A stretch of DNA of 64,000 nt from Desulfomarina profundi (GTDB lineage Bacteria; Desulfobacterota; Desulfobulbia; Desulfobulbales; Desulfocapsaceae). The stretch is from positions 4,050,501 through 4,114,500 of the forward strand of contig NZ_AP024086.1 in assembly GCF_019703855.1 (NCBI RefSeq), read 5' to 3'. How positions within the stretch are numbered: position 1 is the stretch's first letter; each line of letters starts with the position of its first letter. The notes under the pieces were generated by a model. It was not told the origin of the DNA and did not search any database. It saw only the letters and a list, made by a program, of their open reading frames with translations. Positions 1-64,000 of this stretch are shown here, one piece after another. The position numbers and the translations under genes are program-made.

Positions 1-2
1 AC

Positions 3-182
3 CAGCAACCAAATAGACCCATTATTGACTTATTCTCAAAAGAAGTATCAAGTTTTTCAAAATATAAATTAGCAAAAGCTTATGTCAGATGGACAAGAAG
101 TCATAATGCAAAAGATTTAGAAGAAAATGAAATAGAAAAATGGGGTAAATTGATAGTTACGATCAATAAGGTATTGAAATAG
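3..182 (+). CDS. C-terminal end of an unknown cassette protein (partial)
   Basis: An open frame enters from the left edge and ends at a TAG at 180-182, giving a 59-residue tail rich in Lys, Glu and Ser with no motif I recognise. It is immediately followed by an attC-like hairpin, so it is most likely the last part of a gene in an integron cassette whose start lies outside the window. Codon use is AT-rich like the other cassette genes. Function cannot be assigned from the tail. Confidence 0.5.
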   Translation, partial: QQPNRPIIDLFSKEVSSFSKYKLAKAYVRWTRSHNAKDLEENEIEKWGKLIVTINKVLK

Positions 183-185
183 ATC

Positions 186-253
186 ACATAACAAATCACT
201 GCACTGGATTTTTACTCCGCTGCGCTCCGTAAAAACCAGTGAGTTCAAACGTT
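186..253 (+). other. attC site 1 (left part; R' box completed at 2105-2108)
   Basis: An R''-like box ACATAAC (186-192) is followed by an imperfect hairpin. The left arm CACTGGATTTTTAC (202-215) pairs with GTAAAAACCAGTG (229-241), leaving one extrahelical A (208) on this strand, the hallmark of attC. The site ends AACGTT and is then interrupted by the IS1182-like element. After the element the sequence resumes CGTTGGGC, so the joined site ends GTTGGGC, which fits the GTTRRRY consensus exactly. Confidence 0.8.
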
Positions 254-2100
254 CAAGCTGTAGAAAAAGTCAACAAAACAAATTAACTACTGAATAATAC
301 GTGTAAAAATGTTATACTGCTGTCGCAAATTGATCGAAATACCCCTTACCTTCGATAAATGGAGCTGCAATGGCACGGTATAAACCTTATTCCTATGCTC
401 AGGGCAAGTTCATTCCCATCCATTTTGCAAATCAGATCCTTCCCGGCACATTTGAATATACGCTGAATTATCTCATTGATCATGAACTTGATCTTTCCAT
501 CTTTAATGATCGCTATCACAATGATGATTCCGGTGCCCCGGCCTATGATCCGAAGATTCTGCTTAAAATCATTCTCTTTGCCTATTCCAGAGGGATTGTG
601 AGCAGCCGTAAAATAGAGAGAGCCTGTCGTGAGAATGTAATCTTTATGGCACTGTCTGCCGACAGTCGTCCCCATTTCACCACAATTGCAGATTTTATTT
701 CCAGCATGGACAAGGAAATAGTCTCACTGTTTCTTGAAGTACTTCTGGTTTGCGATGAACAGAAATTGATCGGCAGAGAGATGTTTGCCATTGACGGCTG
801 CAAAATGCCCAGCAACGCCTCTGTTACCTGGAGCGGAACCAGGGCTGATTTTCAGAAAAAAGTAACGAAGATGGAAACAGCTATAGCAAATATGGTCAAC
901 CACCATCATATGAATGACCAGGAAAAGAGTGATGAAAATATCAAAGAGAAAAAAGAAAAATATGTAAAATCCCTGCGTAAAAATATAAAGAAGGTACGGA
1001 AATGGCTGGATAATAATGATGATCGGAGAGGAAAAGGCAAAAGACCTGTCAAATCCAATATTACCGACAATGAATCCGCCAAGATGAAGACCTCAAAAGG
1101 TGTTATCCAGGGCTATAACGGTGTTACCGCCGTGGACAGTAAAACCCAGGTGATAGTAGCCGCCGAAGCCTATGGTCAAGGCAGTGAGCAGGACCTGCTG
1201 GAACCGATGATAGACAAAATCAGCGAAAATTTACAGGAAACCGGAAAAGACAACGATGTCTTTAAAGATGCAAAACTCCTGGCAGACAGCGGATACCATG
1301 CAAATAAAAATATGGAGATGCTGGCAGAAAAAGAGATAGACGCGTATGTAGCCGATAACCAGTTCAGAAAACGGGATCCCAGGTTCAAAGATTACGGCAG
1401 ATATAAGGATCGAACAAGAAAAGAACGGGCCAAACGAGAAGGCAGAAAGAACCTCTTTGTACCTGCTGATTTTACCTTTCCCGAAGATCTGAGTTACTGT
1501 ATCTGTCCTGCCGGGAAACGGCTCTATAGAAGTGGTGGGAATATCTTTACCAAAGGCCATCATTCTGTCCGGTTCCAGGCACCCCAATCCGCCTGTGTTC
1601 CCTGCAAACTGAGGTCAAAATGTCTTCGCTATCCTGATCGCACCAAAACACGTCAGGTTGCCTATTTTACTGGGCGCATGGATAAAAAGAAGAAAACCAG
1701 TTGTGCAGAAAAGATGAAGCGAAAAATAGATTCAGCCGCTGGCAGGGCCATCTATTCCATGCGATTGGCAATAGGAGAACCACCTTTTGCCCATATCAGA
1801 TCAACAATCGGTCTGAACAGGTTCACCCTGAGATCGAAAAAGAAGGTGAATATCCAGTGGAACCTTTTCTGCATTATCCATAACCTTAAAAAGGTGCATG
1901 CATATGGAATGGGTTTTGTGTAGATTGCTGGAAAATGGTTAGGAAAAGCTGGAAATTGGTGAGATAAATTGCTTTATTGAGGATGTTAGAGAAAAAAGTA
2001 ATTTTACATCAGGATATTTTTTGAATTGTTTTGAAATTTGAATTTTTTTGAAAAGATATGTGGGAAAATTGCAGTTGCCTGGGCTGTTTTTCTACATGCT
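254..2100 (+). mobile_element. IS1182-like insertion sequence, copy 1
   Basis: The 1847-base element has ends CAAGCTGTAGAAAAAG on the left and, read inward from the right, AGCATGTAGAAAAACAG; these form an imperfect inverted repeat around TGTAGAAAAA. CGTT stands directly outside both ends (250-253 and 2101-2104), consistent with a 4-base target duplication. It carries one full transposase gene. It sits at the R' core of attC 1, and I noticed no difference from the second copy at 13648-15494. Confidence 0.88.
370..1923 (+). CDS. IS1182-family DDE transposase, copy 1
   Basis: The 517-residue protein has the family layout: a DUF772-like N-terminal helical domain (about residues 15-120), then the RNase H-like core. 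The likely catalytic acids are the Asp in AIDGCKMPSN (about 142), the Asp in LLADSGYH (about 307) and the Glu in AIGEPPFAHIR near residue 470. A Cys-rich segment (CICPAGKRL, CVPCKLRSKC) precedes the last acid, as usual in this family. The frame is intact, with no frameshift, so the element may be active. It moves the flanking insertion sequence by cut-and-paste or a related route. Confidence 0.92.
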   Translation: MARYKPYSYAQGKFIPIHFANQILPGTFEYTLNYLIDHELDLSIFNDRYHNDDSGAPAYDPKILLKIILFAYSRGIVSSRKIERACRENVIFMALSADSRPHFTTIADFISSMDKEIVSLFLEVLLVCDEQKLIGREMFAIDGCKMPSNASVTWSGTRADFQKKVTKMETAIANMVNHHHMNDQEKSDENIKEKKEKYVKSLRKNIKKVRKWLDNNDDRRGKGKRPVKSNITDNESAKMKTSKGVIQGYNGVTAVDSKTQVIVAAEAYGQGSEQDLLEPMIDKISENLQETGKDNDVFKDAKLLADSGYHANKNMEMLAEKEIDAYVADNQFRKRDPRFKDYGRYKDRTRKERAKREGRKNLFVPADFTFPEDLSYCICPAGKRLYRSGGNIFTKGHHSVRFQAPQSACVPCKLRSKCLRYPDRTKTRQVAYFTGRMDKKKKTSCAEKMKRKIDSAAGRAIYSMRLAIGEPPFAHIRSTIGLNRFTLRSKKKVNIQWNLFCIIHNLKKVHAYGMGFV

Positions 2101-2603
2101 CGTTGGGCAAAATATTTTGAATTCGAAAGATTGTTCATTTTAATGAGGAGAATAATAAGCTTATGCGATTAAATGATCATATTTCTGATATACAGAGACC
2201 AACCCCCTCTGAAGCACAAACATTCTTGACCAATATACTTGATATTGTAACGAATTCAATGTCAGTCGATTTGAAAAAGCCGAATGGGGACTTGGACGAT
2301 CCCTATTTAAGATTCTTTGAAGATTATTATGTTAAACCTAATAATAGCGGTCCATTAAGTCATGTTGAAATAAGTGTAAGGTTATCTCATATTGAAGCAC
2401 AGATAATTGATTTTTTTTGTGACCGTCAAAGGCAAACTACGCCATTTTTGTTCATCGATTATGCTGGTAGAGGAAAAACAACGATCCTAAAATATCTTAC
2501 TTATTACTTGTACCAAAAAGAAAGAGCAATACAAGACAAAATACTACCTGTTTACATATCATTAAGGACACATGAAGCACACATATCAGAATTTACTAAA
2601 ACT

Positions 2604-2608
2604 AGTGC
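2604..2608 (+). repeat. Target duplication AGTGC, left of the IS21-like element
   Basis: AGTGC here is matched by AGTGC at 5249-5253 on the other side of the element. Both are read in the same phase of the interrupted NTPase gene, which is why removal of the element plus one copy restores the frame exactly. Confidence 0.85.
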
Positions 2609-2701
2609 TGACCAGCGACAATTATAATTCCTTTTGACGACAATTAAATTTCCCGGAAAATTGTGATCTGATTATTCATATTTCTCAAAGGAGGAATATG
2701 G

Positions 2702-4186
2702 ATGGTCACAGATATTCAGGTGAGGAAATTGAAGAAATACTTAAGTCAAGGGAAGACGTTGGAAGTAGCAGCGGCTAGAGCCGGCATGGATGAGAAAACC
2801 GGTCGCAAGTATAGAGATAATGGCAAATTGCCAAGTGAGATCAGTGCGGAGCGAGTGAGGGAGTGGCGAACTCGTAAAGATCCTTTTGAAGGTATATGGC
2901 CAGAGGTTTTACAATTTCTGGAAACTAATGAAGGTTTGGAAGCCAAAACTCTTTTTACCCATTTTCAAAGGATTTATCCCGGTTCTTTTGGAGATGGCCA
3001 GCTCCGCACGTTTCAACGTCGAGTAAAAACCTGGCGTTGTACAGAAGGTCCAGGACGTGAAGTTTATTTTCCCCAGGTGCATGTGCCTGCACGGTTGAGT
3101 CAGTCTGATTTTACAGATATGTCCCAATTACAGATCAGTATTGGTGGTCAGCCTTTTGATCACCTGATCTACCATTTTGTGCTGACATATTCGAACTGGG
3201 AGACAGGAACGATCTGTTTTTCCGAGAGTTTCGAAAGCCTGAGCGAAGGATTACAGAAGAGTCTATGGAAACTTGGCGGAGTTCCAGAACAACATCAAAC
3301 AGACAGGTTGTCAGCTGCGGTGAATAAACCGGATAACCCGGAAGAGTTTACCCGTGGCTACCAGGGGCTTTTGGCCCATTACAAATTGCAAGGCCGTAAA
3401 ATCAATTCGTCAAGCCCCCACGAAAATGGTGACATTGAGCAGCGCCATCATCGTTTCAAGAAAGCCGTAGATCAGGCCCTGATGCTGCGAGGTAACCGGG
3501 ATTTTACTACACGCAAGGAATATGAGTTATTTCTACAGAAGCTGTTTGCACAACTCAACTGCAACCGCCAGGAGCGCTTTCAAGAAGAACAGTCGATGTT
3601 GCGTCCACTGCCTTCGGGTAAGCTCGACACATGTACTCGTTTTGAAGTTCGAGTTGGTCCCAGCAGTACGATCAGAGTAAAGCACAAGGTTTACTCGGTG
3701 AATAGTCGACTTATCAAAGAAACAGTCACAGTGCGGCTGTATGCAGAGTATCTGGAGATCTGGTACGGTCAGAAACATATTGAGAATATCCCCAGAATAC
3801 GAGGCGGTAGCAAACATTATATCCAGTACCGCCATATAATTGACTGGCTGGTTCGAAAACCCGGTGCATTTGAGAACTACAGATACCGCAGTGATCTTTT
3901 TCCTACGAGCAGGTTCCGGGTTGCCTATGACTCTCTGCGCAAATTTCGTACCGTTACGGGAGCAGCAAAAGAATACTTATCTATTTTACAGCTTGCTGCC
4001 CAAGATAATGAGACAGCTGTAGATGATGCCCTTCGTCATCTGATTGACCATGAAAAGAACATTGATTTTGCCCAGGTAAAAACACTGCTTGTCTCTGGTA
4101 AACCGGTTGAACCGATTACCAATATTTCTGTCCAGACTGTTGCCCTCACAGGCTATGATCAACTCTTACAGGAGGGTTGCAGATGA
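2702..4186 (+). CDS. istA: IstA transposase of the IS21-like element
   Basis: The 494-residue protein begins with an HTH segment (about residues 8-40, TLEVAAARAGMDEKTGRKYR) that binds the element's terminal repeats. An rve-type integrase core follows, with likely catalytic residues Asp in SQSDFTDMS, Asp in HQTDRLSAA and Glu in SSPHENGDIEQ. A beta-rich C-terminal domain comes after. A good ribosome site (AAGGAGG) lies before the start, which has two in-line ATG choices close together. The end overlaps istB. The frame is intact. Confidence 0.93.
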   Translation: MVTDIQVRKLKKYLSQGKTLEVAAARAGMDEKTGRKYRDNGKLPSEISAERVREWRTRKDPFEGIWPEVLQFLETNEGLEAKTLFTHFQRIYPGSFGDGQLRTFQRRVKTWRCTEGPGREVYFPQVHVPARLSQSDFTDMSQLQISIGGQPFDHLIYHFVLTYSNWETGTICFSESFESLSEGLQKSLWKLGGVPEQHQTDRLSAAVNKPDNPEEFTRGYQGLLAHYKLQGRKINSSSPHENGDIEQRHHRFKKAVDQALMLRGNRDFTTRKEYELFLQKLFAQLNCNRQERFQEEQSMLRPLPSGKLDTCTRFEVRVGPSSTIRVKHKVYSVNSRLIKETVTVRLYAEYLEIWYGQKHIENIPRIRGGSKHYIQYRHIIDWLVRKPGAFENYRYRSDLFPTSRFRVAYDSLRKFRTVTGAAKEYLSILQLAAQDNETAVDDALRHLIDHEKNIDFAQVKTLLVSGKPVEPITNISVQTVALTGYDQLLQEGCR

Positions 4187-4944
4187 GTTCAACCGATAAT
4201 CGAATTATCCTGGATGCGTCTCTTAAAAAGCTTTATCTGTCAACTATCCGAGCCTGTTACCAGGAGGAGGCGGATTTGGCGAGAAAGGAATCACTAAGCT
4301 ATGAATCATACCTTCAGGAACTGGTTGTGCGGGAGTGTGAAGAAAGACGCCATAAACGCATTACCAGATATTTGCGAGAATCCAGACTGCCCCTGGAAAA
4401 AAACTTAGCTTCGTTTGAAATGGATCGGCTTCCGGCCAAACTGAGCGGCTTTGTCAATAGTTTGCTGGAAGGTTCTTTTCTTGACAGGTGTGAAAACATA
4501 CTAGCTTTTGGAAACCCAGGTAGTGGAAAAACCCATCTGCTCTGTGCCATTGCCCAGGAACTGATTAACAAGGATAGGCGTGTTTTCTTTTCTCCGTGCA
4601 GTCTGCTGGTGCAAAATCTGCTGGTGGCCAAAAAGGAGCTTGTTCTTCCAAGATTTCTGAAAAAACTTGCCAAGTATGATGCCATACTGATCGACGATAT
4701 CGGCTATGTCCAGCAAAGCCGAGAAGAAATGGAAGTGCTCTTTACCCTTCTTGCGTATTGTTATGAACGGAACAGTATCATGCTAACCAGCAATTTACCA
4801 TTTTCACAGTGGGAGAAGATATTTAAAGATCCAATGACTACGGCTGCAGCGATAGACCGGCTTGTGCATCATAGCGTAATACTGGAACTTAATCTTGATA
4901 GCTACAGACTGGAAAAAGCAAAACAAAGCCTTGAGGAAAATTAA
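4183..4944 (+). CDS. istB: IstB ATPase helper of the IS21-like element
   Basis: The 253-residue AAA+ ATPase is related to DnaC/DnaA helpers. The Walker A motif GNPGSGKTHLL is at about residues 108-118 and Walker B YDAILIDDIGY at about 167-177. It works with IstA in target choice and strand transfer. I chose the ATG at 4183 because it overlaps the istA stop (ATGA), the usual coupling in IS21; a TTG six bases earlier is possible. Confidence 0.93.
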   Translation: MSSTDNRIILDASLKKLYLSTIRACYQEEADLARKESLSYESYLQELVVRECEERRHKRITRYLRESRLPLEKNLASFEMDRLPAKLSGFVNSLLEGSFLDRCENILAFGNPGSGKTHLLCAIAQELINKDRRVFFSPCSLLVQNLLVAKKELVLPRFLKKLAKYDAILIDDIGYVQQSREEMEVLFTLLAYCYERNSIMLTSNLPFSQWEKIFKDPMTTAAAIDRLVHHSVILELNLDSYRLEKAKQSLEEN

Positions 4945-5248
4945 TAATCACAGAATAGGGGGCTCTGCCCCAACCCCCGAGGTTTAACGCATTGTGGCCA
5001 TGAGGATGAAGAAAGAAAAGACCGGGCAAATCCTTATACCCGGTCTTCATCCTTACGGCACTCATCTCGGCGCTCGGGTCGCTCCTCAGCGTTGCCCTAT
5101 CCTCCGGATGAGTACAAATAAGTTACATTTTAGATGAGGACACTGCAACAGAAACAGAAAAAGCAATGAAATATTATTGCGTATTATTATGTGGTTAAGG
5201 CCGGAATTATAATTGTCGCCAGCCGGGAATTATAATTGTCGTTGATTA

Positions 5249-5253
5249 AGTGC
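5249..5253 (+). repeat. Target duplication AGTGC, right of the IS21-like element
   Basis: This is the partner of the AGTGC at 2604-2608. The NTPase reading frame continues directly after it with LHDFFRQLVKEHSF. Confidence 0.85.
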
Positions 5254-6831
5254 CTTACATGACTTTTTTAGGCAATTAGTTAAGGAACACTCATTCAAAC
5301 CAATTTATAATTACTTTGTTAGTTCACCTGAAGACCCTCTGAATTTCATTAACGACTCCTATCACTCATCTTGGCAAGGTTTGTTGCCCCCAAAAAAAGT
5401 TCTAGAGATATCTGAAGACCCAAAATCATTCTTTGCAGACCTAATAGACAATTCTCCTATTGATCGCTTTCTTGAGTTTTATTTCGGTGTTTTGAGCTAT
5501 TATTCACACAACTGTAGACCTATTGTGCTGCTTTTAGATGATGCTGACAATTTTAATATTGATATACAACGAGCAATTTTAGATTTTATAAAACATACAA
5601 TATCTTTGGGGTTAAAATCATTGGTTGCCCTGCGTGTGAGTACTTGGCAAACACTGGAGTCTGATAGGCGTGATTATGAGCCTTATAAATCTCACAAAAT
5701 CAACTGGTCACTTGAATCAATTAAAACCTTACTAGCTAAACGTTTAGGTAATGCTAAAACAGAACTTATCCTAAGGTCTGAAACAAAGCACATGCAGGCA
5801 TCTCATCAGGAAGTAGTTAGTGCATTTATTGACTTGCTAGAAAACGAACATACCTCTGATTTTCTCGTAAAGACTTCAAATTACAATTTACACTCGTTAA
5901 TGAGAAAAATATCCTTAATTCCAAATTCGTGGCATTTTAATGATAAAAGCTTGATCTCAGCTCTACTGCATTCATCTACTCCAACGGAGAAAAAAGGCGT
6001 ACCACTTTGGACAACATTCAATTTGGTTTTAGGCAACTACAGAGGTACTTTTCAGAGCAATAATGATATAGCGAGATGTGGCCTAGTAAATTGTTTTTGT
6101 ACTAGAGATCAAAAACATGAATTTTTCACATTTTTCATAAGAGCTCATCTATTAGTAAGGTTGAGAGATGCTTTTAATGAAGGAAGAAGCGTAAAAATTA
6201 AAGATATATTTAATGACTATAAATTGATTTTTTCTAACAGCCTAAACTACACAAATGTTTTCCATTGGACAATGTATCGACTCGTCCAGTCTGGTCTAAT
6301 TATTACCAAGTCATGCAGAAGGTATCAATCCCCATTGGAGGTTAGTGAACACATTGAAAGTGACTCAGTTTATATCTCAGATACTGGTTTGTATTATCTA
6401 AACTGGTTAATCTCCCGGATAGATTATCTAAGCTTTATGAAAGATGATATTGATTGGCCTTTTGATATTGATATATCTTCTTTTGATTATGTTCGGGTCA
6501 ATATGCATAGATCCAAGAAGCATAAACAAACATTTAGGGCTTTATTTGAATTGATGAAAATAGAATTAAGAATGTTAGAAGAAATTCAAAACAACCTTGA
6601 TAGTCCTGGGGATAGTAAAATTGTAAAACTCTATATCTCTGACTATTCAGCTTTAAAGATATCTAAGGGAAGAAACACTGTACTATTTACTCAGTTAATG
6701 TTGGATGAATATATAGAATATCTAGGATGGTCATATTACAAAAATGTATATTTTGCTGAGATTGAAGAGGAAAAAAAGTTAATTGATGAACTTCTTGTAG
6801 ATTACAAAAATGTTTATTCCGAATTTGTATT

Positions 6832-7182
6832 ATGAAATCAATAATAACAAGAAATAGTGATAGAAGCTTATGTGAATCTATCATTAATGTATTCGGTAAA
6901 CCTAAAAAATGTTTGTTTCTTATAAATAGCCATGGTTGGTATAAATGTGCCTTATTAGGTTTCAGGAATCATCCTTCTGGCGCAAGAGGTGTTTCCAAGA
7001 AAGCAAACATTTTTTTGTGTTTGTATGATAGAGAAATGTTGAGTTTCAAAAAACGTATGAAACTAAATATTTGTTTTTACCGCTTGATATCCCCTATTAT
7101 TTTGTTGATTATAATCTTTGGTATGAAGGAAATTGTCAAAGCAATTTTTTGTTTAGGAAAATATCTTTTCTTTCAAAACTGA
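6832..7182 (+). CDS. Small putative membrane protein coupled to the NTPase gene
   Basis: The 116-residue frame starts at an ATG that overlaps the stop of the NTPase gene (ATGA), so it is probably translated by coupling. The second half has a hydrophobic run (FYRLISPIILLIIIFGM, about residues 79-95) that would span the membrane; the first half is basic and Cys-containing. No family is recognised. Its place in the same cassette suggests it works with the NTPase, for example as membrane effector or partner, but this is inference. It could also be a chance frame, since the region is AT-rich. Confidence 0.45.
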   Translation: MKSIITRNSDRSLCESIINVFGKPKKCLFLINSHGWYKCALLGFRNHPSGARGVSKKANIFLCLYDREMLSFKKRMKLNICFYRLISPIILLIIIFGMKEIVKAIFCLGKYLFFQN

Positions 7183-7269
7183 GGCTTTATTTGCTCTGAA
7201 CATTTTTGGTAATTTGATTCCAATACTATTTGCCAAAATGTAAGTCGACAAGAAACATCAATACTAAAA

Positions 7270-7332
7270 GCCCAACCAGGCATTTCACTGGATTTCGCAA
7301 ACAGCGCGAAACCAGTGAATTCCACGTTATGG
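7270..7332 (+). other. attC site 2, closing the NTPase cassette
   Basis: The R'' box GCCCAAC (7270-7276) matches RYYYAAC exactly. The arm CACTGGATTTCGC (7286-7298) pairs with GCGAAACCAGTG (7306-7317) with one extrahelical A at 7292, the same offset as in attC 1. The R' end reads ACGTTATGG, with the cassette junction expected between G7326 and T7327. Confidence 0.85.
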
Positions 7333-7802
7333 AAATAAGGCCGTATGAAATAAAGTTATTAAAGTCATCGGCAATATGAATAAATAATTTTGAATATTTC
7401 TTGTGTGTTGTTGCGCTGCGGAGCAGGAAAAAGTAAATAAATTTGAAAGCTCACAGCGTAAAAAGTATTATGCGCTGAAGGCGTGAAAGAAAGAGCAGAT
7501 TAAAAATAGTCAGGTTTAATTATCCTGGGCACCGATTGAAATCGGTGATAAAGAATAAATCAGGCATTGTAATAGTCAGCCTGAAAAAGCTGCTGCCAGC
7601 TGAGGCTGGTGTGCGATTTGTTCTTGAAATATCGGAGATATTACAAGATAAATGAGCATTTTTGTAAATCAGCGTCAAAGAGTCGGAGTTTACTGAACGT
7701 AATGCTAGCCATAACAAAGGTATGCACTCGACAATTTAAAGCGGCGCTTATTTTGCAAAAGGCGCAAAAACGCACCACTTTAAATCGCCGGTGATACCAA
7801 CG
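7327..7802 (+). other. Non-coding integron cassette, copy 1
   Basis: Between two attC sites lies about 476 bases with no convincing gene. It is repeated at 10398-10874 with roughly nine in ten bases equal by eye. Short open frames exist on both strands, but they change at many amino-acid positions between copies and lack clear ribosome sites. A perfect small hairpin CACCGATTGAAATCGGTG is conserved in both copies. The cassette may encode a small RNA or supply a promoter; both ideas are inference. Confidence 0.6.
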
Positions 7803-7804
7803 CT
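7709..7804 (+). other. attC site 3, end of non-coding cassette copy 1
   Basis: A CCATAAC box (7709-7715) opens a long imperfect hairpin. GGTAT, CAC and AATTTAAAG on the left pair with CTTTAAAT, GTG and ATACC on the right, around an inner TTTTGC/GCGCAAAA stem. The right edge reads ACCAACGCTCC instead of the GTT seen in copy 2, so the R' core is altered here; directly beyond it the next attC begins. Confidence 0.65.
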
Positions 7805-7839
7805 CCAGCGGACAATTCAAAGCGGCACTTGTTTTGCAA
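7798..7839 (+). other. attC site 4, left half (right half at 9687-9736)
   Basis: CTCCAGCGG, ACAATTCAAAG and GGCAC on the left pair with GTGCC, CTTTGAATTG and CCGCTGAG on the right (9700-9722), with an extra C as an extrahelical base. The IS1634-like element sits in the loop, duplicating TTGCAA. Joined, the site ends GGCGTTAGCGG at 9728-9736. It lies back to back with attC 3, with no gene between. Confidence 0.7.
7834..7839 (+). repeat. Target duplication TTGCAA, left of the IS1634-like element
   Basis: It is matched by TTGCAA at 9681-9686. The hexamer is itself a palindrome, so it could alternatively be counted as part of a longer 17-base terminal inverted repeat. Confidence 0.75.
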
Positions 7840-9680
7840 CGGATGTTCCCGGCTAAAAACTAGGTAATACCTTGATATCACAATAAATAGCAACAATTTG
7901 GCATGATTTATGTAGTCACTAATTATTTGATATCAATGTTGCTATATACAAATAATAATGATATATTAGTAGTCATGTATATCACTACCACTAAGTCAAA
8001 GGGCAAAAACAAGGTCTACAAAAGTGTTCTCCTGCGTGAATCATACAGGGAAGGCACAAGGGTGAAAAACCGCACTATCGCTAATCTCACTCATTGTAAG
8101 CCAAATGAAATCAAAGCGCTACAGCTGGCTATGAGGCACAAAAACGATCCAGATAAACTGGAAATGCTGCTTGGTAGCCACGTTGAAAACCGGCAAGGTA
8201 GAAGTGTCGGGGCTGTCTGGGTTCTCAATCGTTTGGCAGAGAATATAGGATTGACAAAAGTTCTGGGAAAATCAAATGAGGCTATGCTGAGCTTATGGAT
8301 GGTTATGGCTCGCCTGATAGATCAGGGCTCCAGGTTGTCGGCGGTACGTCTGGCAAGAGAACATGGTATCAGTGAATTGCTTGGGCTCGTTGATTTTGAT
8401 GAAGACGATCTTTATCATTGTCTGGATTGGCTTTGCGACAACCAAGCTGAGATTGAGAAAAAACTCTTCAAGCAAACCTATGGAGAACAGATACCTTCCT
8501 TATTCCTTTATGATGTCACTTCAAGTTATCTTGAGGGTCAATGTAACGAATTGGGTGATTGGGGTTACAATCGTGACAAAAAAAGAGGAAAGAAGCAGAT
8601 AGTTATCGGTCTGCTTTGTGATGAGGATGGTATCCCCGTTTCCATACGGGTATTCAAAGGTAACACCTTAGACTTTCACACCATTGGTTGTCAAATTAAA
8701 AAAGTTGCTGAGGAATTTGGTTGCCAGCAAGTAACCATGGTTGGTGATCGAGGGATGATCAAATCGAGCCAGATTCAAGAACTGGGGAGGCCGGATTCAA
8801 TTATATAACTGCTATCACCAAGGCTCAGATTAAGGCTATGTTGAAGAAAAAGGTGATCCAACTCGGTCTATTTGATAAAGAGATATGTGAAGTTGAAGAC
8901 AAAGGCGTACGCTACATTTTGCGTCGCAACCCTATCCGTGCAGAAGAGTTGGCCAGATCCCGCCGGGAGAGAATTGAGAAAGTAATACAATTTTCCCGGA
9001 AACAAAATCAATATCTTGCGGATCATCCAAGAGCAAACCAGCATGTTGCTATAAAGAAGGTGTGGGAACTTGAGAGTCGTTTGAAAGTGATTGATTTTCT
9101 CCACACCACTGCAAAAGATCGCCATATAACCGTTGAGGAGTATGAGGATTATCTTGCTGAAATAGCAGAATTGGATGGGTGTTATGTGCTGAAAACCGAC
9201 CTTGCTGCCGGTGTTGCACCAAAAGAGATTGTTCATGATAGGTATAAAGATCTGACGCAAGTAGAGACAGCTTTCAGGACAATGAAAACCGGCTACCTGG
9301 AAATGAGGCCTATATATGTCCGCAAAGAAAGCAGAACCAGAGGTCATGCTTTTGTCGTGATGCTTGCCTATAGGCTCTACTTAAAACTAAAGAAAGCCTG
9401 GCGCGATTTTGATATTACTGTTGAAGAAGGTCTCAAGCAATTATCGACCCATTGTGCTATAGAAAATGTTATTAACGGTGAGATTTCTTTTCTTTCTATT
9501 CCAGCGCCACGCCGGAACATTCATCAACTTTATAGTGCGTTGGGCATTGTTCCACCAACCACGCTACCAAAACAAATGGTAAATGTAGTCACTAGACGAA
9601 AATTGCAGAGCAGGAGAAAATAATATTGATTTCAATATGTTACCCTGACTGATAAGCTCATTCTAATATGGGAACATCCG
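7840..9680 (+). mobile_element. IS1634-family (IS4-like) insertion sequence
   Basis: The 1841-base element has an 11-base perfect terminal inverted repeat, CGGATGTTCCC at 7840-7850 and GGGAACATCCG at 9670-9680, flanked by TTGCAA on both sides. It contains one transposase gene broken by a one-base frameshift. It is inserted in the loop of attC 4, between the two arms of the hairpin. Confidence 0.85.
7975..9623 (+). pseudogene. IS1634-family DDE transposase, frameshifted
   Basis: The first part (to about 8784) and the second part (continuing to 9623) are in different frames. One extra G in the run at 8784-8787 would join QELG to EAGFNYITAITKAQ and give about 549 residues, the usual family length. 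I chose ATG 7975 (MYITTTKSKGKN) because this is the typical family start; an upstream ATG at 7903 gives a non-conserved leader. Catalytic residues visible are Asp in FLYDVTSSYLEG, Asp in MVGDRGM and the Glu region in LTQVETAFRTMK. The break may be a sequencing error. Confidence 0.85.
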
Positions 9681-9686
9681 TTGCAA
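9681..9686 (+). repeat. Target duplication TTGCAA, right of the IS1634-like element
   Basis: This is the partner of 7834-7839; the attC 4 right arm follows at once. Confidence 0.75.
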
Positions 9687-9736
9687 AAAGCGCAAAAACG
9701 TGCCACTTTGAATTGCCGCTGAGCAAGGCGTTAGCG
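9687..9736 (+). other. attC site 4, right half
   Basis: The sequence GTGCC-AC-TTTGAATTG-CCGCTGAG complements the left half at 7803-7826, and the site ends with the R' core GTTAGCG (9730-9736). Together with 7798-7839 it forms one complete attC very similar in inner stem to attC 3 and attC 5 (same TTTTGCAAAAAGCGCAAAA core). Confidence 0.7.
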
Positions 9737-9752
9737 GAATAAGGAGCATGAA

Positions 9753-10397
9753 GTGAGTACATGGCGTGACGACATAATTAAAGCACTTGAAACAATTGGT
9801 GGCGTTGCTCCTTTGTCTGAAATTTATGCAGCTGTGAAAAAGATTCGACCGGAACCGCATCCACAGAGTATAAAAGCAATTATTCGAGGTACCATTGAAG
9901 ATTCTTCTTCTGATTCAGAGAAATTCAAAGGTAATGATATTTTCTTTTCAGCAAAAGGCCTTGGAAATGGAGTCTGGGGGTTGCGCTCACTTATTAATAG
10001 CACCCCAAAGCCAACGGATATCGAATTACCCGAAGGTAATGATTCGCCAGAAAAAATGAAACAAGAAACATATCGTATTCTTCGAGACACAAATTTGGCT
10101 CGTCAAATAAAATTATTGCACAAGAATAAATGCCAACTATGTGGTGAATATATTGAAATAAATAATGAACAAAGCTATTCAGAAGCACATCATATTATGC
10201 CTTTAGGTAAACCACACAATGGGCCTGATGTTGCTGGGAATATAATCGTTCTATGCCCAAACCACCATGTTATGCTCGACTACGGGGTTATTGAATTAAA
10301 TGCTAATAAAATAAAAACAGTTCCAGGGCATATTATTGAGGATAAGTATGTTGAATATCACAATCATAAAATCTGGCAAAAAGCCGCTAACAAATAG
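9753..10397 (+). CDS. HNH endonuclease with N-terminal HARE-HTH-like winged helix
   Basis: The 214-residue protein starts at GTG 9753 after AAGGAGCATGAA, shortly behind attC 4. Residues about 1-80 (IIKALETIGGVAPLSEIYAAV ... GNGVWGLR) look like a HARE-HTH or related winged helix, used by several restriction enzymes to recognise DNA. Residues about 125-190 form an HNH nuclease of the zinc-bound type: CQLCG, then EAHHIMPLG, then CPNHH. The pairing fits a small restriction endonuclease, possibly one that senses modified DNA. No methylase is nearby, so a modification-dependent (type IV-like) role is more likely than a classic type II pair; this is inference. It is typical integron cassette cargo, AT-rich, and its own attC seems missing. 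Confidence 0.8.
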   Translation: MSTWRDDIIKALETIGGVAPLSEIYAAVKKIRPEPHPQSIKAIIRGTIEDSSSDSEKFKGNDIFFSAKGLGNGVWGLRSLINSTPKPTDIELPEGNDSPEKMKQETYRILRDTNLARQIKLLHKNKCQLCGEYIEINNEQSYSEAHHIMPLGKPHNGPDVAGNIIVLCPNHHVMLDYGVIELNANKIKTVPGHIIEDKYVEYHNHKIWQKAANK

Positions 10398-10874
10398 TTA
10401 TGGAAATAAGGCTGTATGAAGTAAATAGATAAAAGTCATCGGCATTCATGAATAAATAGTTTGAATAATTTTTTGTGGGTTGTTGCGCTGCGGTGCAGGA
10501 AAAAGTAAATAAATCTGAAAGCTCACAGCGTAAAAAGTATTATGCGCTGAAAGCGTGAAAGAAAACGCAGGCTAAAAATAGTCAGGTTTAATAATTTTTG
10601 GCACCGATTGAAATCGGTGAAAAAGAATAAATCAGGCCTTGTAATAATCAGCCTGAAAAAGTTGCTGCCAGCTGATGCTGGTGTACGAGTTGTTCTTGAA
10701 ATATCGGAGATATTACAAGATAAATGAGCATTTTTGTAAATCAGCTTCAAAGAGTTGTTGTTTACTGAAAGTAATGCCAGCCATAACAAAGGTATGCACC
10801 CGACAATTTAAAGCGGCGCTTATTTTGCAAAAAGCGCAAAAACGCACCACTTTAAATCGCCGGTGATACCAACG
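10398..10874 (+). other. Non-coding integron cassette, copy 2
   Basis: This is the second copy of the 7327-7802 cassette, starting with the same TTATGGAAATAAGG and ending in attC 5. It joins directly to the TAG stop of the HNH gene with no hairpin between. The copies differ at scattered points and small indels, without a coding-like pattern. The hairpin CACCGATTGAAATCGGTG is kept. Confidence 0.6.
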
Positions 10875-10880
10875 TTATAC
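10781..10880 (+). other. attC site 5, end of non-coding cassette copy 2
   Basis: An R''-like CCATAAC (10781-10787) begins the site, followed by the long hairpin GGTAT-CACC-AATTTAAAG with CTTTAAAT-GGTG-ATACC, around an inner TTTTGC/GCGCAAAA stem. It ends ACGTTATAC (10872-10880). It is the intact twin of attC 3. Confidence 0.75.
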
Positions 10881-10910
10881 AGAAGGCAACAATCAAATGA
10901 GGACTTGCAA

Positions 10911-12656
10911 ATGAAAAACATTATGTTACTTACAGCATCAATCATATTGGGTATTTCAGGTCATGCCAATGCAAATAAAGCAACTGCAAATGCTGAGCCA
11001 CAGAAGCTGCAACAAACTGTTTATTATGGTGGTGACATCATCACGATGGAAGGTAAATCGCCACAATATGTTGAAGCAGTTGTCCAAAGAGAGGGCAAAA
11101 TTGTATTTACCGGAAGCAAAGCTGCAGCTTTAGAGCAGTTTAAAGGAAAAGCAGAAGAGGTGAACCTTAAAGGCAAGACGATGCTTCCAGCATTTCTGGA
11201 TGGACACAGCCATATGTATAACGTTGGTTTCACTGCAATGGCGGCAAACATTCTTCCACCGCCAGATGGACCAGGGAATAATTTCGACAGTATAGTAAAG
11301 ACCCTGAAGGAGTACAAAGAGACATCCGATGGAAAATATACACTAGAGAAGCTGGGATGGATCATCGGAAACGGATATGACGATTCACAACTGGCGGAAA
11401 AAGACCATCCAACCGCTAATGTGTTAGACAAGGTCAGTAAAGAGATACCTGTGCTGATTATACATCAATCAGGCCATTTGGCTTCCATTAACACAAAAGG
11501 GCTGGAATTGATTGGATATAACACCCAAACAAAAGACCCCAAAGGCGGTGCCATACGCAGGGATAAAAGCGGGAAGCCGACCGGTGTTTTAGAGGAAGCA
11601 GCATTCTTTAAAGTACTGCTTCCAATACTGGGCAAAGTGGATGATGAAATGTCATCAAAAATGATTGAAAAAGGGCAGGAAGAATATGCCAAAAACGGAT
11701 ACTTAACTGCAATGTCTGGAAGGACAACCAAAGAACAACTGACCGCTTTAAAAATTGCGGCAAAGAATAACGAGTTTTATCTTGATGTGGTTTCTTATCC
11801 CGATATCACACTCGGAACAGATTTTATCGACGGTAACGACTACAGTCCTTCACACGAATATAAAAACAGATTCAGGATCGGTGGGGTAAAACTGACGCTG
11901 GATGGTTCTCCACAGGGTAAAACAGCCTGGCTGACTCAACCTTATTTAGTGCCTCCTAGTGGTCAGAAAAAAGGCTATAAAGGGTATCCGATCATGGATG
12001 ACGACAAAGCAATCGAATATGCAAAAACGGCTTTTAAGCATCATTGGCAACTACATTGTCACACCAACGGAGATGCCGCGATAGACCAATACATTAAAGC
12101 GGTGGATGCAGCCGAAAAAGAGTTCGGTTACCCCGACCACAGAACCGTTCTTATACATGGACAAACTTTGAGAAAAGACCAGATACCCGACCTGGTTCGT
12201 TTGAAAATATATCCATCCCTTTTCCCAATGCATACGTTTTATTGGGGAGATTGGCATGTGGAATCCGTATTGGGAGAACCCCGAGCAAGCTACATTTCGC
12301 CGACAAGAGATGTTATAGATGCAGGATTGACCATCACTACCCATCATGATGCACCAGTGACATTTCCAAACTCTATGAGAGTACTGGATGCTGCCGTAAA
12401 TAGAGTTACCCGTAGTGGAAAGATATTAGGTCCAAAACAAAGACTCACGGCTTATGAAGCGTTAAAAACCTTTACGGAATGGGCAGCATTTCAATACTTT
12501 GAAGAAAATTCAAAAGGGACAATCACCAAAGGGAAACTGGCAGATTTTGTGATTCTGGACAAAAACCCTCTTAAAATAGAGCCAATGAAAATACATGACA
12601 TTAAGATCATTGAATCTATTAAAGAAGGAAAAACAGTCTATCCAAAGGCTCAATAA
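10911..12656 (+). CDS. Secreted YtcJ-like amidohydrolase (amidohydrolase_3 family)
   Basis: The 581-residue protein starts at ATG 10911 behind AGGACTTGCAA; the N-terminus MKNIMLLTASIILGISGHANA is a signal peptide, so it acts outside the cytoplasm. The fold is a metal-dependent TIM barrel: the metal-binding HxH lies in DGHSHMYNVG (about residue 98), with later metal ligands likely in HCHTNGDAAID, LIHGQTL and TTHHDAPVTFP. The C-terminal GKLADFVILDKNPL closes the small beta domain. Substrate is unknown; relatives cleave amides, carbamates or ureides. It is the largest gene in the cassette array and lies just after attC 5. A paralogous copy of its last 80 bases appears again at 13521-13600. Confidence 0.88.
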   Translation: MKNIMLLTASIILGISGHANANKATANAEPQKLQQTVYYGGDIITMEGKSPQYVEAVVQREGKIVFTGSKAAALEQFKGKAEEVNLKGKTMLPAFLDGHSHMYNVGFTAMAANILPPPDGPGNNFDSIVKTLKEYKETSDGKYTLEKLGWIIGNGYDDSQLAEKDHPTANVLDKVSKEIPVLIIHQSGHLASINTKGLELIGYNTQTKDPKGGAIRRDKSGKPTGVLEEAAFFKVLLPILGKVDDEMSSKMIEKGQEEYAKNGYLTAMSGRTTKEQLTALKIAAKNNEFYLDVVSYPDITLGTDFIDGNDYSPSHEYKNRFRIGGVKLTLDGSPQGKTAWLTQPYLVPPSGQKKGYKGYPIMDDDKAIEYAKTAFKHHWQLHCHTNGDAAIDQYIKAVDAAEKEFGYPDHRTVLIHGQTLRKDQIPDLVRLKIYPSLFPMHTFYWGDWHVESVLGEPRASYISPTRDVIDAGLTITTHHDAPVTFPNSMRVLDAAVNRVTRSGKILGPKQRLTAYEALKTFTEWAAFQYFEENSKGTITKGKLADFVILDKNPLKIEPMKIHDIKIIESIKEGKTVYPKAQ

Positions 12657-12674
12657 AGGGATTGTATAACAAAA
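12595..12674 (+). repeat. Duplicated amidohydrolase tail, copy A
   Basis: It covers the last codons of the amidohydrolase gene, its stop, and AGGGATTGTATAACAAAA. Copy B is at 13521-13600. By eye about five bases differ; all but one coding change are synonymous (one Lys to Glu), so copy B derives from a sister gene rather than from random decay. Confidence 0.8.
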
Positions 12675-12687
12675 TGAGGAAAGAAAT

Positions 12688-13494
12688 ATGAGAAACAGTA
12701 TTTTGTTTATTACCTTGTCCATGCTTAGCATGTTTCAAATCAAGGCATTAGCCGATGGCAACAGCGCCCAGGATATTGCCAAGAAACTGGCCAACCCGGT
12801 GGCCGCCATGTACTCCCTGCCCATTCAGATGAACTACACCAGGGGCTACGGCGCCGATGATGAGGGCGATCAGTACCTAACTAATATCCAACCCGTTCTC
12901 CCTTTCTCCCTCAACGATGACTGGAACCTCATCAGCCGTACCATCCTACCTGCGATCAGACGCAATGATATCCCCTCTGGCAATGGTGTACAGTGGGGCA
13001 TCGGTGACGTGGTGCAGAGCGCCTTCTTCTCACCGAGTAAGGTTGAAGCTGGCGACTGGATATGGGGGGTTGGTCCCGTACTATTGCTTCCTACCGGAAC
13101 CAATAACCTATCTGCAGAGAAGTGGGGCTTGGGGCCTACTGGTGTGGCACTAAAGCAGAGTGGACCCTGGACCGTTGGCGCCCTTGCCAACCATATCTGG
13201 GATGTGGGCGGCAGTGACAAAGTCGTTGATGATATCTCAGCTACATTCTTGCAGCCCTTTTTATCCTATTCCACAAAGGGCGGTCTAACCTATACCGCAC
13301 TAACCGAGTCAACCTATGATTGGGAAAACCACCAATGGACCGTTCCAATCATACTGGTGGCAAACCAGCTGACCAAAATTGGCGACCAGATGCTGACCTT
13401 TGGTGCCGGAGTAAGCTATACAGCAGAAGCCTCGGAGGCGGCTCAGGAAGGCTTTGGATTTAGATTGGTATTTACCATGTTATGGCCCAGGTGA
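12688..13494 (+). CDS. Outer-membrane beta-barrel protein (transporter-like)
   Basis: The 268-residue protein has a signal peptide (MRNSILFITLSMLSMFQIKALA) and alternating hydrophobic strands typical of a small outer-membrane barrel, for example NLISRTILPAIRR, WGVGPVLLLPTG and the final RLVFTMLWPR with a terminal aromatic region. It resembles proteins annotated as porin/transporter family or mis-annotated neuromedin U-like. The ribosome site AGGAAAG precedes ATG 12688. Its base composition is richer in GC than the genes around it, which suggests a different origin. It may serve uptake for the amidohydrolase's substrate; that is only a guess from position. Confidence 0.7.
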   Translation: MRNSILFITLSMLSMFQIKALADGNSAQDIAKKLANPVAAMYSLPIQMNYTRGYGADDEGDQYLTNIQPVLPFSLNDDWNLISRTILPAIRRNDIPSGNGVQWGIGDVVQSAFFSPSKVEAGDWIWGVGPVLLLPTGTNNLSAEKWGLGPTGVALKQSGPWTVGALANHIWDVGGSDKVVDDISATFLQPFLSYSTKGGLTYTALTESTYDWENHQWTVPIILVANQLTKIGDQMLTFGAGVSYTAEASEAAQEGFGFRLVFTMLWPR

Positions 13495-13520
13495 GGTAAA
13501 CAGCGGTACCCAGTCATAAA

Positions 13521-13600
13521 ATGACATAGAGATCATTGAATCCATTAAGGAAGGAAAAACAGTCTATCCCAAGGCTCAATAAAGGGATTGTATAACAAAA
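13521..13600 (+). repeat. Duplicated amidohydrolase tail, copy B (gene remnant)
   Basis: It reads DIEIIESIKEGKTVYPKAQ followed by a stop, as in copy A, then the R'' box of attC 6. No start or upstream coding part remains, so it is the stump of a second amidohydrolase gene. Confidence 0.8.
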
Positions 13601-13647
13601 GCATCCAGCGGACGCGCAAACGGAGCGCACCGCTGATGCTAGACGTT
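13590..13647 (+). other. attC site 6 (left part), end of the amidohydrolase cassette
   Basis: The R''-like GTATAAC (13590-13596) is followed by an imperfect hairpin: GCATCCAGCGG (13601-13611) pairs with CCGCTGATGC (13630-13639), with one extra C as extrahelical base, around an inner GCGC stem. The site ends GACGTT (13642-13647), where the second IS1182-like copy begins. Its downstream part is lost. Confidence 0.75.
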
Positions 13648-15494
13648 CAAGCTGTAGAAAAAGTCAACAAAACAAATTAACTACTGAATAATACGTGTAA
13701 AAATGTTATACTGCTGTCGCAAATTGATCGAAATACCCCTTACCTTCGATAAATGGAGCTGCAATGGCACGGTATAAACCTTATTCCTATGCTCAGGGCA
13801 AGTTCATTCCCATCCATTTTGCAAATCAGATCCTTCCCGGCACATTTGAATATACGCTGAATTATCTCATTGATCATGAACTTGATCTTTCCATCTTTAA
13901 TGATCGCTATCACAATGATGATTCCGGTGCCCCGGCCTATGATCCGAAGATTCTGCTTAAAATCATTCTCTTTGCCTATTCCAGAGGGATTGTGAGCAGC
14001 CGTAAAATAGAGAGAGCCTGTCGTGAGAATGTAATCTTTATGGCACTGTCTGCCGACAGTCGTCCCCATTTCACCACAATTGCAGATTTTATTTCCAGCA
14101 TGGACAAGGAAATAGTCTCACTGTTTCTTGAAGTACTTCTGGTTTGCGATGAACAGAAATTGATCGGCAGAGAGATGTTTGCCATTGACGGCTGCAAAAT
14201 GCCCAGCAACGCCTCTGTTACCTGGAGCGGAACCAGGGCTGATTTTCAGAAAAAAGTAACGAAGATGGAAACAGCTATAGCAAATATGGTCAACCACCAT
14301 CATATGAATGACCAGGAAAAGAGTGATGAAAATATCAAAGAGAAAAAAGAAAAATATGTAAAATCCCTGCGTAAAAATATAAAGAAGGTACGGAAATGGC
14401 TGGATAATAATGATGATCGGAGAGGAAAAGGCAAAAGACCTGTCAAATCCAATATTACCGACAATGAATCCGCCAAGATGAAGACCTCAAAAGGTGTTAT
14501 CCAGGGCTATAACGGTGTTACCGCCGTGGACAGTAAAACCCAGGTGATAGTAGCCGCCGAAGCCTATGGTCAAGGCAGTGAGCAGGACCTGCTGGAACCG
14601 ATGATAGACAAAATCAGCGAAAATTTACAGGAAACCGGAAAAGACAACGATGTCTTTAAAGATGCAAAACTCCTGGCAGACAGCGGATACCATGCAAATA
14701 AAAATATGGAGATGCTGGCAGAAAAAGAGATAGACGCGTATGTAGCCGATAACCAGTTCAGAAAACGGGATCCCAGGTTCAAAGATTACGGCAGATATAA
14801 GGATCGAACAAGAAAAGAACGGGCCAAACGAGAAGGCAGAAAGAACCTCTTTGTACCTGCTGATTTTACCTTTCCCGAAGATCTGAGTTACTGTATCTGT
14901 CCTGCCGGGAAACGGCTCTATAGAAGTGGTGGGAATATCTTTACCAAAGGCCATCATTCTGTCCGGTTCCAGGCACCCCAATCCGCCTGTGTTCCCTGCA
15001 AACTGAGGTCAAAATGTCTTCGCTATCCTGATCGCACCAAAACACGTCAGGTTGCCTATTTTACTGGGCGCATGGATAAAAAGAAGAAAACCAGTTGTGC
15101 AGAAAAGATGAAGCGAAAAATAGATTCAGCCGCTGGCAGGGCCATCTATTCCATGCGATTGGCAATAGGAGAACCACCTTTTGCCCATATCAGATCAACA
15201 ATCGGTCTGAACAGGTTCACCCTGAGATCGAAAAAGAAGGTGAATATCCAGTGGAACCTTTTCTGCATTATCCATAACCTTAAAAAGGTGCATGCATATG
15301 GAATGGGTTTTGTGTAGATTGCTGGAAAATGGTTAGGAAAAGCTGGAAATTGGTGAGATAAATTGCTTTATTGAGGATGTTAGAGAAAAAAGTAATTTTA
15401 CATCAGGATATTTTTTGAATTGTTTTGAAATTTGAATTTTTTTGAAAAGATATGTGGGAAAATTGCAGTTGCCTGGGCTGTTTTTCTACATGCT
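13648..15494 (+). mobile_element. IS1182-like insertion sequence, copy 2
   Basis: It has the same length (1847), orientation and sequence as copy 1 at 254-2100, and is again bordered by CGTT on both sides (13644-13647 and 15495-15498). It sits at the R' core of attC 6. The two direct copies bracket about 11.5 kb of cassettes, which could be lost or moved by recombination between them. Confidence 0.88.
13764..15317 (+). CDS. IS1182-family DDE transposase, copy 2
   Basis: This 517-residue protein is identical to the transposase at 370-1923, with the same catalytic segments (AIDGCKMPSN, LLADSGYH, AIGEPPF). Identity of two whole copies means recent transposition or gene conversion. Confidence 0.92.
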   Translation: MARYKPYSYAQGKFIPIHFANQILPGTFEYTLNYLIDHELDLSIFNDRYHNDDSGAPAYDPKILLKIILFAYSRGIVSSRKIERACRENVIFMALSADSRPHFTTIADFISSMDKEIVSLFLEVLLVCDEQKLIGREMFAIDGCKMPSNASVTWSGTRADFQKKVTKMETAIANMVNHHHMNDQEKSDENIKEKKEKYVKSLRKNIKKVRKWLDNNDDRRGKGKRPVKSNITDNESAKMKTSKGVIQGYNGVTAVDSKTQVIVAAEAYGQGSEQDLLEPMIDKISENLQETGKDNDVFKDAKLLADSGYHANKNMEMLAEKEIDAYVADNQFRKRDPRFKDYGRYKDRTRKERAKREGRKNLFVPADFTFPEDLSYCICPAGKRLYRSGGNIFTKGHHSVRFQAPQSACVPCKLRSKCLRYPDRTKTRQVAYFTGRMDKKKKTSCAEKMKRKIDSAAGRAIYSMRLAIGEPPFAHIRSTIGLNRFTLRSKKKVNIQWNLFCIIHNLKKVHAYGMGFV

Positions 15495-15498
15495 CGTT

Positions 15499-15515
15499 CA
15501 AGCTGTAGAAAAAGT
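15499..15515 (+). repeat. Solo left end of an IS1182-like element
   Basis: Directly after the right CGTT of copy 2 the sequence CAAGCTGTAGAAAAAGT repeats the first 17 bases of the element, then diverges into chromosomal sequence. This is probably the stump of an older copy at the same attC site, whose deletion joined the array to the neighbouring genes. It marks the right edge of the cassette region. Confidence 0.75.
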
Positions 15516-15604
15516 AATTTCAAGGTAGTGTCAAATATTTTTCGCAGATTTTATGCTGGTGATCAGGAGCTGTGTCGGCTGAAAAGGAGAGAAACAGGAT
15601 TGTG

Positions 15605-17302
15605 ATGTTGAAATGGTTTAAAAATACGCTGAATATTTTATTCCTTCTGCTTTTTCTGTTCGTATTTTCAGGCCTGGCCTCAGGGGAAAGTGCAAAGAAA
15701 ACGCCTGTGGTACAGCCTGATCAAGCCATGGTAAAGGAGCAGACGGGAACACGGGCGCTTCGTTCAATTCTCGAGCTGGAAGACAGTATAAAAAAACGGA
15801 TAAAGGCCCGCGAAAAACAACTGTCTCGTGAAAAGTCTGAAAATGAAAAACAGCGAATCGAGGATGAAATCAAGGCCCTGCAGAAAAACCTGGCGGAGGC
15901 AACGGCGGATTTTGAACGGCTGGCAACCGGGGTTGATCCGGCATCATTCAGTGAAAAAAGAAAAGATACCTTCTCCTGGCAGGAGGAGTTGGTTTCTCTT
16001 CTCAGGCCGGCAATCAGGGAGTTGAAAAACCTGACAATCAATGCCAGGGAAAAGACGGCACTGCAGGCCGATATTATCCACTATGAGGAAATGCAGCCTA
16101 TCGCGCAAAGTGCTCTCAGCAATTTGCAGAAACGTATCAAAGAAGCTGATGATCCTGAGCTGAGAAAAAACCTGGAAAAACTCCTCCCAGACTGGAAGAA
16201 CATCAATGAGCAACTCAACTCCAAGCTCGAGGTCCTGCAACTCAAACTGAAAAACATTGAAGAAAGAGACAGGCCTTTTATTGATACCCTTGGTGATTCC
16301 ATCAGTCATTTTTTTAAAAACAGGGGCTTGTATCTCGGGCTGGCCCTTGGTGTTTTTGTTCTGACGCTGCTCTGCTTTTCCCTGGTGAGAAAACTGGTGC
16401 AGAAATATGTACCCGCTTTTCACAGTGACAACCGGTCGCTCGTTGTGCGTGTGTCTGAAATACTTTTTCGCCTGCTGGGAATTCTCATCGCCTCATTGAC
16501 TCTTTTTGTTGTTTTCTACATGGTTGAGGACTGGACGCTGCTCAGCCTTCTTGTCATTTTCTTTCTCGCCGTCCTCTGGACTTTTCGGGTTATGGTTCCC
16601 CAGTTTTGGAAGCAGGGGGAGCTTCTTCTCAATGTCGGCTCTGTTCGGGAAGGCGAGCGGCTTATGCTGCATGGGGTTCCCTGGCTGGTGAAAAAGATCA
16701 ATATGTACACCGATCTTGAAAACCCTGATCTGAATATTAAACTTCGCCTGCCCATAGGTAAACTGATAGGCCAGGTCTCCCGCGGGTTTTACCCTGAAGA
16801 ACCCTGGTTTCCCTGCAGGAAGAATGACTGGGTGATTTTATCCGACGGCAGTTTCGGGAAGGTTATCAGTCTTTCCCATGAAATTGTTGTTCTTCTTGAA
16901 AGAGGAGGCTCAAGAAAAACCTACAGGACGTCGGATTTTCTTGGTCTTGTACCCAGGAATCTTTCAACCAATTTCAGGATAAAGGAGATTTTTGGGCTGG
17001 ATTATGCACATCAACAGCTTGTTACCAGGAATATTCCTGAAATTCTGCATAATTATATCAAGGAACAGTTCGAACGGGACGGTTTCGCGGAGCAGCTTCT
17101 TGACCTGCAGGTCAACTTCAACCAGGCGGGGACTTCATCCCTTGATCTCATAATTATTGCCGATTTCAAGGGGAACGCGGCCCCTCTCCATAACAGGATA
17201 AGGCGGACTCTTCAGCGCTATTGTGTTGATGCCTGTTCAGCAAACGGCTGGAATATTCCTTTCCCGCAATTGACTGTCCATGGAGTCAGAGAGCGGGATT
17301 GA
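15605..17302 (+). CDS. MscS-family mechanosensitive channel-like protein with coiled-coil periplasmic domain
   Basis: The 565-residue protein starts at ATG 15605; GTG 15572 would add 11 residues before the signal peptide (LKWFKNTLNILFLLLFLFVFSGLASG). Residues about 60-220 are charged and helical, a likely periplasmic coiled coil. Transmembrane helices follow (GLYLGLALGVFVLTLLCFSLV, ILFRLLGILIASLTLFVVFYMV, LLSLLVIFFLAVLWTF). The MscS-like beta domain is around EGERLMLHGVPWLVKKINMYT. It probably opens under membrane tension to release solutes. It is transcribed toward the convergent CoA ligase gene, which ends at the next base. Confidence 0.8.
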   Translation: MLKWFKNTLNILFLLLFLFVFSGLASGESAKKTPVVQPDQAMVKEQTGTRALRSILELEDSIKKRIKAREKQLSREKSENEKQRIEDEIKALQKNLAEATADFERLATGVDPASFSEKRKDTFSWQEELVSLLRPAIRELKNLTINAREKTALQADIIHYEEMQPIAQSALSNLQKRIKEADDPELRKNLEKLLPDWKNINEQLNSKLEVLQLKLKNIEERDRPFIDTLGDSISHFFKNRGLYLGLALGVFVLTLLCFSLVRKLVQKYVPAFHSDNRSLVVRVSEILFRLLGILIASLTLFVVFYMVEDWTLLSLLVIFFLAVLWTFRVMVPQFWKQGELLLNVGSVREGERLMLHGVPWLVKKINMYTDLENPDLNIKLRLPIGKLIGQVSRGFYPEEPWFPCRKNDWVILSDGSFGKVISLSHEIVVLLERGGSRKTYRTSDFLGLVPRNLSTNFRIKEIFGLDYAHQQLVTRNIPEILHNYIKEQFERDGFAEQLLDLQVNFNQAGTSSLDLIIIADFKGNAAPLHNRIRRTLQRYCVDACSANGWNIPFPQLTVHGVRERD

Positions 17303-19614
17303 TCAATCCTCTTTCAGCCATTCCCTCAGCTCGCCGTTTTGCCGGATCATGTGGTAGCGGATAAATTCATTGAGACAGAGCATGGCCCGGTTTGCGGTCA
17401 GAAAGGTGGGGACCCCGCCCTGGTCCAGAACCTGGCCGAGTTTGTTGTAGACCGCATCGGCTCCGGGTGAAACACAAACGGAGACTGCTACCGGTTTTTT
17501 ATGTTTATGGACCAGTTCGACAATGCGGGCAGCCACATTTTTCGCATTTGCGGCGATTTCGCTGTCGGTTGTATGGATTACTGCAGAGTGGGGGACAATT
17601 GAAACCATCAGCGCGTCCACTTCTTCATCGGCCAGGATGGTGTCTATACATTTTTCATACATGGCGTCATCGGCCATGGGGGTCAGGTCGAGCAGTGGTT
17701 CCACGGTCACGAAGGGAGGCAGGATTTTTCGAAGCTTCTCTTCTGTCTTTTTACAGAATTCAGCAACCTGCAGGCTTCTGAGATTGTCAGCGCCGTATGT
17801 TTTTTCATAGCCGGCGTTGGCGATGATAGCCACCCGGTTCCCGCGTACTTCAAAACCGTTCAGCAGGGCAAATGTTTTTATGAACTCGGTATGGTCGATC
17901 ATGGTGTCGGCCACCACCAATCCAGCCTGTTTCATGGCCGCCTTGGCCACCACATATTCCCCGGCAATGGATGCCGTATGGGATTCGGTGGCCATTCGAC
18001 CTGCCTGTGTTCTTCCCGCCTTATAGACGATGACCGGTTTCGGACATTTACAACCGCTCTTGAAAAACCGGGCTCCTGCGCCCGGCTTGAACCCTTCAAT
18101 ATAACAGCCGATAACATCCACGTTCGAATCAAGCCCCAGGTAGTCGATGAGATCAGACGGGTCAACATCGAGCTGGTTGCCGTAACTGACAATGACCCTG
18201 GGGAAATGGCATGGCGGAGATTATGGATTTCGGTCAGCCCCAGTGCCCCGCTCTGGCTCAGTACCGCTACACTTCTGTTGGTGCCCGTATTTTCACTGAA
18301 TTTGTTTTCCGGGATAAAAAAGGTGTTGATATCGGGACTGTTTACGCTGCCGTTATAGATTATTCCGAGACAATTGGGGCCCATAAGACGGATGTTCTTT
18401 TCCCGGGCCAGGGTGAGGAGCTGGTCTTCCAGTTCGAGATTTTGCCCGGATTCGCTGAATCCTCCGGGAATGAGGATGGCGGCCTTGAGGTTTTGTCCGG
18501 CAAGATCCTCCAGGACCGCAAGCGTGTGAGCCGCCGGGACCGCAATCACGGCCAGGTCGATGTTGGCCTTGATCTCTGCGGCAGACCGGTACATGGTGGT
18601 CTTCATGCCATCGACAGTTAATTCTCCGCCTTTGGGATTGATACAGAAGACATTCTTCCTCCCTGATCGTAAAAGGTTCGAGGCGATGATATTTCCAGGA
18701 CTGTTTGTATTGGTGCTGCTTACCCCGGCTATGGCAATACTGTCCGGATGGAAAAAGGGGCTGAGGGTTGCTGAGGGTTTTGATTGTGTGCGCATGCCGC
18801 TTCCCGGTTTTCTGGGCGCAAAAGTGGCGTAGCCGTCAAGGGCAATGAATTTACCGTACGGGTCGAAAATAAAGGGGTTGACCTCGAACTCCTTGAGCAC
18901 AAACTCACTGGAGCCGTGGAAAAAATTGGAAAAAGAGGTGGCAAGCCGGCTGAAGCCGAGTCCGGCCGAGATGATTTTCCCCACATAATCATCTTTCCCC
19001 TCTTCAATATATTTTTCATGGATCCGGGATGAGGTGAAGAGTGCTTCAGACCATTGTCGGTCGATGGGAGCCAGCACCAGGTTTGGAGATGAAAAATTTC
19101 TGGCAAAATGCTCGGCGTCGCTGCCGCCCTTGGTAAAAGATAAAACGGGACCGAAGGCCTCACTTTCCCGGAAGCTGAGCATGATTTCGTTGCCGAGCTC
19201 CTTGGAGTAGTCGATATATTCCACCAGCAGAATGCCCTCCAGCCTGTGCCCTCCAGCCTCAAGGTCAGTTTTCATCCGATTGAAATTAAATTTGAGAAAA
19301 TCCAGATCCTTATGGACAATTTTTACCGCTCCTGCTTTCTGTTTGTGGGCGATATTGCCGGCAGCACCTTTTAAGACAATGCGGTCGGAAGAATAACAGG
19401 AGAGTATTTCCGGGGTGATTTCGCTTTCATTTCTGATCAGTCGATAGACCGGAGTGTTTGCTCCTGTTATTTTCAGGATCTGATAGACTTCATGCTCGTA
19501 CAGCATGTTTCTTTCCCCGGCATGGGCTGAAGAAAGGATCCGGTCTACGGCTTCAGTCATTTTTCTGTCCAGCTGAACCGATTGGTTTTGATTTCCCATT
19601 CTCTTCTCTTTCAT
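17303..19614 (-). pseudogene. ADP-forming acyl-CoA synthetase (acetate/aryl-CoA ligase), frameshifted
   Basis: With one added G (plus strand) at the run 18200-18203 the gene is one frame of about 770 residues. The layout is ATP-grasp (about residues 20-230, with LKGAAGNIAHKQKAGAVK), then CoA-binding Rossmann domain (SIAIAGVSSTNTNSPGN), then succinyl-CoA-ligase-like domains (SQSGALGL ... VIANAGYE). This fused form converts acyl-CoA, ADP and phosphate to acid, CoA and ATP. Downstream of IorAB in the same operon it would harvest ATP from aryl-acetyl-CoA. Start is unsure: ATG 19614 overlaps the iorB stop, and ATG 19599 has a better ribosome site (AGAGAAGAG). The break joins AISP to RVIVSYGNQ and may be a sequence error. 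Confidence 0.85.
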
Positions 19615-19615
19615 G

Positions 19616-20206
19616 TCATTGCAGGCTTCGCCCCGCATCAAAGGCCGTCAGGTTCAATTCCTTGAACCTGGGCGGAACACTGTTTTCTATTACCATCTTC
19701 CATTGTTCAACCGGAAGGTCAAGGAAATTTGAGGCCATTCCAAGGAGCAGGGTGTTGACCAGTTTTGGATTGCCGAGTTCCATGGCCTGCGGCAGGGCAT
19801 CAGTGATGATCGGTTTATCGGTTCTTTCCCTGAGGATTTGTTCAATATTCTCAGGATAGGCGGCAAGACCAGTGGAAACAATCGGTGGTACGATCTGCTG
19901 CCTGCTGGAAATCACTTTTCCCTCCGGCTTGAGGTAGGAAATCCATCGCAGGGTTTCTGCAAGTTCAAAAGAGAGCAGGATATCGGCACTGCCCTCCATG
20001 ATGGTTGGCGAAGCAATTTTCCTGCCGTATCTGACATGGCTGGTGACCACTCCACCACGCTGGGACATGCCGTGAATTTCACTTTTTTTAGCGTCAAGAC
20101 CACAACTGACCGCGACATAAGAGAGGATTTCACTTGCCAGGATGACTCCCTGTCCTCCACAACCGACGATGAGGATATTTTTGATTTGTGCAGTGCTGGA
20201 ATTCAT
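19616..20206 (-). CDS. iorB: Indolepyruvate:ferredoxin oxidoreductase beta subunit
   Basis: The 196-residue gamma-domain protein of the 2-oxoacid oxidoreductase family starts with NILIVGCGGQGVILASEIL, the family's glycine loop, and has the characteristic IHGMSQRGGVVTSHVR. With IorA it oxidises aryl pyruvates to aryl-acetyl-CoA, reducing ferredoxin in the cytoplasm. GGAG lies before the ATG. It is 24 bases after iorA and its stop overlaps the next gene, so it is one operon. Confidence 0.92.
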   Translation of the reverse strand: MNSSTAQIKNILIVGCGGQGVILASEILSYVAVSCGLDAKKSEIHGMSQRGGVVTSHVRYGRKIASPTIMEGSADILLSFELAETLRWISYLKPEGKVISSRQQIVPPIVSTGLAAYPENIEQILRERTDKPIITDALPQAMELGNPKLVNTLLLGMASNFLDLPVEQWKMVIENSVPPRFKELNLTAFDAGRSLQ

Positions 20207-20230
20207 TGTTCCGGATTCTCCATAAAATGT

Positions 20231-22036
20231 TTATTTTTCCTGTATTGCGCCTGGTTTGCAGACCTGTTCACAGAGTGAGCAGCCGGTGCAGAGGGTGGGG
20301 TCAATGACGGATTGTTTCAGGGCCGTTTTCCCGTTTTTCCTGCCTCCTGTGATTTCATCCCCGAGGGAGATGGCGGGGCAGCCGAGTTTCTGGCACATCC
20401 CGCAACCGATACAGTTTTTCCCGTTTACTTCAAAGATTTTTTCCGGTGCACCCCGCATGATCTGGATACAGGGTCTTTTGGTTATCAATACGGATGGTCC
20501 ATCCAGTGAAGCCTCTTCCTTCATGGCCGCCAGGGTTTCTTCAAGGTCGTAGGGATCGATGATTCTCACTCGTTTTACCCCGAGAGCTGTGACAAGTTTT
20601 TCCATATCAATGGCGGTGGTCTGCTCTTCCTGCAGGGTCTTGCCTGTTCCCGGGTTCTGCTGGGCTCCGGTCATCGCCGTTATCCTGTTATCCAGGATAA
20701 TCACTTTAACGTTACTGTTATTGTACACCACATTGGTCAGGCTGTTGATGCCCGTATGAAAAAAGGTGGAATCGCCGATTACGGCAAAGACAGGACGTTT
20801 ATCCCCTTTGATATCTTTTTCCATGGCCTTGGCTGTGCCGTGGGCCATGCTGATGGAGGCTCCCATGCAGACGCAGGTTTCAATGGCCTGCAGAGGCGGC
20901 AGAACGCCCAGGGTGTAGCAGCCGATATCTCCGTGGACAATACCTTTCAATTTTTTTATGGCGTAAAATACCCCCCTGTGGCTGCATCCTGCGCACATCA
21001 GTGGAGGACGGGGCATATTGGCCTCGGGGGGTGGTGGCGTTACTGGCGGAACCGCTGTTTCAAGGACACCCGCCCTGGCAAAACCCGTGGCAACCCTGTC
21101 CGTTGACAGCTCATCTGTTGTGGGAAAAAATTCCTTTCCCTTAACATCCAGACCAAGCATACGGACCTGCTCTTCCAGGTAGGGCTCAAGTTCTTCCACC
21201 ACAATCAGGGTCGTGACTTCGTCTGCGAAGGATCTGATTTTTCCCACAGGCAGGGGAAAGGTCATGCCGAGTTTCAAAATGGAGGCGCTGGGCATGGTTT
21301 CTTTCACATACTGATAGGAAATGCCCGAGGTGATTATACCGATTTTTCTTTCGTTATATTCGATTCGGTTGAAGCTGGTTGTTTCGGAAATCGCCTGCAG
21401 TTTTTCCACCCGGTCAAGAAGTCGAGGCTGGCGCAGTTTGGCATGGCCGGGCAGCATGACGAATTTTTTCAGATCCCTTTCAAAACCTTTGGGGGTTGTG
21501 GAATTTCTCAGGGACGGATCGGGGGTGGAAACAACGCCTTTAGAATGGGATATCCGTGTCGTCAGTCTTACCATTGCCGGAGTGTCAAATGTTTCCGAGA
21601 GTTCAAAGGCTTCTTTAACCATCTCGCGTGCTTCCTGGCTGTCGCTGGGCTCGAGCATAGGGATTTGGGCAAACTTTGCGTAGAACCTGTTGTCCTGCTC
21701 ATTCTGAGAACTGTGCATACCGGGGTCGTCGGCGCAGGCCACCACGAATCCGCCCTTAATTCCCGTATAGGCCAGAGTCATTAACGGGTCGGCCGCCACG
21801 TTCAGTCCCACATGTTTCATGGTAGTGAGAACCCGTACTCCTGTCATGGATGCGCCGATTGCCACCTCCATTGCCACCTTTTCGTTGGGAGCCCATTCCG
21901 AATAAACCCCCTCGTATTTTGCCAGATTCTGGAGAATTTCGGTGGAGGGTGTACCCGGATAGGCACTGGCAACGCGTACATCACTTTCGTAGGCTCCCAG
22001 GGCTACAGCCTCGTTACCCGTTAATATTTTTTTCAT
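20231..22036 (-). CDS. iorA: Indolepyruvate:ferredoxin oxidoreductase alpha subunit
   Basis: The 601-residue TPP-dependent enzyme has an N-terminal pyrimidine-binding domain (ALGAYESDVRVASAYPGTPSTEI), a middle transketolase-C-like part, a TPP-binding domain (MCAGCSHRG, then GDIGCYTLG and GDSTFFHTG), and a C-terminal two-cluster ferredoxin domain (CIGCGMCQKLGC and CTGCSLCEQVC). Length fits the family. It acts with IorB on indolepyruvate, phenylpyruvate or hydroxyphenylpyruvate made by the aminotransferase directly upstream. Confidence 0.94.
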   Translation of the reverse strand: MKKILTGNEAVALGAYESDVRVASAYPGTPSTEILQNLAKYEGVYSEWAPNEKVAMEVAIGASMTGVRVLTTMKHVGLNVAADPLMTLAYTGIKGGFVVACADDPGMHSSQNEQDNRFYAKFAQIPMLEPSDSQEAREMVKEAFELSETFDTPAMVRLTTRISHSKGVVSTPDPSLRNSTTPKGFERDLKKFVMLPGHAKLRQPRLLDRVEKLQAISETTSFNRIEYNERKIGIITSGISYQYVKETMPSASILKLGMTFPLPVGKIRSFADEVTTLIVVEELEPYLEEQVRMLGLDVKGKEFFPTTDELSTDRVATGFARAGVLETAVPPVTPPPPEANMPRPPLMCAGCSHRGVFYAIKKLKGIVHGDIGCYTLGVLPPLQAIETCVCMGASISMAHGTAKAMEKDIKGDKRPVFAVIGDSTFFHTGINSLTNVVYNNSNVKVIILDNRITAMTGAQQNPGTGKTLQEEQTTAIDMEKLVTALGVKRVRIIDPYDLEETLAAMKEEASLDGPSVLITKRPCIQIMRGAPEKIFEVNGKNCIGCGMCQKLGCPAISLGDEITGGRKNGKTALKQSVIDPTLCTGCSLCEQVCKPGAIQEK

Positions 22037-22062
22037 GGTCTGTCCCTTGTTGTTTCTTATGA

Positions 22063-23244
22063 TTAAAACCGTTCCAGAGCTGCCCGGAATCCGGGCATGG
22101 AGCCGGTAATTGTCCTGTCATCTACGCAGAAGGCGATTCGGAAAAATCCGGGGCAGTTAAATGCCCTGCCGGGTACGACTATTATTTTTTCTTCCTGCAG
22201 GGCTTCCACAAAGAGCGTGTCATTGCCACCCGGACATTTGGGGAAGAGATAGAAGGCTCCCGGTGGGGTGATAAACTCATATCCGGCTGCTGCCAGGCCG
22301 TCGCAGAGAAGTTTCCGTTTCCGGGCATACTCTTCAATATTTACCCTGGCATGAATGGCGGCGGGCAAGGCTCGCTGCATCAGGGCAGGGGCATTGACAA
22401 AGCCAAGGGTTCTGTTGGTCAGGGCCATGCCGGTCAATACTTCCTGGTGTTCCGATAACTCCGGGCTGACTGAAATGTAGCCGATTCTTTCACCGGGAAT
22501 AGAAAGGTCTTTGGAAAAAGATGTTATGACGATGGACTCCGCATAACCAGCAAAAATAGAAGGCACTGTCACGCCTTCATAAACAATTCTCCGGTAGGGC
22601 TCATCTGATACAAGGTAGATGGTGTGACCCAGTTCCCTGCTCTTTTTCCTGAGAAGCTCTCCCAGTGCGTCAAGACTTTTTCCCGAATAGATCTGACCTG
22701 TGGGGTTATTTGGAGAGTTGATGAGGAGTATTTTTGTCTTTTCTCCGATTGCCTCCTCAACGGCTGAAAGATTGAGGGTAAAATCCGGATTGGTTTTGAC
22801 GGTGATGAGGCGCCCGTTGCTGTTAGCTGCATAAAACCCATATTCAACAAAATAGGGAGTGGGGACGATCACCTCATCCCCGGGATTGAGCAGGGTCTTA
22901 AAGGTGACGTTCAAGGCTCCTGCAGCGCCACAGGTCATGATGATATTGTCTGGCGGCATATTTTTAATGCCATGTTGTTCTGCGACGAAGTCTGCTACAG
23001 CCTTGCGGGTGGAAGCGTATCCGGTATTGGGCATATATCCGTGGATTTCCGGTTCAGTTGAGCCGGCGGCGGTAACAAGAGCCTGCAGAAATTCCGGTGG
23101 CGGTTCCAGGTTTGGGTTGCCGAGGCTGAGGTCAAAAACCTTGTCGGGTCCGTGTATTTTTTTCAGTTCCGCTCCTTTTTCAAACATCTGCCGTATCAGG
23201 GATGATCCGGCCAGAGCTTCCTTTATATGATTTGCAATCGTCAT
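22063..23244 (-). CDS. PLP-dependent aminotransferase (class I/II), likely aromatic
   Basis: The 393-residue protein starts at ATG 23244, chosen because AGGAG stands 7 bases before it; an upstream start at 23274 lacks this. The fold type I features are LSLGNPNLEPP near the start, NSPNNPTGQIYSG, and the PLP lysine in SFSKDLSIPGERIGY (about residue 240). It feeds aryl 2-oxoacids to IorAB, 26 bases downstream. The first step would be transamination of Phe, Tyr or Trp. The exact substrate is inferred from the operon. Confidence 0.88.
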   Translation of the reverse strand: MTIANHIKEALAGSSLIRQMFEKGAELKKIHGPDKVFDLSLGNPNLEPPPEFLQALVTAAGSTEPEIHGYMPNTGYASTRKAVADFVAEQHGIKNMPPDNIIMTCGAAGALNVTFKTLLNPGDEVIVPTPYFVEYGFYAANSNGRLITVKTNPDFTLNLSAVEEAIGEKTKILLINSPNNPTGQIYSGKSLDALGELLRKKSRELGHTIYLVSDEPYRRIVYEGVTVPSIFAGYAESIVITSFSKDLSIPGERIGYISVSPELSEHQEVLTGMALTNRTLGFVNAPALMQRALPAAIHARVNIEEYARKRKLLCDGLAAAGYEFITPPGAFYLFPKCPGGNDTLFVEALQEEKIIVVPGRAFNCPGFFRIAFCVDDRTITGSMPGFRAALERF

Positions 23245-23498
23245 AGTATCTCCTGAAATTTTTTTGATGAGCAATAATTAGTGTAAAACCTTGTCTCTGT
23301 CAAATATAAAATACGTAAAATCAACTATTTAAATATATTTAACATCCCTTGGCTGGTTTATGAAAAACAAGTTGGTACTATTAAATAAAAATAAAAATAT
23401 ATTTTGAAAGATTTTGAATTCATGGATATCCTGTACCTGGTAACCGGATTTTTTGATTGCTTCAAGTTGGTGCTTTGCCGTGGGCCAGAGGAGGAGAA

Positions 23499-24428
23499 AT
23501 GGCAAATACAGGTGTTGGAGATATAGAAAATTTTGAGAGCAAGATTCGTTTCGCCCTGATGGTGGTTCCCCAGGAAAAGCTGATAGCGGCAGCGCGGGAG
23601 AACTATGGTCAGGGTCTTACTTCGGTGACACTGGAGTCGTGGAAATCCGGGAAAAACAGGCCGAGCAAAGGCAAGCTTGATCTGGTGGCAAAGGTGTTGC
23701 GACTGGAGCGGGCTGATTTTTATCTCGATTTTGAAATGTTTGCCGATCTGCTTGCCCGTAAAAACAGTCTGTCGCCAAAATACAGGGAGATTTATAAGAA
23801 ACGGGTCAGGGATCAGCTGGTGGGCAGCCTGAAACTTGATGCTTTCGCGCGGTTCGGCACAACCCAGCTTGACAGGTTGTTTCTAAAAATCCGGGGAATG
23901 TATGTTATGTACAATTATTCCATCAGCAATATCCCCCGGGTGCATATTGCCCTCTGTCATATTAAAACCCTGCGGGCACCGTTCATTGGTCTTACGGTCA
24001 CCAGTCTGCGGGGTGGCAATTATAATCATTATACCGGGACCCTGTTCGCGGTGCGTTCCAATCTCCATATCATTATGGAAACGGAGTATGACAGCCATGA
24101 CGAGGTGGTGATGATCTCCACAAATAACCCCGTTGATACGGCACGGGAAGTTCATTTTCTCAATGGTGTGATTCTGGCCGGTTCGGAAGACTTTGTTTCA
24201 CATCCGTCGGCGGCCAGGGTGTTTTTGGAAAAACTGCCCGGACGGTATACCAGGGAGAGTGCCTTGAAAATGCTCAAAAAAATAGATACCGAAAATATTC
24301 CGAGTGAGTATCGGCGGTTGATTACCAATGACTTAAGCCGGGAGAAGGAGGAATATGTATTGCGGGCAGAACAGTTGAGCGCTGCTTACATGGAGACCCT
24401 GAAAAGCGTTTCACCGGTGCCGAAATAA
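23499..24428 (+). CDS. Helix-turn-helix regulator-like protein of unknown target
   Basis: The 309-residue protein starts at ATG 23499 after AGGAGGAG; a longer frame from 23457 lacks such a site. The N-terminal region (about residues 15-75) contains VTLESWKSGKNRPSKGKLDLVAKVL, which looks like an HTH of the XRE/Cro kind. The rest is basic and unrecognised, with a beta-rich section (APFIGLTVTSLRGG ... LHIIMETEY) that could bind a ligand. It is divergent from the aminotransferase-ior operon, so it may control it; this is inference from position. Confidence 0.65.
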   Translation: MANTGVGDIENFESKIRFALMVVPQEKLIAAARENYGQGLTSVTLESWKSGKNRPSKGKLDLVAKVLRLERADFYLDFEMFADLLARKNSLSPKYREIYKKRVRDQLVGSLKLDAFARFGTTQLDRLFLKIRGMYVMYNYSISNIPRVHIALCHIKTLRAPFIGLTVTSLRGGNYNHYTGTLFAVRSNLHIIMETEYDSHDEVVMISTNNPVDTAREVHFLNGVILAGSEDFVSHPSAARVFLEKLPGRYTRESALKMLKKIDTENIPSEYRRLITNDLSREKEEYVLRAEQLSAAYMETLKSVSPVPK

Positions 24429-24447
24429 AAAAGTCCATTTCAGGAAA

Positions 24448-24473
24448 GGAACGGCAGGAAAAGCTGCCGTTCC
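24448..24473. terminator. Hairpin between convergent genes, possible two-way terminator
   Basis: A perfect 10-base stem GGAACGGCAG / CTGCCGTTCC with loop GAAAAG lies between the HTH gene (stop 24428) and the thiolase gene (stop 24498, opposite strand). No long T run follows on either side, so termination strength is uncertain. Confidence 0.55.
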
Positions 24474-24497
24474 CTGTTAACAACTTGAGGCCGATTA

Positions 24498-25784
24498 TTA
24501 TTTTTTAATAACCATCGCCATACCCATACCGCCGCCGATACACATGGAAATCAGGCCGGTAGAGTAATCTTTACGCTGCATGTGATAGATACCGGTTACC
24601 ATCTGGCGCGCCCCGGTGCAGCCGATGGGATGGCCCAGGGAGATACCGCTGCCCAGTTCATTTGGCTTGTTATTTGCTATACCCAGTTCACGCATGCAGC
24701 CGATTGCCTGGGCGGCAAATGCCTCGTTCAGTTCTATCATTTCAATATCATCTATGGTCAGGTTGCAGTTCTGCAGCACCTTTCTGATAGCAGGAACAGG
24801 ACCGAGCCCCATGTAGGCCGGGTCGAGGCCACCGGCTGCAAAGCCGGTAATGGAGACAAGCGGCGTAAGACCGAGGCTTTCCGCTTTTTCCCGACTCATG
24901 AGGAGTACAGCGGCGGCGCCGTCGTTGATCCCCGAAGCGTTGCCCGCAGTAACCGAACCGTTTTTGGCAAAGACAGGCCTGAGTCTGGCCATCTTTTCCA
25001 TATCGGTGTCCATGGGTCGCTCATCACTGTTGACAATAATATCACCCTTGCGGTGCTTGATGAGGACATCGACAATCTCATCGCTGAATGTTCCGTCCTG
25101 TACAGCGGCAAAAGCGCGATTGTGGCTGAGAACAGCCAGCTCATCCTGCTCTTCCCGGCTGATATCATATTTGGCGACAATGTTCTCGGCGGTGACTCCC
25201 ATGTGGTAGCCATAGAAAATTTCGTACAGACCATCGTAGACCATCAGGTCGCGGACCTCTCCGCTGCCTGTGAGTTCCATCCTGTGTCCCCAGCGTGCTT
25301 TGGGAAGAGCCATGGGGGCGTTGCTCATGGATTCCTGTCCACCCGCGACCACGATCTCCGCTTCGCCGGTCATGATTGATGCAGCTCCCAGAGCAATGGC
25401 TTTGAGTCCTGAACCGCAGATTTTATTGATGGTAAACGCCGGGGTTTCCTTGGGATAACCGGCCCTGATCATCGCCTGCCTTGCCGGATTCTGGCCCTGG
25501 CCTGCCTGGAGGACGTTTCCCATTACCACTTCGTCAATAACTATTGGGGTGAGTGATTCGTCCCAGTCATCAGCGGCGGTTTCGATTTCCACCTTGCCCT
25601 GGTCCTTCAGTTTGTCCGGCCCGAAAGCGGCGGTTTTGTCATCGGTAAAGGGTCGAAGATCTACTTTACGTAAAAGGTCTTTCATGACAACGGAGCCGAG
25701 ATCAATGGCGGGAACATTTTTCAGAGAGCCGCCAAAAGAGCCAACTGCCGTTCTTGAACCACTAACTATAACAACTTCCTTCAT
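24498..25784 (-). CDS. Acetyl-CoA acetyltransferase (thiolase)
   Basis: The 428-residue thiolase has all active residues: nucleophile Cys in NKICGSGLKA (about 123), LNEAFAAQA, His in GHPIGCTGAR and Cys in SMCIGGGMG. It catalyses cleavage of 3-ketoacyl-CoA or condensation of acetyl-CoA. It is about 35 residues longer than usual because of an insertion at residues 40-80 (KDLLRKVDLRPFTDD ... ADDWDESL). It stands alone on the minus strand, divergent from the acyl-CoA synthetase, and shares an upstream region with operator-like sites. Confidence 0.93.
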   Translation of the reverse strand: MKEVVIVSGSRTAVGSFGGSLKNVPAIDLGSVVMKDLLRKVDLRPFTDDKTAAFGPDKLKDQGKVEIETAADDWDESLTPIVIDEVVMGNVLQAGQGQNPARQAMIRAGYPKETPAFTINKICGSGLKAIALGAASIMTGEAEIVVAGGQESMSNAPMALPKARWGHRMELTGSGEVRDLMVYDGLYEIFYGYHMGVTAENIVAKYDISREEQDELAVLSHNRAFAAVQDGTFSDEIVDVLIKHRKGDIIVNSDERPMDTDMEKMARLRPVFAKNGSVTAGNASGINDGAAAVLLMSREKAESLGLTPLVSITGFAAGGLDPAYMGLGPVPAIRKVLQNCNLTIDDIEMIELNEAFAAQAIGCMRELGIANNKPNELGSGISLGHPIGCTGARQMVTGIYHMQRKDYSTGLISMCIGGGMGMAMVIKK

Positions 25785-25869
25785 AATTTTATTCTCCTTC
25801 TGCTGAATGGTAAGAAAATCGATGCTACTATAACAGATTAATTGAAGGCATGAAATAGTTGATTTGATG

Positions 25870-25898
25870 TTGACTTAAACGTTAAGGTAAGATATGAT
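25870..25898 (+). promoter_or_regulatory. Sigma70-like promoter with embedded palindrome, before the acyl-CoA synthetase
   Basis: TTGACT (25870-25875), 17 bases, then TATGAT (25893-25898). The spacer contains CTTAAACGTTAAG, a palindromic site related to those at 26049 and 59725. A MerR-type regulator would fit here. The leader to ATG 26107 would be about 200 bases. Confidence 0.55.
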
Positions 25899-26048
25899 TG
25901 AAACGATAAGGGTAGTGATCAGGTCGGATTTTGCGTTGGGATTATTTGTATAGATATAGCAGCCTGTTGGGATGAGGTGGAGAGAAAAGCATATTTTTCC
26001 TTACAGATGTTTTATGTGGGAATAATTCTCGTTGTATAAGTATCAATC

Positions 26049-26066
26049 TTAACGTAAACGTAATGA
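26049..26066. promoter_or_regulatory. Operator-like motif CTTAACGTAAACGTAATG
   Basis: The motif contains two ACGTAA units and resembles the CTTTACGTAAAC in the ETF-operon promoter and ACCTTTACGTAATAT near merR. It lies in the divergent region between thiolase and acyl-CoA synthetase, which otherwise has no gene. Its likely binder is the MerR protein at 59132-59535; this is inference. Confidence 0.5.
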
Positions 26067-26106
26067 ATAGAGTCAGGGTTAATATTTCTTGTGGAGAAGA
26101 GAAATT

Positions 26107-27944
26107 ATGAATGTTTTGTCATATCAGTCAATCCCGGCAATACTCAAAGACAATGCCGTCAAGTACGCCAGAAAAACAGCCATAAGCTATAAAAAGCGCG
26201 GTACGTTTCTCTCTCTCAGTTATGAAGAGTTTTATGAACGGGTCCTTTTTCTTGCGCGTGGCCTGGGCAAGGCCGGGGTGAAACCTGGAGACAGGGTAGC
26301 CATTTTTTCAGAAAACAGACTGGGGTGGGCTATTTCTGATTTTGGCATTCAATGTGCAAGGGGTGTCACCGTTCCCATCTATGCGACAAATACTCCGAAA
26401 CAGGCGGCGTATATTCTTAATCATTGCGAGGCGAAGATCGTTTTCGCCTCCACCAAAGGGCAATATGAAAAACTGCTTTCCATCAGGGACCAGATTCCCG
26501 GGGTGGAGCTTGTTATTTCCTACGAGCGGTTTATGGGAGACCGTTCTTTTCCGGTCTTTACCCAGTACCAGCTCTCGGAGGTTTCAACCCCTCTCTCCGG
26601 GGAAGATAAGGAAAAAATAGAAAAGCAGATTGACAAGATTACCCAGGATGACCTGATCACCATTATTTATACTTCAGGGACGACAGGGGTGCCTAAAGGT
26701 GTCCTTCTGACCCAGAGAAATATAATGACCAATGCCCAGTATGGCCTGGAAATGCTTGGCATAGAACAGAGGGAACAGACACTGCTCTCTTTTCTGCCCT
26801 CAGCCATGTTCTGGAGCGGACTGCAGGATATTATGTGACATTGATGAACGGCAATCACATTGCCTTTGCTGAGAACGTGGCCAAGGTCATGGAAAACATG
26901 GTGGAGATCCGACCCACCAACATGGTCAGTGTTCCCAGGCTTTTTGAGAAAATTTATTCCAGGGTCTACGAAAATGTTCACCAGATGAGTCCCATGAGAC
27001 GGAATCTTTTCCATAAGGCTGTTGAGGTGGGCAGGCGCTACGTCTATAAAAAATATGTAAAGCATGAACCTTTGGGTTTGTTGAACCTGCAATATAAAAT
27101 TTTTGACCGGCTGGTCTTTAAGAAAATCCGCGACCGTTTCGGAGGCAGGTTGAGCTATTTCCTCTGTGGTGGTGCTCCCCTGGATAAAACGATAAACGAG
27201 TTCATGTGGATTATCGGCATTCCGGTATATAACGGGTATGGGTTGACGGAAACAAGTCCGGGGATAACCATCAGCAGTGCCGGAGACGTGCGGTTTGACT
27301 CGGTGGGCAAGGTATTCAAGGAGACGGAAATCAGGCTGGAGGAAGATGGCGAACTTGTTGTCAGGGGCCCGCAGGTTATGCTGGGTTATTACAAAAATGA
27401 CGAAGCCACCAAAGAGACCATGGAGGATGGCTGGTTCAGGACAGGAGATATTGCCAGAATCGATGAAGACGGATTTGTCTATATTGTCGATCGTAAAAAG
27501 GAAATCATTGTTACGGCCGGAGGCAAGAATATCGCTCCGCAACCCATTGAAAATGAGCTGAAACTGGACAAGTATATTTCTCAGGCCATTGTTTTCGGAG
27601 ATCGTAAACCCTACCTGGTGGCACTTCTTACTCCAAACATAGAACGGCTTATCAATCTGGCCCGTGAAGAGCACATTGATTATATTGATATGGAGGAACT
27701 GGTCAATCACAGCAAAATAAAAGCGCTTTACGCTGAACGGATCGAGAATCTGAACAGGAACTTTCCCTCCTATAAAACAATTAAGTATTTTGCCGTTGTA
27801 CCAAATGAATTCACAATCGAGGGAGGAGAGTTGACACCCACCCTGAAGATGAAGCGGAAAATTATTTATGAAAAATATAAGGAACTGGTTGACGATCTTT
27901 ATATCACCAACAATAACGGGGTGATTTCCCCACAAAAAAAATAA
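26107..27944 (+). pseudogene. Long-chain acyl-CoA synthetase (AMP-forming), frameshifted
   Basis: Adding one C to the CCC at 26797-26799 joins SFLP to LSHVLERTAGYYVTLMNGN and gives a complete protein of about 612 residues. The AMP-binding motif IIYTSGTTGVPKG is at about residue 187, with YGLTETSPG and the C-terminal DGWFRTGDIARIDEDGF and adenylation hinge DRKKEIIVTAGGKNIAP. It activates fatty acids with ATP and CoA for the beta-oxidation genes that follow. ATG 26107 is preceded by GGAGAAGAG. The frame break may be a sequence error, since all domains are otherwise well conserved. Confidence 0.87.
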
Positions 27945-27950
27945 ATGCAG

Positions 27951-27971
27951 GGCTGGACCAGACGGCTCAGC
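27951..27971. repeat. Short intergenic repeat, copy 1
   Basis: GGCTGGACCAGA, two variable bases, then GCTCAGC. It occurs again at 61822-61842 with two differing bases, each time shortly after a stop codon in a gap before a fatty-acid oxidation gene. Function unknown. Confidence 0.5.
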
Positions 27972-28050
27972 TGAAAAGAACAATGAAAACCGCAACCGCG
28001 GCAAAAACATCTGACGCAATGCAGGTTTTCATAATACATGGAGAAAAAAC

Positions 28051-30438
28051 ATGAGGCAGATTAATCGCGTAGCCGTACTTGGTGCCGGAGTTATGGGGGC
28101 GACCATAGCTGCTCATCTCGCCAATGCGGGACTGGACATTCTGTTACTTGATATCGTTCCAAAAGAGTTGAACGATGATGAAAAGGCCAAAGGGCTCACT
28201 CTGGAGAGTCCCGTTGTTCGCAATCGTATTGCTACCGCGGGGCTGCAGGGATTGCTGAAAATGAAGCCGGCACCCTTTTATCTCAAGGAATTTGCATCCC
28301 AGATTGAAACAGGCAATTTTGAGGACGATCTGGAAAAACTTGGCCAGTGCGACTGGATAATAGAAGTGGTCATAGAATATATGCCTGTCAAACTCGATCT
28401 TCTGAAAAAGGTCGTACCACATCTGGCACCGGGAGCGATTCTCAGTACAAATACCAGCGGGCTTTCAGTCAACGAGATGGCGGAAGTGTTGCCTCCTGAA
28501 GTAAAGAAAAATTTTCTTGCCACCCATTTTTTCAATCCACCACGGTATATGCGGTTGATGGAAATTGTTCCCTGTAACGATACCGATGGGGATGTTGTTC
28601 AGGGTCTGGCGGATTTCATCAGCAGAAAACTCGGTAAGGGCATTGTTTATGCCAAGGATACCACGAATTTCATCGCCAACAGGATCGGAACCTACGCCAT
28701 TTTCAAGGGAATGGCTCATATGATGGATATGGGGATGACCGTTGAAGAGGTGGACTCGGTTGCCGGTCCTGCCACTGCCAGACCTAAAAGCGCGGCTTAC
28801 CGTACCGCCGATCTCGTGGGGTTGGATACACTGGCCCATGTGGGAACCAATTCCCATGATCTGCTGCCGAACGATGAGGAGCGGGATGTTTTCAAGATTC
28901 CTGAATTTATGAAAAAAATGATTGAAAACGGTCAGCTCGGAAATAAAACCAGGCAGGGATTTTATAAAAAGGAAAAGGTGGACGGTAAACGGAAGATCTT
29001 TTATTACGATTATACAAGTGGTGAATATAAACCGCTGGAGAAACCGAAATTTCCTTCCGTCATGGCGGTCAAGCAGGTGGATGATCCCGCCATGAAACTC
29101 AAGATGGTGGTGAACGGCACGGACAAAGGTGCCGAGTTTGCCTGGAAATCAATCCGCGATACCTTGATCTACGCAGTGAACAGGATTCCGGAAATCGCCG
29201 ACGATGCGGTTAATATCGATAACGCCATGCGCTGGGGATTCAACTGGGAAATCGGACCGTTTGAGATGTTTGATGCCATCGGCGTGAAACAGTTTGTCAA
29301 GCGGGCGGAAAAAGACGGAGTTGCTTTACCGGCTTGCCTGCAGGAAGTTGACTCCTTCTACCGGTTTAATGAAGCGGGACAGAAAGAGTATTATGACCTG
29401 CTCAGGAAAGAATATGTGCCGGTACCGGTGCCCGAGGGGCAGATCCACCTGGAGATCCTGAAAAAAGGCGGAGGAGTTGTGGAGAAAAATGCCAACTGCT
29501 CGGTAATCGACCTGGGTGACGGTGTCTTCGGTTTTGAATTTCATTCCAAGATGAATGCCATAAGTGGCGATATCCTGGCAATGACCCATAAGGCGATAAA
29601 ACGTGCCGAGCGTGAAGGAGTCGGTCTTGTGATCGGCAACAGGGGTGCAAATTTTTCCGTTGGGGCCAATCTGATGATGATGGCCGTAGCCCTGGCTGAA
29701 GGTGCCTATGACGATATCAACATGGTACTGCGTTCTTTTCAGAAGGCAACCATGGCAGTGAAGTATGCAAAAGTTCCGGTTGTAGCCGCCCCGTTTAATA
29801 TGACCCTGGGGGGAGGGGCTGAATTCTGTCTCCAGTCGGATGCGATCAATGCCCACGCGGAAACGTACATGGGCCTGGTCGAAATCGGCGTCGGTCTGCT
29901 GCCTGCCGGTGGTGGAACCAAGGAAATGAGTATGCGGGCCATTGAGCTTGCCGCTCAATATAAAACCGATGTTCAGCCGTTTATATTTAAAAATTTTGAA
30001 CAGATCGCCATGGCCAAGGTGTCCATGGGCGCAGCGGAACTCCAGTCCATGGGTTACATGCGACATGGGGACAGCATAACAATGGATATTGACCGGCTGA
30101 TTGCCGATGCCAAACAGAAAGTGCTGGCTCTGGCCGTGAATTATCGTCCGAAGCGAAAGGCGGATAAACTGCCTGCACCGGGAAGGGGTATTGCAGCGGC
30201 GATTAAGAGCCAGCTGTGGAACATGCAGATGGGTAATTTTATAACCGAGTACGAAGCGGAGATGGGTACAATTATCGCGGGAGTAATCTGTGGCGGTGAT
30301 GTCAACCCGGGAACCCTGATCAGTGAGGATTACCTCCTTGAACTTGAACGGGAGAATTTCCTGAAACTTGCCGGGAACAGGAAGACGGCAGAACGTATAC
30401 AACATATGTTGAAGCGGGGTAAACCTCTCCGTAACTGA
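28051..30438 (+). CDS. fadN: 3-hydroxyacyl-CoA dehydrogenase / enoyl-CoA hydratase fusion (FadN type)
   Basis: The 795-residue bifunctional enzyme begins with an NAD-binding domain (VAVLGAGVMGATIAAHLANAG), then 3-hydroxyacyl-CoA dehydrogenase domains (THFFNPPRYMRLMEIV, about 155-170, and a second one near 345-440), and ends with a crotonase domain (about 480-680; GNRGANFSVGANL and NMTLGGGAEFCL). This dehydrogenase-first order is that of Bacillus FadN, opposite to FadB/FadJ. It performs the hydration and oxidation steps of beta-oxidation. Ribosome site GGAGAAAAA precedes ATG. fadA and fadE follow, the same order as fadNAE. Confidence 0.93.
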   Translation: MRQINRVAVLGAGVMGATIAAHLANAGLDILLLDIVPKELNDDEKAKGLTLESPVVRNRIATAGLQGLLKMKPAPFYLKEFASQIETGNFEDDLEKLGQCDWIIEVVIEYMPVKLDLLKKVVPHLAPGAILSTNTSGLSVNEMAEVLPPEVKKNFLATHFFNPPRYMRLMEIVPCNDTDGDVVQGLADFISRKLGKGIVYAKDTTNFIANRIGTYAIFKGMAHMMDMGMTVEEVDSVAGPATARPKSAAYRTADLVGLDTLAHVGTNSHDLLPNDEERDVFKIPEFMKKMIENGQLGNKTRQGFYKKEKVDGKRKIFYYDYTSGEYKPLEKPKFPSVMAVKQVDDPAMKLKMVVNGTDKGAEFAWKSIRDTLIYAVNRIPEIADDAVNIDNAMRWGFNWEIGPFEMFDAIGVKQFVKRAEKDGVALPACLQEVDSFYRFNEAGQKEYYDLLRKEYVPVPVPEGQIHLEILKKGGGVVEKNANCSVIDLGDGVFGFEFHSKMNAISGDILAMTHKAIKRAEREGVGLVIGNRGANFSVGANLMMMAVALAEGAYDDINMVLRSFQKATMAVKYAKVPVVAAPFNMTLGGGAEFCLQSDAINAHAETYMGLVEIGVGLLPAGGGTKEMSMRAIELAAQYKTDVQPFIFKNFEQIAMAKVSMGAAELQSMGYMRHGDSITMDIDRLIADAKQKVLALAVNYRPKRKADKLPAPGRGIAAAIKSQLWNMQMGNFITEYEAEMGTIIAGVICGGDVNPGTLISEDYLLELERENFLKLAGNRKTAERIQHMLKRGKPLRN

Positions 30439-30508
30439 TTGGTTTTTTTAAAATTTTACTTTTATAATAGAATAATCAGAAAATCCATACCCTCCTGGGA
30501 GGAATGAT

Positions 30509-31681
30509 ATGAAGAAAGCATATATCCTGGCAAGTTACCGAACTCCCGGCTGCCGGGCAAACAAGGGAAAATTCAAGGACATGCGGCCGGATGATCTGGC
30601 GGCGATTGCCATCAAGGGTCTTATTGAGCGAACGGAAGTTGATCCCGCAACCATCGAGGATGTTTATCTTGGTTGCGCCTTTCCTGAGGCGGAGCAGGGC
30701 ATGAACATCGGTCGCGTGGCCGGTATGAAGGCCGGTCTGCCGGTGGAGGTTGCCGGTCAGACCATTAACCGTTTCTGTTCATCAGGGTTGCAGACTATTG
30801 CTTCTGCGGCGGAACGGGTAATGTGCGGTTTCGCCGACTGCATCATTGCAGGTGGTGTGGAATCCATGTCCTGTGTGCCCCTGGGCGGGCTGAAATACAG
30901 TGCCAACCCTTCAATCATGGTGGACTGGCCGGAAGCCTTTTCATCCATGGGTATCACTGCCGAGCTTGTGGCCGAGCAATACGGCATCGACCGGCAAATG
31001 ATGGATGAGTTCGCCACGGCCAGCAATGCCAAAGCGGCTGCGGCCATAGAGGCCGGAAAATTTACCGATGAAATTATCCCGGTGGAAATTGAAAAGGATG
31101 TCCTGGTGAACGGCAAGATCAAACGGGAAAAAGAACTGGTCACGGTGGATGACGGTGTTCGTCCGGGAACAACTCCCGAGACCCTGGCAAAACTGCGTCC
31201 CGCCTTTAAGATCGGCGGCCCGGTTACAGCCGGTAATTCATCCCAGATGACCGATGGGGCAGCTGTTGCCATGGTGGTTTCAGAAGAGTATCTGAAAAAA
31301 ATCGGCAAGGATCCCTTTGCCCGTTTCCTTGCCTTTGCCGCAAAAGGTGTTCCCCCGGAAGTCATGGGGATCGGGCCGATCAAGGCGATCCCCGCGGCTC
31401 TTGAGCTTGCCGGTCTGAAACAGGAGGATATCGAACTCATTGAGCTGAATGAAGCCTTTGCCGCCCAGGCTCTGGCTGTCATCAAGACTCTGGGACTGAA
31501 TCCGGATATTATCAATGTGAACGGTGGCGCCATCGCCCTGGGGCATCCATTGGGCTGTACCGGGGCAAAACTGACCACTACCCTGCTCCATGAGATGGGG
31601 CGTCGGGGCCTTAAATATGGTCTGGTTTCCATGTGTATCGGTGGTGGTATGGGTGCCGCCGGACTTTTTGAAAAACTCTGA
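30509..31681 (+). CDS. fadA: Acetyl-CoA C-acyltransferase (3-ketoacyl-CoA thiolase)
   Basis: The 390-residue thiolase has a family-typical length. Active residues are visible: Cys in INRFCSSGLQT (about 91), LNEAFAAQAL, His in GHPLGCTGAK and Cys in SMCIGGGMG. It cleaves 3-ketoacyl-CoA in the last step of beta-oxidation. GGAGGAATG lies before the start. It is in line between fadN and fadE. Confidence 0.94.
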   Translation: MKKAYILASYRTPGCRANKGKFKDMRPDDLAAIAIKGLIERTEVDPATIEDVYLGCAFPEAEQGMNIGRVAGMKAGLPVEVAGQTINRFCSSGLQTIASAAERVMCGFADCIIAGGVESMSCVPLGGLKYSANPSIMVDWPEAFSSMGITAELVAEQYGIDRQMMDEFATASNAKAAAAIEAGKFTDEIIPVEIEKDVLVNGKIKREKELVTVDDGVRPGTTPETLAKLRPAFKIGGPVTAGNSSQMTDGAAVAMVVSEEYLKKIGKDPFARFLAFAAKGVPPEVMGIGPIKAIPAALELAGLKQEDIELIELNEAFAAQALAVIKTLGLNPDIINVNGGAIALGHPLGCTGAKLTTTLLHEMGRRGLKYGLVSMCIGGGMGAAGLFEKL

Positions 31682-31730
31682 TCGGGTTCGGGACCGATAC
31701 GACAATGTTATTACTACACAAAATACAGCT

Positions 31731-31786
31731 ATGCGGGCAATCTCGACCGTGCGAATATGCGGTGCCCCTGGTCCCTTGCGACAATT
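31731..31786. repeat. Intergenic palindromic repeat, single arm
   Basis: The stretch from ATGCGGGCAATCTCGACC to GGTGCCCCTGGTCCC matches the inverse complement of 35074-35111 with few changes. It lies in the 130-base gap between fadA and fadE. It is probably half of the palindromic unit seen complete at 35074-35160. Nearby TACACAAAATACAG also occurs twice (31717 and 31793). Confidence 0.6.
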
Positions 31787-31814
31787 TTTATTACACAAAA
31801 TACAGGTGACAGAA

Positions 31815-33593
31815 ATGGCAGATACATTATTGAAAGGTGGTGAATATCTTATAGCTGAGACCCCGTGTGCGGATGTCTTTACTCCGGAAGATTTCACCGA
31901 TGAACAGCGGCAGATGGGCGAAACCACAGAGCAGTTTATCGAGAACGAGATTCTGCCCCATATTGAAGAAATTGATAAGCAGAATTTCGATATCGTGGTG
32001 GAAGGAATGAGAAAGGCGGGGGAACTTGGTCTTTTGATGATGGATTCCCCGGAAGAGTACGGTGGCCTTGAACTGGACAAGGCATCCGGGATGCTGGTCA
32101 GTGAGAAGATTGCCTACAGCGGTGCGTTTTCTGTGGCATTCACGGCTCATACCGGAATCGGCACTTTGCCTCTTATTTATTACGGAACTCCTGAACAGAA
32201 AGAAAAATACCTGGAAAAGCTGACTTCCGGGGAATGGATTTCCGCCTACTGTCTGACTGAACCGGGTTCCGGCAGTGACGCCCTGGGGGCCCAGGCCACC
32301 GCAGTTCTTTCCGACGACGGCAGTCACTATATTCTGAACGGCACTAAACAGTTTATCACCAACGGCGGTTTTGCTGAGCTGTTTACTGTTTTTGCCAAGA
32401 TCGACAAGGAACATTTTACCGCCTTTCTGGTGGAAAGATCTTTTGAAGGGTTGATTGTCGGTGCGGAAGAGAAAAAGCTTGGTATAAAAGGCTCTTCCAC
32501 CACCCAGATAATTCTTGATAACTGCAAGGTTCCCGTTGAAAATCTGCTGGGTGAGAAGGGGAAGGGCCATAAGATTGCGTTCAATGTTCTGAATATTGGC
32601 CGGTTCAAGCTGGGAGCCTGTGTAACGGGGGCCGCCAAGGGTGCACTGGTTGACGGTATTAAGTATGCCAATGAGCGCAAGCAGTTCAATACTCCCATCG
32701 CCCAGTTTGGAGCCATTTCGGAGAAAATAGCCGATCTTACAGCCCAGATTTTTGCATCGGAATCTCTGGTTTACAGGATTGCCGGTCTGTTGGATGAGAA
32801 ACTGGCAACCATCGAAAAAGGTATAGACAATTATTATGACGAATATCTGAAGGGTATCGAGGAATATGCTCCGGAATGCGGCATCTCCAAGGTGTTTTGC
32901 AGTGAAGTACTGGCAAAAACGGTGGACGAGGTGCTGCAGATTCATGGTGGTTATGGTTTTGTCAGTGACTATCCGGCGGAGAGATATTATCGTGACGAGC
33001 GCATCAACAGGATTTTCGAGGGTACCAACGAGATCAACAGGCTCCTTATTCCCGGAATGATCCTGCGCAAATCCCTGAAAGGGGAACTGCCGCTCCAGGC
33101 CGAAGCAATGAAGGCTTTTGAAGCGCTGATGACGCCGAGTTTTGATGAAATAGATGATGAAATTCCATTTGCCCGTGAAAAGGCGTTGATCAGTAATTTG
33201 AAGACATTGTTCCTGATCCTTGCTGGAGCAGGTGTCCAGAAGCATATGGATAAGCTGGCAAATGAGCAAGAGATTCTGCTGACTGCAGCCGATGTGGCCA
33301 TTCAGATCTATGCTCTGGAAAGCGCGGTACTGCGGGCAGAGAAAAACCTTGGCAGGGTTTCAGAGAAAAAGCAGGAGCTGTTGAAGGCGGCAGTAAAAGT
33401 CTTTGCCTTTGATGCCACTGAAATTGCAGGTACTGCAGCGAAAAAAGGTGCTTTCTTTATTGAGGAAGGTGACACGCTCACCATGATTCTTTCAGGTGTA
33501 CGCCGTTTTGCCAAATATGACGCAACAGGCCTTCTTGAAGCCAAACGGCTGCTGGCCCGCGCCGCATGCGAAGAGGAAAAGTATATTTTTTAA
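31815..33593 (+). CDS. fadE: Acyl-CoA dehydrogenase with C-terminal extension (FadE type)
   Basis: The 592-residue flavoenzyme starts at ATG 31815 (MADTLLKGGEYLIAETPC); the open frame runs further upstream but overlaps fadA and an intergenic repeat. FAD-binding segments are AYCLTEPGSGSDALGAQ (about 145-160) and IHGGYGFVSDYPAERYYRD; the likely catalytic Glu lies in IFEGTNEINR. The last 180 residues form the helical extension found in Bacillus FadE and VLCAD-like enzymes. It oxidises acyl-CoA and passes electrons to EtfAB, encoded at 61983-63685. Confidence 0.93.
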   Translation: MADTLLKGGEYLIAETPCADVFTPEDFTDEQRQMGETTEQFIENEILPHIEEIDKQNFDIVVEGMRKAGELGLLMMDSPEEYGGLELDKASGMLVSEKIAYSGAFSVAFTAHTGIGTLPLIYYGTPEQKEKYLEKLTSGEWISAYCLTEPGSGSDALGAQATAVLSDDGSHYILNGTKQFITNGGFAELFTVFAKIDKEHFTAFLVERSFEGLIVGAEEKKLGIKGSSTTQIILDNCKVPVENLLGEKGKGHKIAFNVLNIGRFKLGACVTGAAKGALVDGIKYANERKQFNTPIAQFGAISEKIADLTAQIFASESLVYRIAGLLDEKLATIEKGIDNYYDEYLKGIEEYAPECGISKVFCSEVLAKTVDEVLQIHGGYGFVSDYPAERYYRDERINRIFEGTNEINRLLIPGMILRKSLKGELPLQAEAMKAFEALMTPSFDEIDDEIPFAREKALISNLKTLFLILAGAGVQKHMDKLANEQEILLTAADVAIQIYALESAVLRAEKNLGRVSEKKQELLKAAVKVFAFDATEIAGTAAKKGAFFIEEGDTLTMILSGVRRFAKYDATGLLEAKRLLARAACEEEKYIF

Positions 33594-33599
33594 TACCAG

Positions 33600-34550
33600 A
33601 TGATTCCGACTCAGCATACAGTCAATACTCCATATATGGTTGGCCCTGTTCACTGTTACAGCGGTGAACAGGGCGGTGATCTTGTTTTATTTGATACGGG
33701 GCCGCCGACAGAGGAATGTCGCCGTTTTCTCCTGGAAAACATCGATCTGAACAGGTTGAAACATGTGCTGATCACTCACTGTCATATTGATCATTATGGT
33801 CAGGTTGCCTGGCTGAATGAGAACAGCGGGGCAACCATCTACCTGCCTGCAAAGGATTGTGAGAAAATTCGCAGTCACGCGAAAAGAATGGAGGAGATGT
33901 ACAGTCTTCTCTCTTCTCTGGGGTTCAGTGAAGAGTCCCTGGACGAACTGCGGAGAATTTTTGAGAGTGGCGCACTGTTTCCACCGTTTCCCAGGGAATA
34001 CTGTCCGGTGGAAACATCCCTGCCGGAGCATCTTGGTATTGAAGTTGTCAGCTGTCCCGGTCATTCCCAGTCCGATCTGGTCTATGTCGGGGAGCAGTGG
34101 GCTATTACCGGGGATACACTGTTGCGCGGAGTATTCCAGTCTCCTCTTCTGGACGTGGATTTGACCACCGGCAGACGGTTCAGAAATTATGAAATTTATA
34201 CGGAAACGTTAAAAAAGCTGGCAGCATTGCGAGGAAAAACAATTCTGCCCGGTCACAGGAAGAGACTGGTTTCCATTGATGAAACCCTTGTTTTCTATAT
34301 TTCCAAAATGCTCTCCCGTGCCAAACAGTTTTTTCCCTACAGGGATGAGGAAAATCTTCTTGTCACAATAGACAAGATGCTGGGCAGCCGGGTCAATGAT
34401 GTATTTCATATGTACCTGAAAGCCTCTGAGATTGTCTTTATGAAGGATTTTCTCCAGCGGCCCGATCTGCTTCGCACTTCCCTTGAGGAAATCGGCCTTT
34501 TTGACAGGCTTGCCCCTCTCTTTGTCACAGTGACAAATCAGGAACCTTAA
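33600..34550 (+). CDS. Metallo-beta-lactamase-fold hydrolase
   Basis: The 316-residue protein has the MBL metal motif THCHIDHYGQ (about residues 59-68), further ligand His in SCPGHSQSDLVY and Asp in ITGDTLLRG, and a last His in ILPGHRKR. It starts 6 bases after fadE and is likely in the same transcript. Relatives near beta-oxidation genes hydrolyse thioesters or unknown CoA-linked compounds; the substrate here is not known. Confidence 0.82.
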   Translation: MIPTQHTVNTPYMVGPVHCYSGEQGGDLVLFDTGPPTEECRRFLLENIDLNRLKHVLITHCHIDHYGQVAWLNENSGATIYLPAKDCEKIRSHAKRMEEMYSLLSSLGFSEESLDELRRIFESGALFPPFPREYCPVETSLPEHLGIEVVSCPGHSQSDLVYVGEQWAITGDTLLRGVFQSPLLDVDLTTGRRFRNYEIYTETLKKLAALRGKTILPGHRKRLVSIDETLVFYISKMLSRAKQFFPYRDEENLLVTIDKMLGSRVNDVFHMYLKASEIVFMKDFLQRPDLLRTSLEEIGLFDRLAPLFVTVTNQEP

Positions 34551-34553
34551 ATA

Positions 34554-35069
34554 ATGTCCAATCTTTTTCTTTACCTGGCGACCAGAGCAAGAAACTCAGG
34601 ATTCTGGCGGGCGGTTTTCTCTTTTCTGCTCAACAGAAAGATTCCTTTCAACCGGGGCCATAAATTTAAAATTGTATCCCTTGAAGATAACGTGGTTCGG
34701 ACAACCGCACCCTATCGCAGGAGCAACCATAACCACATCCGCGGAATCCATGCCTGCGCCCTGGCAACGGTGGCTGAATTTTCAGCAGGCCTTCTGCTGA
34801 TGCAGAATTTCGGGCCGAAGAAATATCGCCTGATCATGTCGCGCATGGATATTGAATATAAATATCAGGCCAAAAAACCTGTTGTTTCCGAATGCAGGCT
34901 GCCCTCTTCGCGGATTCAAAAAGATATTCTGCAGCCCTTGCAAAAGGAGACGGCAGTCGATATTGTGCTGGAGAGCCGGGTGGTGGACACTGATGATAAT
35001 CTGGTGGCGGTGGCCCATACAACCTGGCAGATTAAGCGTTGGGACAAGGTAAGAACAAAGGTTAAGTGA
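34554..35069 (+). CDS. DUF4442-like hotdog-fold protein (possible acyl-CoA thioesterase)
   Basis: The 171-residue protein begins 3 bases after the MBL gene. NHIRGIHACALATVAEFSAG resembles the core helix region of hotdog thioesterases, and YQAKKP then VVDTDDNLVAVAHTTWQIKRW fit the beta strands. It could release free CoA from acyl-CoA when beta-oxidation is overloaded. The family call is from memory of the motif. Confidence 0.65.
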   Translation: MSNLFLYLATRARNSGFWRAVFSFLLNRKIPFNRGHKFKIVSLEDNVVRTTAPYRRSNHNHIRGIHACALATVAEFSAGLLLMQNFGPKKYRLIMSRMDIEYKYQAKKPVVSECRLPSSRIQKDILQPLQKETAVDIVLESRVVDTDDNLVAVAHTTWQIKRWDKVRTKVK

Positions 35070-35073
35070 TCAG

Positions 35074-35160
35074 TGGCACCGCATATTCGCACGGTCGCGA
35101 CTGCCCGCATAGTGGGCTATATAGCGGTCAGTCACGCCTGCACGAATCTACGGCACCCCT
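35074..35160. repeat. Intergenic palindromic repeat, complete unit
   Basis: The left half (GGCACCGCATATTCGCACGG and on to GCCCGC) and the right half (GGTCAGTCACGCCTGCACG to GGCACCCCTG) are imperfect inverse complements around GTGGGCTATATAGC. A related arm is found inverted at 31731-31786. Size and place suggest a REP- or MITE-like dispersed element. It fills most of the 162-base gap before the ferredoxin-domain gene. Confidence 0.6.
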
Positions 35161-35231
35161 GATCCCTTACAGGGATAAGGTAAATGAAAACACAGAGTTA
35201 TTGATCCTGTGACCAGTTAAGGAAAATAGTT

Positions 35232-36416
35232 ATGGGGCATCACCTGGACAGGAAGGATTCCATAGTACCGCTTATTGACAGGCTCAATAAGTATCCCATC
35301 GGTCTTGCCGACAATGAGACCCTGCGCCGTATTCTTGCTATTCTTTTTTCGGAGGATGAAGCCTATATCGCCTCAAGATTTCCTCTGGAAGAGGCAACCC
35401 TGCCGGAACTGGTCCGGGCAACGGGCTGGGAAAGCGAAAGACTTGCCGCCAAACTTGATGAGATGGCGGACAAGGGGCTGGTCATGGATGTGACCTATGG
35501 CGGTAAAACCTATTTCCTGCTGATGCCTGGGCTGATCGGCTTTTTCGAGTTTACTTTTATGAAACAACGGCAGGATCTGCCGGTGGAAGAACTGGCCCGG
35601 CTGATGCACGAATATCTTTTCGGCGATCCCGATCAGGAGATGGGGCGTGAGTTTTTCGGCAGCAAGACTCCCCTGACACGGTCGCTTGCCTATGAGGAAC
35701 ATATTCCTGTCAGTTCCACAATTGCCACCTACGAGAGTGCCAGGGAAATAATCAGGAATGCCTCTTTTGGTGCCATTGGTACCTGTTACTGCCGCCATAA
35801 GAAAGAACATGTCAATGAAACATGTGAGAAAAATGCGCCGGTACATGAGATCTGTATTTCCCTGGGGACTGCCGCAAAATTCATGGTGAGGCGTGGTTTT
35901 GCTGAGAAGAGGAGCAGGGAGGAGTTGCTGGAAATTCTCGCCCGGGCACGAGATCTTCACCTTACTCATATTACAGACAATATACGGCATAAACCGTCTT
36001 TTATCTGTAACTGCTGTTCCTGCTGCTGTGAACTCCTTGGTGGAGTGATCAACGGTTTTCCCATGGGTGTGGCTAAGACCGGTTTTACCTTGCGGATCGA
36101 TGAATCCGGTTGTATAGGTTGTGGACTCTGTAAAAAGGCGTGTAATATAACAGCGCTGGAGCTGGTGGAGTCCAGGGACGATGCCGGAAAAATAAAAAAA
36201 AGGATGACGGTCAACAGTGATCACTGCCTTGGATGTGGTGCCTGTATCGGTGTCTGTCCGACGGGTTCGCTTACTCTCGTGCGGGTGGAGCGTATGCCGA
36301 TTCCTGAGAAGAAAAGGGATCTCTTTAAAAAGATCCTCAAAGAGAAAAAACGTCTTACCCCCTTTGTGGTCAGTGGTGTGAAGAAAAAGGTCCGCCGTCT
36401 TTTTTCATCGGGGTGA
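35232..36416 (+). CDS. 4Fe-4S ferredoxin-domain protein with winged-helix-like N-terminus
   Basis: The 394-residue protein has an N-terminal region (about residues 45-100, LPELVRATGWESERLAAKLDEMADKGLV) like a winged helix. A Cys-rich middle follows (GTCYCRHKK, HEIC, FICNCCSCCCELLGG), then two 4Fe-4S motifs (CIGCGLCKKAC about 290 and CLGCGACIGVC about 330). AAGGAAAATAG precedes ATG. Such proteins are frequent in sulfate reducers; partner and reaction are unknown. Its place next to beta-oxidation genes suggests electron transfer linked to it. Confidence 0.75.
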   Translation: MGHHLDRKDSIVPLIDRLNKYPIGLADNETLRRILAILFSEDEAYIASRFPLEEATLPELVRATGWESERLAAKLDEMADKGLVMDVTYGGKTYFLLMPGLIGFFEFTFMKQRQDLPVEELARLMHEYLFGDPDQEMGREFFGSKTPLTRSLAYEEHIPVSSTIATYESAREIIRNASFGAIGTCYCRHKKEHVNETCEKNAPVHEICISLGTAAKFMVRRGFAEKRSREELLEILARARDLHLTHITDNIRHKPSFICNCCSCCCELLGGVINGFPMGVAKTGFTLRIDESGCIGCGLCKKACNITALELVESRDDAGKIKKRMTVNSDHCLGCGACIGVCPTGSLTLVRVERMPIPEKKRDLFKKILKEKKRLTPFVVSGVKKKVRRLFSSG

Positions 36417-36438
36417 GAGCAGGTCGAGACTTGAATTC

Positions 36439-37986
36439 GTGAGCCACCCCATTGTATATGAGGATAATGACTGGCTGGTTGTGGAAAAGCCAACCGGAAT
36501 CAGTACCCACGGTAACAGGAAAGGGGATACCGGCCTTGCGGAATGGCTGGCGCTTCACCTGGACAGGAAACTCCATATCTGTTCCCGACTCGACAAGGGA
36601 ACCAGCGGTCTGCTGCTGTTTGCCCGCCATCCTGCGGCGGCGGGGCTGGCACAGCGTATACATGACGGGGCTCAGTCGGAAAAAAAGTATTTTTTTCTCA
36701 GTCGCACCAGGTATTCGGCAGAAAGAAGCTGGGAGGTTGATACACCGCTGGATGGTAAAAAATGTCTGACACGGTTTCGTCTGCTTGAGGACAATAACGG
36801 CTTTTTCCTCTATGAGGCCAGGATCGAGAGGGGGCGAACCCACCAGATCCGCCGTCATGCTGCACTGTGCGGAATTGCTGTTCACGGTGATGATCTGTAT
36901 GGCTCTTCTTCTTTTTCCAGGCTCTGTCTCCACTGCGGTGAGCTCAAGTGGCCCGGTATCGGAAAAGTCCTGTTTTCTTCCCTGCCTGATTCTTTTGAAT
37001 TCCTTCTGTCCGGAAAAAATAAAGGTCCTGTCCTTGAAGGAGCGGTTGCCTGGGAGCGTCGTTTGGCATGGCCTTCTCTAGCCTGTGACTGTTTCAGACT
37101 GGTTCACCGGGATGAAATAACCCTGCCCGTGTCCATTGATTTTTATAATTCTTTTCTGTCGGTTACTGCCTATGGTGACGATGGGGAAAATCATCGTCTG
37201 AGAAAACGACTGCAACCATTGCTTGGTTATCTCTCAAAGAAGATTCGCGTAGCAGGTGGAGTGCTCCGCTACCATGTGAAAAATCCTCATAGGAATAAAC
37301 TGATCCATAAGTGCGAGTCCTGGGGAAATGTGCCTGAAGAGGGGTTTACTGTCCGGGAGCATGATCTGGTCTACGGAATTACGCTCAACGGGTTAAATCA
37401 TACGGGGCTTTTCCTGGACCAGCGGGATTCCCGCAGGCGTGTAGGGGCTGTTGCCCGAAACCGACGGGTCGCCAATCTTTTTGCTTTTACCTGTTCCTTT
37501 TCAGCCGTGGCCGTGGCAGCGGAAGCAGAGGTCGTTTTTTCCATTGATCTTGCCGGTTCTGCGCTGACCAGGGGGAAAGATAATTTTGCCCTGAATTCCC
37601 TGGAAAAAAATGGTCGCGGCAAGTTTATCCGTGAGGATGTGATGAAATGGCTGGCTCGGCAGGAACGGAAACTTCTTGAGAATCAAAATAGTTTTGTGCC
37701 ATGGGATCTGATTATATGTGATCCCCCGGTTTTTGCATCAGCCGGTCGGGGCCGTGATTTTCATGTGGAAAAACAGTGGTCGGAACTTGTCCGGCAGGTT
37801 CGTCTGCTGCTTTCTGATCGAGGTATTGCCCTGTTCGCGAATAATCATCGATCTGGAAGCGCAGTCTATTACAGGACAGAGCTTGAAAAACATTTCAATA
37901 CTGTTATCCACCAGAGCCCCCCGTTGGATTTTCCTCTATTACCCGGACATCCTGAACACGTGCGTATCTACTGGTGCGAGGTGTAA
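36439..37986 (+). CDS. RNA pseudouridine synthase-methyltransferase fusion (RluA + RlmI-like)
   Basis: The 515-residue protein starts at GTG 36439. Residues about 1-210 are an RluA-type pseudouridine synthase with the active loop CSRLDKGTSGLLLF (Asp about 51). Residues about 225-515 are a SAM-dependent rRNA methyltransferase of the RlmI/RlmL kind: GLFLDQRDSRRRV, NLFAFTCSFSAVAVAAEA (SAM site) and IICDPPVFA. It would act on rRNA in the cytoplasm and could modify neighbouring nucleotides. The two enzymes are normally separate genes. A strong terminator follows. Confidence 0.82.
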   Translation: MSHPIVYEDNDWLVVEKPTGISTHGNRKGDTGLAEWLALHLDRKLHICSRLDKGTSGLLLFARHPAAAGLAQRIHDGAQSEKKYFFLSRTRYSAERSWEVDTPLDGKKCLTRFRLLEDNNGFFLYEARIERGRTHQIRRHAALCGIAVHGDDLYGSSSFSRLCLHCGELKWPGIGKVLFSSLPDSFEFLLSGKNKGPVLEGAVAWERRLAWPSLACDCFRLVHRDEITLPVSIDFYNSFLSVTAYGDDGENHRLRKRLQPLLGYLSKKIRVAGGVLRYHVKNPHRNKLIHKCESWGNVPEEGFTVREHDLVYGITLNGLNHTGLFLDQRDSRRRVGAVARNRRVANLFAFTCSFSAVAVAAEAEVVFSIDLAGSALTRGKDNFALNSLEKNGRGKFIREDVMKWLARQERKLLENQNSFVPWDLIICDPPVFASAGRGRDFHVEKQWSELVRQVRLLLSDRGIALFANNHRSGSAVYYRTELEKHFNTVIHQSPPLDFPLLPGHPEHVRIYWCEV

Positions 37987-38032
37987 ATTTTTTTCGATTA
38001 CTGAACTCGAACAATAAATCTCATTTCTGGAC

Positions 38033-38078
38033 AGACACTGGTTAGAATATTTTTTAAAAAATTCTCAGTGTCTTTTTT
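38033..38078 (+). terminator. Rho-independent terminator after the RluA-RlmI fusion gene
   Basis: AGACACTG pairs with CAGTGTCT, with an inner AGAAT / ATTCT stem around an A/T loop, followed by TTTTTT. It separates the metabolic block from the surface-protein cluster. Confidence 0.8.
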
Positions 38079-38225
38079 CATTTTCATTCGTACATGGTAA
38101 CAGAGGCTGTCTGTTTTATGAGAGCCATCCTGTTTTCTGATTACCTGTTATACTGAGTCATTGGGGGTGTAACAATTTTACCAGGCTGAACTTTGTACGT
38201 TACCTGGACATTGTTTGGAGGACTG

Positions 38226-39269
38226 ATGAGCCACGCAAAAATCGTTGTACTTATAATGCTATTGATAACACTTTCCGGCTGTACGATCGGCAGGACAGTG
38301 AGGGGAGACTTTTTTGGCCGCTATTATTTGGAAACGGGAGAGTACAACCGGGGGGAAGACCTGTTTCGTCGGGCGGTTTCAGCTGATCCGGATGACGGAA
38401 AAGCCAACTTTTACCTGGGACGTTTCCTGCTGGCTGAAAAAAAGGCCAGGGCAGCCATGCCCTATCTGAAAAAAGCAGTTTCCTCCAGGAGTGATAACCC
38501 GGATTATCATTTCTGGTATGGATTGGCCTGGGGTGAACTGGGTAAACTGCAAAAAGAACGGGAAAGCTACCTGAGGGCACTGCAATATAAAAAGAACCAT
38601 CTCCAGGCACTGCTCTACCTTGGACATAATCTGTTCAGAGACAGGCAATATGATAGAGCCCTGAAAAGATATCTGGAGACACTCGCTATCTGGCCGAAAT
38701 GTCGCACGGCCCTTTATAACCGCGCTTTGATTGCTCGTATTTTGAAAAGAACATCCGAAGAGAAAAAGGGCTGGCTGGCCTATCTCAGGGTCTATCCATC
38801 CGGTTCACTTGCCATCAGGGCTGCTGATTATCTTAATGGCCTGGGAGATTTTTCATTCCAGAATCACAGGCTTGGGGCACGTGCAATAACCCTTGGAGAG
38901 ATTGAGTTCAATGTTTCCGGCAGTACACTGGAGTCCATGAGCCTGCCTTCTCTTGATGTTGTTGGTGCAACCGCCGTCGGGATACCGAACGGTAAGCTAC
39001 AGGTCATTGTCTACCAGAAAAATAATAAAAAACTGGCCAGGGCCCGGGCCCTGGCTGTTCGCACCTCTCTCTATGAAAGATTTCCAGGGCTGAAAAAAAG
39101 AGGGGTTGGTGTCAGCTGGTTCGGTTCCGATCGGATTGTAAAGATTGGTGGGAGAACAATCCGGAACCATGGGACTGTCCGATTTTTCATGACTGATGAA
39201 AGAAGGATTTTGAGAGCAGAAAAAATAAAAACTGTGACCGGTTTACAGCCCGGACGTATAAGAGAATAG
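38226..39269 (+). CDS. TPR lipoprotein of the surface-protein cluster
   Basis: The 347-residue protein starts at ATG 38226 behind GGAGG; an upstream start at 38193 would hide the signal. The signal peptide ends in the lipobox LSGC (about residue 18), so it is a lipoprotein. Residues about 30-200 are tetratricopeptide repeats (ANFYLGRFLLAEKKARAAMPYL, ALLYLGHNLFRDRQYDRAL). The C-terminal 120 residues end in VSWFGSDRIVKIGG and match the tail of the anti-sigma-like protein at 39860-40990, so the two share a domain. It probably holds partners in the periplasm. Confidence 0.75.
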   Translation: MSHAKIVVLIMLLITLSGCTIGRTVRGDFFGRYYLETGEYNRGEDLFRRAVSADPDDGKANFYLGRFLLAEKKARAAMPYLKKAVSSRSDNPDYHFWYGLAWGELGKLQKERESYLRALQYKKNHLQALLYLGHNLFRDRQYDRALKRYLETLAIWPKCRTALYNRALIARILKRTSEEKKGWLAYLRVYPSGSLAIRAADYLNGLGDFSFQNHRLGARAITLGEIEFNVSGSTLESMSLPSLDVVGATAVGIPNGKLQVIVYQKNNKKLARARALAVRTSLYERFPGLKKRGVGVSWFGSDRIVKIGGRTIRNHGTVRFFMTDERRILRAEKIKTVTGLQPGRIRE

Positions 39270-39309
39270 AGAGGGAGAAACTGAAAATGGTACTACCTGG
39301 ATCCAGGCA

Positions 39310-39870
39310 ATGAATAGTGAGAACGACCAGGAACTTGTAAAGAGAATCCTTGATGGAGAAACCCATGTTTTCAGCATTCTTGTCAGGCGATATGAAAGAC
39401 CGGTCTACAACATGATGTTCAGGTACTGCCGCGATCGGCAGGAGGCAGCAGACCTGACCCAGGATGTCTTTTTGCGTACTTATGAACGGCTGGACAGTTT
39501 TGATCGGAGAAGAAAATTTTTTTCATGGCTTTACACCCTTGCAATCAACAGGGCAAGAGACTGGCATCGCAGGAGCAGAAGAATACGCAGTGGGCTCAAT
39601 GAACTGCAGTGGAGTATCCCGGATGTTGAAAACAGCTCGCGTCAGGAAAAGAAATTCCTTGAGAAAGAGGAGGCAGCGGCACTCTACAGTGCTCTTGAAA
39701 CACTACCTGATGAAACGCGGGAACTGGTTTTGATGCGCTATCAATATGACCTGTCAATTCGTGAACTTTCCACGATTTTCGGGTTGTCGGAAAGTGCTGT
39801 AAAGATGAGAATTGCCAGAGCGTTGCAGAAATTGAGAGGAGAATTTGCGGAGGAAAGAAATGAAGTATGA
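39310..39870 (+). CDS. ECF RNA polymerase sigma factor
   Basis: The 186-residue sigma factor has region 2 (AADLTQDVFLRTYERL and FFSWLYTLAINRARDWHRR, about residues 50-95) and region 4 HTH (LSIRELSTIFGLSESAVKMRIARAL, about 152-176). It would direct RNA polymerase to promoters of this cluster. Its stop overlaps the start region of the next gene, which encodes its likely anti-sigma factor. Confidence 0.9.
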   Translation: MNSENDQELVKRILDGETHVFSILVRRYERPVYNMMFRYCRDRQEAADLTQDVFLRTYERLDSFDRRRKFFSWLYTLAINRARDWHRRSRRIRSGLNELQWSIPDVENSSRQEKKFLEKEEAAALYSALETLPDETRELVLMRYQYDLSIRELSTIFGLSESAVKMRIARALQKLRGEFAEERNEV

Positions 39871-40990
39871 ACAGCAGGCCCAACTTGAAGAGGCATTAAG
39901 AAATCTGCCGGAACAGCTTCCCCCGGAAGACCTGCATGACAGAATTATGGACAAACTGATTGAGGAAAAAGGAAAATCCTGGTTTGCCGGAATTATTGAA
40001 AGCAGTGCGGCTTTGTTTAAAGTTTCTTTTTCTCCTCTTTCTGCGGCTCTTGTCGGGATCTGCCTTATTCTTGCATTCTATGGTGGTTTTAAAATCGGTC
40101 AAACGGATGGGAATGTAAAAAGTGCCAATGTCCGACTATTACCCGTTCCAGCGAAAATGAACAGTGAAGCCTATCTCTATCTTGCCAGGAGTCTTCTTGC
40201 TGCCGGGGAACCTCAGAAAGCCCTTGGCGCCCTCCGGCGTGCCGGTGTCATGCGTTCAACACCTGAATACAGATATTGGCAGGGGATGGTGTATTACGCC
40301 CTGGGGAATCTTGAGAAGGAGCGGGAAAGCTATCAGCAGCTTCTCCAGCAAAGGCCAGATTATCTGCCTGCCAGATTGAATCTTGCCCATAATTATCTTG
40401 AGAACCGGCAACTGGAAAAGGCGGAAGAACTGTATGCGCAGGTTCTGCGTATTGATCCCCGGCAGGAGAGAGCACGTTATAATCATGCCTTTGTGCTTCA
40501 CCTGCAGGGCAGGGTGGATGAGGAGATCAGGGCCTGGAAAGATTTCCTGTTTCATTTCAGAAAAGGCAGCCTGGCGCTTCAGGCCGTGCGCCATCTACAT
40601 GAGCGGGGTGATTATACGTGGCGTGTTTACAGAATTGGATACAGGGCGGTTATTCTCAACCAGGAGAACCTGCTGGGTGAAGATATGGCGAAAAAAGAGA
40701 GGGAAATTGACTATCTTTTTCGTCAGCTTGGTGGTCAATCCCTTGCCGAACTGAATATCGTAGTTTTCTTCCGGGGTGATGATGCACAGGCAAAAAAGAT
40801 CTCTCTGGATATCAAGACAATGCTCACTGCCCGGTTATCCACAGGAAACGGGAAAGAGATTGTCAGAGGAAGCTGGTTCGGAGAGCCTGAAGTGGTGAAA
40901 AAAGGGGATGGTTCAACACTTCAACTGCCAAAAGGAATATTGATCTTTGGAGTTTTGCAACATCAGGAAAAAAGGGAGGAAAGAGTATGA
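39860..40990 (+). CDS. Anti-sigma-like membrane protein with periplasmic TPRs
   Basis: The 376-residue protein starts at ATG 39860 behind GGAGG, overlapping the sigma gene. The first 45 residues (LEEALRNLPEQLPPEDLHDRIMDKL) look like a sigma-binding anti-sigma segment. One membrane helix lies at about 60-85 (LSAALVGICLILAFYGGF). A periplasmic part follows with TPR repeats (SEAYLYLARSLLAAGEPQKAL, ARLNLAHNYLENRQLEKAEELY) and a tail (GSWFGEPEVVKKG) related to the lipoprotein at 38226. It may sense export or assembly state and release the sigma factor. The anti-sigma role is inferred from position and layout. Confidence 0.72.
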   Translation: MKYEQQAQLEEALRNLPEQLPPEDLHDRIMDKLIEEKGKSWFAGIIESSAALFKVSFSPLSAALVGICLILAFYGGFKIGQTDGNVKSANVRLLPVPAKMNSEAYLYLARSLLAAGEPQKALGALRRAGVMRSTPEYRYWQGMVYYALGNLEKERESYQQLLQQRPDYLPARLNLAHNYLENRQLEKAEELYAQVLRIDPRQERARYNHAFVLHLQGRVDEEIRAWKDFLFHFRKGSLALQAVRHLHERGDYTWRVYRIGYRAVILNQENLLGEDMAKKEREIDYLFRQLGGQSLAELNIVVFFRGDDAQAKKISLDIKTMLTARLSTGNGKEIVRGSWFGEPEVVKKGDGSTLQLPKGILIFGVLQHQEKREERV

Positions 40991-41817
40991 TGCGGAGAAA
41001 AAAAGGGTCTGTTGCTTTGGTAATTGTTTTGTTTCTCCTGCTGGGGTCTTCTGGTTTATGTCTCGGTGGCAGCACGGCACCTGAGGTTTCCGGGGAGGAT
41101 GTTGAACCCGCTTTTACCAGTATTGCGGAAGTTGAGCATGCAGCCGCTCTGGCTGAGCAGACAGCTCTTGATAATGAAGATTTACAGGACGCACTTGCCG
41201 CTGTTGAAAATGCTGAAACAACGCTGGAGGAAGCTGTGCTTTCAGGAGATCCGGCTGCTGTGAGTGCGGCTGAAGCTGAATTGACAGAAGCAAAGGATTT
41301 GTATGCCGAAACGTTATCTGAAGTTACCGGGGTAGCACATGAAAATATCCTCTCAATGAGAGATGCCGGTATGGGATGGGGTGAAATAGCCCATGAGCTT
41401 GGTGTTGCTCCAGGATTACTGGGTCTGGGAAGGACCCGTGGCAGGCAGAAGCACACTGCAGAGTCCGGAGAGCATGAGTTGGCTGTTGCGGAAATTGAGG
41501 CGAAGGAAATTGCCGAGGTTACCAGAAGAGATGTTGCGTCCGGCTGGTCGGTAATGCCCCATTCGGAAGGTTCGGGGATGGCGGAACACCCCGGTCACAG
41601 CATGTCCGGACAAGATAAGGGGTCCCACGAGAGTGGCATGGCTTCGGCCGGAGGACTGGAAGGCAGCCATGGAAGCTCCGGGAAAAGTCATGATACAGCA
41701 GGTCCGGATATGGGCAGCGGTCATGAATCCAGCTCCTCCGGCAACTCGGATAGGGGCCATGAATCTTCAAATGATCATGGTTCGAAAGGACACGGATCTT
41801 CTGGAGGACATTCATAA
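40987..41817 (+). CDS. Secreted His/Ser/Gly-rich protein of unknown role
   Basis: The 276-residue protein overlaps the previous stop (ATGA). A signal peptide (SVALVIVLFLLLGSSGLCLG) is followed by an Ala/Glu-rich helical part (about 45-110), then ILSMRDAGMGWGEIAHELGV, a short motif seen in some deltaproteobacterial secreted proteins. The last 90 residues are almost only His, Ser, Gly, Asp and Lys (GHSMSGQDKGSHESGM, SSNDHGSKGHGSSGGHS). The tail could bind metal or be unfolded. No family is assigned. Confidence 0.7.
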   Translation: MMRRKKGSVALVIVLFLLLGSSGLCLGGSTAPEVSGEDVEPAFTSIAEVEHAAALAEQTALDNEDLQDALAAVENAETTLEEAVLSGDPAAVSAAEAELTEAKDLYAETLSEVTGVAHENILSMRDAGMGWGEIAHELGVAPGLLGLGRTRGRQKHTAESGEHELAVAEIEAKEIAEVTRRDVASGWSVMPHSEGSGMAEHPGHSMSGQDKGSHESGMASAGGLEGSHGSSGKSHDTAGPDMGSGHESSSSGNSDRGHESSNDHGSKGHGSSGGHS

Positions 41818-42073
41818 TAAAAATTGATTTCCCATGAAACTCAACGGCGTGATACAGGCCTGCTGTTTCACGCCTGGTAATACTCTTCACCGGGTGTTTT
41901 TCATCCTTCACGAAATTTTAAAAGCAGTTCTTTTCACATCTTCCTTCCAAAAACTTACCGTATCTTTGCTTGCCGTAACCTGTCAATATTGTAATTTATT
42001 ATAGGGGCATAGGAATAGATCCTATTGTCTTCAGCACTTCTTTCTTACAAATTGACCGGCGGGATACCGAGTT

Positions 42074-45000
42074 ATGGAACAGAAACGTAAAAAAAATTTG
42101 CTTCTGGAACAGCTGGAAGAGAGGATTTTCCTGGATGCCAATCCCATGGCCGCTGTTGTTGACCCAGTTGATCCTGTCGACCATCTGATTGATCCAGTGA
42201 TTGAGCCGGTCTCGGGAATGGCGACTTCTCCAGGGCAGCAGGAAGACATTTCTGCTGCAGAACCGCATGAAAAAATCGATCCTGGTGAGCAGGTTGAAAC
42301 AGTGGTCGCTGTGGAGTATCAGCAAACAGCTGCTGCAAATGAACCGCAGGAAAATAATGGACAGGAAACTGCACATTCCGGTGCAAAGGGAGAGGTGTCG
42401 CAGGGAGAAGCACCTGGAGAATCCGAGGGGATCAATAGCATTGATTTGGAAAATACCACCTCCACGACTGTTTCGGGGAAAATCATATTCAGGAGCAGAG
42501 CGGCACCGAAGGTCCGGTGATGAATGTTGTGGTGGATCAGGATGCAGTGGATCCGATGATTGGTGAGGATTTTACTTTCACTGTATCATTTGATAACACT
42601 GCAGGAGAAGATGTTTTTGGTCCATATATCGACGTATTGCTTGATGGTGGACAGGATGGAAACGATGCGGTGACAGACGATGGCATTTCTTTTCAGGGTG
42701 CCACGTACTCCACAGCAACTGTTGAGTCTTCAGTTATTACTGTAACCCAGACCGATGTCGGAAATGGATTAATCCACCCGTGGGCAAAAGACAGTAACGG
42801 TGATGCGCTTGTTATTCATTCCGTTAATGGTCAGTCTATCAGGGAGGGGGATCAATTTGTCAGTTTGCGTTTGCCTTTTGGTTCGTTTACAACCGATCAG
42901 CCTTCTATTGACGTGGAAATAACTGCTCATATGGGGGTGAATGCCGATGTCGATGTTGATCTGGATGTCAATGTTTCTACAGGAGCTTTGTATGGCAAAG
43001 ACCCACTTGATAATCCCCAGAAACCGGATCCGACTCTGACTGGTATTGAAACTTCTTCTCTTTCATTTAAACCGGAGGTTATACAGTACAGAAAAGATAT
43101 TGAGGTGACAAATGTCGGGGCAGATTGTCAGCAAGCACATGATCCCGACTATGATGATACCAGGCAATGGGCTGATAATTCAGCAAGACTGTTTGAAAAA
43201 AACCATCAGGAAATACCAACCGGACCGAATTTTCCAGCAACATATGTGGCAACAATCGATGTTGCTAATGGTCAGACCGTCACCGGGCTCACGCTGACTG
43301 AGCATCTTCCCGATAATATAGTCTATACGGGAATTGCCTCTGTTGAGGTTGGAGGTGTGGCCGCGGGATACAGTACGACCTTAAACGGAAATGATCTGAT
43401 CATAACCCTGGACAATGACGTTGCCGGGACAGCTGGAACAGACGATGTTGTCATAAAATATAATTTTTATATACCAGAACAGACCACGGGAGGCGCTGCG
43501 GTAATTGATCCCTTATCTGGGGATCTGACTCATATAACAAATAACGGTGCGGTTGGATATAATTGGGATCCAGCAGCAGGGGGACAGGGAGACCCCAATG
43601 ATACTGCAGTTGTGGGTGGTACCGTAAATCCTGAAGTGAATGCAGAGGGACATTTTTCCTCCAACCCTGATATTGATGATATTTCTCATGCCCAGTCCAT
43701 AGCTCTTCAAAAAGATCACAGTCCGTCGCAGGCGGACTATGCACCAGGGGATACGCTTGACTACACGCTTGATTTCCAGCTTTCCGATTATTTCTCATTT
43801 GGTGACCATGATCCAGCAGATACCAGTTACGCCTTTCGTATTGATGATGTCGTGGCTGATGGTCTGGCCATGCATGAGGATGGCAGTGGTAATTTTACAG
43901 CGACCATAGATATCTGGGAAAACGGCAACACATATTCTGAAATTCTTACGGCAACAGGGAGTGCCGGAGATAAAATGTGGTTCACAACAGGGACGACTGA
44001 TGACCCCAGTGATGTTGTCATTCACTATAATCTACAGAAAATTCTTGCGGGTATGGGGCTGGCCGGTGGTATTCTTAACGGAGACCTGGTTGATGGAGTT
44101 CAGCAGGAAGCAACCCATGGTCGTATAAGTTATCAGGCTGATATTGAGCAACATTACGAAACTGAAGATGCGAGTGATACTGATGTCGATCAGGGGGATA
44201 TTATTGATGGCGGTGCCACTATAACCGGTGAAGTGTATGACAATGCGAACGCTGCCTTTACTGGCCAGAGTGAAGAAGATCAGTCCTGTGACAGCCTCAG
44301 CATTTCTACCGGAGCGGTGAGTAAGGATATTTATTCTGTTCTGCACGGTGGCGCTTATGATTACAGCCCGGGTGGTAGTACCCATATTTCTCCTGGTGAT
44401 ACGGTAACCTATCTTCTTCGTTACAGCATGCCTCTGTCAAGTATTGAGGATTTTGAGTTGACTGATTACCTGCCACTTCCCATTTTTGATATTGATGCAA
44501 GCGGATGGAGTTTTAACAATACCGTGTACGATGGTACAAACGGTGCTCCAGGTGTCGGGGAATGGGCATATACTGACAACGATACCTTTCATTCACTTAC
44601 CGGTGTACCCGATCCCACCGTGGCGGTCAATGGAGCTCAGAATTCCATAAGCTTTGACTGGACGTCCTATCACAACCAGAGTGGTGCTGCAGACAATAAC
44701 TCCGTTATAGAAATAGTCTTTTCTGTTGCAACCTCTGATAAACCGTTTGCCAACGGGCTTTCCCTGACCAACCAGGTACAGGCAACTGAGCAGGGAACAC
44801 CCCTTGAAGACCACACGACTGACGCAATAATCCAGGTGGTTCTTGATGAACCGGATCTGACTATTGCTAAAACTGCTGTCCCTGTGTCAGGAGTCGATGC
44901 CGGTGATCCGGTTACCTTTACGGTTCAGGTTGACAATACAGGGGCTTCCGCTGCCTTTGATACAATAATAAAAGACACTCTGCCCTCCGGTTTTGATCAG

Positions 45001-48000
45001 AATACAACCTCGTTTACCGTGGAAAGGGATGGGACAGCGCTGGTGGCGGGGACTGATTTCAATTGGGTCGGGGGTGGTCTTGACAGCGATATGGCAACAA
45101 CTGCAGATAATTTCTTTGCCGATCCCGGCGCGGATGGAATCTATGGTACCGCAGATGATGGGAGCAATGGAGGTATAGAGCTTATAGATGTTGGTGGAAC
45201 AGGCGCACTTGGTGTGGGGCAGTCCCTGGTGATAACCTACACCCTGGTAGCCTCGGATACAGTTCAGCCTGGTCAAACAATGACCAATACAGCAACAATC
45301 ACTAATTTTGCAGGTGCCGAAGGGGCCGATGATCATACCAGCGAGGATCTTTCGGATACGGCGATGGTTACGACAACCGAGCCTTTGGTCGTAAAGGCGG
45401 TAACCGGTACCGGTGAAACGTCTACACAGGGGAACAATGTTGTTATCGGTGAAACTGTTGAATACAGTGTCACTATAACTCTGCCGGAAGGCGAGTCACA
45501 TGACTTTCAACTGGAGGACTATCTGGATAATGGGCTGGCCCTTGTTTCCATTGATTCCATAACGAATCCTGATGGTAATCTTGTCAGCAGTTATGGCAGT
45601 TGGGATTCCATCAGAACCTCTCATGCCAGTGTAACAAACAGTGGTACACGGTTTTCCCTGGATTTCGGCAATATTACTAATAGCGATCGTGACAATGGTT
45701 CTAATGAGCAAATCGTTATCACCTACACCGCAGTTGTTTTGAATGTATCTGGAAATCAACAGGATACACACCTCGATAACAGGGCCAGGGTAAGCTGGGA
45801 TGATCCTGATAACACCGGGAGTACTGCTCGGACAAGTTGGGTGGATTCACCCGATGTAATTGTGCAGGAGCCGGATCTGCAGATTGTAAAAGAAGTTTGG
45901 GATCCATCGTCGGGGAGTTGGGTTGATGCTGACGATGTAGCCAGTTCAGTGCATTATGATCAGGGTGACAGCATTGACTATCGCTTTACTGTGGAGCACA
46001 GTGGATCAAGCCATGAAGATGCTTTTGATGCGGTTTTTTCAGATACTCTTCCTGCCGATATCGACTGGTCTGGCGCGAGTGTCACCATTGTTTCAGATAG
46101 TGCAGGTTTAAATGGCAGTACTGTTTCCCTGGCCGGTAATACTCTTTCGGCAGCCTGGGATGATATTCTCTCGGGGGAAACGACGGTTTTCACTGTAACC
46201 GGCGGTCTGCTGCAGACAGCTTCAGCCGGGCAGGTTATTACAAATACAGGAAACCTGACCTGGGAGAGTGTTGATTCTAATCGTCTGCCGGGCAATCCAA
46301 TTTCACAATATAATACCAATTCTTTTGAGCGGACCGGAGATCCGAATGATCCCGGTGGTTCTGCCAATGATTACAGCGATTCGGATGCTGCTGTAATTAA
46401 TGTTACCGGATCGATAGATAAGATTGACCCGTCTCCTTCTTCTTATACTATTGGCGATACTGTTTCCTATACAATTAACGTGACAGTTCCTGACGGAACA
46501 ACAGGAGATCTCATTGTCAAAGATACGTTGCCGGTTGGCCTGAGTTACATCAGTGGCAGCGGCGTGGTTGTTGCAGGGACATTTGATGGTACTCTTGATA
46601 CAACGCCGACGATCACACAGTCGGGTAACGATCTTCTTTTTGGCTTCGGTGATGTAAATGCAACGGATACCGGAGCCAATGACAATACTTTTACCATCAC
46701 TTTTGATGCACTGGTGACAAATATTGCAGCCAACAGCTCCGGCAGCTCGCTCACTAACCAGGTATCCATGAGTTTTACAGATCCGGCAAATCCGGCCGGG
46801 TCTTCACTGACCATTGAAGATCCTACCGATCCCACAGTACATGTAACGGAACCCCGGATAACAACCACAAAACAGGTAGAAGACGTGGATGGTGGGGCAG
46901 GAGATAGTCAAGCCGATAATCTCCAGGATGTCATGCGCTATACCGCACGTTTCACCAATACCGGAACCTCCACTGCCTACGAGGTTTCGGCTCTGGATAC
47001 CCTGCCTCCGGGATTGGGTAATTTAACGCTGGAAAGTGCAGTGTATCATAACACCGGTGCCGGAACGGACACGGATATATCTGCTTCGACCAGTGGTGTG
47101 GATAATGGTAATGATACCATCAGTTTTGCAAGTACTGACGGAGATTCCTGGGATGTGGCTGTCGGTGATTATATTGAGGTAAAGTATACGGTCGAGGTGC
47201 TGGGTGCATGGTTCGTCAGTGGTAATCACACCAACAGTATTGATGCTGACTGGTCCAGCAGGGACGGCACCGATCCCGCTGAAAGAATATATGATGATAC
47301 AGCGGCTCGTAATCCGGGACTGTCTCAGGATGGTACGCAGGATACGGCAACGGCAACGTTCACTGTACCCAGAGGCGATGCCAATCTGGGGGATCGTGTC
47401 TGGTTTGATGCCGATGCAGACAGGTCGCAGGATGTGGGAGAGACAGGTATCGGTGGGGTTCATGTAATTACTACGGTGGATGTTGGTGGTACGCTTTACA
47501 CGGCTACGGCCATAACAGATGTAAACGGAGAGTATAATTTTACTCATCTACAGGGTGCACCCTATACGGTTACTGTGGACTCTTCCACTCTCCCGGCAGG
47601 AATGGTTCAGACATTTGATTACGAGTGGAACAGTCCGGTTGGAGATGGTCTGAATCATACAGCACAGTATACTCTGGCCAATAATGAAACTTTTACCGGA
47701 GTTGATTTCGGTTATACCGGGATCGGGTCCATTGGTGATTTTGTCTGGTACGATACCAATCAGGATGGTGTTCAGAATGAAAGCGGAATGGGGATTAACG
47801 GTGCATCTGTAACCCTTCGTGGGGATTTGGATGGAGACGGCATATATGAATACAGTGCCACGACAACGACGGCAGACGACAGTTCGGGGAATCCTGGATA
47901 TTATATCTTTGAACACCTGCCGTTTGTGAATTACACGGTTACAGTGGACAGTATGCCCAATAACCTGACCCATGAAACATACGATCTTGATGGTACCGGT

Positions 48001-49676
48001 ACACTGGATACAACTGTCGTTTCAGAGGCGGCAATTGCCGCAGTGACAGATGTGACCAATGCGGATTTCGGCTATGTGGGCACAGGCTCCATCGGTAACA
48101 GAATATGGGAAGATACCAATGCGGACGGCGTTCAGGATGGCGGAGAGCCAGGCCTTGGTGGCGTTACAGTCACCCTTTCAGGTGTCGATCTCAACAATGA
48201 TGGAACCTCGGACACCCTGACAACCGTGACGGCTGCGGACGGAAGCTATTCCTTTGCCGGCCTTCCACCCGGAGATTATACGGTTACGGTTGATTCGACC
48301 TCCATGTCCTCGGACTATATCCAGAGCGGGGATCCCGATGCGATAAAAGACAACAGTTCCAGTCATGTTCTGTCCTTGGGTGAGAACTACACGGAAATGA
48401 ATTTTGGTTACACGAAAACAGGATCCATAGGTGACACAGTCTGGTTTGATGCGGACGGAAACGGTGTTCAGAATGGTAGCGAGCCGGGCTTTTCCGGAGT
48501 CAAAGTGACCCTGGTGGGGGATGTAGATCTTGACGGAACTCCGGATACCCTGACAACATACACGGATGCAGACGGGCATTACCTGTTTAATACACTCCCC
48601 GTGGGTAACTACTCGATAACGGTGGATACGGCCACTCTTCCTGGCGGCATCAGGCAGACTTTTGATAATGACGGTCTGGCGACAGCAGATACAACGTCAG
48701 TTACTCTTGGTTATGATGAGGACAATCAAATAACGGATTTCGGGTATACGGGAACGGGGTCAATCGGCGATCAGCTCTGGATTGACCAGAACCAGAACGG
48801 CAGGATGGATTCCGGGGAGTTACCACTTGCAGGGGTGAAAATATGTATCGGTATTGACCTGGATGGAGATGGAAGACCCGATTATACGGAGACAACCGTC
48901 ACGAACGGAGCAGGCAACTATATTTTCGATAACCTGCCTGCAGGTGCTCATACGATCTGTGTTGATCCATCGACACTCCCCGCCGGTGTTCAGCAAGTAT
49001 TTGATCCGGACGGCCGCCTGGATAACGGAACCACCGTTAATCTGAGAGCGGGAGAGCATAACAGAAGTACTGATTTTGGGTATATCAGTTCAACAGAGTT
49101 AAATAATTCGCTTCCGGGAGAGGGTGTAATTAGCACAGGGCTTCTTTCGGACCCGCTTCTGTTCTTTCAGGCGTCTGGGGGCAGAATGGGGAAACGTTCT
49201 TTCCCTTCCAGACAGAGCCTCTTGTCTGGCCCACACCGGTTCTACCGGTATCTCCGGTTTACAGCGGATATGCCGAGCCCGGGACAACTCTGTCACTCGT
49301 TTTATATGATATGAGTGGAAACCCGGTTGGATACCAGTCAGTTATGGCTGATACTGCCGGGAACTGGCTGGCAAGTTTTCCGGGAACAGTGCTCTTTGAT
49401 ATGCCTCACCACATGGAAATCACGCAGACCCGATCAACATATAATGCGAGCAGTGAAGGATTTTTTAATATGCGGACGTATTTCAGTCCCAATTATACCA
49501 GTATGGTGTTTTCAAGCGTGCACCTTGATGTGGAGGCGGTTTTTGCCTACATGCCAGAGAATGTATTGGAGTCGATGCACCGAAGTAATCTGTCCATTTC
49601 TGATGTGACCTGGAACAGTTCGGCTGAATATGAGACTCTTTCACCATCAACATTACCGGCAAATAATAGTCATTAA
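42074..49676 (+). pseudogene. Giant repeat surface protein (LEPR-XLL, DUF11 and SdrD-B domains), two frameshifts
   Basis: Adding one G at 42475-42478 and one at 49177-49181 makes a single frame of about 2,534 residues. The N-terminus LLLEQLEERIFLDANP matches the LEPR-XLL-type motif of very large bacterial surface proteins; an acidic linker follows. Eight or nine DUF11-like beta-sandwich repeats come next, recognised by starts such as PDLTIAKTAVPVSG and strings like DTLPSGFDQN. Then five SdrD B-like repeats (47373-49090) carry Asp-rich calcium-type loops (DTNQDGVQNE, DADGNGVQNG). The end has an immunoglobulin-like segment (GTTLSLVLYDMSGNPVGY). No LPXTG or RTX signal is seen. It is probably exported by the TolC/HlyD/M50 genes that follow and displayed on the cell. 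Confidence 0.8.
47373..49090 (+). repeat. Five tandem SdrD B-like repeats in the giant protein
   Basis: Units begin near 47373, 47722, 48082, 48418 and 48754. Each starts with GSIGDxxWxDxNxDGxQ or a close variant and ends with DFGYTG. Unit length is about 112-120 residues. Each holds Asp-rich loops that in staphylococcal SdrD bind calcium. Confidence 0.85.
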
Positions 49677-49705
49677 TGAGATAAGTATCAAAGGAAAGGG
49701 TAAAG

Positions 49706-51522
49706 ATGAGAATAAGAAAGGTTATTTGGGGAGCAGTTATTATTCTACTGACGTGTTCTACTGCTTCTTTAGCCGCTGAAAAACAACAGACTGATTTTGG
49801 CTTTGTGGTTAACTCGTCAGAAAAAGGGAACGAGGATTACAATACATTCAGGACAAAGATATTTAAGAGGTATTCCACTCTTATCAAGCAAATGCAACAG
49901 ATGGAGGATAATTATTCCAGTATTTTCTCCCGCAAATCTGTCTCCGGTCTGGTTATTGACCCGGGCGCCATTCCAAAAGAATACAGCTCCTGGTGGCGAT
50001 CAAGAGTAAACGGACAGATTAATAAGATGGTTCCTGAGGTTTCCATGGACATCACAGGCCTTTTTACCCGGGCTGTTAAATATTCATCACAGATTAAAGT
50101 GTTCAGCGACCTGCCCTTGATCCGGAAAACGGCTGTTCAGGAAGCTGAGGGTCCGTATGATTTCAGAATTTTTGCCGAGACAAGTCTGCGTGATATTAAT
50201 GAACCGGTTGGAGATGACCTGAAAACCGGTGGGGAACTGCGCTATAAAGAGAATTCAAAGAATCTGGAATACGGAGTACGAAAGAAGTTTCTGTTTGGCA
50301 CAGAGGTTGAACTCAAGCAGAATATCGGCGATATGGACACAAATTCCATCTATTTTCAGCCGAAAGATCAGGCAAGGACAGGAACCTCCCTGTCAATTAC
50401 CCAGCCGCTGCTCAAGCGGTTTGGTATCAGCTATAATCGAGCCTATATAGACCTAGCAAACCTTGACAGTTCAATTGCCGGAGAAGAATTGAGACGCAAT
50501 GTGGAGAGTCATCTCCTGGAAGTAGCCCGTGCCTACTGGAGTCTTTACCTGGAGCGGTCACTTCTTGTTCAGAAGGAACGGCTGGCCAGAAAAAGCAGAG
50601 AAATCTACGGCCAGATGAAAAGTCGAACAGCCGTGGATGTTCCGCCAAGTCTTTTGGCCAGGGCAAGATCCCAGGTCAATGCCCACGAACTCGGAGCCAT
50701 GCAGGCGGAGTACGCAATGTTGAATGCCCAGTCCAGGATACGGGCCCTGGTCAATGATCCTGGTCTGCTCAATGCGAATGGCTTGGAAATTGTTACCAGT
50801 CAACTGCCATCCCATGAAAGATTTGATATCGATTTCCATAATACTCTGGACGCGGCACTTTCTTCTCGTCCCGAGATTGGCCAGGCGGTTAGACATATCC
50901 AATCTGCCTATCTTCTGCTGAACCAGTCCGAAAATGAGTTATGGCCGGATCTTGATCTGTTTTTCCAGATGTACACCAAGGGTATTGAAGGTGATTATCA
51001 GTATGGTGATGCATATTCCAACCAGTTTGACGAGGGAGAGCCTAGCTATGTTGCCGGCCTGCGACTCCAGTATTCACTGGGGAATAATGGTGCGGCTGCC
51101 AGAAATACCCGGAAGAAACTGGAGATTCGGCAGTTGTTGCATCAGTTGGATACTACGGTTCAGAATATACTGCTTGAGGTCCAGGTCTCACACCGTGAGG
51201 TTGAAAAAAACTATCGCTCCATGGTGCAGTCCTACCAGATGATGCTTGCCGACGATGAGGAGGTTAAGGCATTGTACGCACGCGTTGACTACCTGCTGGC
51301 AAATAATGACCCTTATGGTGACGTACTGTATCGTCTGATGGATGCATTGGAGCGGTTAACCAGATCGGAGGAACTGTTTACTAAAAGTGAGTTGACTTAC
51401 AACTACTCTCTCTACAACCTGTACAGAGCAATGGGGTCCTGGTTAAAAAGAATGATATACGTATTGAAGAAGAAGGTTCGGACAGTGATGGATTGCCGGC
51501 AATTCTCGTTAAAAAACAGTAA
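49706..51522 (+). pseudogene. TolC-like outer-membrane channel protein, frameshifted near its end
   Basis: After a signal peptide (IRKVIWGAVIILLTCSTASLA) the protein of about 605 residues has the outer-membrane efflux layout: helical hairpins with ARAYWSLYLERSLLVQKERL and strands such as GTSLSITQPLLKRFGISYNRAY. One extra G in the run at 51433-51436 gives the natural end MGVLVKKNDIRIEEEG and stop 51522. Without it the frame runs on into the next gene and mimics a fusion. It would form the outer-membrane exit duct of the export system. AAAGG precedes ATG. Confidence 0.82.
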
Positions 51523-52329
51523 GATAAACTGTCTTTTTGTTCTGTTTGTTATTTTTTCCCCACCTGGCGCCGTCACCGGTGTGGCTGGTCAGCAAGGGAG
51601 TGATGCCTTCCTGGAGCCAAATCATGTTGTTAATATCGCTTCTCCTTTTCGGGAACGGATCAATGTTATTCACGTCAAGGAGGGCGACAGGGTTAAAAAA
51701 GGTGAACTTCTTGTTGAATTGGACTCCCGTGTACTCAAAACAAAGCTTGACCTGGCAAAGGAGGTGGCATCTTTTCATGGTTTGGTTGACTCTGCCAAAG
51801 CCAGCGTCTCCATGCAGAAGAACAGGTTCATAATGTTACAGAAACTTGCGGAAACGGGCAATGCGCGGCCTCAGGAAATGATTAAGGCAAAAACCGACCT
51901 GAGCATGGCTGAGGCGCGGTTGAGAAGTGCCCGGGAAGAAAGGCGAACGAAAAAACTGGAGGTGCAGATAATCCGGGCCATGATAGAAGAAAAAAAACTG
52001 CGCAGTCCGGTGAATGGAGTTGTTGTCAAAGTATATAAACAGGAAGCGGAGCTGGCCGGTGGGGGGATCAGCCGAACCTGGTGAGTATTGCCCAGCTCCA
52101 TCCATTGAAAGCCCGTTTTCATCTTGTTCCTCTACAGGTAGAACAGTTAAAGAGAGGCTCCAGTGTTGTTGTTGCAGTAAACTCTATCCAGATAACAGGT
52201 AAGGTTGATTCCATTTCGCCCATTGTTAATCCCCAGAGCGGTACAATGGAAGTGGTTGTAACCATCCCGAATGGTGATAACAGCCTGTTCAGTGGGACAC
52301 TCGCTACTTTACTTTTAACGGAAAAATAA
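51488..52329 (+). pseudogene. HlyD-like periplasmic adaptor, frameshifted
   Basis: ATG 51488 starts inside the end of the TolC gene (GAAGAAGG before it) and gives a signal peptide (KINCLFVLFVIFSPPGAVTG). A biotinyl-lipoyl domain (INVIHVKEGDRVKKGELLVELD), an alpha-hairpin and a second lipoyl half (LRSPVNGVVVKVYKQEAEL) follow. One extra G at 52061-52066 joins it to DQPNLVSIAQLHPL and the beta-barrel end, stop 52329, about 280 residues. It would link the inner-membrane parts to the TolC-like channel. Confidence 0.8.
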
Positions 52330-52333
52330 AAAA

Positions 52334-52609
52334 ATGAAAAAACAAGTGGAAAACACAGGAAAAAGCAATGAGCAGGTAACAGTGAGATATAATGAGACAT
52401 CATCTCTTTTTGCTTCCCAGTTTATTCTCAACACCAGTAGTGATGATGTTACAATTAGTTTCTCTTCCGGCCCCCTGGCGGATCCATCCGGAAATGGCAC
52501 TATCCTGCCGGTTCATAGCCGGATTGCCATGACCCGGGATGGTGCGAAACGACTGTATGAAATACTTGGTTCTGTTCTGGCACAGAATAAGAGTGGTCCT
52601 GCAAATTAA
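52334..52609 (+). CDS. Small DUF3467-like protein
   Basis: The 91-residue protein starts 4 bases after the adaptor gene. The core VRYNETSSLFASQFILNTSS, then DDVTISFSSG, then RIAMTRDGAKRLYEIL, matches the pattern of DUF3467 proteins as I remember it. Function is unknown. Its place inside the export genes suggests it is part of the system. Confidence 0.6.
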   Translation: MKKQVENTGKSNEQVTVRYNETSSLFASQFILNTSSDDVTISFSSGPLADPSGNGTILPVHSRIAMTRDGAKRLYEILGSVLAQNKSGPAN

Positions 52610-52624
52610 TCCGGACAGCCTGCA

Positions 52625-54454
52625 TTGAGTGAGCATTCTTCATATAGCCATAGCAGCCGGAAAACGGCTGTTGTTCCTGATATACACAAGCTGTCTGAAC
52701 AGTTTCTGTCATTGCCTGCAATTGCGGGGGATGAGCGGGGGCTGGTTGCCGAGTTTTTGCAACTTTCCATTGGCCTGATAAATGGGGCTGGAGGAATGTA
52801 TCAGTCGGCTGCCCGGAAAAACCCGATTGAACCGGTTGAATTGTTTTCACGGCAGGCTCTTTCCTGGTCCCCTGAGCTTGGTCGGATCCTCAATGAAAAC
52901 GGACAGGATGCCCTGGAGAACAGCAGGATTGTCTCCCGCGCACTTGAGGAGAATGGGGCTGTTTATCTTCTTTCATGTCCAGTTGGCAGCAGAGACAGGT
53001 ACCGTGGTTGTCTTTCTTTTGTGATATTGCCTGGAAAGCAGCCGATAGAATCATTTCTTGCAGTTATTCAGCTGTTGGCGGTTATTCTCAGTTCTTTTCT
53101 TGATAAGCTGGAATCGATAACAGGGGTTGATGGCGAAAAGCTCCTGCAGTTGACAATCGCAGTTGCCGGTATTATCGGGCATCGTGGCCGCAAAGAGGCC
53201 TATCTGTATTTTAATGAACAGCTGCGCAGTTGGGCCGGGTGCGATATGGTAGCTGTCGGTTCTCTGAATGATTCAGGGCAGGTAGTACTGAAATCTTTAT
53301 CTGATGTGACTTCTGTGGATTCACGCACAGAACGGTCACGTATCCTGATGAAGGGGTTGAGCGAGTGTGTAATTCATCAGCATGTCGATACCGATTCCGG
53401 TGAGGGTAATCCCGTTTTTCAGGAAATGCTGCATGTTTTTTCGCAAAAACATGCTTGTGGTCTGGCTCTTGTCAACGGAGAAGGAGTGCGGAGGGGGGCG
53501 GTTGTTTTTTTCTGGGACGGGAAAAAAAAGGATATGCGTTTTACTGACACGATCCGGGCCTCCGGCCAGATACTGGCTTCAGCTCTTTTGGCACTGGAGA
53601 ACAGGAAAGGGATGAGTGGCGGCATAATAAGACTGAACCGGCTCAGGAGACTAAAAACTGGTGCCATGGTTGCTGTTATGGCGATTCTCCTTGGATTGTT
53701 CAGTCTCCTTCCCGTTCCCTTTCGAATACACGCGAACTGTTCCGTACTCCCTGTTTATAAGCGATTTGTGGTTGCCGGTTTTGATGGTATTTTAAAGCAG
53801 GCATTGGTGCAGCCCGGGGACAGGGTGCAACAGGGCCAGGTCATGGCAAAACTGGATGGTAGAGAAACGGCTCTTCTCAAGGGGTCACTTGAAGCAGAAC
53901 GACAGAAAGCGCTGAAGACAAGGGATCATCATCTGGCAACAGGAGATACGGCTGCAACACAGATTGCCCAACTTGAAGTGCTTCGACTGGAGAAGCAGAT
54001 TGATCTGTTGAGGGAAAGGGAACACCATCTTGTTCTCACGAGTCCCATCGATGGTATTGTTCTTGCCGGAGATATGATGAGAATACAGGGCAGTCCGGTC
54101 AATAAGGGAAAGGTTCTGTTTGAGGTCGCTCCTTTGAACAAAATGATTGTTGAATTGGGTGTGGCTGAGGAAAATATTGGCTATATCAGTCGGGGAATGT
54201 CGGTAAAGATCCGCTTTGAGGCGTTCAGGAATCAAGCCTGGCAGGGAGAGGTGCAACGGATCAAACCCGAAGCTGAAATCCGCAATAATCGAAATGTCTT
54301 TCTCGTAGAACTGGAATTTGATAATCTGGACGACAGGCTCCGACCAGGGATGAAGGGCAAAGCGAATGTCGAGGGTGGGAAAAAACCACTGGCATGGATT
54401 GTATTCAGAAAACCATGGTATACATTTCTTCAGCTCATTGATTCTCTCTGGTAA
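52625..54454 (+). CDS. GAF-like / HlyD fusion membrane protein
   Basis: The 609-residue protein starts at TTG 52625; no strong ribosome site is seen, so the start is tentative. Residues about 1-330 are cytoplasmic with two GAF-like sensor segments (GMYQSAARKNPIEP ... VYLLSCPVGSRDRYRGCLSFVI, and CDMVAVGSLNDSGQ ... CGLALVNGEG). One membrane helix follows (TGAMVAVMAILLGLFSLLPV, about 345-363). A periplasmic HlyD-like part then has lipoyl motifs (FDGILKQALVQPGDRVQQGQVMAKLD and LTSPIDGIVLAGD). A sensor fused to an adaptor could gate export by a cytoplasmic signal. It is followed after 5 bases by the M50 gene. Confidence 0.75.
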   Translation: MSEHSSYSHSSRKTAVVPDIHKLSEQFLSLPAIAGDERGLVAEFLQLSIGLINGAGGMYQSAARKNPIEPVELFSRQALSWSPELGRILNENGQDALENSRIVSRALEENGAVYLLSCPVGSRDRYRGCLSFVILPGKQPIESFLAVIQLLAVILSSFLDKLESITGVDGEKLLQLTIAVAGIIGHRGRKEAYLYFNEQLRSWAGCDMVAVGSLNDSGQVVLKSLSDVTSVDSRTERSRILMKGLSECVIHQHVDTDSGEGNPVFQEMLHVFSQKHACGLALVNGEGVRRGAVVFFWDGKKKDMRFTDTIRASGQILASALLALENRKGMSGGIIRLNRLRRLKTGAMVAVMAILLGLFSLLPVPFRIHANCSVLPVYKRFVVAGFDGILKQALVQPGDRVQQGQVMAKLDGRETALLKGSLEAERQKALKTRDHHLATGDTAATQIAQLEVLRLEKQIDLLREREHHLVLTSPIDGIVLAGDMMRIQGSPVNKGKVLFEVAPLNKMIVELGVAEENIGYISRGMSVKIRFEAFRNQAWQGEVQRIKPEAEIRNNRNVFLVELEFDNLDDRLRPGMKGKANVEGGKKPLAWIVFRKPWYTFLQLIDSLW

Positions 54455-54459
54455 ACGGT

Positions 54460-56597
54460 TTGGAAACAGAAAAATTACCTACTCTGCCCAGGTTGCGCAA
54501 CGGACTTCGTTTCACCCCGATTATTGAAAAAGGAATATCCTGGTATATCCTCGAGGACCCTGTTCGAAACACTTATTATCGTATTGGAGTCGAAGAATAT
54601 CTGTTTCTCAGTAACCTGAATTGTTCCCCGGATTTTGAAACACTCCTGCAGATGGTTGAAAAAAGGAGTGGCATACACCTGAGTTCTGAGCAGGGGCAGG
54701 CGATACTGCATTGGCTGATGGATCGGCAGTTATTGCAGGATGACAGCGGTCATCTGGCTTTTTCCCTTGAGCGTGAACAGGAATCCGCTCGTCTAAAAAG
54801 AATCAACAGGCTGAATCTGATATCCTTTAAAATACCTCTTTTGAATCCCGATCTGTTTCTTGATCGAGTTTACCCCCGGCTGTCCTGGCTGACTGGTCGA
54901 ATGTTTTTTCTTTTATGGACAGTATTGGGCGTTTTGGGAATCGGGATCCTTATTGCCAGATGGTCTGAATTTACGGATCAGGTCATAGGTTTTTTTTCAC
55001 CCGAAAAACTGCTGTTGATCTGGTTGATCTGGTTTTTCTTGAAACTGCTTCACGAACTTTTTCATGCTCTTGTCTGTCGTCGCTACGGTGGCCGGGTGTA
55101 TGATTTTGGTATACTCTTTATTCTGTTTATCCCTCTGACTTATATTGACGCCACTTCTTCATGGAGTTTTTCTTCAAAGTGGCAGAGAATACATGTGGCT
55201 GTTGCAGGGATTTTTGCCGAACTCTGCATAGCCTGGATTGCTTTGTTGATATGGGGGGTGATTCCGGGGACGACAGCGGGACTTATTGCTCACAATACGG
55301 TGATGATTGCCGGGGTAAGCAGTCTGCTGTTTAATGCCAATCCCCTGATGCGTTTTGATGGGTATTATGTTTTGTCGGATGTGGTTTCGATTCCTAATCT
55401 GTATGGGCGGGGAATAGGTTTTATAAAAAATCTTGCCTCCTGGATTTTTTTTGGTGCCCGGAGAGAACCACTGCAGGAAAAAGGGTTATTAGGTGCCTTC
55501 ATAAAACTCTATGGTGTGTCTGTCTATATCTGGAGAATTCTGGTTATCATCTCTCTTGGCTATATTGCATCCCGTATGGCGGGTGGTTTCGGTATATTTA
55601 TTACATCAGGTGCTGTAATTATCTGGGTTGGAATGCCACTGGTATCACTTGTTAAACGATTGCAGAATCATAATAAACAGAATCCGGCTGTTCTTTATCG
55701 TTTTTTTGTCCGTCTGTTTATTGCTGCTGCCTGTCTTGGCTTTGGACTCCGGTACATCGGTTGGCAGGACCAGGTCAGGATTCCCGCTGTTGTTGAATAC
55801 CGTCATCAGTATGATGTCAGGCCGACAGTGGATGGCTTTGTAGATGAAATGAAAGTAATGGATGGAGATCAGGTAGACAAGGGGCAGCTACTTGCAGTGC
55901 TGGAGAACCGAGAATTACGTTTTCGCTACGCATCACTGCAACTCAAACATAAAAAATTGGAAATGCAAGCGCGTCTTGCCCGGAGTCGGGGCAAGGTCAA
56001 CGAGGTACAGATTCTTGAGGAACAGCTTCTTGTTCTGGACAGAGAGGTGGATGAACGGAAAAAAGATATTGATGGTCTGCAGGTTTACGCATCTGGAACC
56101 GGGACTGTTGCCGGTCTGGAGCCTGGTACGCTTCTTGGGACATATATTACCCGGGCAGAGAAATTATCCACGTTGTCAGCAAGGATCAGAAATATTTGGT
56201 GGCAAGTTGCTCCCAGGATGATATAGATCGAGTTCGTGCTCTTCTAGGCAAAGAGGTTTCTGTTGATATGAGAAAATCAGGATTTGGTCAATTTACTGCT
56301 GTGTTAGCAAAGGTTTCACCGACAGCGACAACGGATCTGGTTCATCCTGCGCTGGGCGCGGTTTTTGGAGGCCCTCTGGATGTCCGCCGCCGGGTCGTAG
56401 GCAACGGGGTGAAAAATCAGTACTACCGGTATGAACTTTTCGGGCCCAGGTTCAGGTTGGAAATCGCATTGCCAGAGGTGCTCAAGGATCGTCTCAGGGT
56501 CGGACAGTCTGCCCTGGTTCGCATCAGGGGCAACAGGGTAATGCTCTGGAAGAGAATTATTTCCCGGTTTGAGAACTGGTTGCGGAGTAAACAATGA
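54460..56597 (+). pseudogene. PqqD-like / M50 peptidase / HlyD membrane protein, frameshifted
   Basis: The start at 54460 is TTG. One extra base in CCCGGG at 56150-56155 joins TYITRG to REIIHVVSKDQKYL and gives about 712 residues. Residues about 10-105 resemble PqqD-type substrate-binding domains. The membrane core carries the zinc motif HELFHAL (about 198-204) and NANPLMRFDGYY (the second M50 motif, about 293-304), among several helices (LLLIWLIWFFLKL, ILVIISLGYIASRM). The C-terminal part is HlyD-like (VDGFVDEMKVMDGDQVDKGQ). The catalytic HExxH is kept, so it may cleave a substrate in the membrane. It is the likely inner-membrane hub of the export system. Confidence 0.8.
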
Positions 56598-57466
56598 AAT
56601 ACTATTTTTATGCGATAGGTGCGATATTCTGCTGGGCAAGTCTGCCCGTTGCCACCGGTTCCGGTCTTGATGAGTTCTCCACCGAAGAACTGATGTTTTA
56701 CAGTTTTGCCAGTGCGACCGTCTTTCTGTATATCCAGGATATTCTCATTAATAGAAGTGCAAAGATTCATCTGCCCGGCTGGAGAGTATCTCTTATGGGT
56801 ATTTGGGGGATATTTCTTTATCATTATGTCTATTATCAGGCTCTGGACCTTGTTCCTCTGGCTGAAGGTGCGATTCTGGCTACAACATGGTCGTTCTGGA
56901 TTGTTGTTTTTTCTTCTTTTTTCATCTTCAGGCGGTTGAAATTATCGATATTGCTCATCGCTTTTGTCGGGTTATGCGGGGCTGGTATGGTTATTGCGGC
57001 GGGAAAGGAGTTGAGTTTTGATCTTGTCTATATGCAGGGTTACCTGCTTGCACTTTTATGCGGATTGATATGGTCGAGTTTTTCGGTTGGGTTGTCCCGA
57101 ATGAAGAGAGAAACAAACCATGAGCCGATGACGGCTTTTACGCTTTATGCCGCCCTGCTGTCTGCAGTTCTTTTTATACTGACAATGCCCCATGAGGTGC
57201 CGTCTACAGCAGGGTTGTTTTCTGCAGTGTATCTGGGATGTGTTCCTCTGGGACTTTCGTTTTTCCTGTGGAACAGGGCAATGAACGGGGGGAACCTGAT
57301 GGTAATCGGATTTCTATCCTATTTTACCCCTCCTCTGGCGGTGTTTCTTGTAGCAGTAATAAAAAAAGAAGCCGTTTCCGGGCAGGTTCTCCTGGGGATG
57401 GTACTGATTCTTGCCGCTTCAATTGTCGGCAAGCTGGTGCTCGACAGAAGTCAAAAGCAGGTGTAG
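56594..57466 (+). CDS. EamA/DMT-family transporter
   Basis: The 290-residue membrane protein has about ten helices in two EamA halves (IFCWASLPVATGSGL, GLCGAGMVIAAG; YLGCVPLGLSFFLWNRAMNGG, MVLILAASIVGKLVLD). It overlaps the M50 stop by 4 bases (ATGA), so it is co-transcribed. Members export small metabolites such as amino acids; a role in the surface system is not evident. Confidence 0.85.
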   Translation: MKYYFYAIGAIFCWASLPVATGSGLDEFSTEELMFYSFASATVFLYIQDILINRSAKIHLPGWRVSLMGIWGIFLYHYVYYQALDLVPLAEGAILATTWSFWIVVFSSFFIFRRLKLSILLIAFVGLCGAGMVIAAGKELSFDLVYMQGYLLALLCGLIWSSFSVGLSRMKRETNHEPMTAFTLYAALLSAVLFILTMPHEVPSTAGLFSAVYLGCVPLGLSFFLWNRAMNGGNLMVIGFLSYFTPPLAVFLVAVIKKEAVSGQVLLGMVLILAASIVGKLVLDRSQKQV

Positions 57467-57794
57467 TCCGGATGTTTTCATGAACATTGTGTAACCCACA
57501 TTTCTTCCATGAGAAGGCTTGTCAAGATATAAGTTCGACGTGGCGAACCATTTTTTAAATAATCCCTGAAACGTCATGCTTCCATTCGCACTCATTTATG
57601 AACCTCTGCCAAAAAGTTCGGTGCATTGTAGGGTCCGTCCTGGAGCTGCCACCTCATCATCGGTCTTAAAAATTGTCATTGGCATATGACAGACCAGAGA
57701 AATTCACGCAGTCTTCCGGACGGGACGTTCTTTATTCAGGGCTTTATTTTCAAAATGACTTGAAAGTCTCCACTCATTTTACGTTGCTGATAAA

Positions 57795-57824
57795 AAGGGA
57801 AAATCATTTTTCCCTTTTCACAGT
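57795..57824. terminator. Hairpin resembling a two-way terminator
   Basis: AAAAGGGAAAA and TTTTCCCTTTT form a stem with a short loop, giving A and T tracts on both sides. It lies in the 511-base gap between the EamA gene and the IS110-family gene. The remainder of that gap up to 57850 shows no gene. Confidence 0.5.
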
Positions 57825-57849
57825 TACCGGTTGTACATAACGAACAAAA

Positions 57850-57957
57850 CTGTCAAGGAGAATGTTCCTCTATAAATATACTCACCAAGTTCATTTTAAG
57901 TGTCACAGTATGTATTACCGGGTACTTACGGTTCCTGGGGAACATTGTCCTTGACAG
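57850..57957 (-). ncRNA. Candidate bridge-RNA region of the IS110-family element
   Basis: A 19-base arm at 57850-57868 (starts CTGTCAAGGA, ends AATGTTCC) pairs with 57939-57957 with one mismatch and encloses a 70-base loop, 20 bases downstream of the transposase stop. IS110-family recombinases use a structured RNA made from a non-coding end of the element to choose targets. Position and structure fit, but no conserved guide loops could be confirmed by eye. Confidence 0.35.
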
Positions 57958-57977
57958 GTGCAGTGAGACTATGTAAC

Positions 57978-59033
57978 TCATGCTGCCTTTCTTCTTGATA
58001 AAACGTTACGTTTGTAAACCGGGTCATATATTTCTCCATATTTCCACAGACGATGTAGGAGTATTGCTAATTTCCTTCCCACTGCCACTACAGCTTTACG
58101 TCTTGCATTTTTCCCGCCTCTAGATGCCAGACGTAAACCAAAACGTTGCAGGTTACAGTCCTCTCCAAATGGGCCAAGAATATATTGCGCCGAATTTATC
58201 AATAGCTTTCGTAAAAACGGACTGCCAGCTTTGGTTATTCGAAGCTGTTTATCTGTCTCTCCAGATTGATCGCGACGAGGTGTCAGCCCGAGATATGGGC
58301 CAATCTGTCTGCTTTTTCCAAATCTACCAGGATCTTCAACCGTCAACACAAATGCCAGAGCTGTTATAGGACCGACTCCTTTCACTCGCCTGAGCAACTC
58401 TGTCTCAGGATACCGCTCACTGCTGATACTCTCGATTTCTTTATCCAAAGCTTTAATTTGTTCGTTAAGCTGTGCAATGAGTATCAGTACAGGTCCAAGG
58501 CCAAGCTGCAACTGTTGAGGAATATGGGATATAGCCTTTTTATGAAAACATTCTGTGCTACAACTTGGTAACCGCTCACCAAAGGATTTTACAATGCCAC
58601 GAACATGATTAATCTGACTAGAGCGGGTTCTCACCAATAAATCTCTTGAGTGCAATAGTGCAAGATCCGCTTGTACCTGTTCACCTTTATGTTGTATCGG
58701 ATAAAGCAAATTGGGATCGAATCGTGCTATCCTTGCAAGCATTTCAGCATCTCGCTGATCTGTCTTACAATCACTCTCCCATATTGCACGTAGTTTTCTT
58801 GGGTTCCCCACTAAAACATTACAGCCCATGGAGCTCAGGAGTCTACTCATCCATGGGGAATGAGTTCCCGCTTCAATAGCGACCGTAGTTCTTTTATATT
58901 TCCTAAAAAATTTTCTTATGGATTCTACATTGTTGTCTATAGATTTACTCAGCAGGATGGTACCTCTGTCACCCACAATACAAACAAAATTTGTTTTATC
59001 GCCTAAATCCATTCCAATTGTTATACTGTTCAT
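57978..59033 (-). CDS. IS110-family transposase (DEDD recombinase)
   Basis: The 351-residue protein has the N-terminal RuvC-like DEDD domain (IGMDLGDKTNFVCIVG; VAIEAGTHSPWMSRLL; KTDQRDAEMLARIA) and the C-terminal transposase_20 domain with LLRRVKGVGPITALAFVLT and RITKAGSPFLRKLLI. Length and both domains are complete. The ribosome site GGAG lies inside the repeat GGAGAACCAGCC directly before ATG. That repeat can pair with an upstream copy, which may hide the start in read-through RNA. Confidence 0.92.
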   Translation of the reverse strand: MNSITIGMDLGDKTNFVCIVGDRGTILLSKSIDNNVESIRKFFRKYKRTTVAIEAGTHSPWMSRLLSSMGCNVLVGNPRKLRAIWESDCKTDQRDAEMLARIARFDPNLLYPIQHKGEQVQADLALLHSRDLLVRTRSSQINHVRGIVKSFGERLPSCSTECFHKKAISHIPQQLQLGLGPVLILIAQLNEQIKALDKEIESISSERYPETELLRRVKGVGPITALAFVLTVEDPGRFGKSRQIGPYLGLTPRRDQSGETDKQLRITKAGSPFLRKLLINSAQYILGPFGEDCNLQRFGLRLASRGGKNARRKAVVAVGRKLAILLHRLWKYGEIYDPVYKRNVLSRRKAA

Positions 59034-59115
59034 GGCTGGTTCTCCTTTTTTTGCAGCATCATGACTGCGTTTTATAGTTGAGCATGTTCTATAACATAGC
59101 TCGGGAGAACCAGCC
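59034..59115 (-). promoter_or_regulatory. Inverted repeat that can hide the transposase ribosome site
   Basis: On the transcribed strand GGCTGGTTCTCC stands 58 bases before its perfect complement GGAGAACCAGCC, which touches the ATG. A message made from outside the element would fold and block translation; one started between the arms would not. A second small palindrome, ATGTTATAGAACAT, lies between them. Confidence 0.55.
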
Positions 59116-59131
59116 TTCTCATTTTACCTCA

Positions 59132-59535
59132 TCAGTTTTTACCTGCCGTTGCAAGATAATCGGTGATTCGGATTCTGTATTCTACTATATCCTTTCGCAG
59201 AGAGGAGAGACTTGCCATTTTTTCGTCCACACGGGAGATGTGACTGTCCAGTATTTCAATGAGTTTCGGGGTGATTGTTGTAAAATTTTTCTCGTTAATA
59301 TCAAAAATATCAGAGAGTTCCTGGATTTCTTTTAAGGAAATACCCAGGTTTTTCAGTTTCAGGATAAACTTGAGACGGAGAATATCATCCCTGTTATAGC
59401 TCCTGGTTCCCCCCCCAGCCGGTCAGTTTTGCCCATAAGTCCAATTTCTTCATAGTAACGAATCGTACGGGTGGTAATGCCAAGGCTTTTTGCCAGTGCT
59501 CCGATCTGGACCGGTTTGTCTTCTGTGGGGCTCAT
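59132..59535 (-). pseudogene. MerR-family transcription regulator, frameshifted at a run of eight G
   Basis: ATG 59535 (behind AGGAACAGAAC) starts MSPTEDKPVQIGALAKSLGITTRTIRYYEEIGLM, the MerR winged helix. A run of eight C on the plus strand (59409-59416) breaks the frame. One more base joins KTDRLGG to GTRSYNRDDILRLKFILKLKNLGISL and a dimer coiled coil, ending at 59132, about 134 residues. No metal-binding Cys pattern is seen, so an organic or CoA ligand is likely. By position next to the ETF operon and by its motif it probably controls fatty-acid genes. A run of eight may also switch in length. Confidence 0.82.
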
Positions 59536-59593
59536 GTTCTGTTCCTGTATTTCAACGGACTGGTGGGCAGTCATTCAAATCGATTAATTAGTT

Positions 59594-59613
59594 TACCTTT
59601 ACGTAATATGTTC
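59594..59613. promoter_or_regulatory. Operator-like motif upstream of merR
   Basis: GTTTACCTTTACGTAATAT resembles the motif in the ETF-operon promoter (CCTTTACGTAAAC) and the one at 26049. It lies about 60 bases before the merR start, so the regulator may control its own gene. Confidence 0.45.
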
Positions 59614-59719
59614 TTTGCAAAATATCATGAGAGCCGGGGTGCTGTCAATTGAAAAGTAATTTCAATTAAACTGTTTTTTTAGTTGATTGCCTGATCTGGT
59701 AAAAAGGATGCAAATATTC

Positions 59720-59748
59720 TTGACCTTTACGTAAACATTATTTATAAA
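59720..59748 (+). promoter_or_regulatory. Sigma70-like promoter with MerR-type operator for the ETF operon
   Basis: TTGACC (59720-59725), 17 bases, TATAAA (59743-59748). The spacer holds TTTACGTAAA, a near-perfect palindrome. The site lies 80 bases before the ETF oxidoreductase gene. The layout matches the promoter at 25870-25898. Confidence 0.65.
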
Positions 59749-59827
59749 CCTTTTTATATTTTGTGGATTCATGATATGCTGCCGGAAGAGTTATTCAGGC
59801 AATTTGTAACAGTAACTGGAGAAAACA

Positions 59828-61813
59828 ATGGAATTTACACGTGAAATTTACTGGAATGTGGGGCATGGGGTCTGGACGCTGCTGCCCATGTATCTTCTGA
59901 CCCTTGGGGCGTTTTTTGTGCTGATCAAGCTGTTTCTACAACGCATTGCCGTGTATAAACAGGGGTTGCCGCTGGAGCGAACCGATCGTACTGCGGACCG
60001 GATCCAGGGAATGATCACGAAAATACTGTTCCAGCAGAAAGTTATCCGGGTGAGGTGGCCGGGTCTGTTGCATGGCATGTTCTTCTGGGGATTCGGTCTG
60101 CTTTTCATTGGAACCTGCCTTATTGTTGTCCAGGCTGATTTTACAGATCTGCTTTTTGATGTGAAATTCCTGACAGGTACATTTTACAAACTTTTCTCCA
60201 TTGTTCTTGATCTGGCAGGTCTTGTCTGTATTGTCATGCTGGCGGGGTTGCTTGTCAGGCGTTATTTTTTTCCTCCCGAAGGGTTGGAGACGAAAAAAGA
60301 CGATGCTGTCATGCACGGACTGCTTCTTGCCATTCTTCTTACCGGTTTTGTGATCGAAGGGGCCCGGATGGCTGTAACTGAAATGGGTACTCCACTTGCC
60401 AGCTGGTCACCGGTAGGGCTGGGGGTTGCCTCGCTCCTGTCCGGCCTGGGAGAGCCGACCCTTCTTCTCCTGCACAAGGGGACCTGGTGGTTTCATCTTC
60501 TTCTGGTGATGGCTTTCTTTATTTTAATTCCCTCCACTAAATTCCGTCATATCATTACCACCAGTGCCAATTATTTTTTCGAGGATCTGGGACCAAAAGG
60601 AAAACTGGTCAATCTTGACCTGGAAGATGAGGATGCTGAAACATTCGGGGCGACCAACCTGAAGGAACTGACATGGAAGGATATCTTCGACAGTGATGCC
60701 TGCACTCTCTGCAAGCGCTGTCAGGATCGCTGTCCTGCTTACAATACCGGAAAACCGTTATCGCCCATGAAGCTGGTCAACCAGATTGGAGATGCCGCTT
60801 TCAATGATCCGGATGTAAACCTGATTGAACTGATCGGTAAGGATGTGCTCTGGGCCTGTACCACGTGCCGGGCCTGCCAGGAGATCTGTCCTGCATCCAT
60901 TGAACATATAAGCAAAATCGTAGACCTCAGGCGGAGTATGGTCCTGATGGAAGGGGAATTTCCTGGTGATGAGGTAATGACAGCAATGGAAGCCACCGAA
61001 GTCAACGGCAATCCCCTGGGAATCGGTTATGCGGAACGAGGCGAATGGGCGGAAGAGCTGGGTGTGCACGTGCTGGCCGAGGATAAGGAAATCGATGTCC
61101 TCTATTTTGTCGGTTGCTACGGTTCCTTTGATAAGAGAAATATTGCCGTTGCCAAAAGTTTTGTGAAACTGTGTCAGGCGGCGGGAGTCAGGCTCGGCAT
61201 ACTCGGTAAGGAAGAAAAATGCTGTGGCGAACCCATGCGCAAGATGGGTAATGAGTACCTGTACCAGACCCTGGCCATGGAAAATATTGAACTGATAAAC
61301 TTCTATGATATAAAGAAAATAGTCACAACCTGCCCCCACTGCTATAACACGCTTGAAAAAGATTATCGTGATCTCGGTCTTGAGGTTGAGGTGGTAACAT
61401 ACACGGTTTTTCTTGAGGAATTGATTCAGTCTGGCAGGCTGAAGATTCATTCCGAAAACCTCTCCTGTACCTACCATGATTCCTGTTACCTGGGGCGACA
61501 CAACGATATTTATGACGCGCCTCGTTCACTCATCCGTGCCGCAGGTGGCAGCCTGGTTGAAATGAAGAAGAACAGGGCAGAAGCATTTTGCTGCAGTGCC
61601 GGAGGTGGCCGGATAATGGCCGAGGAGAATATCGGTGAGCGGATTAATATCAAGCGGGTCAATATGGCTATGGAAACCGGGGCAGAGATACTGCTGTCCA
61701 ACTGTCCCTTCTGCCTGACCATGTTTGAGGACGGTGTCAAAGGGGCAGAGGTGGAAGAACAGTTAACCCCCAGAGATATTGCCGAAATTCTGGCGGAAAG
61801 GATTCAGGCGTAA
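59828..61813 (+). CDS. ETF:menaquinone oxidoreductase-like membrane FeS protein
   Basis: The 661-residue protein has an N-terminal membrane part of about five helices like the NarI cytochrome b subunit (residues 10-250, for example LLPMYLLTLGAFFVLIKLF and WFHLLLVMAFFILIPSTKF). Two 4Fe-4S motifs follow (CTLCKRCQDRC about 297 and CTTCRACQEIC about 350). Two CCG domains of the HdrD type come last (CVGCYG-like VGCYGSF, CPHCYNTLEKDY; CCSAGGG, SNCPFCLTMF). It takes electrons from acyl-CoA dehydrogenases through EtfAB and gives them to menaquinone. It is in operon with etfB and etfA and is a central link in fatty-acid oxidation. Confidence 0.9.
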   Translation: MEFTREIYWNVGHGVWTLLPMYLLTLGAFFVLIKLFLQRIAVYKQGLPLERTDRTADRIQGMITKILFQQKVIRVRWPGLLHGMFFWGFGLLFIGTCLIVVQADFTDLLFDVKFLTGTFYKLFSIVLDLAGLVCIVMLAGLLVRRYFFPPEGLETKKDDAVMHGLLLAILLTGFVIEGARMAVTEMGTPLASWSPVGLGVASLLSGLGEPTLLLLHKGTWWFHLLLVMAFFILIPSTKFRHIITTSANYFFEDLGPKGKLVNLDLEDEDAETFGATNLKELTWKDIFDSDACTLCKRCQDRCPAYNTGKPLSPMKLVNQIGDAAFNDPDVNLIELIGKDVLWACTTCRACQEICPASIEHISKIVDLRRSMVLMEGEFPGDEVMTAMEATEVNGNPLGIGYAERGEWAEELGVHVLAEDKEIDVLYFVGCYGSFDKRNIAVAKSFVKLCQAAGVRLGILGKEEKCCGEPMRKMGNEYLYQTLAMENIELINFYDIKKIVTTCPHCYNTLEKDYRDLGLEVEVVTYTVFLEELIQSGRLKIHSENLSCTYHDSCYLGRHNDIYDAPRSLIRAAGGSLVEMKKNRAEAFCCSAGGGRIMAEENIGERINIKRVNMAMETGAEILLSNCPFCLTMFEDGVKGAEVEEQLTPRDIAEILAERIQA

Positions 61814-61821
61814 ACCGGCAT

Positions 61822-61842
61822 GGCTGGACCAGATAGCTCAGC
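61822..61842. repeat. Short intergenic repeat, copy 2
   Basis: This matches 27951-27971 with two differences. It is followed by the direct repeat ATGCCCTTTGGGTA (twice between 61850 and 61880). The 169-base gap before etfB holds no gene. Confidence 0.5.
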
Positions 61843-61982
61843 CATTTTATGCCCTTTGGGTATTTATGCCCTTTGGGTACAACAAGCTGATGAAAATCCG
61901 ACTACAGCAATACAATCCTCGAAAGAGGGATTTTTCAGATAACTGTTAAATTACAAAAAACAATCGGAATTGGAGGCAAACA

Positions 61983-62756
61983 ATGAAGATTCTTGTCTGT
62001 ATAAAGCAGGTTCCTGATATGGAATCCAAGTTTAAAGTCGACGACAGCGGGACCTGGTATGACAGGGCCGATCTTGCCTGGAGAATGAACGAATATGATG
62101 AGTATGCTGTAGAGCAGGCTGTACAGTTGAAAGAGCAGGTGGGTGATAGCGATCTCACCGTGCTGTGCATAGGCGGGGATCAGGTCAAGGAAACAATGAA
62201 AAAAGCCCTCGCCATGGGATGTGATCGTGGGGCCCATATTCTCGATGACGAGGTGAGCACCAAGGAACCCTACCAGATTGCCTCCATTATCGCTGAATAT
62301 GCTCAAGATAAAAGCTTTGATCTTATTTTTACCGGTATGCAGTCCCAGGATCGAGGCAGTGGACAGGTGGGTATATTGGTAGCTGAATTTCTGGGACTGC
62401 CTAGTGTTTCCACCATTGTTGACTTTGTGTACGAGGATGGAAAAATCGATGTCAAGCGAGAGCTTGAAGGTGGTGTCAAGGCCTGTGTCGGTCTGTCTGC
62501 ACCCGCCCTGCTAACCTGCCAGCTTGGCCTGAATACTCCACGTTATCCCACGTTGCCCAATATCATGAAGGCCAAGAAAAAAGAACTGCTTTCCATTCCT
62601 GTTGAAGATCTGCTCAAGGTTGAGGCGAGGCAGGAAACTGCCAGGGTGTATTTCCCCGAAAAGAAAGGTGGTGGGCTTGTGCTGGAGGGTGAGGTCGACC
62701 AGCTTGCCGATCAGTTGATTCAGATTTTGAAAGAGAAAACAGGTGTTTTTGCATAA
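61983..62756 (+). CDS. etfB: Electron transfer flavoprotein beta subunit
   Basis: The 257-residue protein begins MKILVCIKQVPDMESKFKVDD, the standard EtfB start, with GGAGGCAAACA before it. Other family segments are WRMNEYDEYAVEQAVQLKE and FTGMQSQDRGSGQVGILVAE (nucleotide binding). With EtfA it carries electrons from FadE to the membrane FeS protein upstream. Confidence 0.95.
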   Translation: MKILVCIKQVPDMESKFKVDDSGTWYDRADLAWRMNEYDEYAVEQAVQLKEQVGDSDLTVLCIGGDQVKETMKKALAMGCDRGAHILDDEVSTKEPYQIASIIAEYAQDKSFDLIFTGMQSQDRGSGQVGILVAEFLGLPSVSTIVDFVYEDGKIDVKRELEGGVKACVGLSAPALLTCQLGLNTPRYPTLPNIMKAKKKELLSIPVEDLLKVEARQETARVYFPEKKGGGLVLEGEVDQLADQLIQILKEKTGVFA

Positions 62757-62767
62757 GGGGGAATGAT

Positions 62768-63685
62768 ATGAAACTGTTACTTATAGCGGAGTACAGAGAT
62801 GGTCAATTGCTGGCGGGTTGGAGTGAACTGCTGGCATTTTCCAGAGAAATGGGTGGAGAAAGTGTGTTTTTCCTGGTCGGCAGCGAAGAACATTTACCGA
62901 CCTGTGACGAAAAACTCTATCTGGCTGACAGTTCTGCCTGTGGTGAATACAATCCCGATCTTCATAAGAAGCTCATCGTTGATATCGTAAACAAAGAGCA
63001 GCCTGACATGGTAGTTTTCAGCCATTCTTCCTATGGTTGGGATCTTGCTCCACGTGTGGCTTTTGCCTTGGGAGCTTCGCAGGTTTCCGAGGTGGTTGAT
63101 GTTTCGGACGGTGTACCTGTGATTCCTGTCTGCAACAGCAAATTGAGGCGTGAGGTGAAAATAAAAACAGATCAGGCCGTAGTCACTCTTCAGGCGGGCG
63201 CTTTTGGCTTGCAGGAAGAGCCATCCGGTACACCTACCGTGGAGAAAATTTCTGTTGACGCTGCCGGAAGGACGACTTTCACCGGGTACGAACAGGCTGA
63301 AAGCGGTGGGGTCGATCTGGCCAAAGCTTCTGTAATTGTCAGCGCTGGTCGTGGAATAGGCAAGCCCGAGAATGTAGAAATGATAGCTGGTCTTGCCAGG
63401 GCTCTTGGTGGTGAATATGGGGCGTCCAGACCTGTTGTTGACTCCGAATGGGTGGAACATAACAGACAGGTAGGTACGACCGGGCAGACTGTCGCTCCCA
63501 AGCTGTATGTTGCCTGTGGTATTTCCGGTGCCATTCAGCACCTTGCCGGCATGAAAAAATCAGAATTTATTGTTGCGGTTAATACCGATAAGGATGCCCC
63601 GGTGGGAGAGGTGGCTGATGTCCTTGTTGTTGCCGATCTCAAACAGTTTGTTCCGGTGTTGACCGAGAAAATAGAGTCCCTGTAA
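62768..63685 (+). CDS. etfA: Electron transfer flavoprotein alpha subunit
   Basis: The 305-residue protein has the FAD-binding C-terminal domain with SAGRGIGKPENVEMI, GASRPVVDSEW, QVGTTGQTVAPKLYVACGISGAIQH and VNTDKDAPVGEVADVLVVADL, all typical. It starts 11 bases after etfB behind AAGGGGG. There is no extra ferredoxin domain, so a bifurcating role is not indicated. Confidence 0.95.
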   Translation: MKLLLIAEYRDGQLLAGWSELLAFSREMGGESVFFLVGSEEHLPTCDEKLYLADSSACGEYNPDLHKKLIVDIVNKEQPDMVVFSHSSYGWDLAPRVAFALGASQVSEVVDVSDGVPVIPVCNSKLRREVKIKTDQAVVTLQAGAFGLQEEPSGTPTVEKISVDAAGRTTFTGYEQAESGGVDLAKASVIVSAGRGIGKPENVEMIAGLARALGGEYGASRPVVDSEWVEHNRQVGTTGQTVAPKLYVACGISGAIQHLAGMKKSEFIVAVNTDKDAPVGEVADVLVVADLKQFVPVLTEKIESL

Positions 63686-63702
63686 ACGTCGGAGCAGCCA
63701 AA

Positions 63703-64000
63703 ATGATAGAATCAGTTTTTCAGGAACTGGCCGAACTGTTCGTGCCGGGCACTGTGACAGAGCCGGTCAGTTTCTATTTTTCCCTGGGTGAGTGTAAAAA
63801 GACGGTGAAATTATCTCCCGATACCTGTCTTGTGGAGGATGGTCGTACGGTTGAAAATGCGGATTGTGTCTGCAAAACCAGTCCCGACTTTTTTATGAAA
63901 ATCTGGCGGGAAGATTATAGACCAGGTATGAAGGATTTCATGACTGGCGTGATAAAATCAAATAATCCTGGTGCGCTGCAGGATTTTCTGCGCTGCTTTG
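63703..64000 (+). CDS. SCP2-like sterol/lipid-carrier protein (partial at right edge)
   Basis: The frame opens at ATG 63703 behind GGAGCAGCC and runs off the window after 99 codons. It reads MIESVFQELAELFVPG, VSFYFSLGECKKTVKLSPDT, then SPDFFMKIWREDYRPGMKDFMTGVIK, a pattern of SCP2 lipid-binding domains. It is 17 bases after etfA, so co-transcribed. It may bind fatty acyl-CoA. Confidence 0.65.
   Translation, partial: MIESVFQELAELFVPGTVTEPVSFYFSLGECKKTVKLSPDTCLVEDGRTVENADCVCKTSPDFFMKIWREDYRPGMKDFMTGVIKSNNPGALQDFLRCF

Follow-up and report, generated by a model that had tools for sequence, protein, structure and literature searches.

A fused leader-binding, site-2 protease and HlyD-type protein is probably the gatekeeper of a little-known export route for very large proteins

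In type 1 secretion (HlyB-HlyD-TolC), giant repeat-rich substrates are exported, and the signal is usually C-terminal. PCAT and NHLP-type ABC exporters cut an N-terminal leader during export and combine a cysteine protease with an ABC ATPase and an HlyD-type adaptor. The daptide metalloproteases (NCBIfam daptide_HExxH, NF041824) join leader-binding and M50 parts in a 379-position model without an HlyD part, and their substrate, going by the family name, is a peptide. A related locus was described by Kamneva, Poudel and Ward (2015; PMC4452313), in which an M50-HlyD protein is accompanied by HlyD-type adaptors, sometimes an outer membrane factor (OEP) protein, and a secondary SecA (SecA_DEAD) that was proposed as the ATPase of the locus. 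The main text of that paper names no substrate: the words 'PqqD', 'LEPR', 'leader', 'cargo' and 'adhesin' are absent from it, and 'substrate' occurs once, in a general sense. In the literature that we searched, whose coverage left many subscription papers and all bioRxiv preprints outside, no paper tied the LEPR-XLL tag to this machinery.

We analysed a 64,000-nucleotide stretch of the Desulfomarina profundi genome (the window), in which an operon runs in the order giant protein, TolC-type factor with adaptor, DUF3467-like protein, HlyD-type adaptor and fusion protein (Table 1). No ABC exporter is encoded among the genes of the operon. The operon shares with type 1 secretion the HlyD and TolC parts and a giant repeat-rich protein as putative substrate, but it lacks the ABC exporter and carries an N-terminal tag. 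It differs from the PCAT and NHLP exporters in having an M50 protease and no ABC exporter in place of the cysteine protease and ABC ATPase. The window operon is a form of the locus of Kamneva et al. (2015), which likewise has the M50-HlyD protein and the HlyD-type adaptors and has no ABC transporter; the difference is the secondary SecA, none of which was found in the genome of the window. The second HlyD-type adaptor occupies the position of the 'GAF-HlyD' gene of the published locus, and Pfam GAF had no match in 52625-54451 at E 0.1.

Table 1. Coordinates of the fusion gene, its predicted parts and the other genes of the operon in the window
Feature	Coordinates	Strand	Basis and remarks
Start of giant protein with LEPR-XLL leader; frame closes at 42518	42074..42517	+	NF012209 LEPR-8K 17.4 bits, cut-off 17
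Core leader motif LEERIFLDA	42113..42139	+	Logo of 49 leaders
Remainder of giant in another frame, SdrD_B and DUF11-type repeats, 2265 aa	42517..49314	+	Profile matches
TolC-type outer membrane factor, followed in the same frame by the first portion of a periplasmic adaptor	49706..52084	+	Pfam OEP 9.8e-14; NCBIfam RND_mfp, residues 634-780
Remainder of periplasmic adaptor in another frame	52081..52329	+	HlyD_D23 29.7 bits (cut-off 30); HlyD_3 29 bits (cut-off 22.2)
Small DUF3467-like protein	52334..52609	+	Pfam DUF3467 6.7e-5, 23.3 bits, below cut-off 25; also in several related loci
Second HlyD-type adaptor	52625..54454	+	HlyD_D23 5.5e-22
Fusion, first part, PqqD/RRE - site-2 protease - HlyD, 588 aa	54460..56226	+	Pfam, NCBIfam, AlphaFold2, VIA-align
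Predicted RRE (PqqD-like) fold, residues 7-96	54478..54747	+	TbiB1 with leader peptide, Z 10.1
Predicted site-2 protease core, residues 131-312	54850..55395	+	RseP Z 10.5, SpoIVFB Z 10.0
HELFH zinc motif, residues 198-202	55051..55065	+	HExxH in 94/95 rows
NANPLMRFDGYY, second zinc motif (NPxxxxDG type), residues 292-303	55333..55368	+	Sequence and alignment
Predicted lipoyl/hairpin part, MacA/EmrA-like adaptor, residues 446-577	55795..56190	+	VIA-align
C-terminal remainder of fusion in another frame, 133 aa	56196..56597	+	47% identity to residues 580-713 of relative L002

Several genes of the operon are split between frames. The break in the fusion lies near 56210; the relative L002, which matches the final 133 aa at 47%, has an unbroken gene. 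Likewise, relatives such as L022, L024 and L027 encode the adaptor that ends at 52329 in an unbroken gene of its own. The only SecA gene of the genome is frame-broken too, into pieces of 523 and 350 aa (L101 1483-3054 and 2982-4034; G000:C1, about 910000), and for this reason we read the breaks as probable assembly errors. Indel errors in this single-contig assembly would be the simpler cause, and a pseudogene reading is therefore not our main view. A YddG/EamA-type exporter gene (56594-57466) overlaps the end of the second frame of the fusion, and 57978-59033 on the minus strand encodes what we take by eye to be an IS110-like transposase. A defence-system reading was also considered; PADLOC gave no match for the two proteins scanned.

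The preliminary description had seen PqqD-like, M50 and HlyD-like parts in one protein, and profile searches together with structure prediction bore this out. The fusion scored above the cut-offs of Pfam Peptidase_M50 (PF02163; E 7e-8, 32.5 bits, cut-off 27.2) and HlyD_D23 (E 2.3e-7, 30.8 bits, cut-off 30), and weakly matched TIGR03794, a profile for HlyD-type adaptors as in the PCAT and NHLP-type exporters (E 5.8e-5). The daptide profile NF041824 aligned to residues 11-404, which hold the leader-binding and M50 parts, with E 1.2e-45 and 156.3 bits against a cut-off of 300. Of the 61 sequences in the family alignment, seven matched Pfam PqqD (PF05402), at best with E 9e-10; the window fusion had no match to it at E 0.1. 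The AlphaFold2 model of the window's own 588 aa (pLDDT 89.9) was compared with solved structures by VIA-align. Residues 7-96 aligned to TbiB1, a RiPP leader-binding domain whose solved structure includes the leader (Z 10.1, rmsd 3.1, 85 aligned). The central region aligned to Kangiella RseP (residues 179-310; Z 10.5, rmsd 3.1, 129 aligned), E. coli RseP (residues 180-371; Z 10.1, rmsd 3.7, 158 aligned) and SpoIVFB with pro-sigmaK (residues 131-312; Z 10.0, rmsd 4.4, 135 aligned), and the C-terminal region to EmrA (residues 444-585; Z 14.7, rmsd 2.4, 139 aligned) and MacA (residues 446-577; Z 12.7, rmsd 2.0, 130 aligned). The predicted structure of L002 (718 aa, intact gene; pLDDT 91.6) has the same three parts, and its N-terminal part aligned to TbiB1 with Z 10.6 over 83 residues; the Foldseek matches listed for L002 were adaptors, and the RRE and protease parts came from the VIA-align lists. 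The fusion is therefore predicted to fold as an RRE, a site-2 protease core and an HlyD/MacA-type adaptor. At a hydropathy cut of 1.6 it has seven hydrophobic helices, an odd number, which would leave the RRE on one side of the membrane and the HlyD part on the other.

A contig scan found 257 stretches encoding a relative, and the best 80 of them were retained. The records are labelled as Desulfobulbaceae and other Desulfobacterota, Planctomycetes, Verrucomicrobia, Nitrospira, Elusimicrobia, a Saprospiraceae bin, Alpha- and Gammaproteobacteria, and Pelagibacteraceae. Both zinc motifs, which had been called intact from the window alone, are so and are conserved across the family: HExxH was retained in 94 of 95 aligned rows (the window included), and 14 columns were invariant in all 61 sequences, among them H198, E199, H202, N292 and D300, one of the 14 being the start Met. 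As the alignment reads, the conservation of the motifs is not due to chance. The one exception without HExxH, a distant family member (L014 1429-3720), is possibly a dead protease. Matches that covered only RRE-M50 or M50 were also seen (G138:C65, G166:C119, G068:C1, G286:C219, G314:C1, G128:C47 and G058:C45).

Of the 117 loci whose flanking sequence was long enough, 96 had an HlyD-type gene directly upstream of the fusion; in some of the remaining 21 it lay downstream or was masked by an over-long ORF call. We grouped the genes of the 80 loci by single-linkage clustering and read the 40 largest clusters by eye. They comprised adaptors (which fell into one cluster with the fusion), giants, TolC, DUF3467 and SecA; the other clusters were, by eye, single-lineage genes. 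An ABC protein present in 9 loci (representative 229 aa) appeared by eye to be of the LolD type and confined to one lineage. Neither a further transporter nor a sigma or anti-sigma gene was recognized by eye among the 40 largest clusters, and an ABC protein of exporter size was found near 2 of 69 loci.

The giant protein of the window begins MEQKRKKNLLLEQLEERIFLDANPMA at 42074 and scored above the cut-off (17) of the LEPR-XLL profile NF012209, with 17.4 bits and, in the genome search, 19.6. Near fusion genes in related loci, we counted 34 large repeat-type ORFs whose start was uncut, and in 28 of them a pattern search found the tag (LExR[ILV][LM][LF][SD][AG]) within 150 aa; the six without it were L037, the second ORF of L042, L123, L160, L172 and the giant of the window, whose start lies in another frame. 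As background, the tag occurred in 18 of 1428 ORFs 150-900 aa long and in 1 of 486 that had other composition and at least 500 aa, and shuffled versions of the 34 ORFs carried the tag in 0.3%. A logo of 49 leaders (of 50 after removal of near-duplicates) showed a basic stretch, [LF]E and the tag, after which conservation drops. The search pattern fixed L, E, R and the residue classes of +5 and +6, and left free the positions before L as well as +2, +4, +7 and +8; at +8, A or G was found in 48 of the 49 leaders. A Sec-type stretch (15-residue hydropathy of at least 1.6) occurred in one leader and was missing from the other 48, so the leader has no evident transmembrane helix.

Uncultured alphaproteobacteria (L067, L148, L149) carry the variant LEPRIMFDGA. 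The 12 Pelagibacteraceae-labelled loci held 7 large ORFs, all with cut starts; one giant of this group (G395), followed to the end of its contig, opens its frame about 280 bases from the end in an odd-looking stretch and showed no tag, which makes it a single uncertain case. Tagged open frames reached 9795 and 15080 aa. In Variovorax (L224 and L232; CP063167.1 19413-68132), a 48.7-kb gene with a LEPR-type start lies directly upstream of TolC, adaptors and fusion.

As a control, we examined 80 Desulfobacterota genomes without the fusion, in which SdrD_B repeats occurred at 17 places in 11 genomes and 14 proteins. None of the 14 carried the LEPR tag; 11 had a Sec-like hydrophobic start, and the start of the other three was open or unclear. 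These proteins, 421-2948 aa as read, are smaller than many tagged giants. The comparison suggests that the tag replaces the Sec-type start in proteins with the same repeats. In 35 leader-fusion pairs, the partial correlation with leader distance was 0.15 for the RRE (p 0.003), 0.285 for the protease (p 0.0005) and 0.04 for the HlyD part (p 0.26). Coevolution of the leader with the RRE and protease parts would fit recognition and cutting, with ancestry only partly removed.

Genome-level comparisons linked the tag to the fusion in two of three groups. Of 297 Desulfobacterota genomes, 15 had a full-length fusion, and 9 of these gave a LEPR match at E 0.01, as did 3 of the 282 others (Fisher p 2.4e-11); when the window's own genome was left out, the count with the fusion was 8 of 14. 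This threshold was set after the list had been seen; at E 0.05 the counts were 11/15 and 13/282. The 15 fusion-positive genomes were spread over 9 families. Among 196 genomes of the phylum to which G365 belongs (the genome with the Aporhodopirellula locus L048; phylum here treated as Planctomycetota), the counts were 16 of 46 with and 1 of 150 without the fusion (Fisher p 1.2e-10). Among 191 genomes of the class of G382, taken as Alphaproteobacteria, the curated profile gave 1 of 10 with and 3 of 181 without (p 0.19), that is, no association. As measured, this result speaks against a universal link; the class is not a fair test, because in G382/L071 a tag is visible that the curated profile did not pick up, and variant tags in Alphaproteobacteria were found by pattern. 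At E 0.01, 30 of the 46 planctomycete and 6 of the 15 Desulfobacterota fusion genomes had no LEPR match. The Fisher tests, like the partial Mantel tests, leave shared ancestry in.

Some assignments bear on these counts. Of the three Desulfobacterota genomes with a LEPR match outside the fusion group, two (G132 and G182) carried N-terminal LEPR tags and no fusion even when all candidates were scored on recheck; their secondary SecA genes lie on short contigs, so an assembly gap at the fusion is possible. In six of 21 Desulfobacterota genomes the match covered RRE-M50 only, ending no later than position 421; we scored these six as lacking the fusion, and none of them had a LEPR match at E 0.05. 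G313, whose match lacks the first 128 positions, was counted as with it. The best three candidates per genome were scored in Desulfobacterota and the best five in Planctomycetota and Alphaproteobacteria, which makes absence of the fusion less sure than its presence. G000, G365, G354, G392 and G382 were placed in the sets since the fusion gene had already been found there. A LEPR match near residue 670 of an ORF (G528) was retained as a count against our reading, and we also retained G640, which has no N-terminal tag by pattern, and G139, whose match lies in a 115-aa frame. In the planctomycete set, G584 and G555 had 18 and 8 LEPR-XLL matches at E 0.01 on many contigs, so that a number of scattered proteins may share the tag there.

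Plasmid annotations show the order giant, TolC, adaptor, HlyD and fusion also in Burkholderia anthina, Kosakonia cowanii, Escherichia coli and Azospirillum brasilense, with no annotated ABC exporter in any of the four operons. In A. brasilense, a tagged DUF4347 part and a long Ig-like part form two overlapping CDS. We examined 14 of 64 matching plasmid records, from 13 genera (Azospirillum twice), and found the LEPR tag in 11; it lay in a separate upstream frame in Caballeronia and in an ORF downstream of the fusion in Tistrella. The loci without it were those of Magnetospirillum, where the annotated protein starts inside repeats, Phyllobacterium and Indioceanicola. Among 5426 complete E. coli genomes, the fusion gene had matches in 24, 22 of them with at least 80% of the gene, and the start of the giant had matches in 24. 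The annotations of the E. coli plasmid copy (L219) read HlyD or site-2 protease, TolC and Ig-like proteins. The preliminary description had paired the fusion with the LEPR-XLL giant as a natural candidate substrate; with 28 of 34 ORFs, two phyla and plasmids, this pairing gained comparative support beyond the window.

The genome of the window has one SecA_DEAD match, the housekeeping gene with the broken frame. Among the 69 loci with 5 kb on both sides, 14 had a secondary SecA nearby. A SecA_DEAD scan of 80 genomes, in which pieces of one frame were counted once, included 15 Desulfobacterota with the fusion, 15 of the 46 such Planctomycetota and 7 of the 10 such Alphaproteobacteria; a second match was present in 5, 12 and none of them, respectively. 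Without the fusion, the counts were 2 of 14, 1 of 12 and 0 of 6, respectively. The other 11 scanned genomes all had the fusion; G351 and G385 had a second SecA, eight had one, and G350 had no match. A secondary SecA as a universal motor is unsupported, given the 0 of 7 Alphaproteobacteria and its absence from the genome of the window.

We consider it likely that the fusion serves as the inner-membrane gate on a route by which giant surface-type proteins are secreted without an ABC transporter. The computed basis comprises the three-part fold, the catalytic residues, the shared operons, the LEPR leader in place of a Sec-like start and the co-occurrence in two of three groups. In the proposed mechanism, the cytosolic N-terminal PqqD/RRE domain would bind the basic, LExR-containing leader of the giant, and the site-2 protease core would then cut it, most likely right after the small residue at +8 (A or G), since conservation drops there. 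The freed chain would pass to the fused HlyD part, to two more adaptors and to TolC. Energy may come from the secondary SecA where one is encoded; the window's genome has the housekeeping SecA only.

The same loci can be read in other ways. The fusion might act mainly as a channel or scaffold that replaces the ABC transporter, its protease fold forming a pore and the leader being recognized and left uncut. Kamneva et al. (2015; PMC4452313) suggested that it stands in for the ABC transporter, and the reading agrees with the absence of an ABC exporter from the window operon and the rarity of exporter-size ABC proteins at the loci (2 of 69). However, a mere pore would not need zinc motifs, and both are kept across phyla, HExxH in all rows but one and the second motif nearly without variation; we regard the pore as unlikely, though worth keeping in mind. 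If instead the protease does cut the leader, the inner membrane might still be crossed by way of the housekeeping SecA/SecYEG or a remote ABC exporter, with the fusion acting afterwards in processing and as an adaptor. The housekeeping SecA as the only one in the genome of the window and the secondary SecA at 14 of 69 loci would suit such a division of labour, but 48 of 49 LEPR starts have no Sec-type hydrophobic stretch, and no further transporter stood out by eye in the 40 largest neighbour clusters. We think this arrangement unlikely.

The protease core also resembles RseP and SpoIVFB, which are regulatory proteases, and the fusion could accordingly be a signalling protease that senses the state of export by regulated intramembrane proteolysis, its neighbourhood with the giant being regulatory. 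The HlyD adaptor in the same chain and the RRE-type leader-binding fold argue against this, as do the 40 largest neighbour clusters, where no sigma or anti-sigma gene was seen by eye, and we find a signalling role very improbable.

Compared with the gate itself, a wider reading is more tentative, and we give it about an even chance: LEPR-XLL, at the N-terminus, would direct the largest bacterial proteins to a distinct secretion system that uses no ABC transporter, with the fusion as receptor, signal peptidase and periplasmic adaptor in one. Such a system would extend over several phyla; some lineages would have a secondary SecA and others not, and some genomes would hold many dispersed substrates. 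What appears to be new here, from sequence comparison, is the LEPR tag in 28 of 34 giants near the fusion, the missing Sec-type stretch and the genome-level link with the fusion gene. Tying the tag to the fusion machinery would provide the system with a cargo and a signal, together with a chemical step that can be tested. If the reading is true, one protein would recognize, cut and hand over proteins of up to about 10,000-16,000 residues, and this would help to explain the operons for giant surface-type proteins that have no ABC exporter in Gram-negative bacteria of several phyla and on some E. coli plasmids.
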